55,531 bases of DNA. Origin: Pseudanabaena sp. UWO311 (GTDB taxonomy: Bacteria > Cyanobacteriota > Cyanobacteriia > Pseudanabaenales > Pseudanabaenaceae). The stretch lies in assembly GCF_006937785.1 (NCBI RefSeq), contig NZ_SJEE01000036.1:1-55531 (forward strand), in the 5' to 3' direction. Under the pieces are notes generated by a model. That model ran no database searches and was not told the DNA's origin. It was given only the letters and a program-made list of their open reading frames with translations. The position numbers and the translations under genes were made by a program. Below are positions 1 through 55,531 of this stretch, in pieces. Position 1 is the stretch's first letter, and each line of letters opens with the position of its first letter.

Positions 1-30
1 TACCCCACCCTAACCCTCCCCCTTTTTAAG

Positions 31-1362
31 CTACCGTGTACACACAAGTCGTGAGTGAGGCAAAATCCAACCAAGAAAAATAGCCTCAAAGCGTTGCAGC
101 CCATGGACAATGGTGGGCATACCAGGAGGACGTTGAGAGCGATAACCTGACCAGCCACCAAGACGAGCAATAATCCAAGTTGCCCAAGATAAAGATTGTC
201 GAGGATGAGGATTTTTCTGCTTCACAGTATTGCCTTGCAGGGTCGGTTCAATATTGGACAAGCACTGTAATTGCATATCAGAGAAAGCCAGAGAAGCCGA
301 AATGTTAGGAGTTTCACGCCTCTCAACCATTTGCAAAGTGCGAACTGCGACAGACAAAGCTAAAACGGCAAGCTTCTTAATTGCATCAGGAGACTCTAAC
401 TGAGTCGATTCAATATCTAAGCCCGCTAATTTGAGAGTGGCAAAAAGCTGTTCAATGCGCCATCGCCAACAGTACCACTGGATAATTTGTAGTGCTTTTT
501 CGATAGACAGCACCTCATGAGTGGTGAGAAGTCTCCATAGGATTGGCTCTTGGTCTATAGGTGCTTGAACTTCGCTGACCTCGACTGCGTATATTCGCAA
601 ATGCGGTGGATAATCTGCGACTGGTAAAGATGCAGGGCGTTGAATTTCGATTGGGGTGAAACGTACAGCCAGAAAAGCCTCACGACTTTTGCGCCCAGTT
701 CTTGCATCACTGTGAACTTGCAGCCCGTAAGTACCTTCAATAGACTGTTTTGCCAGATATTCATAAAGTAATTCTGTCTTTTGCCACAGACAGCGATTTT
801 GGCAAGCCCTAATCAGTAGGTGATGATTTAGTTGTTTAGGTACTGTTGCCCATTCTTCATACAAATCTGCTTCACGGTCGCCGATGTGCGTCACCATACT
901 GGCATCTCCGCCATCCAGACATTTAATGCTCCTTTCCGCACTTGCTAGCCATTTGTATGATTCTTTCGCTTCGATTGGCTGTTGTTTATACTTTCTAGCT
1001 TTTTTGTCGGCATGATTCAAGGCTCTTGTCCAAACCTGCACAGTACTCAACCCTAATGGGAATCCTGTCTCTGCATTCAATACTAAGGTTGGATGAATAA
1101 AAAATCCCACATCTTTATTGTTTCCCACTACTCCCAACCCTTTTTCCTTTAGTCGTCCTTTATGGCTTTGGAGGTTAATTTCGCTGGTATCACTTATTGC
1201 TAATACGTGCTTTCCTCCAACGTTCTGCTGGCATTGCTCTGACAAGCTTTTTGTGAGTTCTGATATAGTCACGTTGTCATTTTCTAAAAAACGATAATTT
1301 GCGATTTGTTCGGCTCTGTTTTTACTGATTTGGCGTATATTTACCGATTGGCATTCAACCAT
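31..1362 (-). CDS. IS4 family transposase
   Basis: DDE transposase of 443 residues that would cut and rejoin the ends of the surrounding element. The acidic triad is visible: first Asp in AISDTSEIN, second Asp in HIGDREADLYE, and Glu in the C-terminal YCWRWRIEQLFATLK, which matches the Y-(2)-R-(3)-E-(6)-K signature of IS4 enzymes. The reading frame is open throughout, and the TAG stop lies in the left terminal repeat (31-33), as in many compact insertion sequences. The ATG at 1360-1362 is 136 bp inside the right end, leaving room for a promoter. No frameshift is visible, so it may be active. Confidence 0.9.
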   Translation of the reverse strand: MVECQSVNIRQISKNRAEQIANYRFLENDNVTISELTKSLSEQCQQNVGGKHVLAISDTSEINLQSHKGRLKEKGLGVVGNNKDVGFFIHPTLVLNAETGFPLGLSTVQVWTRALNHADKKARKYKQQPIEAKESYKWLASAERSIKCLDGGDASMVTHIGDREADLYEEWATVPKQLNHHLLIRACQNRCLWQKTELLYEYLAKQSIEGTYGLQVHSDARTGRKSREAFLAVRFTPIEIQRPASLPVADYPPHLRIYAVEVSEVQAPIDQEPILWRLLTTHEVLSIEKALQIIQWYCWRWRIEQLFATLKLAGLDIESTQLESPDAIKKLAVLALSVAVRTLQMVERRETPNISASLAFSDMQLQCLSNIEPTLQGNTVKQKNPHPRQSLSWATWIIARLGGWSGYRSQRPPGMPTIVHGLQRFEAIFLGWILPHSRLVCTR

Positions 1363-1517
1363 TTTTTCGTATAGTATCCCCCCCTTTTTACCAATCGTGG
1401 ATCGCCAAATGCTTTCCCTTTTGTTACCTCGTTATGAATTACTATCGGATTTAATTGCATCTGTAACCCTTGCCATACTTTTATCCTAGTGTAGGCTGAC
1501 TTGTGTGTACACGGTAG
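31..1517. mobile_element. IS4-type insertion sequence, complete, 1487 bp
   Basis: The ends are perfect 20-bp inverted repeats: CTACCGTGTACACACAAGTC at 31-50 and its exact complement at 1498-1517. One transposase gene fills the element on the minus strand. I see no target duplication: the 10 bases on the left (cctttttaag) and right (gggattaagg) do not match, which suggests later flank change or recombination. The flanks look like a dispersed C/G-rich repeat: the stretch ending at 1580 shares the string ACTTCTCAAACACGCTCTAA with a copy near 44628-44647, so the element probably sits inside such a repeat. Confidence 0.9.
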
Positions 1518-1606
1518 GGGATTAAGGGGGGTAAAAACAGAAATTCATGCTAGATAGGTACTTCTCAAACACGCTCTAAAAGTGGGGAGAATTTAATTCT
1601 TCCTCC

Positions 1607-1653
1607 CCCAAAAAAATGAAAGAAAAGCTTTGCTTTTCTTTCATTTTTTTGGG
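1607..1653. repeat. Perfect hairpin, 22-bp stem, 3-nt loop
   Basis: Arms CCCAAAAAAATGAAAGAAAAGC and its complement around the loop TTT. It carries A/T tracts on both sides and could stop transcription in either direction. Confidence 0.7.
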
Positions 1654-1707
1654 TTATGTCATTGCAAAAATAACGCGGTTTACAGCAGATTTTTATCAAA
1701 CAAACTA

Positions 1708-1758
1708 CAAGAAAACTTTTGACAGCATGGCTTTGCAATGCTGTCAAAAGTTTTCTTG
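1708..1758. repeat. Perfect hairpin, 21-bp stem, 9-nt loop
   Basis: Arms begin CAAGAAAACTTTTGACAGC and pair perfectly around GGCTTTGCA. It is preceded by CAAACAAACTAC, a string also preceding the hairpin at 41658-41700, so both belong to one repeat family with unlike stems. Confidence 0.7.
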
Positions 1759-1847
1759 GTTTGGGTTTGAGCGCAGAGCGCTGTAAGCAGTTTTCGCCCA
1801 AAAGAACTAGAATGGATTTCTAAAAATTTATTGATTTGAGAAATGAC

Positions 1848-2279
1848 ATGCCTGAAAATGTGGAAGATAATGCGATCTCAAAGGTAAATGGTCTGATGCA
1901 TGATTATCCAGAGTCTATGGATTTCCCAACTCTGGATATCTCCTCGTTTCAAGACTTGCGAGAAACAATAGACGACGATTTAATCTTTTCAGACTTAGTG
2001 ACAATCTATCTTAGTTCAGCCGAAAATTTGATGGATGAAATTCAGGCTGCTTTTACTAACCAAGATGCTAATAAATTTGCAATTGCTGCACATTCTCTAA
2101 AATCGACTAGTGCCAGTATTGGGGCAACTAGACTGTCTCAAATCAGTAAGTATTTAGAAAAAGTTGGCAAAACAGGGGAGATTACAGGTTCAACTGATAT
2201 TTTAATTCTCCTTAATAATGAATATACAGAGGTAATTAAGGCGATTCAAACCCTTATTCTTGAGTTTATGGCACAATGA
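1848..2279 (+). CDS. HPt domain phosphotransfer protein
   Basis: A small cytosolic protein (143 residues from the ATG at 1848; a TTG at 1836 would add four) that is mostly one HPt four-helix bundle. The phosphoacceptor is His82 in the motif AAHSLKSTSASIG, which is the classic HPt signature. Such proteins shuttle phosphate between hybrid histidine kinases and response regulators. There is no partner beside it; the hybrid kinase at 38147-40414 and the GGDEF regulator beside it could be clients, but that is only inference. The next gene starts 26 bp downstream on the same strand, so the two may be cotranscribed. Confidence 0.85.
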   Translation: MPENVEDNAISKVNGLMHDYPESMDFPTLDISSFQDLRETIDDDLIFSDLVTIYLSSAENLMDEIQAAFTNQDANKFAIAAHSLKSTSASIGATRLSQISKYLEKVGKTGEITGSTDILILLNNEYTEVIKAIQTLILEFMAQ

Positions 2280-2305
2280 TCACATATTAACTAGATTGCT
2301 AATCT

Positions 2306-3298
2306 ATGCAAGTTCCTGCGATCGCTACCACACCATTTTCTCTAAAACTAAAAGCTCCATTTCTAAAACAACAGATCTCCATATTGCAGATCAATTTGGG
2401 TAAAATTTGTAATCTCGCTTGTACTCACTGTCATGTCGAAGCTAGCCCAACTCGTACCGAAGAATTAACAGCAGAAATTTGCCAACAGTTAATCGAAATC
2501 ATTCATCGGTTCCCACAAATTCAGACAGTAGATCTGACTGGGGGTGCCCCAGAGATGCTGTATGGATTTCATGCATTAGTTAAAGCGGCGCGAGAACTTG
2601 GCAAAGAAGCGATCGTTCGTTCTAATTTGACGATTTATTTTGAAAAGGGGTATACCGATATACCCGAATTCTTTGCTCAAAACCAAGTGCGAGTTGTTGC
2701 TTCTATGCCTTGCTATTTGGAAGACAATGTGGATAAGATGCGTGGTAAGGGGGTATTTGATAAATCAATTCAAGCTTTACAATGGCTAAATAGGCTTGGC
2801 TATGGTTCTAATCCTGATTTGATTTTAGATTTGGTATACAATCCACCACTTCCCAATTCTAATAAATTTTCCCTTGCTCCTAATCAACAAGGTTTAGAAA
2901 TAGCTTATAAAACCCATCTGCAAGAGCATTTTGGGATTGTGTTTAATAACCTATTTACAATTACCAATCTTCCCATTGGCAGAAGTAAATTCCATCTGCG
3001 CCATCGCAAGTTAGAAGAAGAATATTCACAATTTTTAGAATCACATTTTAATCCTGACACTCTTGATCGCTTAATGTGTCGAAATCAGCTTTCAGTGGAT
3101 TATCAAGGCAACATCTATGATTGTGATTTTAATCAAATGGAGAATTTGCCAGCGCGATCGCCTAATGGTGAGACTCTGACCGTAGCCAATATTTTAGAGC
3201 TAGGCTCTTTAGATATCATTCAAAAGATTCAAACCGATGACTATTGCTATGGTTGTACGGCAGGAAGTGGCTCTAGTTGCGGTGGTGCGTTGTTATGA
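2306..3298 (+). CDS. arsS: ArsS-like radical SAM enzyme (arsenosugar biosynthesis type)
   Basis: Radical SAM protein of 330 residues. The 4Fe-4S cluster motif CNLACTHC uses Cys35, Cys39 and Cys42, followed by a core with DLTGGAPEM. The C-terminal tail has a second cysteine cluster, [12 protein letters not shown] at 314-325, which with DUF3641 is typical of the ArsS family. ArsS adds an adenosyl-derived group to dimethylarsenite on the way to arsenosugars; that role comes from the family. No arsM methyltransferase lies next to it, so the arsenic role here is unproven. Its TGA stop overlaps the ATG of hsdR (ATGA at 3295-3298), which is an odd pairing of an arsenic gene with restriction. Confidence 0.85.
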
Positions 3299-5661
3299 CT
3301 ATCTTTCCCAAAAAGCAGTTCTCCGAACGGGATATTTGTACTAAATACATTACTCCTGCCTTAGAAAGGGCTGGCTGGGATATCGCTACGCAGATTCGCG
3401 AAGAATTTGCCTTGACTAATGGGCGTGTCCTTGTGCGTGGGCAGTTACATACCCGCGCTAAAAACAAGCGTGCTGATTATGTGCTGTTCTATAAGCCCAA
3501 CATCCCGATCGCAGTAATCGAAGCCAAGGATAATAATCATTCTTTGGGTGATGGTATGCAGCAAGGGCTAGGCTATGGGGAAATGCTTGAGGTTCCCTTT
3601 ATATTTAGCTCCAATGGTGATGGCTTTTTATTTCATAACAAGATTGCCCTTGATGGCATTATTGAGCGAGAAATCAGTCTAGAAGAATTTCCTTCTCCCA
3701 ATTTGCTCTGGCTATGGTGGTCTGCTCATCGAGGACTAACGGAAAATCAAGAGAGCCTCGTGACGCAGGATTACTATAGCGATGGGTCAAATAAGACTCC
3801 GCGATACTATCAACTATTGGCGATTAACAAGACGATTGAGGCGATCGCTAAGGGACAAAATCGCATTTTGCTAGTCATGGCTACAGGTACTGGCAAGACT
3901 TTTACTGCGTTTCAGATTATCTGGCGGCTGTGGAAGTCCAAGAAAAGAAAGCGAATTCTGTTTTTAGCCGATCGCAATATCTTGGTCGATCAGACTATGA
4001 CTAATGATTTCAAGCCATTCGGCTCGGCGATGACTAAAATTCAGAAGCGGCAAGCGGACAAGTCCTATGAAATTTATCTGTCGCTGTATCAGGCTGTGAC
4101 GGGCAACGAAGAGGCGCAGAATATTTATAAACAGTTCAGTCGTGATTTTTTCGATTTGATCGTGATCGATGAGTGTCATCGGGGGAGTGCGGCTGAGGAT
4201 TCGGCATGGCGGCAGATTTTAGAATATTTTTCTTCGGCGACACAAATCGGGCTGACAGCAACGCCTAAAGAAACGAAGGAAGTTTCTAATATTGATTATT
4301 TTGGGGAACCGATCTATACCTACTCTCTGCGTCAGGGGATTGATGATGGGTTTCTTGCGCCCTATAAAGTGGTGCGGATTGATTTAGATAAAGATTTAGC
4401 GGGTTGGAGACCCGATCGCGGCATGGTCGATAAATATGGCTATGAGATTGAGGATCGCGTTTATAACCAGAAGGATTTTGATAAAAATTTGGTATTGGAA
4501 CAGCGCACGAAGTTAGTTGCTAAAAAGGTGAGCGAGTTTCTGAAAGCTACTAATCGCTTTGATAAGACGATTGTGTTTTGTGAAAATATCGACCATGCGG
4601 AGCGGATGCGTCAGGCGTTGGTGAATGAAAATGCTGATCTCGCGGCTGATTCACGCTATGTGATGCGGATTACGGGTGATAACGAAGAGGGCAAAGCAGA
4701 GCTTGATAATTTTATTTTTCCAGAATCAAAATATCCTGTGATTGCGACGACCTCCAAGCTTATGACTACTGGGGTTGATGCTCAAACTTGTAAATTGATT
4801 GTGTTGGATCAAAGGATTCAGTCGATGACTGAGTTTAAGCAAATTATTGGGCGTGGTACTCGCATTAATGAGGACTATGGCAAGTTTTATTTCACGATCA
4901 TTGATTTTAAAAAAGCGACGGAGCTGTTTGCCGATCCTGATTTTGACGGCGATCCAGTGCAGATCTATGAGCCAAAATCGGATGAATCGCCAGTGCCGCC
5001 AGAACTGCCAGAGGAGGATGAACTCACCAGCCGCTATCCAGTACCAGACAAAAGCTTGGGATGGACTGCTGAACCCGATGGTTCTGAATATGAGACTGGA
5101 GTTAGGCGCTATGTGGTGGCAAATGTTGAGGTCAAGGTTGCGTCTGAACGAGTTCAGTATTTCGATGCTAACGGCAAACTAATTACAGAATCGCTCAAAG
5201 ACTATACGCGCAAGGCGGTGACTAAGGAATTTGCCTCGCTGGATGACTTTCTCAGACGCTGGAGCGATGCTGATAAGAAACAGGCGATCGTTGATGAACT
5301 AGCTACTGAGGGTGTATTCTTTGAGGCTCTAGCCCAAGAGATCGGTAAAGATTGCGACCCCTTCGATCTGCTTTGTCACGTTGCTTGGGATATGCCACCG
5401 CTGACCCGCAAAGAACGTGCCGATCAGGTAAAAAAGCGCAATTACTTTGCCAAGTATGGAGAGCAATCCCGACGGGTGCTGGAAGCACTATTACAAAAGT
5501 ATGCCGATGAGGGGGTAGCTCCGATTGAGGAAACGCAGATTCTCACGGTTGCGCCTTTCCCGCAATTTGGCACACCGATGGAGATTGTCCGCGCTTTTGG
5601 TGGGCTGGATGCCTACCGCTCAGCTTTGCACGAGTTGAAGCGATCGCTATATAGTGCGTAA
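3295..5661 (+). CDS. hsdR: Type I restriction enzyme R (motor/nuclease) subunit
   Basis: Protein of 788 residues from ATG 3295. The N-terminal nuclease domain shows a PD-(D/E)XK pattern (Asp61, then Glu76-Ala-Lys78 in VIEAKD, then the QQGLGY helix). The helicase part has Walker A ATGTGKT at 196-202, a DECH box at 292-295, TATPKE (motif III region) and GRGTRI (motif VI). The C-terminal region resembles the EcoEI-type HsdR C domain. HsdR translocates and cuts DNA with HsdM and HsdS. A TTG six codons upstream is in frame, but ATG 3295 couples directly to the arsS stop and gives the natural N-terminus. hsdM follows after 148 bp containing a dispersed repeat. Confidence 0.93.
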
Positions 5662-5694
5662 AATACTCTTTCTGTCTACGTTTCGATTAATCAA

Positions 5695-5770
5695 GCCCCC
5701 TAAATCCCCCAATTCTGGGGGACTTTGAAAGACTATTATTTTCTTGTTCCCTAGAATTGGGGCTAGGGGC
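5695..5770. repeat. Dispersed C/G-rich inverted repeat between hsdR and hsdM
   Basis: Arms GCCCCCTAAATCCCCCAATT at the left and CTAGAATTGGGGCTAGGGGC at the right form an imperfect long hairpin. A closely related copy lies at 44551-44619. It probably carries no protein function but splits the hsdR-hsdM operon and could affect read-through. Confidence 0.65.
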
Positions 5771-5809
5771 GAAAACTCTATAATTACGATGCAATTTTAA
5801 AGGACGCTC

Positions 5810-7285
5810 ATGGCAATTGGCACACTCATCAAAAGTATTCAGGACATCATGCGAAAGGATGTGGGCGTTGATGGTGACGCTCAGAGGATTAGCCAGATTG
5901 TGTGGTTGCTTTTTCTGAAGATTTTTGATGATAAGGAACAGGAATGGGAGTTTACGATTTCGGACTATAAATCTCCGTTGCAGAGCCGTTTTCGTTGGAC
6001 AAATTGGGCAAAGAATCCAGAGGGGATAACGGGTGAAGAGCTGATCGACTTTGTGAACAATGATCTCTTTCCTTCGCTGAAAAAACTTGCTACTGCGGCT
6101 GGGGTGTCGCCATTGGGTAAGGTTGTTGGGGCGGTGTTTGAGGATGCCTATAACTACATGAAGTCGGGGACTTTATTGCGTCAGGTGATTAATAGCATCG
6201 AAAGTGATGTGGATTTTAATTCCTCTAGCGATCGCCATTTGTTTAATGACATCTACGAAAAGATTTTGGCGGATCTGCAATCGGCGGGGAATGCGGGGGA
6301 ATATTACACACCTCGCGCTGTGACTCAGTTTATGGTGGATATTATCAATCCTAAGCTGGGCGAAAAGGTACTTGATCCTGCCTGTGGTACTGGTGGCTTT
6401 TTGACCTGTACAATCGAGCATCTGAATCCGCAGATCAAAAATCCTAGCGATCGCACTTTGCGGGAGGCGACGATTCACGGAGTGGAGAAAAAGCCCCTGC
6501 CGCATATGTTGGCGATGACGAACATGATGTTGCATGGTATTGATGTGCCTAGCAATATTCTCCATGACAATACTTTGAGCCGTCCGCTTAGGGATTACAG
6601 CCCGAAGGATCGGGTGGATATCGTGATCACAAATCCGCCTTTTGGGGGCATGGAGGAGGATGGCATTGAGAGCAATTTCCCGAAAAAGTATCAGACTCGC
6701 GAAACTGCTGATTTGTTTATGGCGTTGATTATGCATTTACTCAAGCCTGATACTGGACGCGCTGCGGTGGTATTGCCCGATGGTTTCTTATTTGGGGAGG
6801 GAACGAAAACTAATCTGAAGCGGGAGCTTCTAGAAGAATTTAATCTGCATACAATCGTGCGTTTGCCGAAGGGCGTGTTTAGTCCCTATACGGGCATTAA
6901 TACGAATATTCTCTTTTTTGAGAAGGGTGAGCCGACTAAGGATGTCTGGTTTTTTGCCCATCCATATCCTGAGGGCTACAAGTCCTATTCGCGTTCTAAG
7001 CCGCTAACGATCGCGGAGTTCGATCGCGAGAAAAAGTGGTGGGGTGGGGCGACGAGAAAGGGGCGCAAGGTGAATGAATATGCTTGGAAGGTTTCGGCAG
7101 CGGAGATTGCGGCTCGGAATTATAATCTTGATTGTAAAAATCCCCATGAGGTGATGGTCAATCATGGCGATCCTGAGGATTTGATGTTGGAATATTTGGA
7201 GATTGCCCGTGAGATGGAGAAGGCGCAAAATGCTTTGAAGCAGGAGTTGATCAATGCTTTGCAACAAACAAGTGGTGGCCTTTAA
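5810..7285 (+). CDS. hsdM: Type I restriction-modification system M subunit (N6-adenine methylase)
   Basis: Protein of 491 residues with the N-terminal HsdM helical domain (about 1-150) and a gamma-class N6-adenine methyltransferase core. The SAM-binding motif DPACGTGGF is at 189-197 and the catalytic NPPF at 275-278. With HsdS it methylates host sites and protects them from HsdR. The start ATG at 5810 is preceded by AAAGGACGC, a fair ribosome site. The stop overlaps the start of the next gene (TAATG at 7283-7287), so the two are translationally coupled. Confidence 0.95.
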   Translation: MAIGTLIKSIQDIMRKDVGVDGDAQRISQIVWLLFLKIFDDKEQEWEFTISDYKSPLQSRFRWTNWAKNPEGITGEELIDFVNNDLFPSLKKLATAAGVSPLGKVVGAVFEDAYNYMKSGTLLRQVINSIESDVDFNSSSDRHLFNDIYEKILADLQSAGNAGEYYTPRAVTQFMVDIINPKLGEKVLDPACGTGGFLTCTIEHLNPQIKNPSDRTLREATIHGVEKKPLPHMLAMTNMMLHGIDVPSNILHDNTLSRPLRDYSPKDRVDIVITNPPFGGMEEDGIESNFPKKYQTRETADLFMALIMHLLKPDTGRAAVVLPDGFLFGEGTKTNLKRELLEEFNLHTIVRLPKGVFSPYTGINTNILFFEKGEPTKDVWFFAHPYPEGYKSYSRSKPLTIAEFDREKKWWGGATRKGRKVNEYAWKVSAAEIAARNYNLDCKNPHEVMVNHGDPEDLMLEYLEIAREMEKAQNALKQELINALQQTSGGL

Positions 7286-8718
7286 TGGAATTACTAACGC
7301 TCAATGAAGGTAAAACCCTTGAATTTAAACGAGATCTGTCATCACCCAAAAACCTGCTAAAAACCTTGGTTGCCTTTGCTAATACGTCTGGGGGTAGGGC
7401 GATCATTGGTGTTGACGATCGCACAAAACAACCTATAGGAGTTGAGTTTCCTTTGGATGAGGAGGAACGTCTGAGCAACTTGATCGCTGACTCGATCAGC
7501 CCTCGCCTAGTCCCAAACATTGAAATGGTTACGGTTAACGAGCGCACTTTATTAATCGTTGAGGTTTATCTGAGTAATTCTCGCCCCCATTATTTACAAG
7601 CTGAGGGCGCGGAAAGGGGCGTGTATGTGCGGCTGGGTTCGTCCAATCGGCTTGCAGATCGAGAGCTAATTGCAGAAATGAGGCGATCTGTTGAGGGAAT
7701 TGCTTTTGATGAAATGCCGATACCAGATTTGTCTATATCGGATCTGGACTTAGGGGTGATCAAAAAATGGTTTGGCGATCGCCGTGAACTTGATGAACAG
7801 GGTTTGCTGACGCTGAAGTTGTTGCGCCGAGAGCAAGGCAAACTAGTACCAACTAGGGGCGCGATCCTGTTATTTGGCAAGGATCGCATATTTCATTTCC
7901 CTGATGCTTGGGTGCAATGTGGGCGTTTTGTTGGTAATGACAAGGCGGTAATTTTCGATCACATTGAGCTTTATGAGCCTTTACCGCAGTTGGTGGACAG
8001 CATTATGTTGTTTCTCAAAAAACACGCAATGCGGGGAGCTGATTTCTCAGGGGTGCAACGGCGAGATGTTTGGAGTATTCCCCTAGGAATTTTGCGGGAG
8101 GCGGTGATCAATGCGTTGGTTCATGCTGACTATTCTCAACGGGGTGCGCCGATTCGGATTGCTTTCTTTGACGATCGCATTGAGATCGAAAACCCTGGAA
8201 TCTTGTTATCGGGGATGACGATCGAGGATATGAAGCAAGGTATTTCTAAGATCCGTAATCCTGTAGTTGCTCGTGTGTTCCGTGAGCTAAATCTAATCGA
8301 ACAATGGGGTAGTGGTGTGCGGCGAATGTTTCGAGAGGCGGAGGAGTTGGGTTTACCCAGCCCTGAAATCATAGAAATTGGTCTGCGTCTGCGGTTTATT
8401 GTACATTTGGCGGAACCTGTAGCAACGAGGAATCTGATTGCTGGGCTAGAGTCGGGGCTAGAGTCGGGGCTAGAGTCAGAAATGTCTAAGACTGTCTTAC
8501 ACATGCTGGCAAATAAGCCGTTACAGCGTTCTGAAATTGCCAAGGCTTTGGCTCATGGGAGAGTTTCAGGGGCGGTGAATCGGGCGGTAAAGGAGTTGAT
8601 CACAAAACGACTGATTGAATACACGATTCCTGATAAGCCTAATAGCCGTTTACAAAAATATCGCTTGACTCCAACGGGGCAAGCCTTGCTTGTAAAGGAA
8701 AAAAATCGCCATGAATAA
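7285..8718 (+). CDS. Schlafen/AlbA_2 plus HATPase_c_4 regulator inside the RM operon
   Basis: Protein of 477 residues from the family often annotated as ATP-dependent DNA helicase-related or putative transcriptional regulator. The N-terminal AlbA_2 (Schlafen-like) domain shows LEFKRDL near 13-19 and AFANTSGGRAIIGVDD near 30-45. The middle has a GHKL-type patch, REAVINALVHADY, with ENPG. A winged-helix-like C-terminus (about 400-470) suggests DNA binding. Between them is a GLES tetrapeptide three times, encoded by a 12-bp tandem repeat (8443-8478). It overlaps hsdM by 1 bp and hsdS by 8 bp, so it is an integral gene of this RM operon, probably modulating it or adding a second defence function; that role is inference. 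Confidence 0.85.
   Translation: MELLTLNEGKTLEFKRDLSSPKNLLKTLVAFANTSGGRAIIGVDDRTKQPIGVEFPLDEEERLSNLIADSISPRLVPNIEMVTVNERTLLIVEVYLSNSRPHYLQAEGAERGVYVRLGSSNRLADRELIAEMRRSVEGIAFDEMPIPDLSISDLDLGVIKKWFGDRRELDEQGLLTLKLLRREQGKLVPTRGAILLFGKDRIFHFPDAWVQCGRFVGNDKAVIFDHIELYEPLPQLVDSIMLFLKKHAMRGADFSGVQRRDVWSIPLGILREAVINALVHADYSQRGAPIRIAFFDDRIEIENPGILLSGMTIEDMKQGISKIRNPVVARVFRELNLIEQWGSGVRRMFREAEELGLPSPEIIEIGLRLRFIVHLAEPVATRNLIAGLESGLESGLESEMSKTVLHMLANKPLQRSEIAKALAHGRVSGAVNRAVKELITKRLIEYTIPDKPNSRLQKYRLTPTGQALLVKEKNRHE
8443..8478 (+). repeat. 12-bp tandem repeat, three copies, coding GLES
   Basis: GGGCTAGAGTCG occurs twice in tandem and a third time with a final A. In frame it gives a Gly-Leu-Glu-Ser linker between the ATPase-like part and the C-terminal winged helix. 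Copy-number slippage would change linker length without shifting frame. Confidence 0.9.
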
Positions 8719-10405
8719 CGAAACAATCTTACTTTTAGAAAAATATTTTGATGTGGCTTTTGCTGCGCCTGATGGCGTGAAGAAGTTGCGCGAGTTGATC
8801 TTGTCGCTGGCGATGCAGGGGAAGTTAGTTCCACAAGATCCAAGCGATCAGTCTGCTAGGGAGTTGTTGAAGGAGATTGAGGCGGAGAAAAGTAGATTGG
8901 TGAAGGATGGGAAGATCAAACCTTCTAAGCCTTTGCCTGAGATTAAGCTTGATGAGGTTCCCTATGATTTGCCGAAGAGTTGGGAGTGGGTAAGATTAGG
9001 AGAAATCGCGAATTACAATGGCAGAACAAATATTAATCCTGAACAGATAGAATCTGAAACTTGGTTGTTAGATCTTGAAGATATTGAAAAAGATACATCA
9101 AGAATTATCTACAGAGCTAAATATTCTGAACGAGAGTCAAAATCAACTAAATCAACTTTTCTAAAAGGTGATGTTCTTTATGGGAAATTGCGACCATACC
9201 TTAATAAAGTGGTGGTTGCTGATGATGATGGAATATGTACTACAGAGATTGTCCCTATTGTACTTTTCGGAAAAGTTGATCCGCATTTTCTACGGTGGGC
9301 GCTAAAAAGACCTGCATTTTTAGATTATGTAAACACTCTTATGTATGGGGTGAAAATGCCAAGACTTGGAACTGAACAAGCTGTAGAAAGTATTCATCCT
9401 CTTCCCCCGATCGCAGAACAACGCCGTATTGTTGCCAAAATTGATGAACTAATGGCACGATGTGATGATCTGGAAAAACTGCGCCAAGTCCATGCTCAAA
9501 AACAAATCACCGTCCACAATGCCGCGCTGAATCAATTGCTGACAGCCAAAGATCACAACGACTTCAAAACCTCATGGCATTTCATCACGCAACATTTCGG
9601 CGAACTTTATTCTGTTAAAGCAAATGTGACAGAACTACGCAAAGCTATACTCCAACTCGCCGTCATGGGCAAGCTAGTACCACAAGATCCTAATGACCAG
9701 CCAGCTAGTGAGTTGTTAAATGCGATCGAGGTAGAGAAAAATAGACTAGTTAAGGAAGGGAAGATAAAAGCATCTAAACCTCTACCAGAAATTAAACTGG
9801 AAGAAGTTCCCTATGATTTGCCTGCAAATTGGAAATGGGTAAGGGTTATAGATATCGTTGATGTGGGGACAGGCTCAACACCTGCTACAACCAACTCAGA
9901 ATATTACAACGGAAATATTCCTTGGTATACCAGTTCGGCAACAAATGATAGTTTTGCAAAGATCCCAGAGACATTCATAACAGAGAAAGCACTTAAAGAA
10001 ACCAACTGTAAAATCTTTCCTTCAGGAAGTCTAATTATCGCTATGTATGGACAAGGCAAAACCAGAGGTCAAATCAGCGAAATTGTATTGGCTGGAGCGA
10101 CAAATCAGGCAATAGCAGCAATGGGTTTCTATGAATCATCCAAAGAATTAAAACAATACATCAAATATTATTTCGTCAAAATATATGATGAAATCCGTTC
10201 TATAGCTGAAGGTGCTGCTCAACCAAACTTAAACGTTGGCAAAATCAAAGAAACACTGATTCCCCTTCCTCCACTTGCCGAACAACATCGCATTGTTGCC
10301 AAAATCGATCAACTCATGACCCTTTGCGACGAGCTAGAAAAGCAGATAGACATCGCTAATAGCAAAAAGACCAACCTGCTTAACTCCGTGATGACCAAGG
10401 TTTAG
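8711..10405 (+). CDS. hsdS: Type I restriction-modification specificity subunit
   Basis: Protein of 564 residues that selects the bipartite target for HsdM/HsdR. It has two target-recognition domains (about 95-235 and 375-525), each followed by a conserved helical region. The two halves are a clear internal duplication: GKLVPQDPSDQ and GKLVPQDPNDQ, each followed by a PLPEIKL(D/E)EVPYDLP stretch, precede the recognition domains, and PLPP(I/L)AEQ(R/H)RIVAKID follows each. The start ATG 8711 lies within the previous gene's end. The near-identical repeats would allow exchange or loss of a recognition domain by homologous recombination. Confidence 0.95.
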   Translation: MNNETILLLEKYFDVAFAAPDGVKKLRELILSLAMQGKLVPQDPSDQSARELLKEIEAEKSRLVKDGKIKPSKPLPEIKLDEVPYDLPKSWEWVRLGEIANYNGRTNINPEQIESETWLLDLEDIEKDTSRIIYRAKYSERESKSTKSTFLKGDVLYGKLRPYLNKVVVADDDGICTTEIVPIVLFGKVDPHFLRWALKRPAFLDYVNTLMYGVKMPRLGTEQAVESIHPLPPIAEQRRIVAKIDELMARCDDLEKLRQVHAQKQITVHNAALNQLLTAKDHNDFKTSWHFITQHFGELYSVKANVTELRKAILQLAVMGKLVPQDPNDQPASELLNAIEVEKNRLVKEGKIKASKPLPEIKLEEVPYDLPANWKWVRVIDIVDVGTGSTPATTNSEYYNGNIPWYTSSATNDSFAKIPETFITEKALKETNCKIFPSGSLIIAMYGQGKTRGQISEIVLAGATNQAIAAMGFYESSKELKQYIKYYFVKIYDEIRSIAEGAAQPNLNVGKIKETLIPLPPLAEQHRIVAKIDQLMTLCDELEKQIDIANSKKTNLLNSVMTKV

Positions 10406-10458
10406 CTCAAAACCTAAAAATTTTGCTAGACTACACAACAAAGCCTAATCATATTTTT

Positions 10459-10689
10459 ATGAAATCAATAGAACTACTAACCAAAGAACTACTATCACTG
10501 CCTAGTATTTCCAGAGCGCTTTTAGCAGAAAAACTAATTGAAAGCTTAGAATTTGATATCGATCCAGCCATTCAGTCAGCTTGGACAAATGAAGCCAAAA
10601 CTAGACGCGATGCAGTGCGCGATGGATCTGTACAGACTATTTCAGGAGATGATGCCCTAGCCCAAGTGAGAAGATTACTAGCTCAATGA
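10459..10689 (+). CDS. ParE/RelE-type antitoxin (addiction module component)
   Basis: A 76-residue protein of the putative addiction module component family (TIGR02574-like): helical N-terminus with LPSISRALLAEKLIESL and a C-terminus ending DALAQVRRLL. It would bind and neutralise the toxin encoded just downstream. I chose ATG 10459 rather than the TTG at 10423 because family members start close to this methionine. The stop overlaps the toxin ATG (ATGA at 10686-10689), the usual antitoxin-first, coupled arrangement. The pair sits 54 bp after hsdS, where it may stabilise the RM operon. Confidence 0.85.
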   Translation: MKSIELLTKELLSLPSISRALLAEKLIESLEFDIDPAIQSAWTNEAKTRRDAVRDGSVQTISGDDALAQVRRLLAQ

Positions 10690-10979
10690 AGTATGTATTT
10701 CATCCTGAAGCATTAGCAGAATATTCTGATGCAGTCGAGTATTATGCTGGTCAAAAAGTCGAAATTGCCCAAGCATTTATTAATGCAATTGAAGATACGA
10801 TTTTACGGGTTAGGGAATATCCCAACCGTTATGCCACAATTGACGAAGATATTAGGCGTTGCATGACACGAAAATTTCCCTATGCAGTGCTTTACACAAT
10901 TGAGCCAGACTTTATTCTCATATTGGCAGTAATGCACTGTAGCAGAGAAGTTGGATATTGGAAGAATAGGAAAAAGTAA
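10686..10979 (+). CDS. RelE/ParE-superfamily toxin
   Basis: A 97-residue protein with the ParE/RelE fold pattern: N-terminal MKYVFHPEALAEYSDAVEYY, central VREYPNRYATID, then the strand pair RRCMTRKFPYAVLYTI and the conserved tail HCSREVGYWKNR. ParE members poison gyrase and RelE members cleave mRNA; the sequence does not tell which. Full length for the family and intact, so likely functional with the upstream antitoxin. Confidence 0.88.
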   Translation: MKYVFHPEALAEYSDAVEYYAGQKVEIAQAFINAIEDTILRVREYPNRYATIDEDIRRCMTRKFPYAVLYTIEPDFILILAVMHCSREVGYWKNRKK

Positions 10980-11030
10980 CCCATTAATACTGCATTAAAT
11001 AAAAGTGATTTATAGGGAAATGATTTGGTT

Positions 11031-11072
11031 GCGATCGCACTGTAGATCTAGTGAAATGCGATCGCAACCAAA
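11031..11072. repeat. Direct repeat, left copy, bounded by two HIP1 sites
   Basis: A GCGATCGC octamer, about 19 bases (ACTGTAGATCTAGTGAAAT), a second GCGATCGC, then AACCAAA. The same arrangement recurs at 11755-11797 with one inserted and one or two changed bases. The two copies flank one gene exactly. Confidence 0.8.
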
Positions 11073-11708
11073 TCACAATTTACAAATAGCTTTCAGAACC
11101 TTAAGAATCAAAATAGAAGGCTCAGACTCGATCAAAGATAGAGATGGAAATAGCTGATAAACAGGTGCTTCTCCTGCACAGATACGGATAAATTGAAAAT
11201 GCAAACCATTTGTTGCTAAACCCCAAACCGAAGACTGAGAACTCAAAGACTCATGAGCATAAGTCAACAACTGCGGAATACCCGTAAAAGGTTCTATTCC
11301 TGCTCTCTTAGCCTCAACTATCAGCACCCAAAGCTTAGTTAAATTTGGAAATCCAGATTTTTTAACCGCCAAAATATCATATCTACCCGTGATACTTATA
11401 TCCGCTTCGAGAATATCAATACGCTGAATATTTTCCTCTAAAAGTAATTCGATTTCTTGATTATAGTAACCTGCTAAATTCATCAAAGGCGCAAGCGCAA
11501 GAAACTTAATTTGTCCTTCAGAAACTCTACCTGACAAGAGATATCGACGGAAATTAGTGCAAATCTCAGTTAATTCTGTTTGCTCAAGATCTGACACAGA
11601 TTGCAGATCGAGATAGTCAGAAAAAACACCCATGCTTCCAGATTCGTGAAAGCCTAATAGGCGCTCAACATCCTCAAAATTCAAATTTTTTGAGTCAAGT
11701 GCAACCAT
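11073..11708 (-). CDS. PD-(D/E)XK nuclease-like protein, HsdR N-terminus-like
   Basis: A 211-residue protein of a family found in cyanobacteria and usually annotated as restriction endonuclease subunit R. Secondary structure and motifs fit a small nuclease fold: Asp111 in GRYDILAV, then Glu132-Ala-Lys134 in VLIVEAKRAG, then GIPQLLTYAH, which resembles the Q-helix after the catalytic lysine in HsdR N-terminal domains. There is no helicase part, so it is a stand-alone domain. It reads opposite to the RM operon and lies between two 42-43-bp direct repeats; its stop directly abuts the left repeat. Function unknown; a stand-alone restriction or defence nuclease is a guess. Confidence 0.7.
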   Translation of the reverse strand: MVALDSKNLNFEDVERLLGFHESGSMGVFSDYLDLQSVSDLEQTELTEICTNFRRYLLSGRVSEGQIKFLALAPLMNLAGYYNQEIELLLEENIQRIDILEADISITGRYDILAVKKSGFPNLTKLWVLIVEAKRAGIEPFTGIPQLLTYAHESLSSQSSVWGLATNGLHFQFIRICAGEAPVYQLFPSLSLIESEPSILILKVLKAICKL

Positions 11709-11754
11709 CTTGACCTCTGGTTTGATCGGCAGTCTTTATTGATCTTAACATTTC

Positions 11755-11797
11755 GCGATCGCACTGTGAGATTTAGTGAAATGCGATCGCAACCAAA
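11755..11797. repeat. Direct repeat, right copy, bounded by two HIP1 sites
   Basis: GCGATCGC, ACTGTGAGATTTAGTGAAAT, GCGATCGC, AACCAAA. It matches the copy at 11031-11072 and lies just upstream of the nuclease-like gene's start. Confidence 0.8.
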
Positions 11798-11815
11798 CCT
11801 CAAATCTATAATTAA

Positions 11816-11981
11816 CTGATGTTACGTGGAACACAGATAATGAATCTCTTACTGCAAGCATAGCAGGGCAACCACGGGGGGATTGCCCCTACCCCAAAAT
11901 TTAAGGGTTATCGTAGGGGCTGTGCCCCCGTGCCAGCCCTAGACCTATGCTATGGCAGGAATTCCTTCCACGTAACATCAG
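11816..11981. mobile_element. MITE, 166 bp, perfect 16-bp TIRs and 7-bp target duplication
   Basis: The ends are CTGATGTTACGTGGAA (11816-11831) and its exact complement (11966-11981). The flanking heptamer TAATTAA occurs at 11809-11815 and 11982-11988, as expected for a target duplication. There is no open frame inside; the interior contains a second palindrome of the cyanobacterial GTAGGGGC...GCCCC type. The right target copy contains the moxR stop codon (TTA at 11985-11987 on this strand), so insertion occurred right at the end of that gene and left it intact. Confidence 0.92.
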
Positions 11982-11984
11982 TAA

Positions 11985-12923
11985 TTAAGGAACAGGCACA
12001 ACATCTAGTAAGCGCTGAATGATCTTCTTAGGCGATCGCCTTCCTGCCGCCATAATGCGATGTCCTAAAACATAGGGAGCTAGGAACTTCACATCATCAG
12101 GTAAAACATAATCAGACTTGCGATTAGGATCAAGCATTTGTTGAATAAAGGCATAGCTTTGAACTGATCGCAATAAAGCGCTTGTACCTCTAGGACTCAC
12201 GCCAAGGGTGATTTCTTCATCGTTACGAGTCGCACGGACAATATTCACAATGTATTCGCTAGTCGCATCACTAACAGGGACTTGAGTACAGAGTTGCCGA
12301 ATCTCTAGTACTTCTTCAGGGGTGATACATGCTTCTAATTGAGCCGAACCAATTTTCCCAACTTGCATCCGCTTCAGCATTTCTAGCTCTTCCGCTTCAC
12401 TGGGATAGCCAATACTAAAAGACAAGGCAAAGCGATCGAGTTGCGCCTCTGGCAAGGGGAATGTCCCTTGATATTCAATGGGGTTTTGAGTGGCGATCGC
12501 AAAAAATGGTGAGGGAACTTTCCGAGATATCCCATCAACGGTGACTTGACTCTCTTCCATTACCTCTAGCAATGCAGACTGAGTTCGTGGAGTCGCCCGA
12601 TTGATTTCATCAGCAAGCAACACATTTGCAAATACTGGCCCTGGCAAAAACTGAAATTCACCTTTTTGGGGATTCCAAATATTTGTCCCCGTAATGTCGG
12701 TGGGCAATAGATCGGGAGTACATTGCACCCGCTGAAATTTTCCAGATATAGAAGCAGCAAGTGATTTGGCGAGTAAAGTCTTGCCCACCCCAGGCACATC
12801 TTCTAATAAGGCATGACCGCCCGAAAATAATGCTACTAAGACCAGTTGAATGGCTTCATCTTTGCCAACGATTGCCTTCGCCAGATTGTCAACTAATTGT
12901 TGTACTTTGAGTTGCTTTTCCAT
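11985..12923 (-). CDS. MoxR-family AAA+ ATPase
   Basis: A 312-residue ATPase from ATG 12923 (a start at 12959 would add 12 residues without family support). Walker A GVGKT is at 45-49 after the MoxR-typical EDVPGVGKT, and Walker B LLADEIN with Asp105-Glu106; ATQNPIEYQGTFPLPEAQLDRF is the family's sensor 1 region and SPRGTSALL the sensor 2 arginine region. MoxR proteins are chaperone-like ATPases that work with von Willebrand factor A or DUF58 proteins. None is encoded next to it here. It reads divergently from the DUF3084 gene across a 230-bp spacer containing a hairpin. Confidence 0.9.
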   Translation of the reverse strand: MEKQLKVQQLVDNLAKAIVGKDEAIQLVLVALFSGGHALLEDVPGVGKTLLAKSLAASISGKFQRVQCTPDLLPTDITGTNIWNPQKGEFQFLPGPVFANVLLADEINRATPRTQSALLEVMEESQVTVDGISRKVPSPFFAIATQNPIEYQGTFPLPEAQLDRFALSFSIGYPSEAEELEMLKRMQVGKIGSAQLEACITPEEVLEIRQLCTQVPVSDATSEYIVNIVRATRNDEEITLGVSPRGTSALLRSVQSYAFIQQMLDPNRKSDYVLPDDVKFLAPYVLGHRIMAAGRRSPKKIIQRLLDVVPVP

Positions 12924-13031
12924 GTTCCCCATCAAGCTTGTGAAGATCGAATTTTGCAATACTTGTCATACTAGCCTATTGCGGCTCGCTTGCCCATGAA
13001 AGCAGCAGAGGCAACAGTAATTCTCAATTTT

Positions 13032-13064
13032 GGGTTGTGCTGCGCCTTCAGCGCAGCACAACCC
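13032..13064. repeat. Perfect hairpin in the moxR/DUF3084 divergent spacer
   Basis: Stem GGGTTGTGCTGCGC(C) around TTC, preceded by CAGTAATTCTCAATTTT, a 5' flank resembling the CAGCAATTCTCATTAT flanks of hairpins at 25604 and 31059. A second short palindrome (GTAGAGACAATT...AATTGCCTCTAC) follows at about 13071-13098. Confidence 0.65.
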
Positions 13065-13153
13065 ATTATAGTAGAGACAATTCATGAATTGCCTCTACTG
13101 CTTTCATGAGCGTGGATCTGCTAAAATCAACAGCGTGAGGACTTAGGAGTTAC

Positions 13154-14518
13154 ATGGCTGGATATACGCTGATTTTAGCGATTTTGATCTTAGGAGGCAT
13201 GATCGCAACTTTAGGCGATCGCATCGGCACTAAGGTTGGAAAAGCGCGGCTTAGCATATTCAAATTGAGACCGCGTGACACCGCCACAGTCGTGACGATC
13301 GCTACAGGCGGAATGATCTCTGCATCCACCTTAGGGATTTTATTATTGCTAAGTAGTCAGCTAAGGGATGGATTATTTCGTCTTGAGAGTATTCGCTCAG
13401 AGTTATCTAGTAGCCAAGAACAAAAGCAAAAAATTGAAACAGAGCTAAATGCTGCAAAAACCGAACAGGAAAAAGCGCAACAACGTTTAGGTGAAATTAA
13501 TAAGTCGTTAGTCCAAGCTGTGCGTAAACAGTCAGAAACTCAGGCTTTATTACAATCAGTCGAGAGCAAATTTGCCCAAGCTGACGAACAACTCCAAAAA
13601 GCCTCGCAGCAGGAAGCAGATCTCCGCGATCGCATTAAGAGTTTGAGTGCAGAGCAAGAAAGTCTTCAAGCTGAAAGTAATCAGCTTCGCGGTGAAAAAG
13701 AGCGGATTTCTACTGAGTTAGCAAGTATTTCCCGCGATCGCGAAACCCTCAAACAAAGGGTTGATGAGTCAGAGCAACGCTTAGTAGAAATTGAAAAACA
13801 ACGGGTAGCTCTTGGCTCAGAAGTAGCCTCCCTAGAATCTGCCCGTGAGCAATTGCTGATCAGTCTTGAAGCTCTACGCAAAGGTAACGTCGCTATTTTC
13901 GCCGACCAAATTTTATCGATTGGGGTTGTGCGTCCAAATTTGAGCCAAGCTGAGTTACGCCAAGCCAGTACCCAGCTCCTACAGCAAGCCGAGCGAAATG
14001 CCCGTGAACTTCTGGATTTTCTTCCTGATCAAGCGCCTAAAGAACCAGTTATTAAGATTACAGATGCACAGATCGAAGGACTACTGAATCGGATCAAGGA
14101 TGGAAAAAGCTACGTGATCCGTATTCTTTCTGCTGGTAATTTTCTAAAACGCGAAACCAGAGTTGCGATCGCGGCTGATGTCACCCTAAACCGGCAAATA
14201 TTTGCCGCAGGTGCTGAAATCGCCTCCTTACAATTTACTCCAGATCTATCCGCGCAGGCTCTTGCATCGAGGGTTGAGCAACTATTTTTGTTAGTCAGTT
14301 TTCGCGCTCGTCGTGAGGGAGTCCTAGCTAACCCACTTACAGGCAAAGTCGGCAATTTCCCCCCTGACGCTTTGACTGAGTTGTTTAAAGTAGTTAGCGA
14401 ACTTAAGTCTCCCTACGAAATTAAGGCTGTAGCTAAGGAAGCCATTTTTCCTGCTAGTTCTCTGATTCTAGAGCTAGTAATTCGACAAAATGGCATTGAA
14501 ATTGGGCGATTTAGTTAG
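13154..14518 (+). CDS. DUF3084 domain membrane-anchored coiled-coil protein
   Basis: A 454-residue protein of the cyanobacterial DUF3084 family. An N-terminal membrane segment (about 3-20) and a second one (about 48-68, GGMISASTLGILLLLSS) are followed by a long coiled coil (about 70-240) rich in Glu, Gln, Lys and Ser, and then a folded C-terminal domain ending FPASSLILELVIRQNG. The role is unknown; an envelope or division-related scaffold is possible from the topology alone. The MFS gene follows after 21 bp on the same strand, so they may be cotranscribed. Confidence 0.85.
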   Translation: MAGYTLILAILILGGMIATLGDRIGTKVGKARLSIFKLRPRDTATVVTIATGGMISASTLGILLLLSSQLRDGLFRLESIRSELSSSQEQKQKIETELNAAKTEQEKAQQRLGEINKSLVQAVRKQSETQALLQSVESKFAQADEQLQKASQQEADLRDRIKSLSAEQESLQAESNQLRGEKERISTELASISRDRETLKQRVDESEQRLVEIEKQRVALGSEVASLESAREQLLISLEALRKGNVAIFADQILSIGVVRPNLSQAELRQASTQLLQQAERNARELLDFLPDQAPKEPVIKITDAQIEGLLNRIKDGKSYVIRILSAGNFLKRETRVAIAADVTLNRQIFAAGAEIASLQFTPDLSAQALASRVEQLFLLVSFRARREGVLANPLTGKVGNFPPDALTELFKVVSELKSPYEIKAVAKEAIFPASSLILELVIRQNGIEIGRFS

Positions 14519-14539
14519 CAATTTGCGATGTATTAGATT

Positions 14540-15931
14540 ATGACAAGCTTTACTTTCTTTCAAAGTCTACGAAATACTGCTTTTGCAAGACTCTATGCTG
14601 CTCAAACAATCAGTTTATTTGGTGATGCCTTAACGTGGTTAGGGTTAGCTTTGCTAGCTTTTGAGTTGGCAGGGAAAGATAGTGGAGTCGTCCTTTCGGT
14701 AGCCCTGACATTAAGAGTGACGGCTTTTGTGATCTTGTCTCCATTAGCAGGGGCGATCGCCGATCGCCTAGATCGCAAGAATATTCTGATCATTACCCAT
14801 ATAGCCCGTATGGCGATTGTGGGAACACTACCATTCATAAATACAATTTGGCAGATTTATGTCTTAGTTTTTACGCTAAATGTATTCAATGCTTTTTTTA
14901 CACCCACCTATCAAGCCACGATTCCTTTAGTCACTGGTAAAAAAGACTATGTACAGGCGATCGCGCTTTCGGCTGCTACCTATCAGTTATTAGGTGTGCT
15001 AGGACCTGGTATCGCAGGAAGTATCTCGAATTGGTTCGGAGCAAGACAGATATTTTTTTTAGATGCAATTTCATTTTTGATCGCAGCAATTTTGGTTTTC
15101 ACAATTCCCAGACAGCTTAAAGTACATCAAAATGAAAATGTAGAGGTAAATATAGGCATTGTTCGTAAAATTTTAAACGATATTAAAGAGGGGACTACCC
15201 GCCTGTTTGAAGACCAATTTATTCGGTATGCACTGCTATTGCAACTTGTAGCCTCGATCGCTGGCGCACAGATTTTAGTTAATACAGTTAGCTATGTACA
15301 GGGAAATTTAAAACTGGGAAACTTGGAATATGGTTGGGTGATGTCTGCTTTTGGGATTGGCGCAACTATCGCAGCCTTGATGGTCGGCGCTATTAGCAAA
15401 AAATGGGAATACACGACTTTAATGTCTTTAGGTGCAGCCTTGATTACGGCGGCAATCCTTCCTGCTAATTATGTGAGCTTGGCTCCTTTGATGTTGCTTT
15501 GGGCGATCGCAGGGATAGGACAAGTTCTGGTAAACCTCCCGACGCAGACTTTAATTGCCGATCGCATTCCTAGCAACTTACAAGGTCGAGTCTATGGCGC
15601 ACATTTTGCGTGGAGTCATCTATGGTGGGCGATCGCCTACCCAATCGCAGGTTGGTTAGGCAGTCACACTTACAACCAATCTTTCTTGTATGGAAGCCTA
15701 ATTGGACTTGTGCTGTTTGTTGGAGTGCAATTACTATTAGCTCCAAAAACTCATGAACATAAGCATGAATATTTATTGCACGAGCATGAGCATTACCATG
15801 ATCAGCATCATCAGCATGAACATTCCGAAGGAATAATCGTAAACGAGCCACATATTCATGCTCATAAACATTTACCAATGCGTCATCGCCATGCTTACTA
15901 TGCCGACATTCATCATTTACACGGCTATTAG
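14540..15931 (+). CDS. MFS exporter with histidine-rich C-terminal tail (NrsD-like)
   Basis: A 463-residue major facilitator of the EntS/MFS_3 type: about 12 hydrophobic segments across 1-405, with the loop ADRLDRKNI after TM2-3 (the A motif region). The last 60 residues are extraordinary: about 20 histidines with Asp/Glu, starting KTHEHKHEYLLHEHEHYHDQ. Histidine tails of this kind bind Ni, Co or Zn; the cyanobacterial nickel exporter NrsD is an MFS protein with such a tail. With an RND pump and an RppA/RppB-like pair nearby, a metal efflux role is likely; nickel specifically is inference. Confidence 0.82.
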   Translation: MTSFTFFQSLRNTAFARLYAAQTISLFGDALTWLGLALLAFELAGKDSGVVLSVALTLRVTAFVILSPLAGAIADRLDRKNILIITHIARMAIVGTLPFINTIWQIYVLVFTLNVFNAFFTPTYQATIPLVTGKKDYVQAIALSAATYQLLGVLGPGIAGSISNWFGARQIFFLDAISFLIAAILVFTIPRQLKVHQNENVEVNIGIVRKILNDIKEGTTRLFEDQFIRYALLLQLVASIAGAQILVNTVSYVQGNLKLGNLEYGWVMSAFGIGATIAALMVGAISKKWEYTTLMSLGAALITAAILPANYVSLAPLMLLWAIAGIGQVLVNLPTQTLIADRIPSNLQGRVYGAHFAWSHLWWAIAYPIAGWLGSHTYNQSFLYGSLIGLVLFVGVQLLLAPKTHEHKHEYLLHEHEHYHDQHHQHEHSEGIIVNEPHIHAHKHLPMRHRHAYYADIHHLHGY

Positions 15932-15945
15932 GAAACATCAAACTT

Positions 15946-15988
15946 CAAATAAATGAAGTCACCACCAAGTGGTGACTTCATTTATTTG
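15946..15988. terminator. Bidirectional terminator between MFS and endolysin genes
   Basis: Perfect 18-bp stem CAAATAAATGAAGTCACC around ACCAAGT. It lies between two convergent genes, so it can serve both. Confidence 0.75.
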
Positions 15989-15992
15989 AGGT

Positions 15993-16709
15993 TTATTGAA
16001 TTGCGAGTTTTTTGCTTGTAGAGGCAAGTTCTTCAGCTAGAAATTGACGATAAAGCTTGGGTAAAAAAGGTGTTACCAAATTATCCTCAATCCCACCGCC
16101 CAGACTAGTCCAAACACCAGACAACTCGCTCAAAGCATCTTCAACCCGATTTTGTTTCAGCAAAGTTAAAATGTCAGCATTCCATTGATGATGATCTTTT
16201 AGCCAGCGATAGACCACAATATCTTGGTACTCAGGCTCAAAGCTATAGACTATGCCATCAGAAGTTTCATAGGGGTTTGGATGATATTTGGAAGCTTTTT
16301 CGAGCCAAGTAGAGGTTAGAAATTGATATCGCCCTGATGCTGTCGAACATTTCCCTTTATTCACTTGAGTTTTGATCGGAATACATTGATCAGGATGTTG
16401 ACTCAAATCATGGACATGATCGCCACCGTATAAAAGTGCATAGGTGTTTTTACCACTGGACTCGCTTGCAGAAATAGTTCTCATCAAAGCGCGAATATGG
16501 GGATCACCAGTAGGCATGACCAGTGGCGGTATATCTTCGGAAACTTGCAGATATTTGGTGTTTCTGAGGATATTCTGGGCATTTTGAATGAACCAGGCTA
16601 AGGCAACTAGGCTCAGAATTGAGGCAATATCCCAAATCTTTTGCTTTTTGCTGTATGCCTTATTTTCGCTATTTTGATTATTTTTTTGTTTAGAACGATA
16701 GAAGAACAT
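15993..16709 (-). CDS. Membrane-anchored lambda-type endolysin (GH104-like)
   Basis: A 238-residue protein with a basic N-terminus and one membrane segment (about 26-45), then a domain similar to phage lambda R endolysin: TISASESSG with the likely catalytic Glu83, ALLYGGDHVHDLSQHPD, and STASGRYQFLTSTW. Lambda R is a lytic transglycosylase that opens peptidoglycan. Family members usually come from phages; here a membrane anchor replaces holin-dependent release, and there are no phage neighbours. It might open the wall for insertion of an envelope-spanning complex such as the adjacent RND pump, which is speculative. The extra loop with two cysteines (CIPIKTQVNKGKC) is not in lambda R. Confidence 0.78.
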   Translation of the reverse strand: MFFYRSKQKNNQNSENKAYSKKQKIWDIASILSLVALAWFIQNAQNILRNTKYLQVSEDIPPLVMPTGDPHIRALMRTISASESSGKNTYALLYGGDHVHDLSQHPDQCIPIKTQVNKGKCSTASGRYQFLTSTWLEKASKYHPNPYETSDGIVYSFEPEYQDIVVYRWLKDHHQWNADILTLLKQNRVEDALSELSGVWTSLGGGIEDNLVTPFLPKLYRQFLAEELASTSKKLAIQ

Positions 16710-16756
16710 AGAGATAATCTTTAAATAACCTGTCTGCGTTTCAAGGTATAGATCCC

Positions 16757-16799
16757 CTTAAAAAGGGAGGAGAATTTTCTTCTTCCCCCTTTTTAAGGT
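16757..16799. repeat. C/T-rich inverted repeat
   Basis: CCTTAAAAAGGGAGGAGAA and TTCTTCCCCCTTTTTAAGG form an imperfect hairpin downstream of the RND gene and upstream of the endolysin gene. It may terminate the RND transcript. Confidence 0.5.
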
Positions 16800-16871
16800 G
16801 GATTGAGTGGGCTCTTTAGTAACTCATGGTATGACGGATAACTTGTGTGTGAGGGTTCCACCTCATACAGG

Positions 16872-19800
16872 TTATTTAACTAAGTAGTTAGGTATAAGTA
16901 AACTTAAAACCCAGATTGCCGAGTTACTTAATACCTGAGAACGCTCATCTACCTCAATTTCTTCCTCAAGCTTGGTCGCTTGTTGTTTAGGAATCATGAA
17001 CTTACCAAACTTGGCATAGATAGCAGGAATTACCAACAGCGTTAAGGCGGTAGAGGTAAACAAGCCCCCTAAAACCACGATCGCTAAAGGCTGGAGAATC
17101 TCATTCCCAGAACCACCAGCTAACACGAGAGGTAATGTCCCCAATGCTGAGGTCAGTGCGGTCATCAAAATGGCATCAATTCTTTCTAGGGAACCTTTGA
17201 CAATTGTTTCTTTGAGAGGGATACCTTGGGCAAATTTGTTGTTGTAATTGTCTACAAGCAGTAAGCCATTACGGACAGCCACACCAAAAAGGGTAATGAA
17301 GCCCACAAGAGAAGCAACGGACATGACCCCACCACTGACGATGATCGAGACTATCCCTCCCACCAAAGCTAAAGGCAGATTGAGCATAATCGCGATCGTG
17401 GCAGGGAGAGATTTCACCGAGAAGAACATCAACATAGAAATGATGATTGCTGCCAAGATACTAAACAATAGCAAGTTATTTGTGGCTCTTTGTTCCGATT
17501 CAAACTGACCGCCATACTGGATGAAATAACCATTAGGCAACTTCACTTGTTGATTAATTTGAGCTTGAATATCACCGACCACACTGCCCAGATCACGCTC
17601 AGCAACATTGGCAGAGACGACAATCAGCCGTGAGACATTTTCTCGGTTTACAACGTTAGCGCCCATACCATAATCAACCTTAGCTACATCCCGAAGAGCG
17701 ATAGTTTGACCAGTGGGAGTAATTAGGGGAATCGCCCGAATATCATCAAGGCTATTCCGAGCTTGTTCAGTTATGGAGACAGTGATATCGATCAACTGCT
17801 GATTTTGAGCCAGTTGTGATACCACACGACCATTGAGAGCCGTTTCTATCACCTCTGACACCTGTGCCATTGTTAAGCCGTAGGTAGATGCTGCCGTGCG
17901 ATCATATTGAATTTGGACTTGGCGAATTGGTAGCTGAGGTTCTAGCTGTAGATCGACAACTCCTTTAATCGGCTGAATCACATCCCGCACTTGTTCGCCA
18001 ATCTTCCGCAATTCGGCTAGATCGGGACCAAAAATTTTGACAGCGATCGCACTTCTGACACCTGACAGCACTTCATCCATACGGTGCGAAATAAATCCGC
18101 CAATATTTGAAGCTACCCCTGGCAATTTATTAAAAGCCTCTCGGAGTTGTTTAATGCTGGATTCTCGGTCTTCCAAAGCGCGATCGCTCAGTTCTACATC
18201 AACGTGAGCCATACTCACTCCTGCCCCATCAGCGTCCCCAGGAGCGCGTCCAGCCCGAACTTGAACCCATTCGTAGAGGGGATTATCTTTGAGGGAAGTG
18301 TACAAAGTCATCCCTGCTCGGTTGGTCATATCGAGAGAAACTCCAGGGAATAAAACCATAGAGTTCACCATAGATTTTTCCTGAAATTCTGGCAGAAATA
18401 CCCGTCCTAGGGAAGGAACGATCGCAAAAGCTGCCACGAGAGAGGCTAGAGCCACACCAAGAATGATTTGGGGCGATCGAATCGACAGATTAAGTAAGGG
18501 ACGATAGAGATTTTGCGCCCAACGGGAGACAAAGGTGTTTTCTAGAGGTAGGGTTTGACCTGCCAACAAAATGGTACAAAGAGCTGGGGTGAGGGTCATG
18601 GCGACAATCAAGGAAGCGGCGATCGACAGCAAATAAGCCCAACCCATCGGCGCAAAAATATTTCCTTCTACCCCTGTCAAGCTAAAAATCGGTGCGAAGA
18701 CCACAATAATAATTACTGTGGAAAAAACTACAGCTAGACGCACTTCGACAAAGGCATCAAATACTACCTTAAAAGAGGGTTTTGGGTACTCTTGTGTCTG
18801 ATTTTCTCGAAGCTTGCGATAACAGTTTTCCATATAGACGATCGAGTCGTCTACAAAACCGCCTAGGGCAACCACCAAACCGCCTAGGGTCATAGTGTTG
18901 ATCCCTAAACCAAAAGAGTTCATCATCATCATCCCAATCAACAAAGACAGGGGAATGGCACTCAAGGTAATCAGAGCTGTGCGCCAATTCATCAAAAACA
19001 GCAGCATAATCACCGAAACAATGATAATCCCTTCAATCAGAGAGCCGCTTACATTTTTAATCGCCGCATCAATAAAATTTGATTGACGGAAGGTTCGCGC
19101 TAACTGGACATCCGCAGGAAAAGTCTTTTGCAAAGATGCCATCACAGCTTCTACCGATCGCGTCACCTTGGGCGTATCGATTTCGGGCTGCTTATTGATC
19201 ATCATCACGATCGCAGGTTGACCATTAAAACTGCCATCGCCACGCTTTAGGGCAGTACCCGTTTTCACTTGGGCAACATCGCGCAACAGGATCGGCTTGC
19301 CATCACTGACCTTCACTACGGACTGTTGCAGATCGCTAATGGAATTAACCTTACCGCTCCCTTTAATCAGTAACTCTTGACCACCACCAATCAGGAAACC
19401 CGCAGGAGCGCTAGAGTTTGCGCCCTTAGCGGCTTCGGCAACTTCGTTGAGAGATACATTTAGCGATCGCAGTTTCGCAGGATCGACTAGCACCTGTTCT
19501 TGACGCTCATCACCGCCATAGACCGTTACCTGCGTTACCCCAGCCACTGACAAGATCTGATTTTTGAGTGTGCTATCAACGAGACGGCGCAAATCCATCA
19601 ATGAGGTTTTGCCCTGTCCATTCACCGTAAAGGCATATTGCAAAATCGTACCTAGCGGCGAAGCGAGGGGCGAAATTTCTGGCGGATGCACATTTTCAGG
19701 CAGTTGGTTAGTGACCTGTTGTAATCGCTCTGTCACCGATTGACGCGCCTTGTAAATATCAGCGTCCTGATCGAAGACCACATTCACCATCGACAGCCCC

Positions 19801-20075
19801 ACCTTGGAGGACGATCGCACAATCGTCACCCCTGGCAAGCCATTGACTGCGCTCTCAATGGGAATCGTGATTTGCGATTCCACTTCTTCGGGCGCAAGTC
19901 CCGTTGCTTTGGTGTGAATATCGACTTGAGGCGGTGCAAATTCGGGGAACACATCTAGGGGCATTTGTGTAACCGTGAAAACGCCCCAAAATGTTATAAG
20001 AACTGAGCAAATGACTATCAACCAACGCTGAATGATCGATCCTTTCAATATTTGGTCTAAAAGAGAGTTAAACAT
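16872..20075 (-). CDS. Heavy-metal efflux RND permease (CusA/CzcA family)
   Basis: A 1067-residue inner-membrane pump of the HME-RND subfamily: TM1 near 17-35, the conserved FPEFAPPQVDIHT start of the periplasmic porter, a first TM block at about 340-540 with GGLVVALGGFVDDSIVYMEN (TM4 acidic residues for proton relay), a second periplasmic loop, and the last TM block ending about 1035. Length matches CzcA/CusA. It exports divalent or monovalent metal ions with an adaptor and outer membrane channel. The CusB-like gene lies 5 bp upstream on the same strand and clearly forms an operon. No TolC-type channel gene is present. The 25-residue tail after the last TM has no known motif. Confidence 0.93.
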   Translation of the reverse strand: MFNSLLDQILKGSIIQRWLIVICSVLITFWGVFTVTQMPLDVFPEFAPPQVDIHTKATGLAPEEVESQITIPIESAVNGLPGVTIVRSSSKVGLSMVNVVFDQDADIYKARQSVTERLQQVTNQLPENVHPPEISPLASPLGTILQYAFTVNGQGKTSLMDLRRLVDSTLKNQILSVAGVTQVTVYGGDERQEQVLVDPAKLRSLNVSLNEVAEAAKGANSSAPAGFLIGGGQELLIKGSGKVNSISDLQQSVVKVSDGKPILLRDVAQVKTGTALKRGDGSFNGQPAIVMMINKQPEIDTPKVTRSVEAVMASLQKTFPADVQLARTFRQSNFIDAAIKNVSGSLIEGIIIVSVIMLLFLMNWRTALITLSAIPLSLLIGMMMMNSFGLGINTMTLGGLVVALGGFVDDSIVYMENCYRKLRENQTQEYPKPSFKVVFDAFVEVRLAVVFSTVIIIVVFAPIFSLTGVEGNIFAPMGWAYLLSIAASLIVAMTLTPALCTILLAGQTLPLENTFVSRWAQNLYRPLLNLSIRSPQIILGVALASLVAAFAIVPSLGRVFLPEFQEKSMVNSMVLFPGVSLDMTNRAGMTLYTSLKDNPLYEWVQVRAGRAPGDADGAGVSMAHVDVELSDRALEDRESSIKQLREAFNKLPGVASNIGGFISHRMDEVLSGVRSAIAVKIFGPDLAELRKIGEQVRDVIQPIKGVVDLQLEPQLPIRQVQIQYDRTAASTYGLTMAQVSEVIETALNGRVVSQLAQNQQLIDITVSITEQARNSLDDIRAIPLITPTGQTIALRDVAKVDYGMGANVVNRENVSRLIVVSANVAERDLGSVVGDIQAQINQQVKLPNGYFIQYGGQFESEQRATNNLLLFSILAAIIISMLMFFSVKSLPATIAIMLNLPLALVGGIVSIIVSGGVMSVASLVGFITLFGVAVRNGLLLVDNYNNKFAQGIPLKETIVKGSLERIDAILMTALTSALGTLPLVLAGGSGNEILQPLAIVVLGGLFTSTALTLLVIPAIYAKFGKFMIPKQQATKLEEEIEVDERSQVLSNSAIWVLSLLIPNYLVK

Positions 20076-20080
20076 TTAAA

Positions 20081-20743
20081 TTAGCCCTTCTTACCATTGC
20101 CACGAGTCACCGCAAAAACAAGTACGCCTGCGGCGATTAATAATGCACCACCACCTGCGATTGAGGCTTGCATGATCGGAAATTCACCTTCTTGGCTATG
20201 GGGTTTACCCTCTGCATGGGCTTGAGCATGGGCTGGATCTGTGCTGGTTTTAGCTGCATCGGTTGCGGTCGCATCTGTTTTAGCAATAGGAGCTTTCGAT
20301 GGATTCGCAGCAGTAGTAGTGGGTTTAGTTTTACGAGACTCGGCATAGAGGGATAGACTGCCTTGAGTAACCAGCTTTTCGCCAACGGATAAACCATCGG
20401 TAATCTCAATTAAATCGCCCTTAGTTGAGCCAGTTTTCACAGGTACTGGCTCATAGAAATTTTCGTACTGCACAAATACTAATTGCTTGCCATCGGCATC
20501 CACTAGCGCTGTCACAGGAATCAGCACCGCTTTACCACCACCCTTTTCAGGGGCGATCGCCTTGACCTCAATGCCCAACTGTGTATCGGTAGTAGCATTT
20601 ACCTTGACTCTCTCGATGCCGCCCGTTGCCTGAAATTCATCACCATGTCCAACATGGGCAAAGGCGATCGCAGGGATACTCAGGGTCAAAGCCGTCGCTA
20701 ATAATGGGCTAAATATAGGACTAAACAAAGAAAACTTTTTCAT
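20081..20743 (-). CDS. Minimal CusB/CzcB-like periplasmic adaptor lacking the hairpin domain
   Basis: A 220-residue protein with a signal peptide (about 1-29, cleaved after IAFA), then HVGHGDEF, a region like the beta-barrel/membrane-proximal parts of metal adaptors (VLIPVTALVDADGKQLVFV, then DLIEITDGLSVGEKLVTQGS), an Ala/Thr/His-rich linker (about 130-185) and a C-terminal membrane segment (about 192-213). CusB-type adaptors are about 380-500 residues and carry an alpha-helical hairpin and lipoyl domain that reach the outer membrane channel; both are missing. A C-terminal anchor is also unusual. It may therefore modulate the pump instead of bridging to TolC. The gene starts the RND operon. 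Confidence 0.75.
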   Translation of the reverse strand: MKKFSLFSPIFSPLLATALTLSIPAIAFAHVGHGDEFQATGGIERVKVNATTDTQLGIEVKAIAPEKGGGKAVLIPVTALVDADGKQLVFVQYENFYEPVPVKTGSTKGDLIEITDGLSVGEKLVTQGSLSLYAESRKTKPTTTAANPSKAPIAKTDATATDAAKTSTDPAHAQAHAEGKPHSQEGEFPIMQASIAGGGALLIAAGVLVFAVTRGNGKKG

Positions 20744-20858
20744 GGGATATCCTCACAAGCACTTAATAATTCAATGAACTTAATAAATTCTTAAGTAGCT
20801 TGCCAGAGGTGCGATGAAATCGAGGTGAAAAGCAAATTGTTTCGATACAATCAAGCTC
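20744..20858. promoter_or_regulatory. Divergent promoter region between RND operon and RppA-like regulator
   Basis: Spacer of 130 bp up to the regulator start at 20880. It contains two GAGGTG hexamers at 20806-20811 and 20822-20827, 16 bp apart, the second followed by AAAA, and an imperfect palindrome GAACTTAATAAATTCTTAAG (about 20776-20795). OmpR-type regulators bind direct repeats of this kind, and the layout suggests the RppA-like protein controls both directions. Site assignment is inference. Confidence 0.3.
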
Positions 20859-20879
20859 GTGGTTGATTTGCCTAATGCG

Positions 20880-21581
20880 ATGCGAATTTTGCTTGTAGAA
20901 GATGAAATAGACTTGGGAACAGCAATTAAGCAGGTCTTAGTTTGTGAAAAATATGTTGTGGATTGGGTAACAGATGGTGCTCAGGCTTGGTACTATCTCG
21001 AAAATCAATGGACAGACTATTCTGTCGCTATTTTCGATCTGCTACTACCAAAACTGTCAGGGCTAGAACTCTGCCAAAAATTGCGATCGCATCAAAATCC
21101 TTTACCCGTACTAATGCTCACTGCCCTCGGTCAGCCTGAAAATCGCATCGCAGGACTAGACGCTGGAGCTGATGACTATTTGGTAAAGCCATTTGTGATG
21201 GAGGAACTTTTAGCAAGATTACGCGCATTACAAAGGCGATCGCCGCAATTACAGTCTCAAACCCTAACAGTAGGTAAATTCTCACTAGATTATGCGAACA
21301 ACGCGCTATTAGTGGCGACAGAGGCTCAAGCTCATCAAGCAGCACAGGTAATTCCCTTAACAACAAAAGAATTTCAAATTCTCACCTATCTCATGCAAAA
21401 TTGCGATCGCATTATTTCGGGCAGCAAAATCCGTAACCAACTCTGGGATCTTGATGAAGAACCAGTTAGCAATGTGGTCGCCGCCCAAATGCGTCTATTG
21501 CGGCGAAAATTAGCTAACTATGGCTGTGATTGCCCGATTGAAACAATTCCCAGCCAAGGCTATCGATTTAATACCCATTAA
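20880..21581 (+). CDS. OmpR-family response regulator, RppA/NrsR-like
   Basis: A 233-residue regulator from ATG 20880 (MRILLVEDE is the natural start; a GTG at 20859 would add seven residues). The receiver domain has Asp53 as phosphoacceptor in FDLLLPKLSG and KPF near 104; the C-terminal winged helix ends IETIPSQGYRF. It resembles cyanobacterial RppA/NrsR, which in Synechocystis controls the nickel nrs operon. It reads away from the RND operon and is followed by its kinase, so it probably senses metal and switches on the pump genes. Confidence 0.88.
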   Translation: MRILLVEDEIDLGTAIKQVLVCEKYVVDWVTDGAQAWYYLENQWTDYSVAIFDLLLPKLSGLELCQKLRSHQNPLPVLMLTALGQPENRIAGLDAGADDYLVKPFVMEELLARLRALQRRSPQLQSQTLTVGKFSLDYANNALLVATEAQAHQAAQVIPLTTKEFQILTYLMQNCDRIISGSKIRNQLWDLDEEPVSNVVAAQMRLLRRKLANYGCDCPIETIPSQGYRFNTH

Positions 21582-21605
21582 TGGGCGGCGCGAAGCGCCG
21601 CCCAT
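21581..21605. promoter_or_regulatory. GC-rich hairpin between regulator and kinase genes
   Basis: Perfect stem ATGGGCGGCGC, loop GAA, complement GCGCCGCCCAT. It starts inside the TAA of the regulator (21579-21581) and ends 11 bp before the kinase ATG. There is no U-tract, so it is not a simple terminator; it could set the expression ratio of the two proteins or stabilise the upstream mRNA. Confidence 0.5.
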
Positions 21606-21616
21606 CAAGATCAATT

Positions 21617-22993
21617 ATGAACACACATCTATTATTTCGTCGTAGCCGAACTCGTCTCGCCTTTTGGTATGCGGGAGTGATGGCTGTAATCTTGAGTTTA
21701 TCGGGATTTAGTATGTATCGCTTTCTGATTCAATCCAATTGGGAAGCGATGGAACGGGAAATGGAGTCAATCGCAGGGACTTTACACGATAGTTTAGAAC
21801 CGATGTTACCTGCTTCCGAGGAGCCAACTTCTATTTTACGGCGAATTTTGCCAGAACTCTGTTTAGTAGACCAGCCTTGTAATATCAGCCCCACGCTGAT
21901 TCAACGTCATACCACAGGCATTAGCGATCGCAGTACTTACTACATTCGCCTCTTCAATCATCAAGGGAAATTACTAGCTTTTTCCCCTAGTCAAATCATT
22001 GCTGAACTACCTAAGCGTTTAATAACTACACCTTGGCAAACCTTCGAGAGTTCTCAGGGTATCCGCTATCACCAGTTCACGATTATCTTGCATAGCCATG
22101 ATGTGAAGAATCAAACCCATCGACACAGTACTCAACCATCTTGGGGATACTTGCAACTCGGTCGGAATTTAGAACCCTTTGATGCAGAAGTAAAGCGCAT
22201 CAAAATAATTTTGGCGATCGGCTTTCCGATCGCATTGTTATTAATTGCTCTCTCTAGTTGGTGGCTATCTAAATTAGCAATGCAGCCTATTTATCAGTCC
22301 TATCAACAGCAGCAACAGTTCACCGCTAATGCTGCCCATGAATTGCGATCGCCTCTGGCAAGTCTTCTCGCCACCGTCGAAGCGATCTTGCGAGTACCGC
22401 CAGTTAATCCCGAAGATACGCAAACCATGCTCTACAAAGTAGAAAAGCAAGGAAGACGCTTGAGTAACTTAATTGCTGATTTACTATTTCTATCTAGCCT
22501 TGAGCAAAACTCATCCCCAAAGCCTTGGCAACGCTGTTGCTTAAATGATTTGATTAGCGATCTGACCGAAGAATTTTTGGAACTTGCCGCAGCGTCTAAT
22601 ATTGATTTAACTAATCAAATGCCTGATCGCGAGATTTATGTTTTGGGCAATGAATCTGAACTTTATCGCCTTGTTTCCAACTTAATTGTCAATGCAATTC
22701 AGTACACGCCTAGTAATGGTCATGTTGAAATCAGCCTATTTGAAGAAGATCGCAAAGCAGTAATTACTGTGAAAGATACGGGAATCGGGATTGCTCCAAC
22801 CGAACAAACGCGCATTTTTGATCGCTTTTATCGTATCGATAGCGATCGCTCTAGTAAAACAGGGGGAACAGGTTTGGGCTTGGCAATTGTGCAAGCGATC
22901 GCCAAAAGACATAACTCAAATCTCAAGGTTACCAGCCAAGTGGGGAAAGGAAGCATTTTCAATCTAGAATTGCCGATAGATTGCACTGTATAG
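21617..22993 (+). CDS. Sensor histidine kinase, RppB/NrsS-like
   Basis: A 458-residue membrane kinase. TM1 about 15-38, a periplasmic region of about 155 residues, and TM2 about 193-216. The phosphoacceptor is His241 in NAAHELRSPLAS; the ATPase part has NLIVNAIQYTPSNG (N box), DTGIGIA (G1) and [10 protein letters not shown] (G2). ATG 21617 is chosen; the open frame from 21581 runs through the intergenic hairpin and is not credible as coding. The periplasmic part has a CLVDQPC cysteine pair that could bind a metal or form a disulfide. Partner of the regulator just upstream. Confidence 0.88.
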   Translation: MNTHLLFRRSRTRLAFWYAGVMAVILSLSGFSMYRFLIQSNWEAMEREMESIAGTLHDSLEPMLPASEEPTSILRRILPELCLVDQPCNISPTLIQRHTTGISDRSTYYIRLFNHQGKLLAFSPSQIIAELPKRLITTPWQTFESSQGIRYHQFTIILHSHDVKNQTHRHSTQPSWGYLQLGRNLEPFDAEVKRIKIILAIGFPIALLLIALSSWWLSKLAMQPIYQSYQQQQQFTANAAHELRSPLASLLATVEAILRVPPVNPEDTQTMLYKVEKQGRRLSNLIADLLFLSSLEQNSSPKPWQRCCLNDLISDLTEEFLELAAASNIDLTNQMPDREIYVLGNESELYRLVSNLIVNAIQYTPSNGHVEISLFEEDRKAVITVKDTGIGIAPTEQTRIFDRFYRIDSDRSSKTGGTGLGLAIVQAIAKRHNSNLKVTSQVGKGSIFNLELPIDCTV

Positions 22994-23057
22994 AAAATAG
23001 CAATTTGACGATAATCTAAATCCTTGTACTAATACTCCTGCACATTTGAGTTATCCC

Positions 23058-23091
23058 AATTCACAAAAGTGTTGTCACACTTTTGTGAATT
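23058..23091. repeat. Hairpin repeat, identical stem to 41565-41598
   Basis: Stem AATTCACAAAAGTGT with loop TGTC. The same 15-bp stem occurs at 41565-41598 with loop GACG, so this is a dispersed repeat; here it can also terminate the kinase transcript. Confidence 0.7.
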
Positions 23092-23187
23092 AAAAAATAA
23101 AACCACCAAGGGTTTTAAAAATATAAGATGGCTACGCCATTTTGTGTTTTGGCTTAACAAGACTAGCGAAAGCTATAAAATACATCT

Positions 23188-23478
23188 ATGGCAAAAATAT
23201 CTCTGTGCGATCGCTGTAATTTTTACTCTCACAGCCAACTTTTGGTCTGTGCGGTACATCCTTACGGGCCAGAGTGGGGACTATGCTCAGATTTTGTCTC
23301 GGCAGAGCTATGGGAACCCGACGATCCCCATAGTTATGATCCCGCTATGGAAGCAGAATGTGGCTGGCATCCCATCTTTACAGGTAAATGCCCAGAATGC
23401 CGCACTGCCTTTTCACGAATGCGAATTCCACCAGAGCAATGGCGCTGTAAGTGCTGTGGCTGGGAAGATGATCTGTAA
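23188..23478 (+). CDS. Small zinc-ribbon-like protein
   Basis: A 96-residue protein rich in paired cysteines: CDRC at 7-10, CPEC in KCPECRTAF, and CKCC near the C-terminus, plus scattered His and Cys. This suggests one or two zinc sites and a nucleic-acid or protein binding role; I do not recognise a named family. It is on the plus strand alone, downstream of the kinase, and its stop is inside the hairpin that also ends ccmP. A larger overlapping frame (23069-23503) is rejected because it lacks any such pattern. Confidence 0.7.
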   Translation: MAKISLCDRCNFYSHSQLLVCAVHPYGPEWGLCSDFVSAELWEPDDPHSYDPAMEAECGWHPIFTGKCPECRTAFSRMRIPPEQWRCKCCGWEDDL

Positions 23479-23507
23479 TCAAAAGTTGCTTCGCAACTTT
23501 TGATTAC
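23475..23507. terminator. Bidirectional terminator overlapping both stop codons
   Basis: Perfect stem GTAATCAAAAGTTGC around TTC. It contains the TAA of the zinc-ribbon gene and the stop of ccmP on the other strand, so two convergent genes share one hairpin with no spacer. Confidence 0.8.
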
Positions 23508-24145
23508 TCTTTGCGATCAATCCCATACACATCCCGCCCTCTGACATTGTTAATCGTATTCAACACCGCCTCCGAAGCCGCCATAATATCTCGCTCTTCG
23601 CCACCAAGATATAAACGCCCAAAGCTACCTACAGCGACAATTTCCAAAATATTAATCGAGGCAGCTTTTTCAGCCTCATTTGCGGCAAGAGCCGCATAGG
23701 CAGCAGGTTCTACTTCCATGATGTACAGAGTTTGTCCAGACAACAACATCTGCCCTCTTCGGAAGCGATTAATTAACTGGGTTTGATGCGCGTCAATATT
23801 ACGAATAATTTGACTAGATAGTAATCTAGGCTTAATCCGATCTTCTTCGGTTACGCCCAGCATCTCCAAAATGGCTCGACCTGCGGCTTGGGTTTCCCCT
23901 TGACTTGCCGAATGGATTTCTAGTAGTCCATACAACCGTTCAACTATTTGCACACCTGGACGTACTGAAGTAGATTTCAGTGCTACATCGGTAATGCGGT
24001 TAATTTCAACACCTGGGGAAATTTCGATCCAGAGGGAGGTGTCACCTGGTAAGGGTAAAAATCCTTGTGCAACTGTTCCTAAATAAGCAGCATGTTGTTT
24101 TTGAAGATTGTCTAAGTAGACGTAGCTGCGTAAATCGATACCCAA
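23504..24145 (-). CDS. ccmP: Carboxysome shell protein CcmP (tandem BMC domain)
   Basis: A 213-residue protein made of two BMC folds (about 1-100 and 105-205). It matches CcmP in length and in runs such as [50 protein letters not shown] and [19 protein letters not shown]. CcmP trimers stack into a double layer in the beta-carboxysome facets and are thought to gate larger metabolites. As usual for ccmP it lies away from other ccm genes. It ends in the terminator shared with the convergent zinc-ribbon gene. Confidence 0.9.
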
Positions 24146-24236
24146 AAAATTTTTCTCCCACGAGGCTTTTACTGGGTTTTTCTAGCTGTCTGAATCAAGA
24201 AATTAGTTAGCTACCCAATATGTAATTTTATAGCAA

Positions 24237-24290
24237 TAGCAACAAAAAAAGAGAGAGGGCGCTTTGCGTCCTCTCTCTTTTTTGTTGCTA
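24237..24290. terminator. Hairpin with A/T tracts upstream of ccmP
   Basis: Arms TAGCAACAAAAAA(A)GAGAGAGG pair around GCGCTTTGCGT with one bulged A. It lies between the 356-residue protein gene and ccmP. Confidence 0.65.
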
Positions 24291-24304
24291 CGCAAAATTA
24301 AACC

Positions 24305-24357
24305 CAAAACCAAGATATTTACCGCCCGCGTAGCGGACGGTAAATATCTTGGTTTTG
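24305..24357. terminator. Perfect 20-bp hairpin at the end of the SmpA-like gene
   Basis: Stem CAAAACCAAGATATTTACCG with an inner CCGC/GCGG pair and loop GTA. It directly abuts the stop codon at 24358. Confidence 0.75.
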
Positions 24358-25428
24358 TTATAAGCCAGCTTGAGCCTTAGCCACTACTTGACCATCTTTA
24401 AACTCAATGATTGCATTACTACCCTGAGGATTTTTCCAAGAATAAACCTGCCCAATACTATTGCTTGAGTTATTCTCGGCGATAACCTTGCCAGATGCAC
24501 CAAAAACCTTTTCCACCTGCTCAAGAGTCATTCCTTTTTGAATACGATTAAACTTTTCTAAATTTATAACTGGTTCTTGTTCTAGCTCATTTGGGGGTGA
24601 TGCGATCGGCTCAACCGAAGGATTGGCTTTGGGAGTAACTTGAGTTGGAGCGACAGATGGTTGAATAGTCTCGCTAGGAGAGCTTTTAGCAGTAGTGATT
24701 GTACTTTTTGTTTCTTTATTTTCAACTGATGGAGTTGCTAATGATGAGGAAGAACTTGATTCAACGGCTGTTTTTGATGTGAGTGCTCTCACTGAGGCTC
24801 CAATGCCCAATCCTAGTGCGACAATCGATAAGCCTACAAACAATAACTGCCAATAATTACTATCCGATGTCGGAATCTGGGGTTTATTAACTTTGACAAG
24901 ATCGCTTGATTTAACTGTTATGCCATTGGTAAAGGATTGCTGCTCTAGATCAGTAGCTAAAAGGTTTTTTCTAGCTTGAGAATTGCTTGGGGCAATTTTT
25001 TTGATCGCATTTTGTAAGACAGACTGCTTAGAAAGTTGCGGCTCTGGCGATCGCGTTTCTAGGGGCTTACTATCCGACTCTGGAACTATGTCTGGCGGTG
25101 GTGTCAGTGATGATTTTGAAAGTTCTAGCATAAATTGCTCCGTCCATAGCAGGCGCTGTTCTTGCGTTTCTTCATCATTGCGCCAACAGTGAATCCTAAA
25201 TTTAGCTACTGATTCTATATGCAAATTTTGAAGTTTGCTATGGACTAATGTCAGCAGTTTTTCTTTGTCAATGGCAGAATCTGCCCGAATTTGTATCTCT
25301 AAACTACTATCGACAATATCTACAGCAACATCAAGATTTTCAATGTCAAGTGGCTGTAATTCCTGACAGAGCATTTTGGCGATCACCTTTGGATATCTTT
25401 TATGGGCAAGTTCGGCAATCGAAAGCAT
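24358..25428 (-). CDS. Single-pass membrane protein with C-terminal SmpA/OmlA-like domain
   Basis: A 356-residue protein. Residues 1-105 form a folded cytosolic domain of unknown type (MLSIAELAHKRYPKVIAKML...). A low-complexity linker leads to one membrane segment at 192-214, a Ser/Thr/Pro-rich stretch (about 222-285), and a C-terminal domain (290-356) with NRIQKGMTLEQVEKVFGASG and a strand ending AIIEFKDGQVVAKAQ. That pattern is the SmpA/OmlA (BamE-like) or BLIP fold found in many envelope proteins. Function unknown; the topology suggests a link between cytosol and periplasm. Confidence 0.65.
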   Translation of the reverse strand: MLSIAELAHKRYPKVIAKMLCQELQPLDIENLDVAVDIVDSSLEIQIRADSAIDKEKLLTLVHSKLQNLHIESVAKFRIHCWRNDEETQEQRLLWTEQFMLELSKSSLTPPPDIVPESDSKPLETRSPEPQLSKQSVLQNAIKKIAPSNSQARKNLLATDLEQQSFTNGITVKSSDLVKVNKPQIPTSDSNYWQLLFVGLSIVALGLGIGASVRALTSKTAVESSSSSSLATPSVENKETKSTITTAKSSPSETIQPSVAPTQVTPKANPSVEPIASPPNELEQEPVINLEKFNRIQKGMTLEQVEKVFGASGKVIAENNSSNSIGQVYSWKNPQGSNAIIEFKDGQVVAKAQAGL

Positions 25429-27012
<1,584 letters not shown>

Positions 27013-27053
27013 GCAAATAAAAAAGTACGCCGATGGCGTACTTTTTTATTTGC
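27013..27053 (+). terminator. sqdB terminator
   Basis: Perfect 19-bp stem GCAAATAAAAAAGTACGCC, loop GAT, starting one base after the sqdB stop, with T-tract in the right arm. Confidence 0.85.
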
Positions 27054-27230
27054 TACCACATAAATAGGATTGCAACTGCTAAAAAAAACAAAAGAATTAA
27101 CGGAGATTCTCATCTCCTATGCTTTTGGGCTTTGATGTTTAGTCCCTGCGATAGAAGATTTAACTTAAAAAAAGAAGTATCTTAAATTACATAACAGAGT
27201 TATTGTCAAGCCCTTCTTACCGAACCTACC

Positions 27231-27608
27231 ATGACAGCTTCTACAAAAAACTTGCGCGTTTTGGTGGTGGATGACCACGAACTTACCCGATGCACTTTAC
27301 AGCTAGCACTTTCACTACAATCTTGTATTGCTGCTGTAGAGGTTGCAACTAATGGCAAAGAAGCGATCGCCAAAGTACAAAATCATGAACCAGATGTTGT
27401 GGTCATGGATTTGCATATGCCCGTGATGGATGGATGGACAGCATCCAACGCCATCAAAACTGAATATCCACATATTAAGATTGTTGCCTACTCAGCCGCC
27501 GATGGTGGAAAAGATCGAGCTTTGTCCAATGGAGCTAATATTGACGCTTTTTGTGACAAGGGAGCATGTACACGTAGCTTGCTAGAAGCAATCAAAAGCG
27601 TTGCTTAA
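27231..27608 (+). CDS. Stand-alone CheY-like receiver protein
   Basis: A 125-residue single receiver domain. DD at 14-15 and the phosphoacceptor Asp60 in MDLHMPVMDG are intact, with Ser in the YSAADGG switch region; the usual KP lysine region reads CDKGACTRSLLEAI, as in LuxR-type receivers. There is no output domain, so it works by binding a partner. The kinase is not adjacent. About 220 bp upstream contain no gene and probably the promoter. Confidence 0.88.
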   Translation: MTASTKNLRVLVVDDHELTRCTLQLALSLQSCIAAVEVATNGKEAIAKVQNHEPDVVVMDLHMPVMDGWTASNAIKTEYPHIKIVAYSAADGGKDRALSNGANIDAFCDKGACTRSLLEAIKSVA

Positions 27609-27610
27609 AT

Positions 27611-27655
27611 TCAATAAAAAAGAGTCGGCGTTTTACGCCGACTCTTTTTTATTGA
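27611..27655. terminator. Bidirectional terminator between receiver and rhomboid genes
   Basis: Perfect 20-bp stem TCAATAAAAAAGAGTCGGCG around TTTTA, running into the stop of the convergent rhomboid gene. Confidence 0.85.
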
Positions 27656-28269
27656 GCAGTTTTGCTAGGCGACAATAGTTTTGCCGCAATGATGCCACCA
27701 ATAAAACCAAATAAATGCATCTCCCACGAAATATAAGATCTAGTTGGCAATACTCCCCAAATCATTCCTCCGTAACCGATGGCGATCGCAATCGAAATAG
27801 CGATCGCTACAAAGCTTTTTTCAAAATATCCGCGAAATAGTAAATAGCCAAAATAGCCAAAAATTACGCCACTTACGCCCACATGAACTGAACAGGGTCT
27901 CCCAACTAACCATGTTCCTAAACCACCCACCAGAGCAGACATTACTGACACAAAATAAAAATCTTTAATGTTTCGCAGCATCACAAACCATCCCAGAACA
28001 ATAAATGGGATGGTATTTGCCATAACGTGATAGAAGCCTCCATGCAGAAATGGAGCAAACAAAATGCCTCGCAATCCAATAAAGCTATGGGGCACAAGTC
28101 CTAGAGCGTTAAGTCCTCGTCGCAAGCCACATCCAGTGGAAATTACTAAGATATTCTCAAGGAGTACTTCATTTAAGATGACGATAATCCAAAAAGTTGC
28201 TACCAAAGCCGCCAATATTTTAACTTGAGTTTTTAACTCTCCACTAATGCCTTGCAGATTTTGCTTCAC
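27649..28269 (-). CDS. Rhomboid-family intramembrane serine protease
   Basis: A 206-residue protein with six hydrophobic segments. The catalytic dyad is visible: Ser133 in GVSG and His185 in WEMHLFGFIGG; the accessory motif His81-x3-Asn85 (HVMAN) matches the rhomboid oxyanion region. Rhomboids cut transmembrane substrates within the membrane. The order of motifs and spacing fits the basic bacterial six-helix form. Neighbours give no substrate clue. It is convergent with the receiver gene and shares its terminator. Confidence 0.88.
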   Translation of the reverse strand: MKQNLQGISGELKTQVKILAALVATFWIIVILNEVLLENILVISTGCGLRRGLNALGLVPHSFIGLRGILFAPFLHGGFYHVMANTIPFIVLGWFVMLRNIKDFYFVSVMSALVGGLGTWLVGRPCSVHVGVSGVIFGYFGYLLFRGYFEKSFVAIAISIAIAIGYGGMIWGVLPTRSYISWEMHLFGFIGGIIAAKLLSPSKTAQ

Positions 28270-28356
28270 GATTTTTACCCCGTCAAAGTGATTGTACTAG
28301 GATGCTTTATGGCTATAGCCTAACGCATCCTAAAGGATGGTACAAAATCCATTAGT

Positions 28357-28515
28357 CTATAGTTTCTCGATAACTCGTACATTTATATATTGATCGTTTT
28401 TAAGTTTTTCTTTGATCCGCTTTTCTACTTCCTGTTCCTGCTTCTTTTGGGAATCATTTAGAGCCTGACCAATCCACAAACAATAACCAAGAATAAAAAT
28501 TCCGAAAAATTCCAT
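28357..28515 (-). CDS. Small membrane protein, 52 residues
   Basis: An open frame too short for most annotation. It starts MEFFGIFILGYCLWIGQAL, a single hydrophobic helix, followed by a strongly charged amphipathic helix (DSQKKQEQEVEKRIKEKL) and a short tail ending RVIEKL. This layout (one TM helix, then Lys/Glu-rich helix) is typical of real small membrane proteins and unlikely by chance in AT-rich spacer. It is downstream of the rbp region on the opposite strand and upstream of the rhomboid gene. No family recognised. Confidence 0.45.
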   Translation of the reverse strand: MEFFGIFILGYCLWIGQALNDSQKKQEQEVEKRIKEKLKNDQYINVRVIEKL

Positions 28516-28909
28516 AAAAATTCCATGTGAATTTATGAAAATGGATATTACATAGTCAAACTTTATTCGTCAAGTAACTAACCATAAAAAACATTAAAAC
28601 TTAATATTTAAATCATGGCTGTCGCCATGTCAAAAACAAAAGAGATTTGCTCCGCAAATCTCTTTTGTTTTTGACGTGGATCGAGTTTTGATACTTTCAT
28701 TACATTTTATTTTTAAGACAAGCATTTTGTATGTTATGTTGTTACATGGCACAAGAGTGTCGTATCAATTTGATTAATCGCAGGTAGCACGTAATCAATA
28801 GCTCCAATTTAAGCTAACAAGTAGCAAACAAGTTTTTTAAACAAGTTTTTTGTAGCGGCTGCTCTAGTCACCTGCTGAAGATTTTATAGCGTAGAGGTTT
28901 TCTATTATC
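28516..28909. promoter_or_regulatory. 394-bp spacer upstream of rbp: hairpin and long leader
   Basis: Holds a hairpin (28629-28675) and then about 230 bp without a gene before rbp. The leader contains a duplicated AACAAGTTTTTT (about 28828-28852). Cyanobacterial rbp genes are known for long cold-responsive 5' leaders; I infer the same here. Confidence 0.4.
28629..28675. terminator. Perfect 22-bp hairpin
   Basis: Stem begins GTCAAAAACAAAAGAGATTTG, loop TCC. It separates the small membrane protein gene from rbp. Confidence 0.7.
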
Positions 28910-29428
28910 ATGTCCATTCGCCTTTATGTTGGCAACTTGCCAGCAGAATTAGATCGCCAAGCTCTAGAAAAAATTTTCAATGAATCAGGTGATTCAGTAT
29001 CGTTGAAAGTTATAACTGACCGCAAAACAGGCAAATGCCGTGGTTTTGGCTTTGTCACTGTCGGCTCTGATGAAGTTGCTGACGTAGTCATTGAAAAGTT
29101 TAATGGCTATGATTTCAACGGTGCTGTATTAAAGCTAGAAAAAGCTTTGCCTCGTACCAAAGGTAAAGCCGAAGATGGTTCTGATTTGGAAGATGTTTCT
29201 TCTGATGACTCCTCTCAGTCAGAGAGCGAATCTCCAATAACAAGTACAGTTGCTGCACCAGTTAAAGCCGCAGCAAAACGCAAAAAGCGTAGTAATAATA
29301 ACAAGAAAACTACTGGAACTGTATCTAGTTCTAGTACTTCCTCTGAAGCCCATCAACCTGACCCACGTTGGGCATCTGACCTAGAGCGCTTAAAACAGCT
29401 TCTAGAAGCTCAGGGCGCAGCCAAGTAA
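28910..29428 (+). CDS. RRM-type RNA-binding protein (Rbp)
   Basis: A 172-residue protein with one RNA recognition motif at 3-80: RNP2 LYVGNL at 5-10 and RNP1 KCRGFGFV at 42-49. After it comes an acidic/serine-rich stretch (SDLEDVSSDDSSQSESES), a basic patch KRKKRSNNNKK, and a conserved-looking end (PRWASDLERLKQLLEAQ). Most cyanobacterial Rbp proteins are 80-110 residues, so this is a long form. Rbp proteins bind mRNA, are often cold-induced, and some place photosystem mRNAs at thylakoids. A strong terminator follows at once. Confidence 0.92.
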   Translation: MSIRLYVGNLPAELDRQALEKIFNESGDSVSLKVITDRKTGKCRGFGFVTVGSDEVADVVIEKFNGYDFNGAVLKLEKALPRTKGKAEDGSDLEDVSSDDSSQSESESPITSTVAAPVKAAAKRKKRSNNNKKTTGTVSSSSTSSEAHQPDPRWASDLERLKQLLEAQGAAK

Positions 29429-29433
29429 AAGAT

Positions 29434-29462
29434 AAAAAAGCCTCGCTTAGCGAGGCTTTTTT
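29434..29462 (+). terminator. rbp intrinsic terminator
   Basis: Stem AAAAAAGCCTCGC, loop TTA, complement ending in T6. Classical GC core and U-tract. Confidence 0.9.
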
Positions 29463-29469
29463 ATAAAAC

Positions 29470-29510
29470 AAAAATAAGATTGCGGTGCTCTACACCGCAA
29501 TCTTATTTTT
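29470..29510 (-). terminator. Terminator of the YdcF-family gene
   Basis: Perfect 18-bp stem AAAAATAAGATTGCGGTG around CTCTA, touching the stop codon of the minus-strand gene. It is only 7 bp from the rbp terminator. Confidence 0.8.
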
Positions 29511-30829
29511 TAAACTGGTTGCTTGGGATAGTAGGGACGATCGTCTGTTAATGGTGGACGCAGCCAAAATCTGAGGGTATAGAACACTAGTTCTTTAATT
29601 TCTGTCCACACCCGTTCAGATTTCACAAAAGCTTCGGCGTTAAAAAGAAAATACTGTGGCTTGAGTCTAAACTGCTTACCAATTGGCCAAGGACATTGCT
29701 CACCTAGGTTACTGTGGCTATCAGATGGATAGCTAGCAGTGGTTAAAGATGCATTTAAATCTTGATTTCTAAAAGACAAGAAGGAACGAGTTGCCTCGAT
29801 AGGAGAAGTGATCAGCAAGATCCTTCTACTGTTGCGGGCATCTTCGGCTATTAGCTTATTTTTTTCTAGAGATTTGATCAGTTTGCTAATTTCATCGCCG
29901 CTACTTCGCACCGTCATCCCTGATGGCTCAATAATCACAAACGGACGAATTGAAGAGATATTTGGAAAACTAGTCAAAGCACTACACATTTGATCAGCTT
30001 CAGTTAGGTCAACTTGAGGAATACCGTCGCTGGGAGCAGCTCGATTGGTAAAGTAGCCCTCATAGCGCGGGTCATACCGCAGTCCCATATCGGGTATTCC
30101 TGCTCGACTCGCGATCACATCTCTGACGTTTTCTTTAGTGCGCGTGGGTGGAGATTCTGGTGCGGTAAGACAGGCATATCCTTTTGTAGATGGGTAAGAT
30201 GTACGTCTACCACCACTTAAGATGATGTACGGTTTTTTAGAGATTTCAGCCTCATTCCATAATCTGATCGCTTCTTGGAGTCGTGGCTCATAGGGAGGAT
30301 TTTCGGCAAGGACGACTATGAGATCGTAAACTCCACGCCTAAAATCCAGCAACTCTTTTTCGGTCAAATCGCGGACTGGGCGGCGATAAGACTGCTCGAT
30401 CGCATTTGAGCCTTGCTGTTCTAGGTAACAGGTAAATAGTTCTGAGGTAGCGTTGTTGGTAGCGATCGCAAAGATCAGTAAAACTATTAATATTTCTTTT
30501 TTAACTGTGGCAACTTTCTCGGCAGCAGCTTTATTGTCAACTTTCTCACCACTTTTAATAGTGATTTTTTTGAGCCTGAGCCAATAGTTAAAAAATAGCA
30601 ATAGCAGCAAAAGCCCAACTAGCGTAAACGGGAACGTGAGAAACTCAACAACAGTTTTGGGGATCGGCTCTTCCACAAATCTGAAGTTAGCAAAAATGAT
30701 CGCAATTAGCGCTGTAAATATTACTAATCCAAATAGACGAAACCAGTCTTTGGGAATAGCCCTAAACAGAATTACAAAAATTGGGATTGCAATAATCCAA
30801 ATCAGAATATTGGTTAATAGATCAAACAC
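29510..30829 (-). CDS. YdcF/SanA/ElyC family (DUF218) membrane protein
   Basis: A 439-residue protein. Residues 1-75 contain about three hydrophobic segments and a fourth lies near 110-128. The rest is a DUF218 domain: DLIVVLAENPPYEPRLQEAIRLW, IILSGGRR, a conserved TKENVRDVIASRAGIP helix, ILLITSPIEATRS and the C-terminal SDSHSNLG. DUF218 proteins act in envelope physiology (ElyC, SanA), but the biochemical activity is unsettled. It is convergent with rbp. The long N-terminal membrane part suggests an anchored extracytoplasmic or cytoplasmic enzyme. Confidence 0.8.
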   Translation of the reverse strand: MFDLLTNILIWIIAIPIFVILFRAIPKDWFRLFGLVIFTALIAIIFANFRFVEEPIPKTVVEFLTFPFTLVGLLLLLLFFNYWLRLKKITIKSGEKVDNKAAAEKVATVKKEILIVLLIFAIATNNATSELFTCYLEQQGSNAIEQSYRRPVRDLTEKELLDFRRGVYDLIVVLAENPPYEPRLQEAIRLWNEAEISKKPYIILSGGRRTSYPSTKGYACLTAPESPPTRTKENVRDVIASRAGIPDMGLRYDPRYEGYFTNRAAPSDGIPQVDLTEADQMCSALTSFPNISSIRPFVIIEPSGMTVRSSGDEISKLIKSLEKNKLIAEDARNSRRILLITSPIEATRSFLSFRNQDLNASLTTASYPSDSHSNLGEQCPWPIGKQFRLKPQYFLFNAEAFVKSERVWTEIKELVFYTLRFWLRPPLTDDRPYYPKQPV

Positions 30830-30861
30830 TACCCCTCCAAAATTCTTTACTGTTGCTTGTT

Positions 30862-30920
30862 AAGTAAAAAACAAGAGAGAATAGGGCGCGTCGCGCCCTA
30901 TTCTCTCTTGTTTTTTACTT
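30862..30920. repeat. Near-perfect 59-bp palindrome, 29-bp arms
   Basis: Arms start AAGTAAAAAACAAGAGAGAA and end GGGCGCG around one T. It sits next to the start of the YdcF-family gene, so it is not a terminator for it; a cruciform or dispersed repeat is more likely. Confidence 0.75.
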
Positions 30921-31058
30921 GTGTCCCACGCATCATGACGGCTATTAAAATGTGTCAGTGCAATATGCTAGTCAATAGGGTTACATCTGTAAAGGGTTTT
31001 AATCAGGTTTTATGAGACTTTTTCTGACAAACCTATAAATTTGAGGTGGGACAAAGCC

Positions 31059-31191
31059 AGCAATTCTCAATATGAAACCGAATTTAGTGTTTCTAGCGCC
31101 TTTGGCACTAGAAACACTAAATTCGGTTTTTTGAAAGTCAGCCTAAGGCTGGCTTTCAAAAAACCGAATTTTATAATGACAATTGCTGATA
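31059..31191. repeat. Double hairpin element with shared arm
   Basis: The outer flanks CAGCAATTCTCA (31059-31070) and TGACAATTGCTG (about 31176-31189) are inverted copies. Inside, AAACCGAATTTAGTG pairs with its complement at 31108-31129, while the AATTCGGTTTTTTGAAAG arm at 31120-31137 can instead pair with CTTTCAAAAAACCGAATT at 31153-31170. The two stems are mutually exclusive. Confidence 0.7.
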
Positions 31192-31220
31192 CAAAGCGTT
31201 GCTTCTCATTTATAAGTTTT

Positions 31221-31257
31221 AATAGGAGAGGTACTTTGTGCCTCTCCTATTTTTTTA
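31221..31257 (+). terminator. Terminator-like hairpin in the lipA leader
   Basis: Stem AATAGGAGAGG, loop TACTTTGTG, complement CCTCTCCTATT followed by TTTTTT. It ends 10 bp before the lipA ATG and points along lipA transcription. No plus-strand gene upstream needs a terminator here, so attenuation is possible. The stem also holds AGGAGAGG, a potential ribosome site. Confidence 0.55.
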
Positions 31258-31267
31258 TATCAACGAT

Positions 31268-32128
31268 ATGCCCGCCAAAGAAGAGTTACGTTTACCCAGT
31301 TGGCTGCGACCACAAATCGGCAAAGCTAGTGAAATCTCTGAAGTTCAGCAAATTATTAAGCAGCGAGGGATTCATACTATTTGTGAAGAGGGGCGCTGTC
31401 CAAATCGAGCGGAATGCTATGCCCAAAAGACGGCAACTTTTTTGTTGATGGGCCCAACTTGTACTCGTGCTTGTGGTTTTTGCCAAGTCGATAAAGGTCA
31501 TCAACCAATGCCACTCGATCCTGATGAGGCGAGAAAAGTGGCGGAGGCGGTAAATTTATTGGGCCTAGATTATGTGGTGCTGACTTCAGTAGCACGAGAT
31601 GATTTGGCGGATCAAGGAGCTAGTTGTTTTGTGGATACGATGCAGGAGATTAGGAGATCGCGTCCAAATGCAAAAATCGAAGTACTAACTCCCGACTTTC
31701 GGGGCGATCGCCATTGCATTGAGACGGTGGCTTTGGCTGAGCCTATTTGCTATAACCATAATATTGAGACAGTAAGACGTTTACAGGGTAAAGTGCGCCG
31801 TGGGGCGAAGTATGACCGATCTCTATCGGTTTTGGCAATGGTGAAGGAGATTGATAATCGCATTATTACAAAGTCAGGGCTAATGGTGGGGCATGGTGAA
31901 ACCTTGGAGGAGCTAACAGAGACAATGCAAGATTTATATGCGGTCGGTTGTAGTTCCCTGACAATTGGACAATATTTACGTCCTTCTCTTGAGCATTTGC
32001 CCGTGCAGAAATATTGGACTCCTGAAGAATTTGATGAGCTAGGGGCGATCGCAAAACAGATTGGGTTTGCCCATGTGCGATCGGGAGCTTTGGTACGCAG
32101 TTCCTATCATGCCAGCCAAACTATATAA
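31268..32128 (+). CDS. lipA: Lipoyl synthase
   Basis: A 286-residue radical SAM enzyme that inserts two sulfurs into octanoyl-lipoyl domains. The auxiliary cluster cysteines are Cys39, Cys44 and Cys50 ([12 protein letters not shown]), the radical SAM cysteines Cys65, Cys69 and Cys72 (CTRACGFC), and the C-terminal RSSYHA contains the conserved RSSY serine that ligates the auxiliary cluster. ATG 31268 is preferred to the GTG at 31238, which lies in a hairpin loop. Cyanobacteria often have two lipA copies; this one lacks the lipB neighbour. The stop overlaps a terminator hairpin. Confidence 0.96.
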
Positions 32129-32156
32129 AAGGTGGTGCGAAGCACCACCTTTTATA
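32124..32156 (+). terminator. lipA terminator
   Basis: Perfect 15-bp stem TATAAAAGGTGGTGC, loop GAA, including the TAA stop of lipA. Confidence 0.8.
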
Positions 32157-32388
32157 CGAAATTACGCGAAAAAAAAGCGGGTAAATGGCAACGTCAGTAA
32201 ATCCATTTCCCGCCAACTCTTGTTCAATGAAACAATTGAGACGCATATATAACTTCCCACGAAGCTAAAAGGGTTTTCATCGGCTAAAGCGCTTATTTGA
32301 AATGCTTTCTATATAAGCATTTTGGCTTGATTCACCAAATTAAGTCCCCAAGTGTATAAGTGAAGTTGTGCCCCGCAGGGGCGCAACT
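32157..32388. other. Intergenic region between lipA and purK
   Basis: No gene seen. It ends in a 21-bp imperfect hairpin at 32354-32398 (GTATAAGTGAAGTTGTGCCCC, loop GCA) that overlaps the purK stop and should terminate it. The rest shows only short palindromes such as AATGCTT/AAGCATT. Confidence 0.5.
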
Positions 32389-32398
32389 TTACTTATAC
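32354..32398 (-). terminator. purK terminator
   Basis: Imperfect hairpin with a GCCCC/GGGGC core and AT-rich outer stem, overlapping the purK stop codon. Confidence 0.65.
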
Positions 32399-33546
32399 CA
32401 AATACTTTCGATGCGATCGCTAATATCTATAGCAATATCGTGAGTTTCTGCCAGAATCGTAACGTGACCAAGCTTTCGCCCAATTCCCGATCGCGTTTTG
32501 TTATACCAATGTATATGCGTATTCGGGAAGCTTGCGATCGTCTTGCGTTTGTCTAAATAATCAGCGTCTATACCAGAAGCATTCTCAAACCCCAATAAAT
32601 TAACCATTACAGCCACAGGTGCAACCATCGATACATTACCGAGTTGCCTTCCACTGACAACACGGAGTAACTGCTCGAATTGCGAAGTTTGACAGCCTTC
32701 GATGGTGTAATGTCCTGAATTATGGGTGCGTGGCGCAATTTCGTTAACGCTAACTTCTCCTGCGGCTGTCAAAAAGAATTCGATTCCAAATACACCGATC
32801 GCATCAAGGGTGGTCACAATTTGCTTAGCAATGTTTTCCACTTTTTCCATAACTTTGGGATCAACACGAGCAGGTGCGATCGTGCGACGACAAACTTGAT
32901 TGGTTTGCAGAGTTTCGACAACTGGATAAATGACGATCTCTCCTGATTCCGATCGCGCCACAATGACAGCAAGTTCGCGTTCAAAGGGAATGAAAGCTTC
33001 TGCGATCGCAGGAAATTTATGCATACTTTCCCAAGCTGATCGCAATTCGATTTCATTGGCAATTACCCAAGTTCCTTTGCCGTCATAGCCATGTCGTCGC
33101 GCTTTGAGAACTAAGGGATAGCCGAGATGATCGGCAGATGCTAAAAGTTCTAATTCGGTTTCAACATTATAAAATTCTGGTGTGTGAATCTGATGATCGT
33201 AGAAATGTTGACGTTGATTAAGCTTATCGACGGAAATCGCCAAAGTTTCTAGCTTTGGCAAAAACAACAAGCCGCGATCGCCTGCTTGATTAACTAGCTC
33301 TTGCAGATCAACAAGATCTACAAACTCATTCTCAAAGGTAATCACTTGGCAATTTTCTGCGAGCTTGGCTGTGGCATTAGCGTCAGCAACTTTTCCATAA
33401 ATTACGCGATCGGCAACATTTACGGCTGTTTCATCGGGTCTTGCGGCTTGAACGGCTAACTCAATGCCAAGATGCTTGGCTGCGATCGCCATCATCCACG
33501 CAAGTTGTCCGCCACCAATTACCCCGATTTTTTGCCGAGTAGCCAC
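32389..33546 (-). CDS. purK: 5-(carboxyamino)imidazole ribonucleotide synthase
   Basis: A 385-residue ATP-grasp enzyme that carboxylates AIR with bicarbonate and ATP in purine synthesis. Characteristic stretches are IGVIGGGQLAWMM at the N-terminus, ITFENEFVD, KARRHGYDGKGTWV (ATP-grasp loop), AEAFIPFERELAVIVARS, and VNEIAPRTHNSGHYTIEG with the metal ligands. Length is standard. It is monocistronic; purE is not in the window. Confidence 0.96.
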   Translation of the reverse strand: MATRQKIGVIGGGQLAWMMAIAAKHLGIELAVQAARPDETAVNVADRVIYGKVADANATAKLAENCQVITFENEFVDLVDLQELVNQAGDRGLLFLPKLETLAISVDKLNQRQHFYDHQIHTPEFYNVETELELLASADHLGYPLVLKARRHGYDGKGTWVIANEIELRSAWESMHKFPAIAEAFIPFERELAVIVARSESGEIVIYPVVETLQTNQVCRRTIAPARVDPKVMEKVENIAKQIVTTLDAIGVFGIEFFLTAAGEVSVNEIAPRTHNSGHYTIEGCQTSQFEQLLRVVSGRQLGNVSMVAPVAVMVNLLGFENASGIDADYLDKRKTIASFPNTHIHWYNKTRSGIGRKLGHVTILAETHDIAIDISDRIESIWYK

Positions 33547-33714
33547 TACAAAATCCCTAAATCAATCTAAACCACAATTCTAGGTTACCGTGAGATTGGT
33601 GCTAATGAGTCCCTTTTCCATTGCGGCAAATCTCAATAGAGTTCTAGGACAAGGCGATCGCAGTTTGAGTATGGATTAAACTTCAAAATTGCGCGATCGC
33701 AACTTTTCCAAATG
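33547..33714. other. Spacer with the lost 3' end of the yhcG-like gene
   Basis: Read on the minus strand, the 36 bases after the yhcG stop continue H-L-E-K-L-R-S-R-N-F-E-V before a second stop (33676-33678), so part of the old reading frame remains. Two HIP1-like sites lie at about 33654 and 33692. Confidence 0.4.
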
Positions 33715-34380
33715 TTACTGACTACCAACAAAAGCAAATCCTATCCCAAGTTCCAATAGAAAACTACGAATGCGCTCAAGTAAGGCTTTCTCTAGATCTC
33801 GCTCCTGAGCATTTTGCGACAAAGTTAAAAAATCAAATGTGTAGAGATCTTTAATCAGTTGTTGGGCTAAATTGGATTGTGGCTGGGGCAAGGTTAAATC
33901 AAAATTGGTAATTGCTTTGCCTTGACGCTGATAGAGTTTTGTCTCAATCTGGTGTTCCAACACGGCACGACTCCAACCATTGGAGATCGCTTGTTGGATG
34001 TACCAAATGCGCTCTGGTTTTGGCTTTACCTTGTCGAGAAGAATGCAATTATGAAACCAAGGAATTTGTGCAGCAAGTTGCTGCACTATTTGTTCGTCTG
34101 TCCAAGCCTCGGCAAATGCTCGCATATATTTTAGATTGCGAGACGAGAAGCCCATCATTTCGGGAAATTCTTGTTTGAGATCTTTGGCTAGGCGATCGAT
34201 TACCTTGGTTCCCCAACCTTCTTGCCCCTGTCGCTGCAAAATTTCGCGCCCGATTTGCCAATAAAGTAATACCAATTCTCGGTTTACGGCTAAGGCTGCT
34301 TTGACTTGTGCTGAACGGATGCGATTTTTTAGTTCTCGCAATAGTTGCTCGTAGTCTGCGGGGACAATTTGATTAGGCAT
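33715..34380 (-). pseudogene. Truncated YhcG (DUF1016) nuclease
   Basis: A 221-residue remnant of the YhcG family from ATG 34380. The N-terminal DUF1016_N helical domain is intact (ELVLLYWQIGREILQRQ, SRNLKYMRAFAEAW, IPWFHNCILLDKV), but the frame stops at GFAFVGSQ, exactly where the family's PD-(D/E)XK nuclease domain begins (usually VG.QYHLEV...). The next codons after TAA read HLE, so the stop looks like a Tyr codon turned TAA, and the nuclease coding sequence beyond is deleted. Full-length relatives have about 340-380 residues. It lies at the edge of the repeat-delimited TA island. Confidence 0.78.
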
Positions 34381-34406
34381 AAATCTGAGAATGGAATATT
34401 GCAAGC

Positions 34407-34433
34407 GCGATCGCTACTTTCATATTTTGCCAT
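34407..34433. repeat. Cassette-boundary repeat R1
   Basis: 27 bp: starts GCGATCGCTACTTTCATA and ends TTTTGCCAT. It is followed by CTAGCGATCGC, so a HIP1 octamer lies on each side. Copies R2 34922-34946, R3 35689-35715, R4 36255-36281 and R5 37104-37130 have the same orientation. Confidence 0.92.
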
Positions 34434-34459
34434 CTAGCGATCGCTTGACTAGAGAACTT

Positions 34460-34675
34460 TTAAGCACTCAATGGTTCAAGATATTCGCATAATGTTCTGG
34501 GCTGTGGAATTAGCATTCCATCTTCAGCGAGAGACTCTAAATGAAAAGCGATCGCTTCTTGGATTAGAGTTCTGACTTCATCGACAGTTTCAGCGACAGC
34601 TACACAACCAGGCAAATCAGGAACATAAGCCCCATAGCTAGTTTCACCAGTTTCAATTACTACTGCATATTTCAT
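34460..34675 (-). CDS. hicB: HicB-family antitoxin
   Basis: A 71-residue protein with the partial RNase H-like HicB fold: YAVVIETGETSYGAYVPDLPGCVAVAETV, then helix EVRTLIQEAIAFHLESLAEDG and the ending IPQP. It should bind the HicA toxin encoded 3 bp upstream. It has no C-terminal DNA-binding domain, as in the short HicB class. The pair is between boundary repeats R1 and R2. Confidence 0.88.
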   Translation of the reverse strand: MKYAVVIETGETSYGAYVPDLPGCVAVAETVDEVRTLIQEAIAFHLESLAEDGMLIPQPRTLCEYLEPLSA

Positions 34676-34678
34676 AAC

Positions 34679-34867
34679 CTATACCTCAATTTGTGCTTGT
34701 TTCCAAATGCTTTTTAAAGTCCCAATTGGTACATCAACGCTGGATTTACCCGCAACTGTTACTGTACCTGATTTTGTTGGATGTTTCAGTTGTCGATGGC
34801 TTCCTTTTGTTCTAACAATAACCCAACCATCTGCTTCTAACGTTTTTAATACATCACGCACCTTCAC
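34679..34867 (-). CDS. hicA: HicA-family mRNA interferase toxin
   Basis: A 62-residue double-stranded RNA-binding-like toxin: MKVRDVLKTLEADGWVIVRT, then KGSHRQLKHP with the catalytic His24, then GTVTVAGKSSVDVPIGTLKSI. HicA cleaves mRNA and is held by HicB. Toxin-first order is normal for hicAB. The gene is complete. Boundary repeat R2 lies 55-79 bp upstream. Confidence 0.9.
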   Translation of the reverse strand: MKVRDVLKTLEADGWVIVRTKGSHRQLKHPTKSGTVTVAGKSSVDVPIGTLKSIWKQAQIEV

Positions 34868-34921
34868 AATTTAGAAATCCTCATGTTTTCGATTTTTTGT
34901 TACTTTATTTTGGATAAAGTT

Positions 34922-34946
34922 GATCGCTACTTTCATATTTTGCCAT
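34922..34946. repeat. Cassette-boundary repeat R2
   Basis: The 25-bp core GATCGCTACTTTCATATTTT-GCCAT is identical to the other copies; it is followed by CTAGCGATCG as in R1. It separates the hicBA cassette from the HEPN/MNT cassette and ends 11 bp from the HEPN stop. Confidence 0.92.
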
Positions 34947-34956
34947 CTAGCGATCG

Positions 34957-35340
34957 TTACAAAATCTCTAGGTATTGTCTTATTACTTGACGAATCTGAG
35001 TACAGGCAGAAAAAGCATCATTGGCAATTGTTTGGTCGGCAGATATGGCAGGGTATCGGAACTCAACAGCATAAACTGTTAGCTCATCAAGGTTATTTCG
35101 TAGATCTTCCCAACTTGGTTCCATTGTCAAGAATGCATCTAACAATTTCGTTAGGTCATGAGTTCTACCAAAGGCAATATTGTTTTCTTGCAGACAGGCT
35201 TTTAAGTATTTCTCTATGCATTGCTGACTATGGAAGCAGACGGCATCATAGTTTGGGTTATTTTCAACATCGATTTCTCTTTGGGCAGTTGCGAAGTCGC
35301 CTTCTGCTTTATCAACCCACTCTTGCGTGATTGGCTTCAT
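34957..35340 (-). CDS. HEPN domain toxin-like protein
   Basis: A 127-residue HEPN protein (pfam05168-like): WVDKAEGDFATAQREI, then FHSQQCIEKYLKACLQENN and GRTHDLTKLLDAF with Arg59 and His61. HEPN proteins of such pairs are RNases or RNase-like toxins, controlled by the MNT partner. I use the ATG at 35338-35340; the longer frame to 35385 overlaps the MNT gene more and lacks family support. It overlaps the end of the MNT gene by 29 bp. Confidence 0.88.
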   Translation of the reverse strand: MKPITQEWVDKAEGDFATAQREIDVENNPNYDAVCFHSQQCIEKYLKACLQENNIAFGRTHDLTKLLDAFLTMEPSWEDLRNNLDELTVYAVEFRYPAISADQTIANDAFSACTQIRQVIRQYLEIL

Positions 35341-35641
35341 GGAGAATACGACCTCTTTGGAGAATGTCTTGAATAAAAAAATCACCCATCTCTAAACGCT
35401 GTTGAATTTGTTTGGAAGTTCGAGCGATTAAATCCAGTGAGAAGGTAGGTCTGAGCTTTTTGCGGATTTCGAGCGCTTTATAAACTGGTAGCCCTTCAAA
35501 AGGCAATATCACCAGTAAATCAACGTCGGAGTCTTGATTTGGTTGACCATAGGCATAGGAACCAAACAGAATAATCTGATCGGGCTGAAACTGCTCGACA
35601 ATCTGTTGGCTAAATGCTTGGATTTGGCTATGGCTAATCAT
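35312..35641 (-). CDS. MNT-type minimal nucleotidyltransferase antitoxin
   Basis: A 109-residue polymerase-beta-fold nucleotidyltransferase. The signature is complete: Gly27-Ser28, then Asp39 and Asp41 (GSYAYGQPNQDSDVDLLV), with a third Asp likely in FSLDLI. MNT partners inactivate HEPN toxins, in type VII systems by adding AMP. The gene is first in the cassette and R3 is 48-74 bp upstream. Confidence 0.9.
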   Translation of the reverse strand: MISHSQIQAFSQQIVEQFQPDQIILFGSYAYGQPNQDSDVDLLVILPFEGLPVYKALEIRKKLRPTFSLDLIARTSKQIQQRLEMGDFFIQDILQRGRILHEANHARVG

Positions 35642-35688
35642 TTTGACTAAAGATTAATAGCTTAATTCGTTTTTATAATAACATTAGG

Positions 35689-35715
35689 GCGATCGCTACT
35701 TTCATATTTTGCCAT
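35689..35715. repeat. Cassette-boundary repeat R3, extended form
   Basis: 27-bp core as in R1, followed by AGGCTAGCAAATATTCAG and TTGACTTCTCTCTGACCCAG. This extension matches R4 for about 66 bp overall (35689-35754 vs 36255-36320), with a few changes; similarity continues weakly to AATGGCACTTCAAATTT. Confidence 0.92.
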
Positions 35716-35790
35716 AGGCTAGCAAATATTCAGTTTGACTTCTCTCTGACCCAGCGTTCAATTAATGGCACTTCAAATTTATAGCATTTG

Positions 35791-35899
35791 TCATTCAATA
35801 AACGGATTCAAGATTTGAATATTACAACCTTCAAAATCACGAGTATTGCGTGTAACCAGAATTAGATCGTGAACTTCAGCAGTCGCAGAGAAAGGTCAT
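35791..35899 (-). pseudogene. vapC remnant with internal deletion
   Basis: The minus strand has a start codon overlapping the antitoxin stop (ATGA, 35896-35899) that encodes MTFLCD, the usual VapC N-terminus. In another frame the sequence then reads SATAEVHDLILVTRNTRDF and EGCNIQILNPFIE, the usual VapC C-terminus with the conserved TRNxxDF. The roughly 90 residues between, including most of the PIN active site, are gone. The toxin is therefore dead while its antitoxin remains. Confidence 0.75.
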
Positions 35900-36174
35900 G
35901 GCAGCATTTCCGCAAAGGGATTAGGCCGATCGCAACGTGGGCTAATCTCGAAGGTATAGTTTTCCGCAATACAAATCTGTCGTAATTCATCGAAGGTATC
36001 GGCTAGGGAAGTCCGTTTTTGCTGTTGTTGCCATGTGAGAAATTCTTGAAATAGGTCAGCACGAATTACCGCCGCAACAAAACGATCGCGCTGATAAATT
36101 AGTTGAGGAGTTTGTCCAGAAGCATTAACAACTTCCAAAAATTGTTCTTGTGCTTCTTCAATTTTCCAAGTCAT
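35896..36174 (-). CDS. Phd/YefM-like antitoxin
   Basis: A 92-residue protein beginning MTWKIEEAQEQFLEVVNASG, followed by PQLIYQRDRFVAAVI, the Phd/YefM pattern of a dimerising DNA-binding N-terminus. The C-terminal half (about 55-92), ending NPFAEMLP, would wrap the toxin. The frame is intact. Since the vapC partner is deleted, it is an orphan that could still repress its own promoter or act against other PIN toxins. Confidence 0.8.
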   Translation of the reverse strand: MTWKIEEAQEQFLEVVNASGQTPQLIYQRDRFVAAVIRADLFQEFLTWQQQQKRTSLADTFDELRQICIAENYTFEISPRCDRPNPFAEMLP

Positions 36175-36254
36175 AGGTTTTTAGTCCTTACGATAAATTG
36201 GTTGTTTACATAATATTCGCGTAATACTCATGAGCTTTGCCACAAAATAAATGC

Positions 36255-36281
36255 GCGATCGCTACTTTCATATTTTGCCAT
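36255..36281. repeat. Cassette-boundary repeat R4, extended form
   Basis: Same 27-bp core and 39-bp extension as R3. It separates the phd/vapC cassette from the HNH cassette, whose genes read the opposite way. Confidence 0.92.
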
Positions 36282-36417
36282 AGGCTAGCAAACATTCAGG
36301 TTGACTTCTCTCTGACCCAGTGATCGCATAATGGCATTTCAAATTTGTACTGGTTATTGACTTTCTCGATATTGCGCTATCCTAAATAAAGTTTCTTAGA
36401 AAGATACGAGGTGAGAA

Positions 36418-36738
36418 ATGATTAGCCAAGTAATGGTGCAGCCATCGTCACTTATACCTGTAGGGATGAATATTGTTCCTTTAGGTAATGTCTTTCTGTT
36501 TCATCTCACGGATGATTTGCAAGATCGCCTAGAAAACCTTCTAGATCAAAAGAAAGCAGATTCTCTCTCTAATGAGCAAATTGCTGAACTTGAAGGTATT
36601 ACGGAACTGTCTCGCATCTTTACTCTGATTAATGCCCAAATTGCTGAAAAAGCCGTATGGTGTCCTCTCAAGCCAGAAAATTTGTCCGAGAACGCGCCCG
36701 AAGTCTCTGTGAATACTGCCATTCACCAGAATATCTAA
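36418..36738 (+). CDS. Small helical protein upstream of HNH nuclease
   Basis: Open frame of 106 residues. The core (about 28-75: LTDDLQDRLENLLDQKKAD, SNEQIAELEGITELSRIFTLINAQI) looks like a two-helix protein that is paired with HNH genes in cyanobacteria, judging from memory of similar gene pairs. The last 27 residues overlap the HNH gene in another frame and look unstructured, so a frameshift or a natural overlap could be involved. It may be a partner or inhibitor of the nuclease; function unknown. The start ATG 36418 is preceded by GAGGTGAGAA. Confidence 0.55.
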   Translation: MISQVMVQPSSLIPVGMNIVPLGNVFLFHLTDDLQDRLENLLDQKKADSLSNEQIAELEGITELSRIFTLINAQIAEKAVWCPLKPENLSENAPEVSVNTAIHQNI

Positions 36739-37100
36739 ATAGCGATCGCTTTACAATGGAACATCTTCTGCCGCAATCTTTAGGTGGTACGGATGAGGTA
36801 GATAATCTTGCACTTGCTTGTTCTCGATGCAATAGTCGCCGCTACAATTTCATGACTGGTATCGATCCTGAGACGGAAAGAGAAATAGCTCTTTTTAACC
36901 CACGTCAACAAAACTGGTCAGAGCATTATGTTTGGTCGGTTGATAGATTACAGATTGTTGGCAAAACCGCAATTGGTCGCGCTACTTGCCACAGATTAGA
37001 TCTCAATGACGATCGCCACAATGACAGATTTATCATCCGAGCGAGAGCGTTATGGCTCAGAGGTGGTTGGCATCCCCCCGATGGTGATCCTTGTTTGTAA
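36657..37100 (+). CDS. HNH endonuclease
   Basis: A 147-residue nuclease. Zinc ligands Cys18/Cys21 (CEYCHS) and Cys55/Cys58 (CSRCNS) frame the beta-beta-alpha metal site with Glu35-His36 (MEHLLPQSLGG), Asn50 and Asn59. The C-terminal part (LFNPRQQNWSEHYVW, GRATCHRLDLNDD, RARALWLRGGWHPP) is typical of the common cyanobacterial HNH family. It cuts DNA, but its target is unknown. The gene starts inside the preceding frame with an overlap of 82 bp and ends just before R5. Confidence 0.87.
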   Translation: MVSSQARKFVRERARSLCEYCHSPEYLNSDRFTMEHLLPQSLGGTDEVDNLALACSRCNSRRYNFMTGIDPETEREIALFNPRQQNWSEHYVWSVDRLQIVGKTAIGRATCHRLDLNDDRHNDRFIIRARALWLRGGWHPPDGDPCL

Positions 37101-37103
37101 ACA

Positions 37104-37130
37104 GCGATCGCTACTTTCATATTTTGCCAT
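37104..37130. repeat. Cassette-boundary repeat R5 in the 3' end of the GGDEF gene
   Basis: Same 27-bp core, followed by AGGCGATCGC. Its right part is coding: on the minus strand it supplies the last codons and TGA stop of the GGDEF protein (AYGKI-stop). R1-R4 may thus be copies of this host gene end. Confidence 0.9.
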
Positions 37131-38136
37131 AGGCGATCGCCTGATTGCGTCCCTTTTGCTTGGCTAAATACAAGGATTGATCGGCATAGGAAATGAGGAC
37201 TTCTGGACTGAGATCTAATGTAGGAATTAAGCTAGCAAATCCCATACTCAGCGTGACGTAATCGCTGACATCAGAATTTTCGTGAATAATTGCGAGACTT
37301 GCGATCGCTTCTTGAATTGCCCGTACAACCTTGAGCGCTCCTTGCGTATCAGTATTGCTCAAAATCACCACAAATTCTTCACCACCGTAACGTGCCACTA
37401 AATCGGTAGAACGTTTAGGAACTTGGGCGATTGCTTGAGCAACTCGCACTAAACAATCATCACCGCCTTGGTGTCCGTAGCGATCGTTGTAGCGTTTGAA
37501 GTAGTCGATATCGATCATAATTAGTGCCAGAGAATTTTGGTCGCGTTGATGGCGTTGCCATTCTGAGGACAAATAATCATCAAATCGGCGACGGTTAGCA
37601 ATTTTAGTTAACCCATCTAAGTTAGCCATTAATTCTAACTTGCGATTTGCTTCCTGCAAAACCAGTTCAGTCTGCACTCGCTTAGCAATTTCATCTTGCA
37701 ATCGCTTCTTCTGTCTCTGAATCGTTAGGTGGGTTTCTAAACGAGCTACAACCTCTTCAATTTGAAATGGTTTCGTAATATAGTCTACTCCCCCAACTTG
37801 AAAGGCTTTTAATTTATCAAATGTTTCATCTAAAGCACTTATAAAAAGGATTGGAATATCACAAAGATCGGAATCTTCTTTAAATGCTTGACAAACTTGA
37901 TAGCCATCCATTTCAGGCATTTGGATATCAATCAAGATAATATCAGGGAGTTTCAATCTTATGCTTTTTAGCGCTCTATTTCCACTAATCGCACAACGGG
38001 GAGTATATCCGAGATTGGTAAGTAATTCGGTCAATAATCTTAAATTTTCTGGTAGATCGTCAATTAATAGAATATTGCCCTTTGTTTCTGGCGGGAGATT
38101 AGGATTCACAGAATCGGAGTTAATTAGTTCATTCAT
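37117..38136 (-). CDS. Receiver-GGDEF response regulator (diguanylate cyclase)
   Basis: A 339-residue protein: receiver domain 20-140 with phosphoacceptor Asp70 (LIDIQMPEMDG), a coiled linker (140-170) and a GGDEF domain 172-335. The active loop is GGEEF at 251-255, and RSTD at 242-245 is the inhibitory I-site five residues before it, so an active, feedback-controlled c-di-GMP cyclase is expected. It is cotranscribed with the hybrid kinase, 10 bp upstream. Its C-terminal codons are shared with the island repeat R5. Confidence 0.93.
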   Translation of the reverse strand: MNELINSDSVNPNLPPETKGNILLIDDLPENLRLLTELLTNLGYTPRCAISGNRALKSIRLKLPDIILIDIQMPEMDGYQVCQAFKEDSDLCDIPILFISALDETFDKLKAFQVGGVDYITKPFQIEEVVARLETHLTIQRQKKRLQDEIAKRVQTELVLQEANRKLELMANLDGLTKIANRRRFDDYLSSEWQRHQRDQNSLALIMIDIDYFKRYNDRYGHQGGDDCLVRVAQAIAQVPKRSTDLVARYGGEEFVVILSNTDTQGALKVVRAIQEAIASLAIIHENSDVSDYVTLSMGFASLIPTLDLSPEVLISYADQSLYLAKQKGRNQAIAYGKI

Positions 38137-38146
38137 GACGAATTCT

Positions 38147-40414
38147 CTATGATAATAGCTCTACCATTTCATCAAATTGAAATTGATGAGCATATTTTTC
38201 TAGAGTTTTCACAATTACTGACTCTTGATTGGGGATTTCTCGAATTAGTTGGGTAACACGATTACTGTCACCTTCTAGGGCAAATTCGCATATTTGCGAT
38301 CGCCACTCCTCGGACATCACCGACAAATCTAAGAGTGTCATCGAATCCGACAAATCTATTTGGTCATTGGCAGAATCTGAGTAGACATATTTCACACCTA
38401 GATGTTTTGTTAAGGCAGCAAAAATTGTCTGTTCCTTAAAGGGTTTACGCATAAAATCATCACAACCTGCCGATAGAATGATCGCTCTTTCTTGTTCTAA
38501 GACACTAGCAGTTAGAGCAATGATGGCGGTGGCATTACCTTGGGTAGTGGATTTGATATACTTGGTTGCCTCATAGCCATCCATTACAGGCATTCGCATA
38601 TCCATCCAAATCAAATGGGGCTGCCATGCTTCCCACATGACGATCGCCTCTTGTCCGTTGCTTGCTTCTTTTAACTCAAAACCTAATGGAGCTAGCAGTC
38701 TCACCAATAATTGACGGTTAATTGGTTTATCATCAACTACTAAGATTCTGTAGTCTGGTTGATTGGGAGCAAGAGCAATGACTTGACGCTTGTCAAAGTT
38801 TTCACCGATTATTTCGTTACCTAACTGGGTCTGGATTGAGAAATTAAAAGAAGTCCCCTTGCCGAGTTCGCTCGTAACGGTAATATCACCGCCCATTAAC
38901 TGCACAAACTGGCGACTTATCGCTAAGCCTAAACCTGTACCTTCTTGAGACTCTCGACCAGATTCTGTTTGAGTAAATGCTTCAAATAATTTATCTAACT
39001 CCTCAGGTGCGATGCCAACCCCAGTATCGCTTACTTGAAAATTAAAGGTATAGCTTTGAGGTTCGGTATTTTCAGAGGAACTTATGCTCAAAACCACTTC
39101 CCCTTGTTGTGTAAACTTGATGGCATTGCCTAACAAATTTAGTAAAACTTGACGCAACTTCACTCCATCAGTGTGAATATAACGCGGTAAATTATCACTC
39201 CGATCTAAAATCAATTCCAAACCAGCGTTCTCTGCTCTTAGATGGAGCATATCTTCTAAATCGTCAAGTAATTGATACAAGTCAATATCTTTAGGATTGA
39301 GGGTCGTTTTTCCTGCTTCAATTTTAGAGAAGTCAAGAACGTTATTAATCAATGTCAATAAATATTCACCACTACGATGAATAATATTCATATTTTCGTA
39401 TTGTTCGGGTGACAGGTTTTTCGAGCGTAGCATTACCTGAGCAAAGCCAATAATTGCATTGAGAGGAGATCTCAGTTCATGGCTCATATTCGCAATAAAA
39501 GCACTTTTCGCCTTATTCGCAACTTCCGCTTTTTCTTTAGCAACGGCTAGTTCTGAAGTGCGATCTTGAACGCGATTTTCTAAGGTTTCAAAAGAAGTTT
39601 GTAACTGCCTTGCCATATAATTAAATGAATTTGCCAGCGATTCTAATTCCGCACATCCATCTACTTCCACAAATTGCTCCATTTCCCCATTAGCGATCGC
39701 CTTAGCTGACTTGTTAAGATCCCGAACAAAGCGAGACATCAGCCGAGCGATAAAGAAACTAGTGCTGAGTGCCAAACACAGAGCCGCGATCGACAATAAA
39801 ATCGTATCGCGAGTATTGATATTAATCTGCTCCATAAAGTCAGATTCAGGTATGACTACAGCAGTCAGCCAGTTCAGCCCATATTCATCCTTGACTGGTG
39901 AAACTGTAAGAAAATATTTTTCGCCATTATGCTGAAAATCTAAGCGTGTGGTTTGCTGAATCTTTGCTAAATCACCAAGTTGCGATCGCATTGACTGCAC
40001 ACTTTGAGCTAGGACAGGGTTGTTACTATCCATAGCCTTAATTCGATTTTTGTTAATGGCTAAGGGTTGATTGGCTGGGGAAGTTGCCACTAACTCCCCT
40101 GACGGCTCAAGCACAAATACCAAGCCTGATTTACCAACTTTTAGGGTCTGCAAAAATTCACGAATTGGCTCTATAGTTTGATTGGCTAAACGCGGCTCTT
40201 GTAGATAACCTTGCACGCGATCCTTAACCCTAAAAATTATTTCCTTTTGGAGTTGTCCAGAGATATCGTTGACAGCCTTCTGACCATTGCGAAAGGACAA
40301 ATAGCCAACTGTTCCCATTGCCCCCATAAGCAGCACTGCAAAGGGGGCAATTAAGAATAATCTCATCGAGATCAGGGGGTGTTTTTGGGCTTTTAGGGGG
40401 TGAGATTTATCCAT
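38147..40414 (-). CDS. Hybrid sensor histidine kinase (CACHE-HAMP-HisKA-HATPase-REC)
   Basis: A 755-residue membrane kinase: TM1 about 18-40, periplasmic single-CACHE-like region 45-198 ([32 protein letters not shown]), TM2 about 203-225, HAMP 226-275, phosphoacceptor His312 ([12 protein letters not shown]), ATPase with [24 protein letters not shown], and a receiver (555-675) with Asp605. About 80 C-terminal residues remain that could be a degenerate HPt-like helix bundle. It likely passes phosphate to the receiver-GGDEF protein encoded next, linking an external signal to c-di-GMP. Confidence 0.92.
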
Positions 40415-40760
40415 AAAGTACTTGAGTACCCTTCCAAAGTAGATTTTACCCTTTTCAGAAATTATCTCATAATCTTAAAATTAAAATTCGTGCGTGATGA
40501 CACAAACTGCCTAGTTTTCAATACTCCAACCGAATGAGCATGCCATCTTCCAGTTGTACAGGAATATTCTGAGTGCGATGTTTTGAATCATTCATTTAGC
40601 TACAATCTCGTTAATATTAAAATTTTAGCTTAGGTGATTTTCTAAATTAAAACTACAAAATGTCATGTACAGTTCTGAATAAAAACACAATAGACTTCAT
40701 TTACAAAAACAACATCAGAAGCTGATAATTATTTCATCTAGTTATTGTGGTAAGAATAGC
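40415..40760. other. 346-bp spacer with a possible short remnant gene
   Basis: Between divergent genes. Apart from the 25-codon frame at 40518-40595 I see no structure; AT-rich promoter sequence is expected before 40761. Confidence 0.4.
40518..40595 (-). pseudogene. Possible trypsin-co-occurring-domain fragment, 25 residues
   Basis: The frame reads MNDSKHRTQNIPVQLEDGML then IRLEY and stops. The pattern VQLEDG with a following hydrophobic strand resembles the first strands of the small trypsin-co-occurring domains found in bacterial conflict systems. It is too short to be a complete domain, so a 5' fragment is the best reading; chance is possible. Confidence 0.2.
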
Positions 40761-41507
40761 ATGGGAACAATGAAGGCTAAGGCGGCAACAAAACTTAAAG
40801 TGCGACCAGTGGATTCAGCGCAACTCACAAAACCTAACGAAACTATAGATGTCCCAGTTGGTAAAACCTATGGATTTGATAAATTTGAGCCAGCAGACAA
40901 TGGACATTTCAAAGTCATTTTAGCGGCAGGTAGTGGAACTTACTTTGTTTTTCCACCCCATTGGGAAGGACTAGTACCTGACGTTCCTCAAATTGTCAGT
41001 AAAAAACAAGCTGAATCATTCTTTGGTAGACAAATTACTGACGCTCAACTTCTAGATTTGAATTCTTGCCTAGTTCGCTACAAAATTACTACCGCGCCTA
41101 GATTGCGGCATTTCCTTAGTCAAATTGCTCACGAGTCTGGTGGCTTGCAATATACACAGGAAATTGCCGATGGTTCTGATTATGAAGGTCGTGAGGATTT
41201 GGGGAATGTCAATCCAGGTGACGGGCCAAAATATAAAGGAGCTGGAGTGATTCAGCTTACGGGACGGGCTAATTATCAAGCTTTTAGTAAGGCGATCGCT
41301 GATCCTAAAGTGATGGATGGAGTCGCCTATGTTGCGGCGAAATATCCATTTACTAGTGCTGGATTTTGGTGGTCTAACAACAATATGAATGCCCTATGCG
41401 ATCGCGGTGCAAGTGTCGAAGAAGTGACCTTACGTGTGAATGGTGGCTATAACGGTCTAGACGATCGCAAATATTACTTTGACAAGGCTCGCGGTATCTT
41501 TGCCTAA
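40761..41507 (+). CDS. GH19-type lysozyme/chitinase
   Basis: A 248-residue protein (a start at ATG 40770 is equally possible). Residues 25-70 look like a small SH3-type domain ([16 protein letters not shown]...). The catalytic domain (80-248) has the GH19 pattern: [15 protein letters not shown] with Glu125, a second acid near Glu134, [16 protein letters not shown] and [17 protein letters not shown]19 enzymes of this length cut peptidoglycan or chitin and are frequent in phages. No signal peptide is visible. It lies alone with its own terminator. Confidence 0.87.
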
Positions 41508-41552
41508 CAGCAAAGGAAAAGACAGTGCCAAGCACTGTCTTTTCCTTTGCTG
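41508..41552 (+). terminator. GH19 gene terminator
   Basis: Perfect 21-bp stem starting CAGCAAAGGAAAAGACAGTGC with loop CAA, two bases after the stop. Confidence 0.85.
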
Positions 41553-41564
41553 GATTTGATTTTT

Positions 41565-41598
41565 AATTCACAAAAGTGTGACGACACTTTTGTGAATT
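41565..41598. repeat. Hairpin repeat, identical stem to 23058-23091
   Basis: Stem AATTCACAAAAGTGT, loop GACG. Confidence 0.75.
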
Positions 41599-41657
41599 GG
41601 TGTTTAGACATCAAAAAAAATAACAACTACAACAATTTGCGACCAAACAAACTACTA

Positions 41658-41700
41658 TAAATTTTTGAAACTGTTGCAAAGCAACAGTTTCAAAAATTTA
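41658..41700. repeat. Perfect 20-bp hairpin
   Basis: Stem TAAATTTTTGAAACTGTTGC, loop AAA, preceded by CAAACAAACTAC as at 1701. It precedes the CACHE receptor gene. Confidence 0.75.
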
Positions 41701-41772
41701 TTAATTATGGCTTGAGCACAATTCGCTTTAAGAAATGGAATCAGCCTCCTGTAGATTAAATGCAAGCAAAAT

Positions 41773-42939
41773 ATGAATATTAAGTGGAAGTCTCAACTGT
41801 TGTTGTTTATGGTGGCTATAACCACTTCGATCGTGTCGGCATATTCGGGGTTTCAGGCTAACAATGCCATGATCGAAAGTGCGAAGAAACGAGAATTGAA
41901 TGTTACATCCACATTGATCCAGAGCAACATCGCTGAACAGATTAACAAAGCCTCCGCCCGCGCTTCATTAGTGTCTTCATTGCCATCGATCAAGCAAGCT
42001 TTTCGTGCAAAAAACCGCGAAGAGATCGCAAATCGTCTATTGCCAGCTATGATTGTCCAACGCGATCAGTTTGGCGTGAGAGAAGGACAGTTTGTTCTGC
42101 CACCTGCTGTCTCTTTTCTCCGAATCTATGCTCTTAAGGATGGGCATGGTGAAGATCTGAGTGGATTTCGTCAGATGCTACTGGTAGCTAATCGCACTGG
42201 GGAACCTCAACGCGGTATGGAAATCGGTCGGCGCGGGCTTAGCATTCGCGCAGTCTATCCAGTCAAAGATGATGAGGGGTTGATCGGTAGCTTTGAAATA
42301 GGCTTAAGTTTCTCATCTGTTCTGTCACAAACTAAGACAAATACTGGTTTTGATGTGGGTGTGTTCATCGATGATAAATTGATGACTGAGGTCGCCAAAT
42401 TGCAGCCTCGTCCAGATAGTGAGCGCATCATCGGTGGATACCAAGCTGTTGAAGTGACTGAATGGGCGGCTCTCAAGCCATTGCTGTCTCCCGCAGTCTT
42501 TGCCAAGGCGCGTGATGTTTCCACTGAACTTCTCACCGTCAATGGCAATGACTACGGACTGGTCTTAGTGCCAGTGCTGGACTACAAGGGCGAACGTATC
42601 GGTGCGGTGGTAGCAGTTAGAGACTTTAGTGAATTCCAGAATCAGCAAAGGTGGGCACTCACAGGCACAGTTGCGATGGCAGGCTTACAGATAGTATTGC
42701 TGACTGGTGCTTTGTTAATCGTGGTTAATGCCATGTTACTCAAGCCCTTCGCAGCGATCGCAAGTGCCAGTAATGAGCTTGCTGATGGAAATCCAGCCCC
42801 AGATCTAGAAGATTTGGCAAACCGCCGCGATGAGATTGGCGGCATGGCGCGATCGCTACAAACTCTTGTTGCCTCTAAAGGGAATGGTAAGGGCAATACT
42901 AATACTAAAGATGCTGTGAAGGAGTCAAAAAATGCGTAG
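41773..42939 (+). CDS. Double-CACHE/HAMP membrane receptor without output domain
   Basis: A 388-residue protein: TM1 about 7-27, an extracytoplasmic region of about 260 residues that looks like a double CACHE sensor (helix AKKRELNVTSTLIQSNIAEQ, GEPQRGMEIGRRGLSIRAVYPV, DNxGLIGSFEIGLSFSSVL-like strand), TM2 about 292-318 and a HAMP domain (320-372: LLKPFAAIASASNELADG). It then ends in a Lys/Asn-rich tail, with no methyl-accepting, kinase or GGDEF module. Its stop overlaps the ATG of the ion channel gene by 8 bp, so both are made together. It probably senses a small ligand and passes the state to the channel; that is inference. Confidence 0.82.
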   Translation: MNIKWKSQLLLFMVAITTSIVSAYSGFQANNAMIESAKKRELNVTSTLIQSNIAEQINKASARASLVSSLPSIKQAFRAKNREEIANRLLPAMIVQRDQFGVREGQFVLPPAVSFLRIYALKDGHGEDLSGFRQMLLVANRTGEPQRGMEIGRRGLSIRAVYPVKDDEGLIGSFEIGLSFSSVLSQTKTNTGFDVGVFIDDKLMTEVAKLQPRPDSERIIGGYQAVEVTEWAALKPLLSPAVFAKARDVSTELLTVNGNDYGLVLVPVLDYKGERIGAVVAVRDFSEFQNQQRWALTGTVAMAGLQIVLLTGALLIVVNAMLLKPFAAIASASNELADGNPAPDLEDLANRRDEIGGMARSLQTLVASKGNGKGNTNTKDAVKESKNA

Positions 42940-44230
42940 ACTATGGAAATTTTCGCTATCCCACATCCTCACCATTTTTTTATTGTGCATTTCCTTTACT
43001 TTTGCTACCTATATTGGGGTAGGAGCAAACATCGCAACGACCGCTATCTTTGCTCAATCTAATCCTGAAGCGACAAATAATCCCACAACACCTGCACCTA
43101 ATCAGTCAGTGGCAAACCCCACAGTTACTGATGCAGCAAAGCCTCCAGCAAACAAAGATGGATCTGCTAATCCAACAAAGCCGCCAGTTAAAGATAACGT
43201 CAAAAAAACTACTACACCAGACGAAAACCCACTGGGGATGAATAATCTTGTTCCTTTTCCTTCTAATGTGGCTCTTCCCATAAATGTAGGTGTAGCCTTA
43301 TTTGTAAATAACATCAGCAAAATCAACGAAGCTAGTAATACCTTTGAGAGTCAGTTTGATTTAAGGTATAACTGGAAAGATCCTCGCTTAGCCTTTGATA
43401 CTGGCGAAATGGGAACAAATCGTTTGGAGTTTGGACAAGAAGCAGCTGTAGCAAAATTAGCCACCATCTGGAACCCGCAGATTAAAATCACTAACATCAT
43501 CGAGAAAGATGCTCAAATCGTACCAGGCTTATTTATTCATTATGATGGTGAAGTAGAGCTAATCCAGCGTGTTAAGGCGACCTTCGAGACCAAATTAAAT
43601 TTAGATGCCTTCCCCTTTGACTCCCAGTCTCTGCTAGTAGCGATGTTGTCATCTAAATACAATTCTAATCAGATTGCATTGACGCAGGATCAGAATGATC
43701 TGAACGAATCAGGACTCGATCCAGACCTCAAAGTTAATGGATGGAAGCCACAGGGAATCTCCTTTAAAATGACGCAACTACGCGCTTGGAATGGAGCATT
43801 TCTCCGTCAGATTGAAGCTCGTGTAGGTATGAAACGTATCCCGAATGCGATTCTAGGCTCGATCTTCACGCCATTCTTCTTGACTTTAATCGTACCGACA
43901 ATCTTTACATTCTTCGCAAATGTAGACTTAGCGCCCCGTCTAGTCGCATGGAGTGGCTCAATCTTGGCATTAGTGGCGCTTACCTTCACATTCTCAGTGC
44001 GATACCCTTGGCTCGGCAGCAACAGCCTCGTATCGCAGATATTCACCGCAGGACATGCCTTTCAGCTTATCTCAGTACTCTTATCGATAACTCTGTTTAA
44101 CCCAGATGTAGCGAAAAAGATGGATCGGTTCATCGTTGCCGAACTCGTCAGCTATCTACGGTGGCTTGTTCCTGTTGGCTTCTTAGGTGTCTTGATCACT
44201 AAGTCTCTACTCACAGCTTTCGACTGGTAA
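42932..44230 (+). CDS. Pentameric ligand-gated ion channel homologue (Pro-loop receptor)
   Basis: A 432-residue protein of the prokaryotic Cys-loop receptor family (GLIC/ELIC-like). After a signal-like helix (10-40) comes a Pro/Asn/Thr-rich linker (43-100), then the beta-sandwich ligand domain (105-300): INVGVALFVNNISKINEASN, the WNPQI motif at 180-184, and the Pro-loop NLDAFPFDSQSL at 223-234. Four TM helices follow: M1 303-330 with the conserved Pro322, M2 333-356, M3 366-390, M4 402-430. It should form a pentameric channel in the plasma membrane. Translation is coupled to the CACHE-HAMP receptor upstream. Confidence 0.88.
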   Translation: MRRLWKFSLSHILTIFLLCISFTFATYIGVGANIATTAIFAQSNPEATNNPTTPAPNQSVANPTVTDAAKPPANKDGSANPTKPPVKDNVKKTTTPDENPLGMNNLVPFPSNVALPINVGVALFVNNISKINEASNTFESQFDLRYNWKDPRLAFDTGEMGTNRLEFGQEAAVAKLATIWNPQIKITNIIEKDAQIVPGLFIHYDGEVELIQRVKATFETKLNLDAFPFDSQSLLVAMLSSKYNSNQIALTQDQNDLNESGLDPDLKVNGWKPQGISFKMTQLRAWNGAFLRQIEARVGMKRIPNAILGSIFTPFFLTLIVPTIFTFFANVDLAPRLVAWSGSILALVALTFTFSVRYPWLGSNSLVSQIFTAGHAFQLISVLLSITLFNPDVAKKMDRFIVAELVSYLRWLVPVGFLGVLITKSLLTAFDW

Positions 44231-44332
44231 TGCGATCGCCTATAGCGATCGCTTAGTCTAGAACAAGCCCAGAATAAAAGTTCTGGGCTGCAAATTCATT
44301 AAATTGTACTTGCAATGAAAACACCAAGATGC

Positions 44333-44519
44333 TGTAGGGGCTTAGCATTTGCGCCATTATTTCTAGGCTCATCACAAAAAAACTTGATTTGCAAATGCTA
44401 AGCCCTCTTTGCTTTTACTGACAAGTTATCCCTACGTTGTGAGTTTTTGGGCAGAGCATTCCCAATTGATGAGGAACTGAGAAACTTATAGATTGTTGCG
44501 GGAATGCTCTGTCCCTACA
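44333..44519. mobile_element. MITE-like element, copy A (187 bp)
   Basis: Begins TGTAGGGGCTTAGCATTTGC and ends GGGAATGCTCTGTCCCTACA, whose complement resembles the start, so the ends are imperfect inverted repeats. Copy B at 46532-46774 shares the ends and the internal TTATAGATTGTTGCGGGAATG. Both copies have the same orientation and bracket the TPR gene. Confidence 0.75.
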
Positions 44520-44550
44520 AATCTATATCTATGGGCGAACCAATATTCCT

Positions 44551-44619
44551 GCCCCCTAAATCCCCCAATTCTGGGGGACTTGAATCTGTTCCCCCCAGAA
44601 TTGGGGGGCTAGGGGGGCT
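44551..44619. repeat. C/G-rich dispersed inverted repeat
   Basis: GCCCCCTAAATCCCCCAATT and GAATTGGGGGGCTAGGGGGG arms, closely related to 5695-5770. Confidence 0.75.
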
Positions 44620-44784
44620 AAATCAAAACTTCTCAAACACGCTCTAACTCTGTCTAAACAAATTTTTGATGCCTCGGCAAATATTTTGAATCCAAGAATG
44701 TGATTTTATTGACTTACCTCTCGGCTTTGTGGGTGAGGCTTGTCCATTCTCAAACCCAGAAATATTCCTTTCATCAGTAGCATT

Positions 44785-46476
44785 TTACAAAATCGCTATA
44801 TTTTCAAGTACGAGATCCACCTTTGGCTGAAAAGCAGCAGGACTCTTTTTCGCAAAGTCTTGATAAATCTGCAAAGCCTCTTGATATGCCGACATTGCGA
44901 GATCAGTTTCATTGGTATTCCTATGCAAATTCGCCAAATTGTTTAGCGTATCTGCTACGTCTGGTAGAAAAGTAGCAGGATTCTGATTTGCCAATTCGCG
45001 TCTGATCTCTAGTGCCTCCGTATATGTCGATAGGGCGATCGCCATTTCATTGGCATCACTATGCAAAATCCCCAAATTGGTCAGCGTTGTTGCCACTTTT
45101 GGCAGAAAAGTAGCAGGATTCTGCTTTGCCAATTCGCGATAGATCTCTAGTGCCTCCCTAATTTCCAACAGGGCGATCGCCATTTCATTGGTATTCCAAT
45201 GCAAGCCTGCCAGATTGTTCAGCGTATCTGCCACGTATGGCAGAAAAGTAGCGGGATTCTGCTTTGCCAATTTGCGTCTAATCCCTAGCGCCTCAGTATA
45301 TTCCGAGAGGGCAATCGCCATTTCATTGGTATCACTATGCAAAATCGCCAAATTGTTCAGCGTACCTGCCACTTTTGGCAGAAAAGTAGCAGGATTCTGC
45401 TTTGCCAATTCACGATATATCTCTAGCGCCTCCCTATATTCCGAGAGGGCGATCGCCATTTCATTGGTATTCATATGCAAAATCCCCAAATTGTTCAGCG
45501 TACCTGCCACATCTGGTAGAAAAGTAGCAGGATTCTGCTTTGCCAATTCATGATATATCTCTAGCGCCTCCCTATATTCCGAGAGCGCGATCGCCATTTC
45601 ATTGGTATTCTTATGCAAAATCGCCAAATTGTTCAGCGTTGTTGCCACGTATGGCAGAAAAGTAGCAGGATTCTGCTTTGCCAATTCAAGATATATCTCT
45701 AGCGCCTTCCTATATTCCGAAAAGGCGATCGCCATTTCATTGGTATTCGTATGCAAATTCGCCAAATTGTTCAGCGTACCTGCCACGTATGGCAGAAAAG
45801 TAGCAGAATTCTGCTTTGCTAATTCATGATATATCTCTAGAGCCTCCTGATATAGTTGTTCCGCTTGCTTGAGTTTGTAATGTTCTTTTAAAAAATATGC
45901 ATATTCAAACAAGTTCTCGCCCGTCCGCGCCGCCCGTAAAGCCTCTTCAAAATATTCGCAAGTTTTCTCTAAACGATTTGGTAGGTCATAAAAAGTTGCC
46001 CATAGACGTGCCTTAATTAAAAACTCGTTCGCGATCTGCTCTCTACTCTCCCGCACATTTTCCCTTTGGCGATGCAGTTGCCTCTCCCTCTCGATCAGCT
46101 TATCGAGATCCTCAGTCATCTCCTCCGCCTTCAGCACCGCATCCGCCTCTCGAAATTCCCCCCGATCGAAATGCGCCTTAGCCTGCCTTAACCGTTCCGT
46201 ATTAATCTCAATCTTGGTAAAAGTTTCATACAACTTAAAAACGTTACCCTTAAACTCCTCTAACTGCTCCTTCAGTTCTTGCAGTTTCTCAGCAAGTTTC
46301 AAACGCCTTTCTGGTTTAGAGGTTTCTTCCAAACTTTCCTGAGTTTCCCGAATCTGCTCCACCAATCTTTGATAATCATCTGATCGCACATAAATATTAG
46401 TAATTTGGGCATTATCGCCAATTACCCCAATATTCGCTCCTTGAGCATCAACGTTATATTTAGATTCACTCATCAA
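44785..46476 (-). CDS. TPR-array protein with N-terminal amyloid-like motif
   Basis: A 563-residue protein in three parts. Residues 8-27 hold NVDAQGANIGVIGDNAQITN, a motif shared with the C-terminus of the gene upstream. Residues 30-215 are charged, coiled-coil helices (QESLEETSKPERRLKLAEKL...). Residues 215-563 carry seven nearly identical 46-residue TPR units (ATFLPxVAxTLNNLAxLH...NEMAIALSEYxEALEIxxELAKQNP) and a partial eighth. No NACHT, NB-ARC or enzyme domain is seen. The repeats are so alike at DNA level (138-bp period, several HIP1 sites) that they must be recently amplified or homogenised. A receptor that recruits an effector via the shared motif is my inference. Confidence 0.75.
   Translation of the reverse strand: MMSESKYNVDAQGANIGVIGDNAQITNIYVRSDDYQRLVEQIRETQESLEETSKPERRLKLAEKLQELKEQLEEFKGNVFKLYETFTKIEINTERLRQAKAHFDRGEFREADAVLKAEEMTEDLDKLIERERQLHRQRENVRESREQIANEFLIKARLWATFYDLPNRLEKTCEYFEEALRAARTGENLFEYAYFLKEHYKLKQAEQLYQEALEIYHELAKQNSATFLPYVAGTLNNLANLHTNTNEMAIAFSEYRKALEIYLELAKQNPATFLPYVATTLNNLAILHKNTNEMAIALSEYREALEIYHELAKQNPATFLPDVAGTLNNLGILHMNTNEMAIALSEYREALEIYRELAKQNPATFLPKVAGTLNNLAILHSDTNEMAIALSEYTEALGIRRKLAKQNPATFLPYVADTLNNLAGLHWNTNEMAIALLEIREALEIYRELAKQNPATFLPKVATTLTNLGILHSDANEMAIALSTYTEALEIRRELANQNPATFLPDVADTLNNLANLHRNTNETDLAMSAYQEALQIYQDFAKKSPAAFQPKVDLVLENIAIL
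45000..45840. repeat. 138-bp coding tandem repeat (TPR units)
   Basis: The unit is recognisable by repeated GCAGGATTCTGCTTTGCCAA and GGCGATCGCCATTTCATTGG about every 138 bp. Differences cluster at a few codons (the variable positions after LH and after LP), while the rest is almost invariant. Confidence 0.85.
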
Positions 46477-46531
46477 TTTAGAGATCAGTCCTTAACGACC
46501 AAAAAGAACGAACAGAAAGAAAATAAAAACC

Positions 46532-46774
46532 TGTAGGGGTAGAGCATTTGCGCCAACATTCATAAATCATCACCAAAATCTCCATACGCAAATGCTCTAC
46601 CATCTCCGCTTTTACCAATAAATTATCCCTGCGGTTTGAAATTTTCGGTGAATGTTTGAATTTAAAGGTGGTTTGGGGATTTTCGGTAAATGTTTTAGGT
46701 TTAGGGCAGAGCATTCCCGATCGCAAAGTATCTGAGAAATTTATAGATTGTTGCGGGAATGCTCTGCCCCTACA
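46532..46774. mobile_element. MITE-like element, copy B (243 bp)
   Basis: Starts TGTAGGGGTAGAGCATTTGC and ends GGGAATGCTCTGCCCCTACA. It is longer than copy A because of an internal partial duplication (ATTTTCGGTGAATGTTT / ATTTTCGGTAAATGTTT, about 46643-46695). It lies between the small Bell-like gene and the TPR gene. The minus-strand open frame across it is a by-product. Confidence 0.75.
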
Positions 46775-46806
46775 TCTGGTCATTATTGATGATTATCTGC
46801 GCAAAT

Positions 46807-47220
46807 TTAGGGTTTATTCCCAAAATTCATATTGTCAATCTTGGCGCGATCGCCGATTACACCAATATTCGCACCCTGAGCATTAATATTGAATTTGCCC
46901 TTCTCCATTGTCTCTTCTCCCTCCAAAATCTTCGCAATTTCCGCCTTCAAAGTCGCATTCTCTGGAGCCTCCAGAATTTTCTTTAATTGCAGTCGCAACT
47001 GTCCCAGCCCATCCGCATCATCAGGATTTTCCGCAACATAAACCACCGATTCCTTAGCACTGGGTTTAGCCTCCAAATGTGGCGATAGCTTCTTAAAAAT
47101 TTCTTCAGCCCCTTTTTCACCCAACTTCTCAGCCCCTTTGTCCAAGGCTTTCTTCCCTAACCCCAACAGCGTAGGCAAATAAGGAGCCAGAAAACTCACA
47201 AGCGGTGTAATGATATCCAT
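46807..47220 (-). CDS. Small Bell-like effector candidate with C-terminal amyloid-like motif
   Basis: A 137-residue protein. The N-terminus MDIITPLVSFLAPYLPTLLG is hydrophobic and followed by amphipathic Lys/Glu helices (GKKALDKGAEKLGEKGAEEI; LRLQLKKILEAP; LKAEIAKILEG), about 100 residues with the look of the four-helix Bell/HeLo-type membrane-damaging domains. Residues 111-130 are NINAQGANIGVIGDRAKIDN, nearly the same motif as at the N-terminus of the neighbouring TPR protein. The gene is upstream of the TPR gene on the same strand, 330 bp away with a MITE between. An amyloid-triggered cell-death effector is the leading idea, by analogy. Confidence 0.65.
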   Translation of the reverse strand: MDIITPLVSFLAPYLPTLLGLGKKALDKGAEKLGEKGAEEIFKKLSPHLEAKPSAKESVVYVAENPDDADGLGQLRLQLKKILEAPENATLKAEIAKILEGEETMEKGKFNINAQGANIGVIGDRAKIDNMNFGNKP

Positions 47221-47478
47221 GAGAAATTATTGTTAAAAATTTATTAGAGCAGTCTACACCAACTTTTAAATTTTACTTATAGCGCTTTGCGCTCAAATCC
47301 AAACCAAGAGAATTTTTGAAAGTGCTGCTTTGCGATCGCCATCAGTAGTTCGGCAAAAAGAAAACTGTAATTGCCCAGATCCCCGACTTTTTTGGTGAAG
47401 CAGAACTAATCTATAGATTGCAAAGAAAAAGTCAGGGATCTTACATGCTGTATCTTCAGCTTTTTGAGGCCTAGCTAC
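47221..47478. repeat. Spacer with repeat fragments between apt and the Bell-like gene
   Basis: Contains an inverted half-copy of the tail repeat from 1757-1788 (AGCGCTTTGCGCTCAAATCC at 47281-47300) and an imperfect hairpin 47378-47442 (AGATCCCCGACTTTTT / AAAAAGTCAGGGATCT) of a kind common in cyanobacteria; the hairpin may terminate apt. Confidence 0.55.
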
Positions 47479-48000
47479 CTAATAATTTACTAAGGAAAAA
47501 ATCGGCACTTCTGGTAATGCTTTTCTGCCATTGAGAAAATCCAGCTCAATCAAAAATCCATAACCAAGCAATTCTGCCCCAGCTTGTTTAATGAGCTTCG
47601 CAGTCGCAGCCGCAGTTCCTCCAGTAGCAATCACATCATCAATGATCATTACTTTCTCCCCGACTGCAAGAGCATCTTGATGCATTTCTAAAGTATCGGT
47701 TCCATATTCCAGAGAATATTCAACCCGAAATACTGCGGAGGGTAACTTTTTAGGTTTACGAACTGGCACAAAGCTACAACCTAAAGCCATAGCTAACGCT
47801 GCACCAAGGATAAATCCTCTGGACTCAATCCCAACAATACAATCGATCTCCCCAATTTCCGTATCAGCAAATTTTGTTTTAAAGCCTTGGATAACGGCTG
47901 TTAGTCCCTGAGGATGTGCTAACAAAGGCGTAATATCTCGAAACATGATGCCTTGCTGTGGAAAATCAGGAATATCACGAATAATGCTTTTAAAATCCAT
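47479..48000 (-). CDS. apt: Adenine phosphoribosyltransferase
   Basis: A 173-residue enzyme of purine salvage (adenine plus PRPP to AMP). Typical runs: DIPDFPQQGIMFRDITPLL at 9-27, GIESRGFILGAALA, VRKPKKLP, and the PRPP loop VMIIDDVIATGGTA at 117-130. Full length. It reads divergently from the urate-degradation operon across 210 bp with a hairpin, placing salvage and degradation of purines side by side. Confidence 0.96.
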   Translation of the reverse strand: MDFKSIIRDIPDFPQQGIMFRDITPLLAHPQGLTAVIQGFKTKFADTEIGEIDCIVGIESRGFILGAALAMALGCSFVPVRKPKKLPSAVFRVEYSLEYGTDTLEMHQDALAVGEKVMIIDDVIATGGTAAATAKLIKQAGAELLGYGFLIELDFLNGRKALPEVPIFSLVNY

Positions 48001-48089
48001 AGGGTTGCTTGCTGCTAGAGAGTCTCACAATTTTATCGGTATGCGCGATCGCATTTAACACAAGAGTATCGTAGTTTCATAACCTAAAA

Positions 48090-48148
48090 ATAAAGAACCG
48101 ATTTTTTGTGGCGCGTCGAAGCCACACCACAAAAAATCGGTTCTTTAT
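48090..48148. repeat. 22-bp hairpin in the apt/hpxO divergent promoter region
   Basis: Arms begin ATAAAGAACCGATTTTTTG and pair perfectly; GGCGCGTCGAAGCC-type inner loop with GTGGC/GCCAC. Since both genes start outward from here it cannot be a terminator. Confidence 0.7.
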
Positions 48149-48214
48149 GGAAATTTTGATGTGCATCAAAAAACATGCATGTATACTGTATGCAAAGTAT
48201 ATGGGTTTGTTGCG

Positions 48215-49384
48215 ATGTATGGCTTAAAAGCAATTGTCATCGGTGCAGGTATTGGTGGGCTTACTACAGGAATTGCCTTGCGACAAGCTGGTTATGAAGT
48301 AGAAATTTATGATCGGGTGCGCGATTTGCGTCCGATCGGCTCAGGAATCTCGCTCTGGTCAAATGGAGTAAAAGTCCTCAATCGTCTTGGTCTCAGCCAA
48401 AAGTTAGCTGCGATCGGTGGAGAGATGCATTACATGGAGTATCGCCATCTTTCGGGGAATGTTCTTAATCATATTTCATTGCAACCATTAGTTGAAGAAG
48501 TTGGGCAGCGTCCTTACCCTGTCGCAAGGCGGGATTTACAAAATGTGCTTTTAGATGCCTTTGTTTCTGCGGGTGGCAAGCTAACACTTGCGGCTAAGTG
48601 CATCGGTATTGTGGAAGGCTTTCGTGATGTCACGGCAAAATTTGAGGATGGCAGCACAGCCACGGGCGATCTATTAGTAGCCGCAGATGGTGTGCGTTCT
48701 CTCTTGCGTCAGTATATTCTCAACGAATCCGTAGAACCTAAATACGCTGGCTATGTTAACTGGAATGGGCTAGTTCCGATTACTACAGATCTTGCCGCAG
48801 CAGATACTTGGTCGATTTATGTGGGAGAACATAAACGCGCTTCGATGATGCCCTTAGCAGGCGATCGCTTCTATTTCTTCTTCGATGTGCCATTACCACT
48901 GGGCACTGTTAACGATTGCGCTAATTACAAAAGCGAATTGAAGCAACATTTCCAAGGCTGGGCAGAGCCAGTGCAGTTACTAATCGATCGCATCGAGCCT
49001 GAATCTGTAGCTCGTCTAGAAATTCATGATGTCGGTCCCATTGAAAAGATGGTCAAAGGCAGAGTAGCTTTGCTCGGTGATGCTGCCCATGCCACTTGTC
49101 CTGATCTTGGTCAAGGTGGATGTCAAGCGATCGAAGATGGCTGGGTGTTAACCAACTATTTGATATCCACGAATTTAAGCGTTCCCGACGCACTCCGACG
49201 CTACGAAACTGAGCGCAAAGTCCGCACCACTGAAGTTGTCAACAAAGCGAGAAATCGTGCCGAAACAATTCATGGGAAAGATCCTGAAATCACCCAAAAA
49301 TGGTACGACCAACTCTCTCAAGAAGATCCCTTGGATGTAACTAAAGCGATCGCTAAAATTATTAATGGAGGGCCATTACATTGA
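48215..49384 (+). CDS. hpxO: FAD-dependent urate hydroxylase (HpxO-like)
   Basis: A 389-residue flavoprotein monooxygenase from ATG 48215 (MYGLKAIVIGAGIGG). The FAD motif GAGIGG is near 10-15, the DG motif VAADGVRSLLR, and GRVALLGDAAHATCPDLGQGGCQAIEDG the second FAD site. It fits HpxO, which turns urate into 5-hydroxyisourate with NADH; other aromatic hydroxylases are similar, but the following uraD and puuE settle the substrate. The longer frame from 48161 starts in unrelated sequence. Stop overlaps the uraD start by 4 bases. Confidence 0.88.
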   Translation: MYGLKAIVIGAGIGGLTTGIALRQAGYEVEIYDRVRDLRPIGSGISLWSNGVKVLNRLGLSQKLAAIGGEMHYMEYRHLSGNVLNHISLQPLVEEVGQRPYPVARRDLQNVLLDAFVSAGGKLTLAAKCIGIVEGFRDVTAKFEDGSTATGDLLVAADGVRSLLRQYILNESVEPKYAGYVNWNGLVPITTDLAAADTWSIYVGEHKRASMMPLAGDRFYFFFDVPLPLGTVNDCANYKSELKQHFQGWAEPVQLLIDRIEPESVARLEIHDVGPIEKMVKGRVALLGDAAHATCPDLGQGGCQAIEDGWVLTNYLISTNLSVPDALRRYETERKVRTTEVVNKARNRAETIHGKDPEITQKWYDQLSQEDPLDVTKAIAKIINGGPLH

Positions 49385-49881
49385 GTTATCCGATTACAAA
49401 GCTCAACCAGATGAGCCAATCAGAATTTATAGAAGCCATTGGTTCTATCTTTGAACACACGCCAGAAATAGCCGCCGAAGCATGGCGATCTCAGCCTTTT
49501 GCCGATGTTCAGAATTTACATCAAGTGATGGCTGCGATCGTTTTGAAAATGAGCGATGATGCCCAATTAAAGCTAATCTGCGCCCACCCCGATCTTGGCA
49601 GTAAGTTCAAAATGGCAGAAGCTTCATTACAGGAGCAATCTACCGTCGGACTCGATCAACTCTCTACCACAGAATACGATCGCTTCCAATATCTTAATCA
49701 AGCCTATAAAGACAAGTTCGCATTTCCTTTCATTATCGCTGTTCGTAACCACACCAAAGATAGTATCCTCAAAGCTTTTGAGCAAAGGCTACTAAACAAT
49801 CTGGAAGTTGAAAAAAAACAAGCGATCGCTGAAATTATCGAAATTGCTAGATGGCGGTTGGTTTTGGCAACTAGCAGCTAG
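49381..49881 (+). CDS. uraD: OHCU decarboxylase
   Basis: A 166-residue protein that decarboxylates 2-oxo-4-hydroxy-4-carboxy-5-ureidoimidazoline to S-allantoin. Family signs: FIEAIGSIFEHTPEIAAEAW near 16-35, and LICAHPDLGSK with the catalytic His69, then LNQAYKDKFAFPFIIAVR. The TTG start at 49381 overlaps the hpxO stop (TTGA) and gives the family N-terminus SYPITKLNQM; ATG 49411 is the alternative. Coupled translation with hpxO is likely. Confidence 0.93.
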   Translation: MSYPITKLNQMSQSEFIEAIGSIFEHTPEIAAEAWRSQPFADVQNLHQVMAAIVLKMSDDAQLKLICAHPDLGSKFKMAEASLQEQSTVGLDQLSTTEYDRFQYLNQAYKDKFAFPFIIAVRNHTKDSILKAFEQRLLNNLEVEKKQAIAEIIEIARWRLVLATSS

Positions 49882-49910
49882 TGAATTACGAATTAGGAAT
49901 TACGAATTAC

Positions 49911-49973
49911 CCAATCACCAATTACCAATTACCAATCACCAATTACCAATTACCAATCACCAATTACCAATAT
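49911..49973. repeat. Short tandem heptamer array (STRR) between uraD and puuE
   Basis: Nine consecutive heptamers of the form CCAATCA, CCAATTA or CCAATAT in the order CAA-type/TTA/TTA repeated, giving a 21-bp higher-order unit (CCAATCA CCAATTA CCAATTA). It is preceded by related ATTACGAATTA words (49884-49910). Cyanobacterial intergenic heptamer arrays are well known. Confidence 0.9.
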
Positions 49974-49979
49974 TCAACT

Positions 49980-50888
49980 ATGACATACCCAAGAGACATG
50001 ATTGGCTACGGGAGATTCATTCCCGATGCAAAATGGAAAGATAATGCTCGTGTTGCTGTCCAGTTTGTAATTAATTACGAAGAAGGCGGTGAAACATGTA
50101 TTCTGCATGGTGACGGTGCATCTGAGACTTTCCTGTCAGAAATTGTGGGTGCAGTTCCCTTTAATGGACTGCGACATATGAATATGGAATCTTGTTACGA
50201 ATATGGAAGTCGTGCAGGTTTTTGGCGCTTATATCGCATGTTTTGCGATCGCAATATTCCCGTAACTATCTATGGTATTGCTATGGCTCTTGCCCGCAAT
50301 CCTGAAGCCGTAGCAGCCATGCTCGAAGCGGATTGGGAAATTGCTAGTCATGGTTATCGTTGGATTGATTACAAATATTTTTCGCCTGAACAAGAGCGAG
50401 AGCATTTGCAAAAGGCGATCGCGATACATACGCAGGTTACTGGCGAACGTCCCCTTGGTTGGTATACGGGGCGGACTAGCGAGCATACAAGACGTTTAGT
50501 GGTAGAAGAAGGTGGATTTCTTTATGATTCCGATAGCTATGCCGATGACCTTCCCTATTGGAATTATGAATATGGTAAGCCACATCTGATTATTCCCTAT
50601 ACCCTTGACAATAACGATATGCGTTTTGCTACTCCTCAAGGCTTTAATTCAGGCGATCAGTTTTTTGCTTATTTGCGTGATGCTTTTGATGTTCTCTACG
50701 CCGAGGGAGAAACTTCGCCAAAAATGATGAGTATCGGCTTACATTGCCGTCTCGTCGGGCGACCAGGGAGAGCGGCGGCTTTAGCGAGATTTTTAGACTA
50801 TGTGCAAAGCCGCGATCGCGTTTGGCTTTGTCGCCGTGTTGATATTGCTCGGCATTGGCATAAGTACCATAAGCCACTCCAAACCTAA
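49980..50888 (+). CDS. puuE: Allantoinase of the polysaccharide-deacetylase type
   Basis: A 302-residue PuuE-type allantoinase that opens allantoin to allantoate. The NodB-like fold shows YPRDMIGYG and VQFVINYEEGGE at the N-terminus, ASHGYRWIDY, GERPLGWYTGRTSEHTRR and GLHCRLVGRPGRAAAL. It is distinct from amidohydrolase-type AllB. The ATG at 49980 follows the heptamer array; the open frame continues upstream through the array to a GTG at 49881 at the uraD stop, but that extension is repeat sequence. Third gene of the operon. Confidence 0.92.
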   Translation: MTYPRDMIGYGRFIPDAKWKDNARVAVQFVINYEEGGETCILHGDGASETFLSEIVGAVPFNGLRHMNMESCYEYGSRAGFWRLYRMFCDRNIPVTIYGIAMALARNPEAVAAMLEADWEIASHGYRWIDYKYFSPEQEREHLQKAIAIHTQVTGERPLGWYTGRTSEHTRRLVVEEGGFLYDSDSYADDLPYWNYEYGKPHLIIPYTLDNNDMRFATPQGFNSGDQFFAYLRDAFDVLYAEGETSPKMMSIGLHCRLVGRPGRAAALARFLDYVQSRDRVWLCRRVDIARHWHKYHKPLQT

Positions 50889-51078
50889 ATCATGGCTTAT
50901 ATCAATATTGATTGTAGGGGCGGGTTTAGTTGACAATTCCGTACTGAAAGCAGGATGTATCTACAAAACCCGCCCCTACTTTTGGTAATCGTTGCGGTGA
51001 TATCAGGACAAAACATTATGCTAGGATAGCGAACGCTTTATAAACGTATGTATCCAGCCTATGGAGTTGCTTAGATAA
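50889..51078. other. Spacer between puuE and tex
   Basis: Contains one MITE-like inverted repeat (50914-50979) and the tex promoter region; nothing else is seen. Confidence 0.5.
50914..50979. repeat. GTAGGGGCGGGTTT inverted repeat element
   Basis: Perfect 14-bp ends GTAGGGGCGGGTTT and AAACCCGCCCCTAC enclose 38 bp. Elements with this end are widely dispersed in cyanobacteria. Confidence 0.8.
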
Positions 51079-53235
51079 ATGCAGAACGAACAACTAATAA
51101 TCCAACTCATAGCTCAAGAACTTTCTCTTCGTGCCGAACAAATCAAAAATGCTCTAGAACTATTCGCAGAAGGAGCTACGATTCCCTTTGTTGCGCGTTA
51201 TCGGAAAGAGCGTACTGGCGAAATGAATGAGATCCAATTAAGGGATCTGCAAGATCGTTATGCCTATCTCACAGAATTGCGCGATCGCAAAGCCGTAATT
51301 CTCCAAGCGATCGCTGACCAAGGCAAACTAACCGACGCGCTCAGAGCCAAAATCGAAACCTGCACTCAAAAGACCGAACTCGAAGATCTATATTTGCCCT
51401 ATCGTCCCAAGCGCAGAACTAGAGCTGCGATCGCTAGAGAAAAAGGACTCGAACCATTAGCTGAAGCCATCAAAGCCTTCAACCGTCCGAACATAAACAC
51501 TGCGTCGTTAGCACCTGAAGCCACGAAATATTTATCAGAGCAAGTAAAGACCGTCGAAGAAGCGATTAAAGGCGCATCAGATATTCTTGCTGAAGAAGTC
51601 GCTGACAGCGCCGAATATCGAGCTTACATCAGAGAATACTTGATGCAGTCAGGCTTCTTTGTTTCGCAGATCAAAGCAACCCACACAGTCGGCACAACTA
51701 AGTTTGAGATGTACCGCGACTATGAAGCAAAAGTCAAGGCGATCGCGCCCCATAATCTTCTCGCTTTGTTGCGTGGTGAAACTGAAGAAATCCTTACTCT
51801 CAATCTCGATTTTGATGAAGATCATGTGCTGACTTACTTAGAGTCGCAACAAATTCGGGCGAAGACTCCAGCAATAAAGCAGTTCTATCAAGATATGCTC
51901 AAGGATGCCTTTAACCGCTTGATCAAAGCCTCTGCGATCGCATCTGTCATCACGGAGAAAAAAGCTTGGGCGGATGGGGAATCGATCAAAACCTTTGAAA
52001 CTAATCTGCGCGATTTGTTATTAGCGGCTCCCGCAGGTATGAAACCGACTCTCGCGATCGATCCAGGGTTCCGCACAGGATGCAAGACTGCGGTAATTAG
52101 TGAGACTGGTCAGTTTCTCGAATATCAAACGATTTTTCCACATCAAGCTCTAGCGCAAAGAGAGCAAGCTGCGCGGACTTTGAGAACTTTAATTGAGAAG
52201 TATCAAATCCAATTAATTGCGATTGGCAATGGTACGGCGGGAAGAGAAACTGATGCTTTTGTGATGGAAGTTATTCAAGGGTTGAAAATCCCACCAATCA
52301 AAGTAATGGTCAATGAGTCGGGGGCTTCGATTTATTCGGCTAGTCCAGTAGCAATCGCTGAGTTTCCCGATTTAGACTTAACAGTGCGTGGTGCTGTCAG
52401 CATCGGGCGACGCTTGCAAGATCCTCTTGCGGAACTAGTAAAAATCGATCCAAAATCAATTGGTGTTGGACAATATCAGCATGATGTCGATCAGAAATTA
52501 TTAAAAAAGAAGCTTGATGAAACCGTAGAGAGTTGCGTGAACTTCGTCGGTGTAGACCTGAACACAGCTTCTAAGGAACTACTCACTTTTGTGTCTGGAC
52601 TCAGTGCCACTGTTGCCAATAACATCATCACCTATCGCAATCAAAATGGTGCTTTTCGCGATCGCCGTCATTTGTTGAAGGTTCCGAAACTAGGCGCAAA
52701 AGCCTTTGAACAAGCGGCGGGATTTTTACGAATTCGTGACGGTGCTAATCCCTTAGACAACACTGCTGTGCATCCCGAAAGCTATAGTGTGGTGGAGGCG
52801 ATCGCACGTGACCTAAATGTGCCGCTATCGGAAATCTCGCAAGCGGCGGATAAGCTGAAAACGGTAAATCTCAAGAAATATGTAACGGATGCGATCGGTG
52901 AGCCAACCTTGCGCGATATTTTGCGAGAGTTAGAAAAGCCAGGACGTGACCCGCGTGCAGAGTTCAAATATGCGACGTTCAGCGATGCGATTCAGAAAAT
53001 CTCTGATCTGCAAATTGGTATGGAGATAGAAGGAATTATTACCAATGTGGCTAACTTTGGGGCATTTGTGGATATTGGTGTGCATCAAGATGGATTAATC
53101 CATATTTCCCAATTAGCCGATCGCTTTGTCAGCGATCCGAAGCAAATCGTTAAGGTCGGTCAGGTGGTAAAGGTGCGCGTTTTGGAGGTGAATGAATCTC
53201 TGAAACGGATTAGTCTGTCAATGCGATCGGCATAG
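51079..53235 (+). CDS. tex: Tex-family RNA-binding protein with S1 domain
   Basis: A 718-residue protein matching Tex: N-terminal helical domain with GATIPFVARYRKERTGEMNE, a YqgF/RNase H-like domain beginning LAIDPGFRTGCKTAVI (about 325), helix-hairpin-helix motifs (LTFVSGLSATVANNIITYRNQNGAF region; FLRIRDG) and a C-terminal S1 domain (GIITNVANFGAFVDIGVHQDG, about 650-715). Tex binds nucleic acid and affects transcription and toxin expression in other bacteria; in cyanobacteria it is a conserved housekeeping gene. Length is normal. Confidence 0.95.
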   Translation: MQNEQLIIQLIAQELSLRAEQIKNALELFAEGATIPFVARYRKERTGEMNEIQLRDLQDRYAYLTELRDRKAVILQAIADQGKLTDALRAKIETCTQKTELEDLYLPYRPKRRTRAAIAREKGLEPLAEAIKAFNRPNINTASLAPEATKYLSEQVKTVEEAIKGASDILAEEVADSAEYRAYIREYLMQSGFFVSQIKATHTVGTTKFEMYRDYEAKVKAIAPHNLLALLRGETEEILTLNLDFDEDHVLTYLESQQIRAKTPAIKQFYQDMLKDAFNRLIKASAIASVITEKKAWADGESIKTFETNLRDLLLAAPAGMKPTLAIDPGFRTGCKTAVISETGQFLEYQTIFPHQALAQREQAARTLRTLIEKYQIQLIAIGNGTAGRETDAFVMEVIQGLKIPPIKVMVNESGASIYSASPVAIAEFPDLDLTVRGAVSIGRRLQDPLAELVKIDPKSIGVGQYQHDVDQKLLKKKLDETVESCVNFVGVDLNTASKELLTFVSGLSATVANNIITYRNQNGAFRDRRHLLKVPKLGAKAFEQAAGFLRIRDGANPLDNTAVHPESYSVVEAIARDLNVPLSEISQAADKLKTVNLKKYVTDAIGEPTLRDILRELEKPGRDPRAEFKYATFSDAIQKISDLQIGMEIEGIITNVANFGAFVDIGVHQDGLIHISQLADRFVSDPKQIVKVGQVVKVRVLEVNESLKRISLSMRSA

Positions 53236-53388
53236 TGAAAAAGTAGTGGTACTTTGTAATGAGGTATATCTAGCCGATCGCTTATGATGTTTAAACCCAC
53301 ATTCCGCTCTCAAAAGAAGCGCAAAATAATTAGAATAGGAAAAAAGCAAGGATAGAAACAGGAGGGAGATATCAGAAACGAGATAACA

Positions 53389-53631
53389 GTGCAAAACCTT
53401 GACCATCTAGGAATCGTAGCAGGAATAATCGATGAGATCGGGATAGAGGAGATCATCAACGAAAAACTGGGCAAAAACAGTCGAGAGAAAGTAAGCGCAG
53501 GGTTAATCGTCAAAGCAATGCTGATCAACGGATTAGGATTTGTATCCGCCCCGTTGTATATGTTTGAGAAATTCTATCAAGGGATCGCCGTAGAACATTT
53601 ATTAGGATCAGGAGTAAAAGCAGAGTCCTAA
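53389..53631 (+). pseudogene. N-terminal fragment of IS1634/DUF4277-type transposase
   Basis: About 80 residues that match the start of this transposase group: NLDHLGIVAGIIDEIGIEEI, INEKLGKNSREKVSAGLIVK, INGLGFVSAPLYMFEKF and EHLLGSGVKAE. Then the frame runs into the left end of the ISAzo13-type element, which supplies the TAA at 53629-53631. The rest of the transposase is not found beyond that element, so it is a dead 5' stump. Confidence 0.8.
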
Positions 53632-54950
53632 GGGAAAGCAAAAGAAAGATTGATCCTGCAATAATAAGGTAATCATTAAATATCTAGTAAAGCCGCCATG
53701 TTGCCAGCCATCGGACTAGAACTGCCAGAGCATATAAAAGATTTATACATAAAAACAGCTAAAAAGCTGAAGGGAACTGACCGCAGACAGTTCATGGCTG
53801 AGGTGGTAAAAAGTCTGGGCGTAGGAGGACAAACACTTGCAGAGCGAGAACTAGGTTGGAATCGACGAACAGTGAGAAAGGGAACGAAAGAATAAAATAG
53901 TGGTGAAGTGATTGAGGATGGTTACTGGCGCAGTGGACGGAAAAAAGTGGAGGTCAAACTACCCAATTTAATGGCAGATATAAAAGCGATTGTAGAGCCA
54001 CAAAGCCAGAGTGATCCGAGTTTTCAAAGTACGCGGCTGTATACAAGAATCAGTGCTGCTGAAGTGCGCCGTCAACTAATTCTGACTAAAGGTTACGAAG
54101 ATGAGGCATTACCCAGTTGTGAAACGATTCGCCATCGATTAAATGACATGGGTTACAGCCTAAAGCGAGTTGCGAAGACGAAACCACAAAAGCGTATTCC
54201 CGAAACAGACGCAATTTTCCAAGAGATTGAAAAGATCAACAAAGAAGCTGATGAAGATCCACACACATTAAGAATTTCTATTGATGCCAAGGTTGCCGTG
54301 AAAATTGGAGAATTTGACAGAGGCGGTAAAACCCGTGTGACAACAAAGGCTTTAGACCATGACTTTGAATCGGTCATGACACTAACACCTTATGGCATAT
54401 ATGTACCTGAGTTGGATGAATTATGGTTATTCTTTATTTCCTCCAAATTAACAGCAGATTGTATCGTTGACCTAATTGAACAATGGTGGCAGAACCAGAC
54501 AGCAAGGTTTAGACATATCCGCAAGTTAGTCATAAATCAAGACAATGGACCAGAAAATAATTCTAGCCGTACACAATTCATGAGTCGCTTATTAGACTTT
54601 GCTCACCAGTCAAAACTGCATGTTCAATTAGCCTACTATCCCCCCTATCACAGCAAATATAATCCAGTCGAACGCACCTTTGCGTGGCTAGAAAAACATT
54701 GGAATGGTAGTTTACTTGACTCACTAGAAACTGTGTTGGAATTTGCCAAGACGCTCACTATCAGAGGGAAAAACCCTGTTGTAACTTTGGTCGATAAGAT
54801 TTACCATACTGGAGTAAAGCTCACCAAAGCAGCTATGGAAAAAGTGGAAGAACAACTTGAGCGCTTTCCCGATCTCAAAAAGTGGTTTGTCAGTATTTCA
54901 GTTAATTTCGACTAGTTGCTAGGATCAATCTTTCTTTTGATTACCCTTAG
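53628..54950. mobile_element. ISAzo13-type insertion sequence, 1323 bp
   Basis: Ends are 30-bp inverted repeats with two mismatches: CTAAGGGAAAGCAAAAGAAA... at 53628-53657 and ...TTTCTTTTGATTACCCTTAG at 54921-54950. No target duplication is seen, and the two sides belong to different genes (IS1634 fragment left, caspase-like right), so deletion or recombination followed insertion. Confidence 0.88.
53698..54915 (+). pseudogene. ISAzo13 family transposase interrupted by an in-frame TAA
   Basis: The first part (53698-53892) codes LELPEHIKDLYIKTAKKLKG, FMAEVVKSLGVGGQTLAERE and LGWNRRTVRKGTKE; the second (53896-54912) continues in the same frame with SGEVIEDGYWRSGRKK and the DDE core: Asp in RISIDAKVAV, Asp in VINQDNGPEN, and Glu in YNPVERTFAW. 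Only the TAA at 53893-53895 separates them, where relatives have a sense codon. Either it is a recent inactivating mutation or a read-through stop. The catalytic triad is otherwise complete. Confidence 0.85.
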
Positions 54951-55338
54951 TGGTGCGTTTGCTCAGGGGCTGACGGTGATGGATGATGGTTCGGTGAACC
55001 TCAAGAGTCAGTTGGGTGGTAAAGGACGGGCGATCTTGACTTCTTCGAGCTCGACGCAGTTTTCATTTCAGCCTGATGGAGAGATGTCGATCTATACGCG
55101 CTATTTGGTAGAGGGCATTGAGACGGGGGCGGCGGATCGGGATGGAGATCTCAAAATCTCTGTTGATGAGTTGCATGAATATGCGGCGCTGAAGGTGTCG
55201 CAAGAGTCGCCAAATATGACTCCTGCGTTTTATCCTGTGGAGCAGGGTGGCAAGATTTATATTGCCAAGGTGGCTCAAGCGAAGGACGATTCGAGACTGG
55301 TCTATCGACGCGAGTTAGAGAGTCGGATCGCTGATTGA
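54949..55338 (+). pseudogene. 3' half of a caspase-like (peptidase C14) gene
   Basis: After the insertion sequence the frame reads SGAFAQGLTVMDDGSVNLK, LGGKGRAILTSSSSTQFSF, SIYTRYLVEGIETGAADRDGD and ISVDELHEYAALKVSQESP, the C-terminal part of cyanobacterial caspase-like/orthocaspase proteins just after the catalytic Cys. The N-terminal part with the His-Cys dyad is missing. The frame stops at 55336-55338, but the same frame after that TGA reads LKKEVREVARKYTEIEFK, so a second lesion is probable. Confidence 0.85.
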
Positions 55339-55441
55339 CTGAAAAAAGAGGTAAGAGAAGTAGCGAGAAAGTATACAGAGATTGAATTTAAGTAAAAAAG
55401 AGGTGTATGCTGTTTTTTGAAGAAAAAGGAGCATAGGACAA

Positions 55442-55531
55442 ATGACCCAAAACGCCTCACGTATCTATAAAATGAACTAATAAAATTTGGGAGTCAATAC
55501 AGTGACTGGTCAGATGTGCGTCACTTGAGAG
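55442..55531 (+). pseudogene. Possible start of another transposase, cut by the window end
   Basis: ATG 55442 reads MTQNASRIYKMN and stops; a different frame continues KFGSQYSDWSDVRHLR, which resembles the N-terminus of a cyanobacterial IS transposase. A frameshift between them would be needed. Too short to be sure. Confidence 0.3.

Follow-up and report, generated by a model that had tools for sequence, protein, structure and literature searches.

A short adaptor reduced to the membrane-proximal domain accompanies an RND metal pump and is conserved among cyanobacteria

The stretch of Pseudanabaena sp. UWO311 DNA analysed here (the window, 55,531 nucleotides) carries an RND pump gene and, next to it, a short gene, nrsB, whose product is an adaptor with the membrane-proximal domain (MPD) only. 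The genes of the locus are the following:

14540..15931, plus strand: nrsD, MFS permease with a His-rich C-terminus, convergent with the operon here
15993..16709, minus strand: nrsC, endolysin-like peptidoglycan hydrolase (phage lambda lysozyme and phrog_90 matches)
16872..20075, minus strand: nrsA, HME-RND pump of the CusA/CzcA family (TIGR00914, 826.5 bits, cut-off 701.45)
20081..20743, minus strand: nrsB, MPD-only adaptor of 220 aa (profile matches, alignment, AlphaFold model, alignment with CusB and ZneB)
20859..21581, plus strand: rppA/nrsR, response regulator, divergent (NF041734, 376.6 bits, cut-off 250)
21581..22993, plus strand: rppB/nrsS, sensor kinase (NF041735, 672.5 bits, cut-off 400)

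In the open reading frame list of the window, nrsB starts with ATG and is separated by 5 bases from the pump frame and by 115 bases from rppA. The nrsRS pair diverges from nrsB-nrsA-nrsC and an nrsD is present, as in the nrsBACD order, although nrsD is convergent here and not collinear. As judged from its sequence, this is an nrs-type nickel/cobalt efflux locus and the 220-aa protein is its NrsB, which the initial annotation had not recognised and which was identified in the present analysis. For Synechocystis, nickel-dependent expression and resistance of nrsBACD have been described (PMC4284471, PMC4182526), as have RppA (sll0797) as a regulator of this operon (PMC13421787) and NrsD as an MFS-type permease whose C-terminus is rich in histidine (PMC4284471). 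A 2026 review puts nrsBACD as an ABC transporter (PMC13421787), whereas the sequence and PMC4284471 indicate RND plus MFS. NrsA, which scores above the TIGR00914 cut-off and thus belongs to the HME-RND pumps, matches ZneA over residues 15-1021 and CusA over residues 5-1021 among PDB entries. NrsC (238 aa) is not recognised by Pfam; it matches phage lambda lysozyme (3d3d/1am7, E ~3e-4) and the phrog_90 endolysin profile (4.9e-15), has an N-terminal hydrophobic stretch that reads as a membrane anchor, and at other loci the proteins in its position are annotated as glycoside hydrolase. The CopR direct repeat and the RppA motif, both taken from papers, are absent from the gap between nrsB and rppA, and the single match of each in the window lies outside this gap, at chance level. 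A second pump related to NrsA and 56% identical to it is encoded in the same genome (G000:C15; L085:4214-7357); it has an RppAB-like pair of its own and stands without an adjacent adaptor gene.

Within NrsB, the following parts were distinguished:

20657..20743, minus strand: signal peptide (residues 1-29; its hydrophobic segment begins at residue 10)
20633..20656, minus strand: HVGHGDEF, residues 30-37, putative mature N-terminus and candidate metal-binding motif
20327..20623, minus strand: MPD, residues 41-139 (AlphaFold model and CusB/ZneB alignment)
20162..20326, minus strand: disordered linker rich in Ala/Thr and containing 3 His, residues 140-194 (pLDDT, composition)
20105..20161, minus strand: membrane helix at the C-terminus, residues 195-213 (the 17 residues starting at 195 average 2.29 in hydropathy)

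The signal peptide would probably be cleaved after AFA, leaving HVGHGDEF at the mature N-terminus, where this motif may bind metal. The best profile match of the protein, residues 49-130 against positions 186-268 of the 271 of TIGR00999 (CzcB/NccB family), covers the end of the profile only and reaches 51 bits, well below the cut-off of 319.3, and the second, TIGR01730, is again confined to the profile end (232-313 of 322). Pfam gave no match at E<=1 for the 220-aa protein, and PF00529 was weakly touched by 11 of 42 family members (best 8e-4). In the AlphaFold model (42 sequences, mean pLDDT 66) only residues 41 to about 135 are confident; pLDDT stays below 50 over 143-199, and a helix at 201-212 is of low confidence. 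Structure alignment places the modelled domain on known adaptors: residues 44-140 superpose on CusB 80..393 (Z 12.4, 97 residues, rmsd 2.4) and residues 44-138 on ZneB 16..350 (Z 11.8), against a Z near 3 for unrelated rows. The adaptor MPD is formed from both ends of the chain, according to the review PMC8277102, and because both chain ends of CusB and ZneB are covered, NrsB has a complete MPD from which the barrel, lipoyl and hairpin parts are excised. Indeed, neither BLAST nor the joint alignment revealed any beta-barrel, lipoyl or alpha-hairpin sequence between its signal peptide and MPD. Of the domains that mark an RND periplasmic adaptor NrsB has the MPD and lacks the other three, and it also falls outside the hairpin-less BesA-type class, in which lipoyl and beta-barrel are kept. 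In NrsB, therefore, an RND adaptor has been pared down to the membrane-proximal domain. The initial annotation had seen beside the RND pump an adaptor without hairpin and lipoyl domains, keeping only membrane-proximal parts; profiles and structure alignment bear this out and add the beta-barrel to what is missing, and the model covers the whole MPD. Its remark that the protein could not obviously reach an outer-membrane channel is likewise supported, since a protein with the MPD only cannot do so by itself.

The short form is not a peculiarity of this genome. The 54 loci drawn from genome contigs comprised 47 cyanobacterial short forms and seven ordinary long adaptors (345-479 aa) from records of other phyla. 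Alignment A1 consists of the window protein and those of 41 named loci out of the 47; the six omitted are L037, in which the start is extended upstream, L041, a near-copy, L057 and L058, which run off the locus with open ends, L068 (contig end) and L073 (frameshifted). This 42-row alignment has 38 invariant columns, among them H30, G32, H33, G34, D35, E36 and F37, and the N-terminal hydrophobic segment, the motif and the C-terminal helix occur in every row. Histidines in the linker, which the initial annotation called Ala/Thr/His-rich, are less constant, being present in 27 of the 42 and lacking in 15. In the window's class, 136 of 291 sampled genomes match the family profile at 1e-5 and 44 have the short form; these 44 match at E 3.1e-25 or better and include a fragment (G128) and a separate second type (G017), the next genome (1.1e-20) having a frame of 566 aa. 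Among the matches listed, the other profile-matching genomes have long forms, G058 only a remnant. RecA rows without an individually significant stretch were ignored. Some copies of the cluster lie on plasmid-labelled records (L028, L145, L147, L219 and L220), one of which is predicted to be conjugative. Chondrocystis NIES-4102 has two tandem nrsB genes (L219:5553-5963 and 6001-6663), the first of which stops at the end of the MPD and has neither linker nor membrane helix.

The short NrsB is thus a conserved design across many cyanobacteria and not a broken gene, and truncation or assembly artefact was ruled out by the conservation across 47 loci and the 38 invariant columns. That it is a decaying remnant, a frameshift or a mis-annotated fragment of a full-length adaptor is refuted on the same grounds, and we give this reading practically no weight. 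It is true that NrsB clearly descends from a longer protein, that L073 is frameshifted and that the L199 genome has a remnant of a long form, but the N-terminal segment, motif and C-terminal helix are intact throughout the alignment, the pumps with short adaptors form a single deep clade, and there is no room for a lost 5' part of nrsB because the divergent rppA is so close.

Linkage to an RND pump is equally regular, a pump adjoining the short adaptor in 42 of the 47 named loci. Of the other five, three have less than 0.5 kb downstream and L072 and L073 are without a pump, so that the proportion becomes 42/44 where more than 0.5 kb is available; the pump is a remnant in L066 and a broken frame in L065. 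In one further genome, G098, nrsA is split into two frames about 1.26 kb apart (L131:8440-12823). The gene rppA is present in 40 of the 47 loci. This linkage bears on the proposal that NrsB is a metal chaperone or buffer, free in the periplasm or tethered to the membrane, with no action on the pump, for which the signal peptide, the invariant HxGHGDEF and the histidines in 27 of the 42 linkers could be quoted. We regard it as improbable, since a pump adjoins in nearly all informative loci, the conserved part besides the motif is the MPD, a pump-contact fold, and 15 linkers are devoid of histidine.

The origin of NrsB can be read from its nearest full-length relatives. A CopB-like adaptor encoded elsewhere in the same genome (G000:C52, 520 aa, PF16576) aligns with it by BLAST in two blocks, NrsB 12-63 with 7-63 and 49-149 with 357-458, and the gap between them is visible in the joint alignment with full-length forms. 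NrsB descends from a full-length CopB-like adaptor by the loss of about 290 internal residues, i.e., the beta-barrel, lipoyl and hairpin parts. The strict HxGHGxEF motif is found in 17 of 26 full-length cyanobacterial relatives, and its being common to full-length adaptors is a further point against a free chaperone. A C-terminal hydrophobic helix is carried by 25 of these 26; therefore, the tail is ancestral, and, contrary to the initial annotation, the linker and membrane helix come down from cyanobacterial full-length adaptors and were not added. Short and long forms differ within the MPD, where, for example, Y93, S119, E122 and R137-K138 (42/42 short forms) stand against N, F, D and L-R (24/24 long forms); L198 (long branch) and L206 (no anchor) were excluded from this comparison.

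In a tree of 51 pumps, built by a quick method with SH-aLRT as the only support, all but one of the 28 short-adaptor pumps (27) group in a single clade (SH-aLRT 100) nested among pumps with full-length adaptors, and the 20 pumps that stand with a CopB-like adaptor are all outside this NrsA clade. Three loci with a long adaptor did not enter the tree: L189, whose pump frame is split, L196, which has no pump in the stretch, and L199, a remnant. The 28th short-adaptor pump, L144 of genome G017, is also outside the clade, and the pump there, one of the CopB-associated group, is accompanied by another MPD-only adaptor, encoded at L144:7947-8573. An AU test rejects a single clade for all short forms (p 0.0004), the G017 row being a long branch. 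A second, independent reduction has apparently occurred in this genome, which we keep as a lead only because of that long branch and because it is a single, 88% complete genome with no close relative among 387 genomes.

If NrsB cannot bridge the periplasm itself, a full-length partner might do so. The separate full-length adaptor and TolC that the initial annotation proposed to look for are both found in the window genome, at C52 and C59, respectively, the adaptor without a pump beside it. The annotation's own idea stood to fall with such a partner; the full-length adaptor exists, but nothing marks it as the partner, and the type is absent from many short-form genomes. It is found in 20 of the 44 (E 8.1e-92 or better) and lacking in 24 (5.2e-19 at best), 18 of which are at least 90% complete; leaving out G017 gives 23 of 43. 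Because of these 24 genomes, the CopB-like adaptor is no obligate partner of NrsB, and C52 was rejected as such. There is also no association of full-length and short forms (20/44 vs 92/247, Fisher p 0.32, a different profile having been used to score each group). The full-length adaptor has a pump beside or near it in most of 20 stretches that were read, and a BLAST search of the fetched flanks of the 47 named loci found no CopB-like adaptor, a distant adaptor lying in L030. G021 is instructive: no pump other than NrsA exceeds the TIGR00914 cut-off there, and the four HlyD-type matches of this genome are all on other contigs; other HlyD-like adaptors occur in all 11 short-form genomes searched with PF16576.

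Some lineages do, however, encode a full-length adaptor beside nrsBA, and for that reason the main rival to our interpretation is a two-adaptor machine, in which NrsB would be one half of a mixed ring and a full-length CopB-like or HlyD-like adaptor, encoded elsewhere, would make the connection to TolC, much as TriA and TriB work together. In the genome family f2, a full-length CzcB-like adaptor directly follows nrsA in five of seven loci (nrsB - nrsA - CzcB-like adaptor in L135, L136, L137, L138 and L140), followed in L135 and L140 by a different permease with a His-rich tail, and in three same-genus genomes (G137, G144 and G206) no more than 2.6 kb separates nrsD from a CopB-like adaptor. 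The window genome has both the CopB-like adaptor and TolC, NrsC could make a passage through the wall for a spanning complex, and triABC is reported to carry two adaptor genes (PMC8277102). We consider such a machine unlikely, though a serious candidate, because the CopB-like adaptor is missing from 24 of the 44 genomes and from the flanks of all 47 loci, and the pumps that stand with it are outside the NrsA clade. A split adaptor, with a companion lacking the MPD, was considered as well; this idea was dropped because the C-terminal end of the gene product after nrsA in f2 looks, by eye, like an MPD too.

The pump itself may retain a trace of the reduced adaptor, in the following part of NrsA:

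17676..17915, minus strand: NrsA residues 721-800, where relaxation in the NrsA clade is strongest (conservation comparison)

These residues are the lowest window at three window sizes when 20 NrsA are compared with 19 pumps having full-length adaptors, a comparison that excludes the seven f2 pumps and L198 (long branch). They presumably correspond to the C-terminal docking subdomain, the docking subdomain limits being approximate. Over that subdomain (706-800), 2.1% of circular shifts are as low, whereas the N-terminal docking subdomain displays no relaxation (46% of shifts as low). The relaxed stretch is compatible with a loosening of the contacts between NrsA and an adaptor's barrel and lipoyl domains and, although a single modest result, speaks against the bridging by a second, full-length adaptor discussed above.

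Taken together, we favor, at slightly better than even, the interpretation of NrsB as a pump-bound subunit that loads NrsA with metal and activates it without bridging to TolC. The protein would be anchored in the plasma membrane with its MPD on the porter domain of NrsA, its N-terminal histidine motif would collect periplasmic Ni(II)/Co(II) and pass the metal to the pump, and NrsB would switch NrsA on. It would make no TolC bridge, NrsA would be independent of a dedicated CopB-like bridging adaptor, and NrsBA would therefore act as a pair for loading and gating, connected to the outer membrane optionally or not at all. Of the roles suggested by the initial annotation, pump regulator is close to this interpretation, and chaperone, which the present data would not tell apart from a pump subunit, is possible. 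Such activity has precedents, as the CusB fragment 1-61, which comprises the metal site and not the MPD, is reported to restore copper resistance to a cusB deletion mutant, with reduced efficiency, and to be competent for CusCBA activation (PMC6235853), and MPDs have been connected with how substrate is presented and with MacB activation (PMC8277102). Counting against a loading-and-gating pair are the NrsC hydrolase in the operon, which fits a wall-crossing machine, the CzcB-like adaptors of f2, the CopB-like ones near nrsD and the HlyD-like adaptors possibly acting in trans, as well as the N-terminal docking subdomain of NrsA, which is not relaxed. Only tentatively do we go as far as proposing that the MPD-only NrsB is a pure loading/gating subunit, that the NrsA lineage has come loose from a TolC-bridging adaptor, and that the reduction happened at least twice.

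A conserved MPD-only adaptor parts two functions that are normally joined, the loading or switching of the pump and the bridging to the outer membrane, each of which is testable with natural parts in the tractable Synechocystis, and it is relevant to the question whether an HME-RND pump can do its work when not connected to the outer membrane. The nrs operon and its role with nickel were already known, the architecture of its adaptor being what is new: NrsB as an MPD-only adaptor was not found in the open literature searched, outside the scope of which lies the original paper of 2000, and NrsBAC is called there simply an RND efflux system, or the operon one of nickel resistance (e.g., PMC4284471, PMC4182526).

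The closest known system is Synechocystis nrsBACD/nrsRS (NrsB = slr0793), which shares with the window the gene order, RppA/RppB (NrsR/NrsS) and the His-tailed MFS permease; the likeness of the window protein to slr0793 is based on locus layout and the annotation of relatives. The same order (rppB-rppA / short protein - RND - glycoside hydrolase - MFS) is annotated on pSYLC of Synechocystis PCC 6714, where the short protein has 219 aa and two small genes stand between rppA and the short gene, and on plasmid ABRG53b of Pseudanabaena ABRG5-3, and the Chondrocystis record names a family member nrsB. The nearest full-length relatives are the CopB-type adaptors, and CopB of the copper system copBAC (Synechocystis pSYSX) shares with NrsB the N-terminal motif, MPD, tail and regulator type. 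Unlike NrsB, which has about 290 residues fewer, CopB is of full length (525 aa annotated), with barrel-sandwich and hairpin, and on pSYSX it stands with its own pump and rppAB pair, CopB-associated pumps being outside the NrsA clade. According to one review, MPD, beta-barrel, lipoyl and hairpin are the core domains of all RND-associated adaptors, and the odd case named in reviews, including that one, is BesA of Borrelia burgdorferi, which is without the hairpin only (PMC8277102). BesA resembles NrsB in this absence but retains the lipoyl and beta-barrel domains, of which NrsB has neither (PMC3807786). What NrsB resembles most by sequence profile and Foldseek is the 180-residue NMR construct of SilB (5a4g), although its Z was only 8.4 in a second structure alignment; by its entry title, this construct joins an N-terminal metal site to an MPD, an arrangement that occurs naturally in NrsB. 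Both 5a4g and CusB-NT (1-61, a metal site without MPD) are laboratory constructs from Cu/Ag systems.
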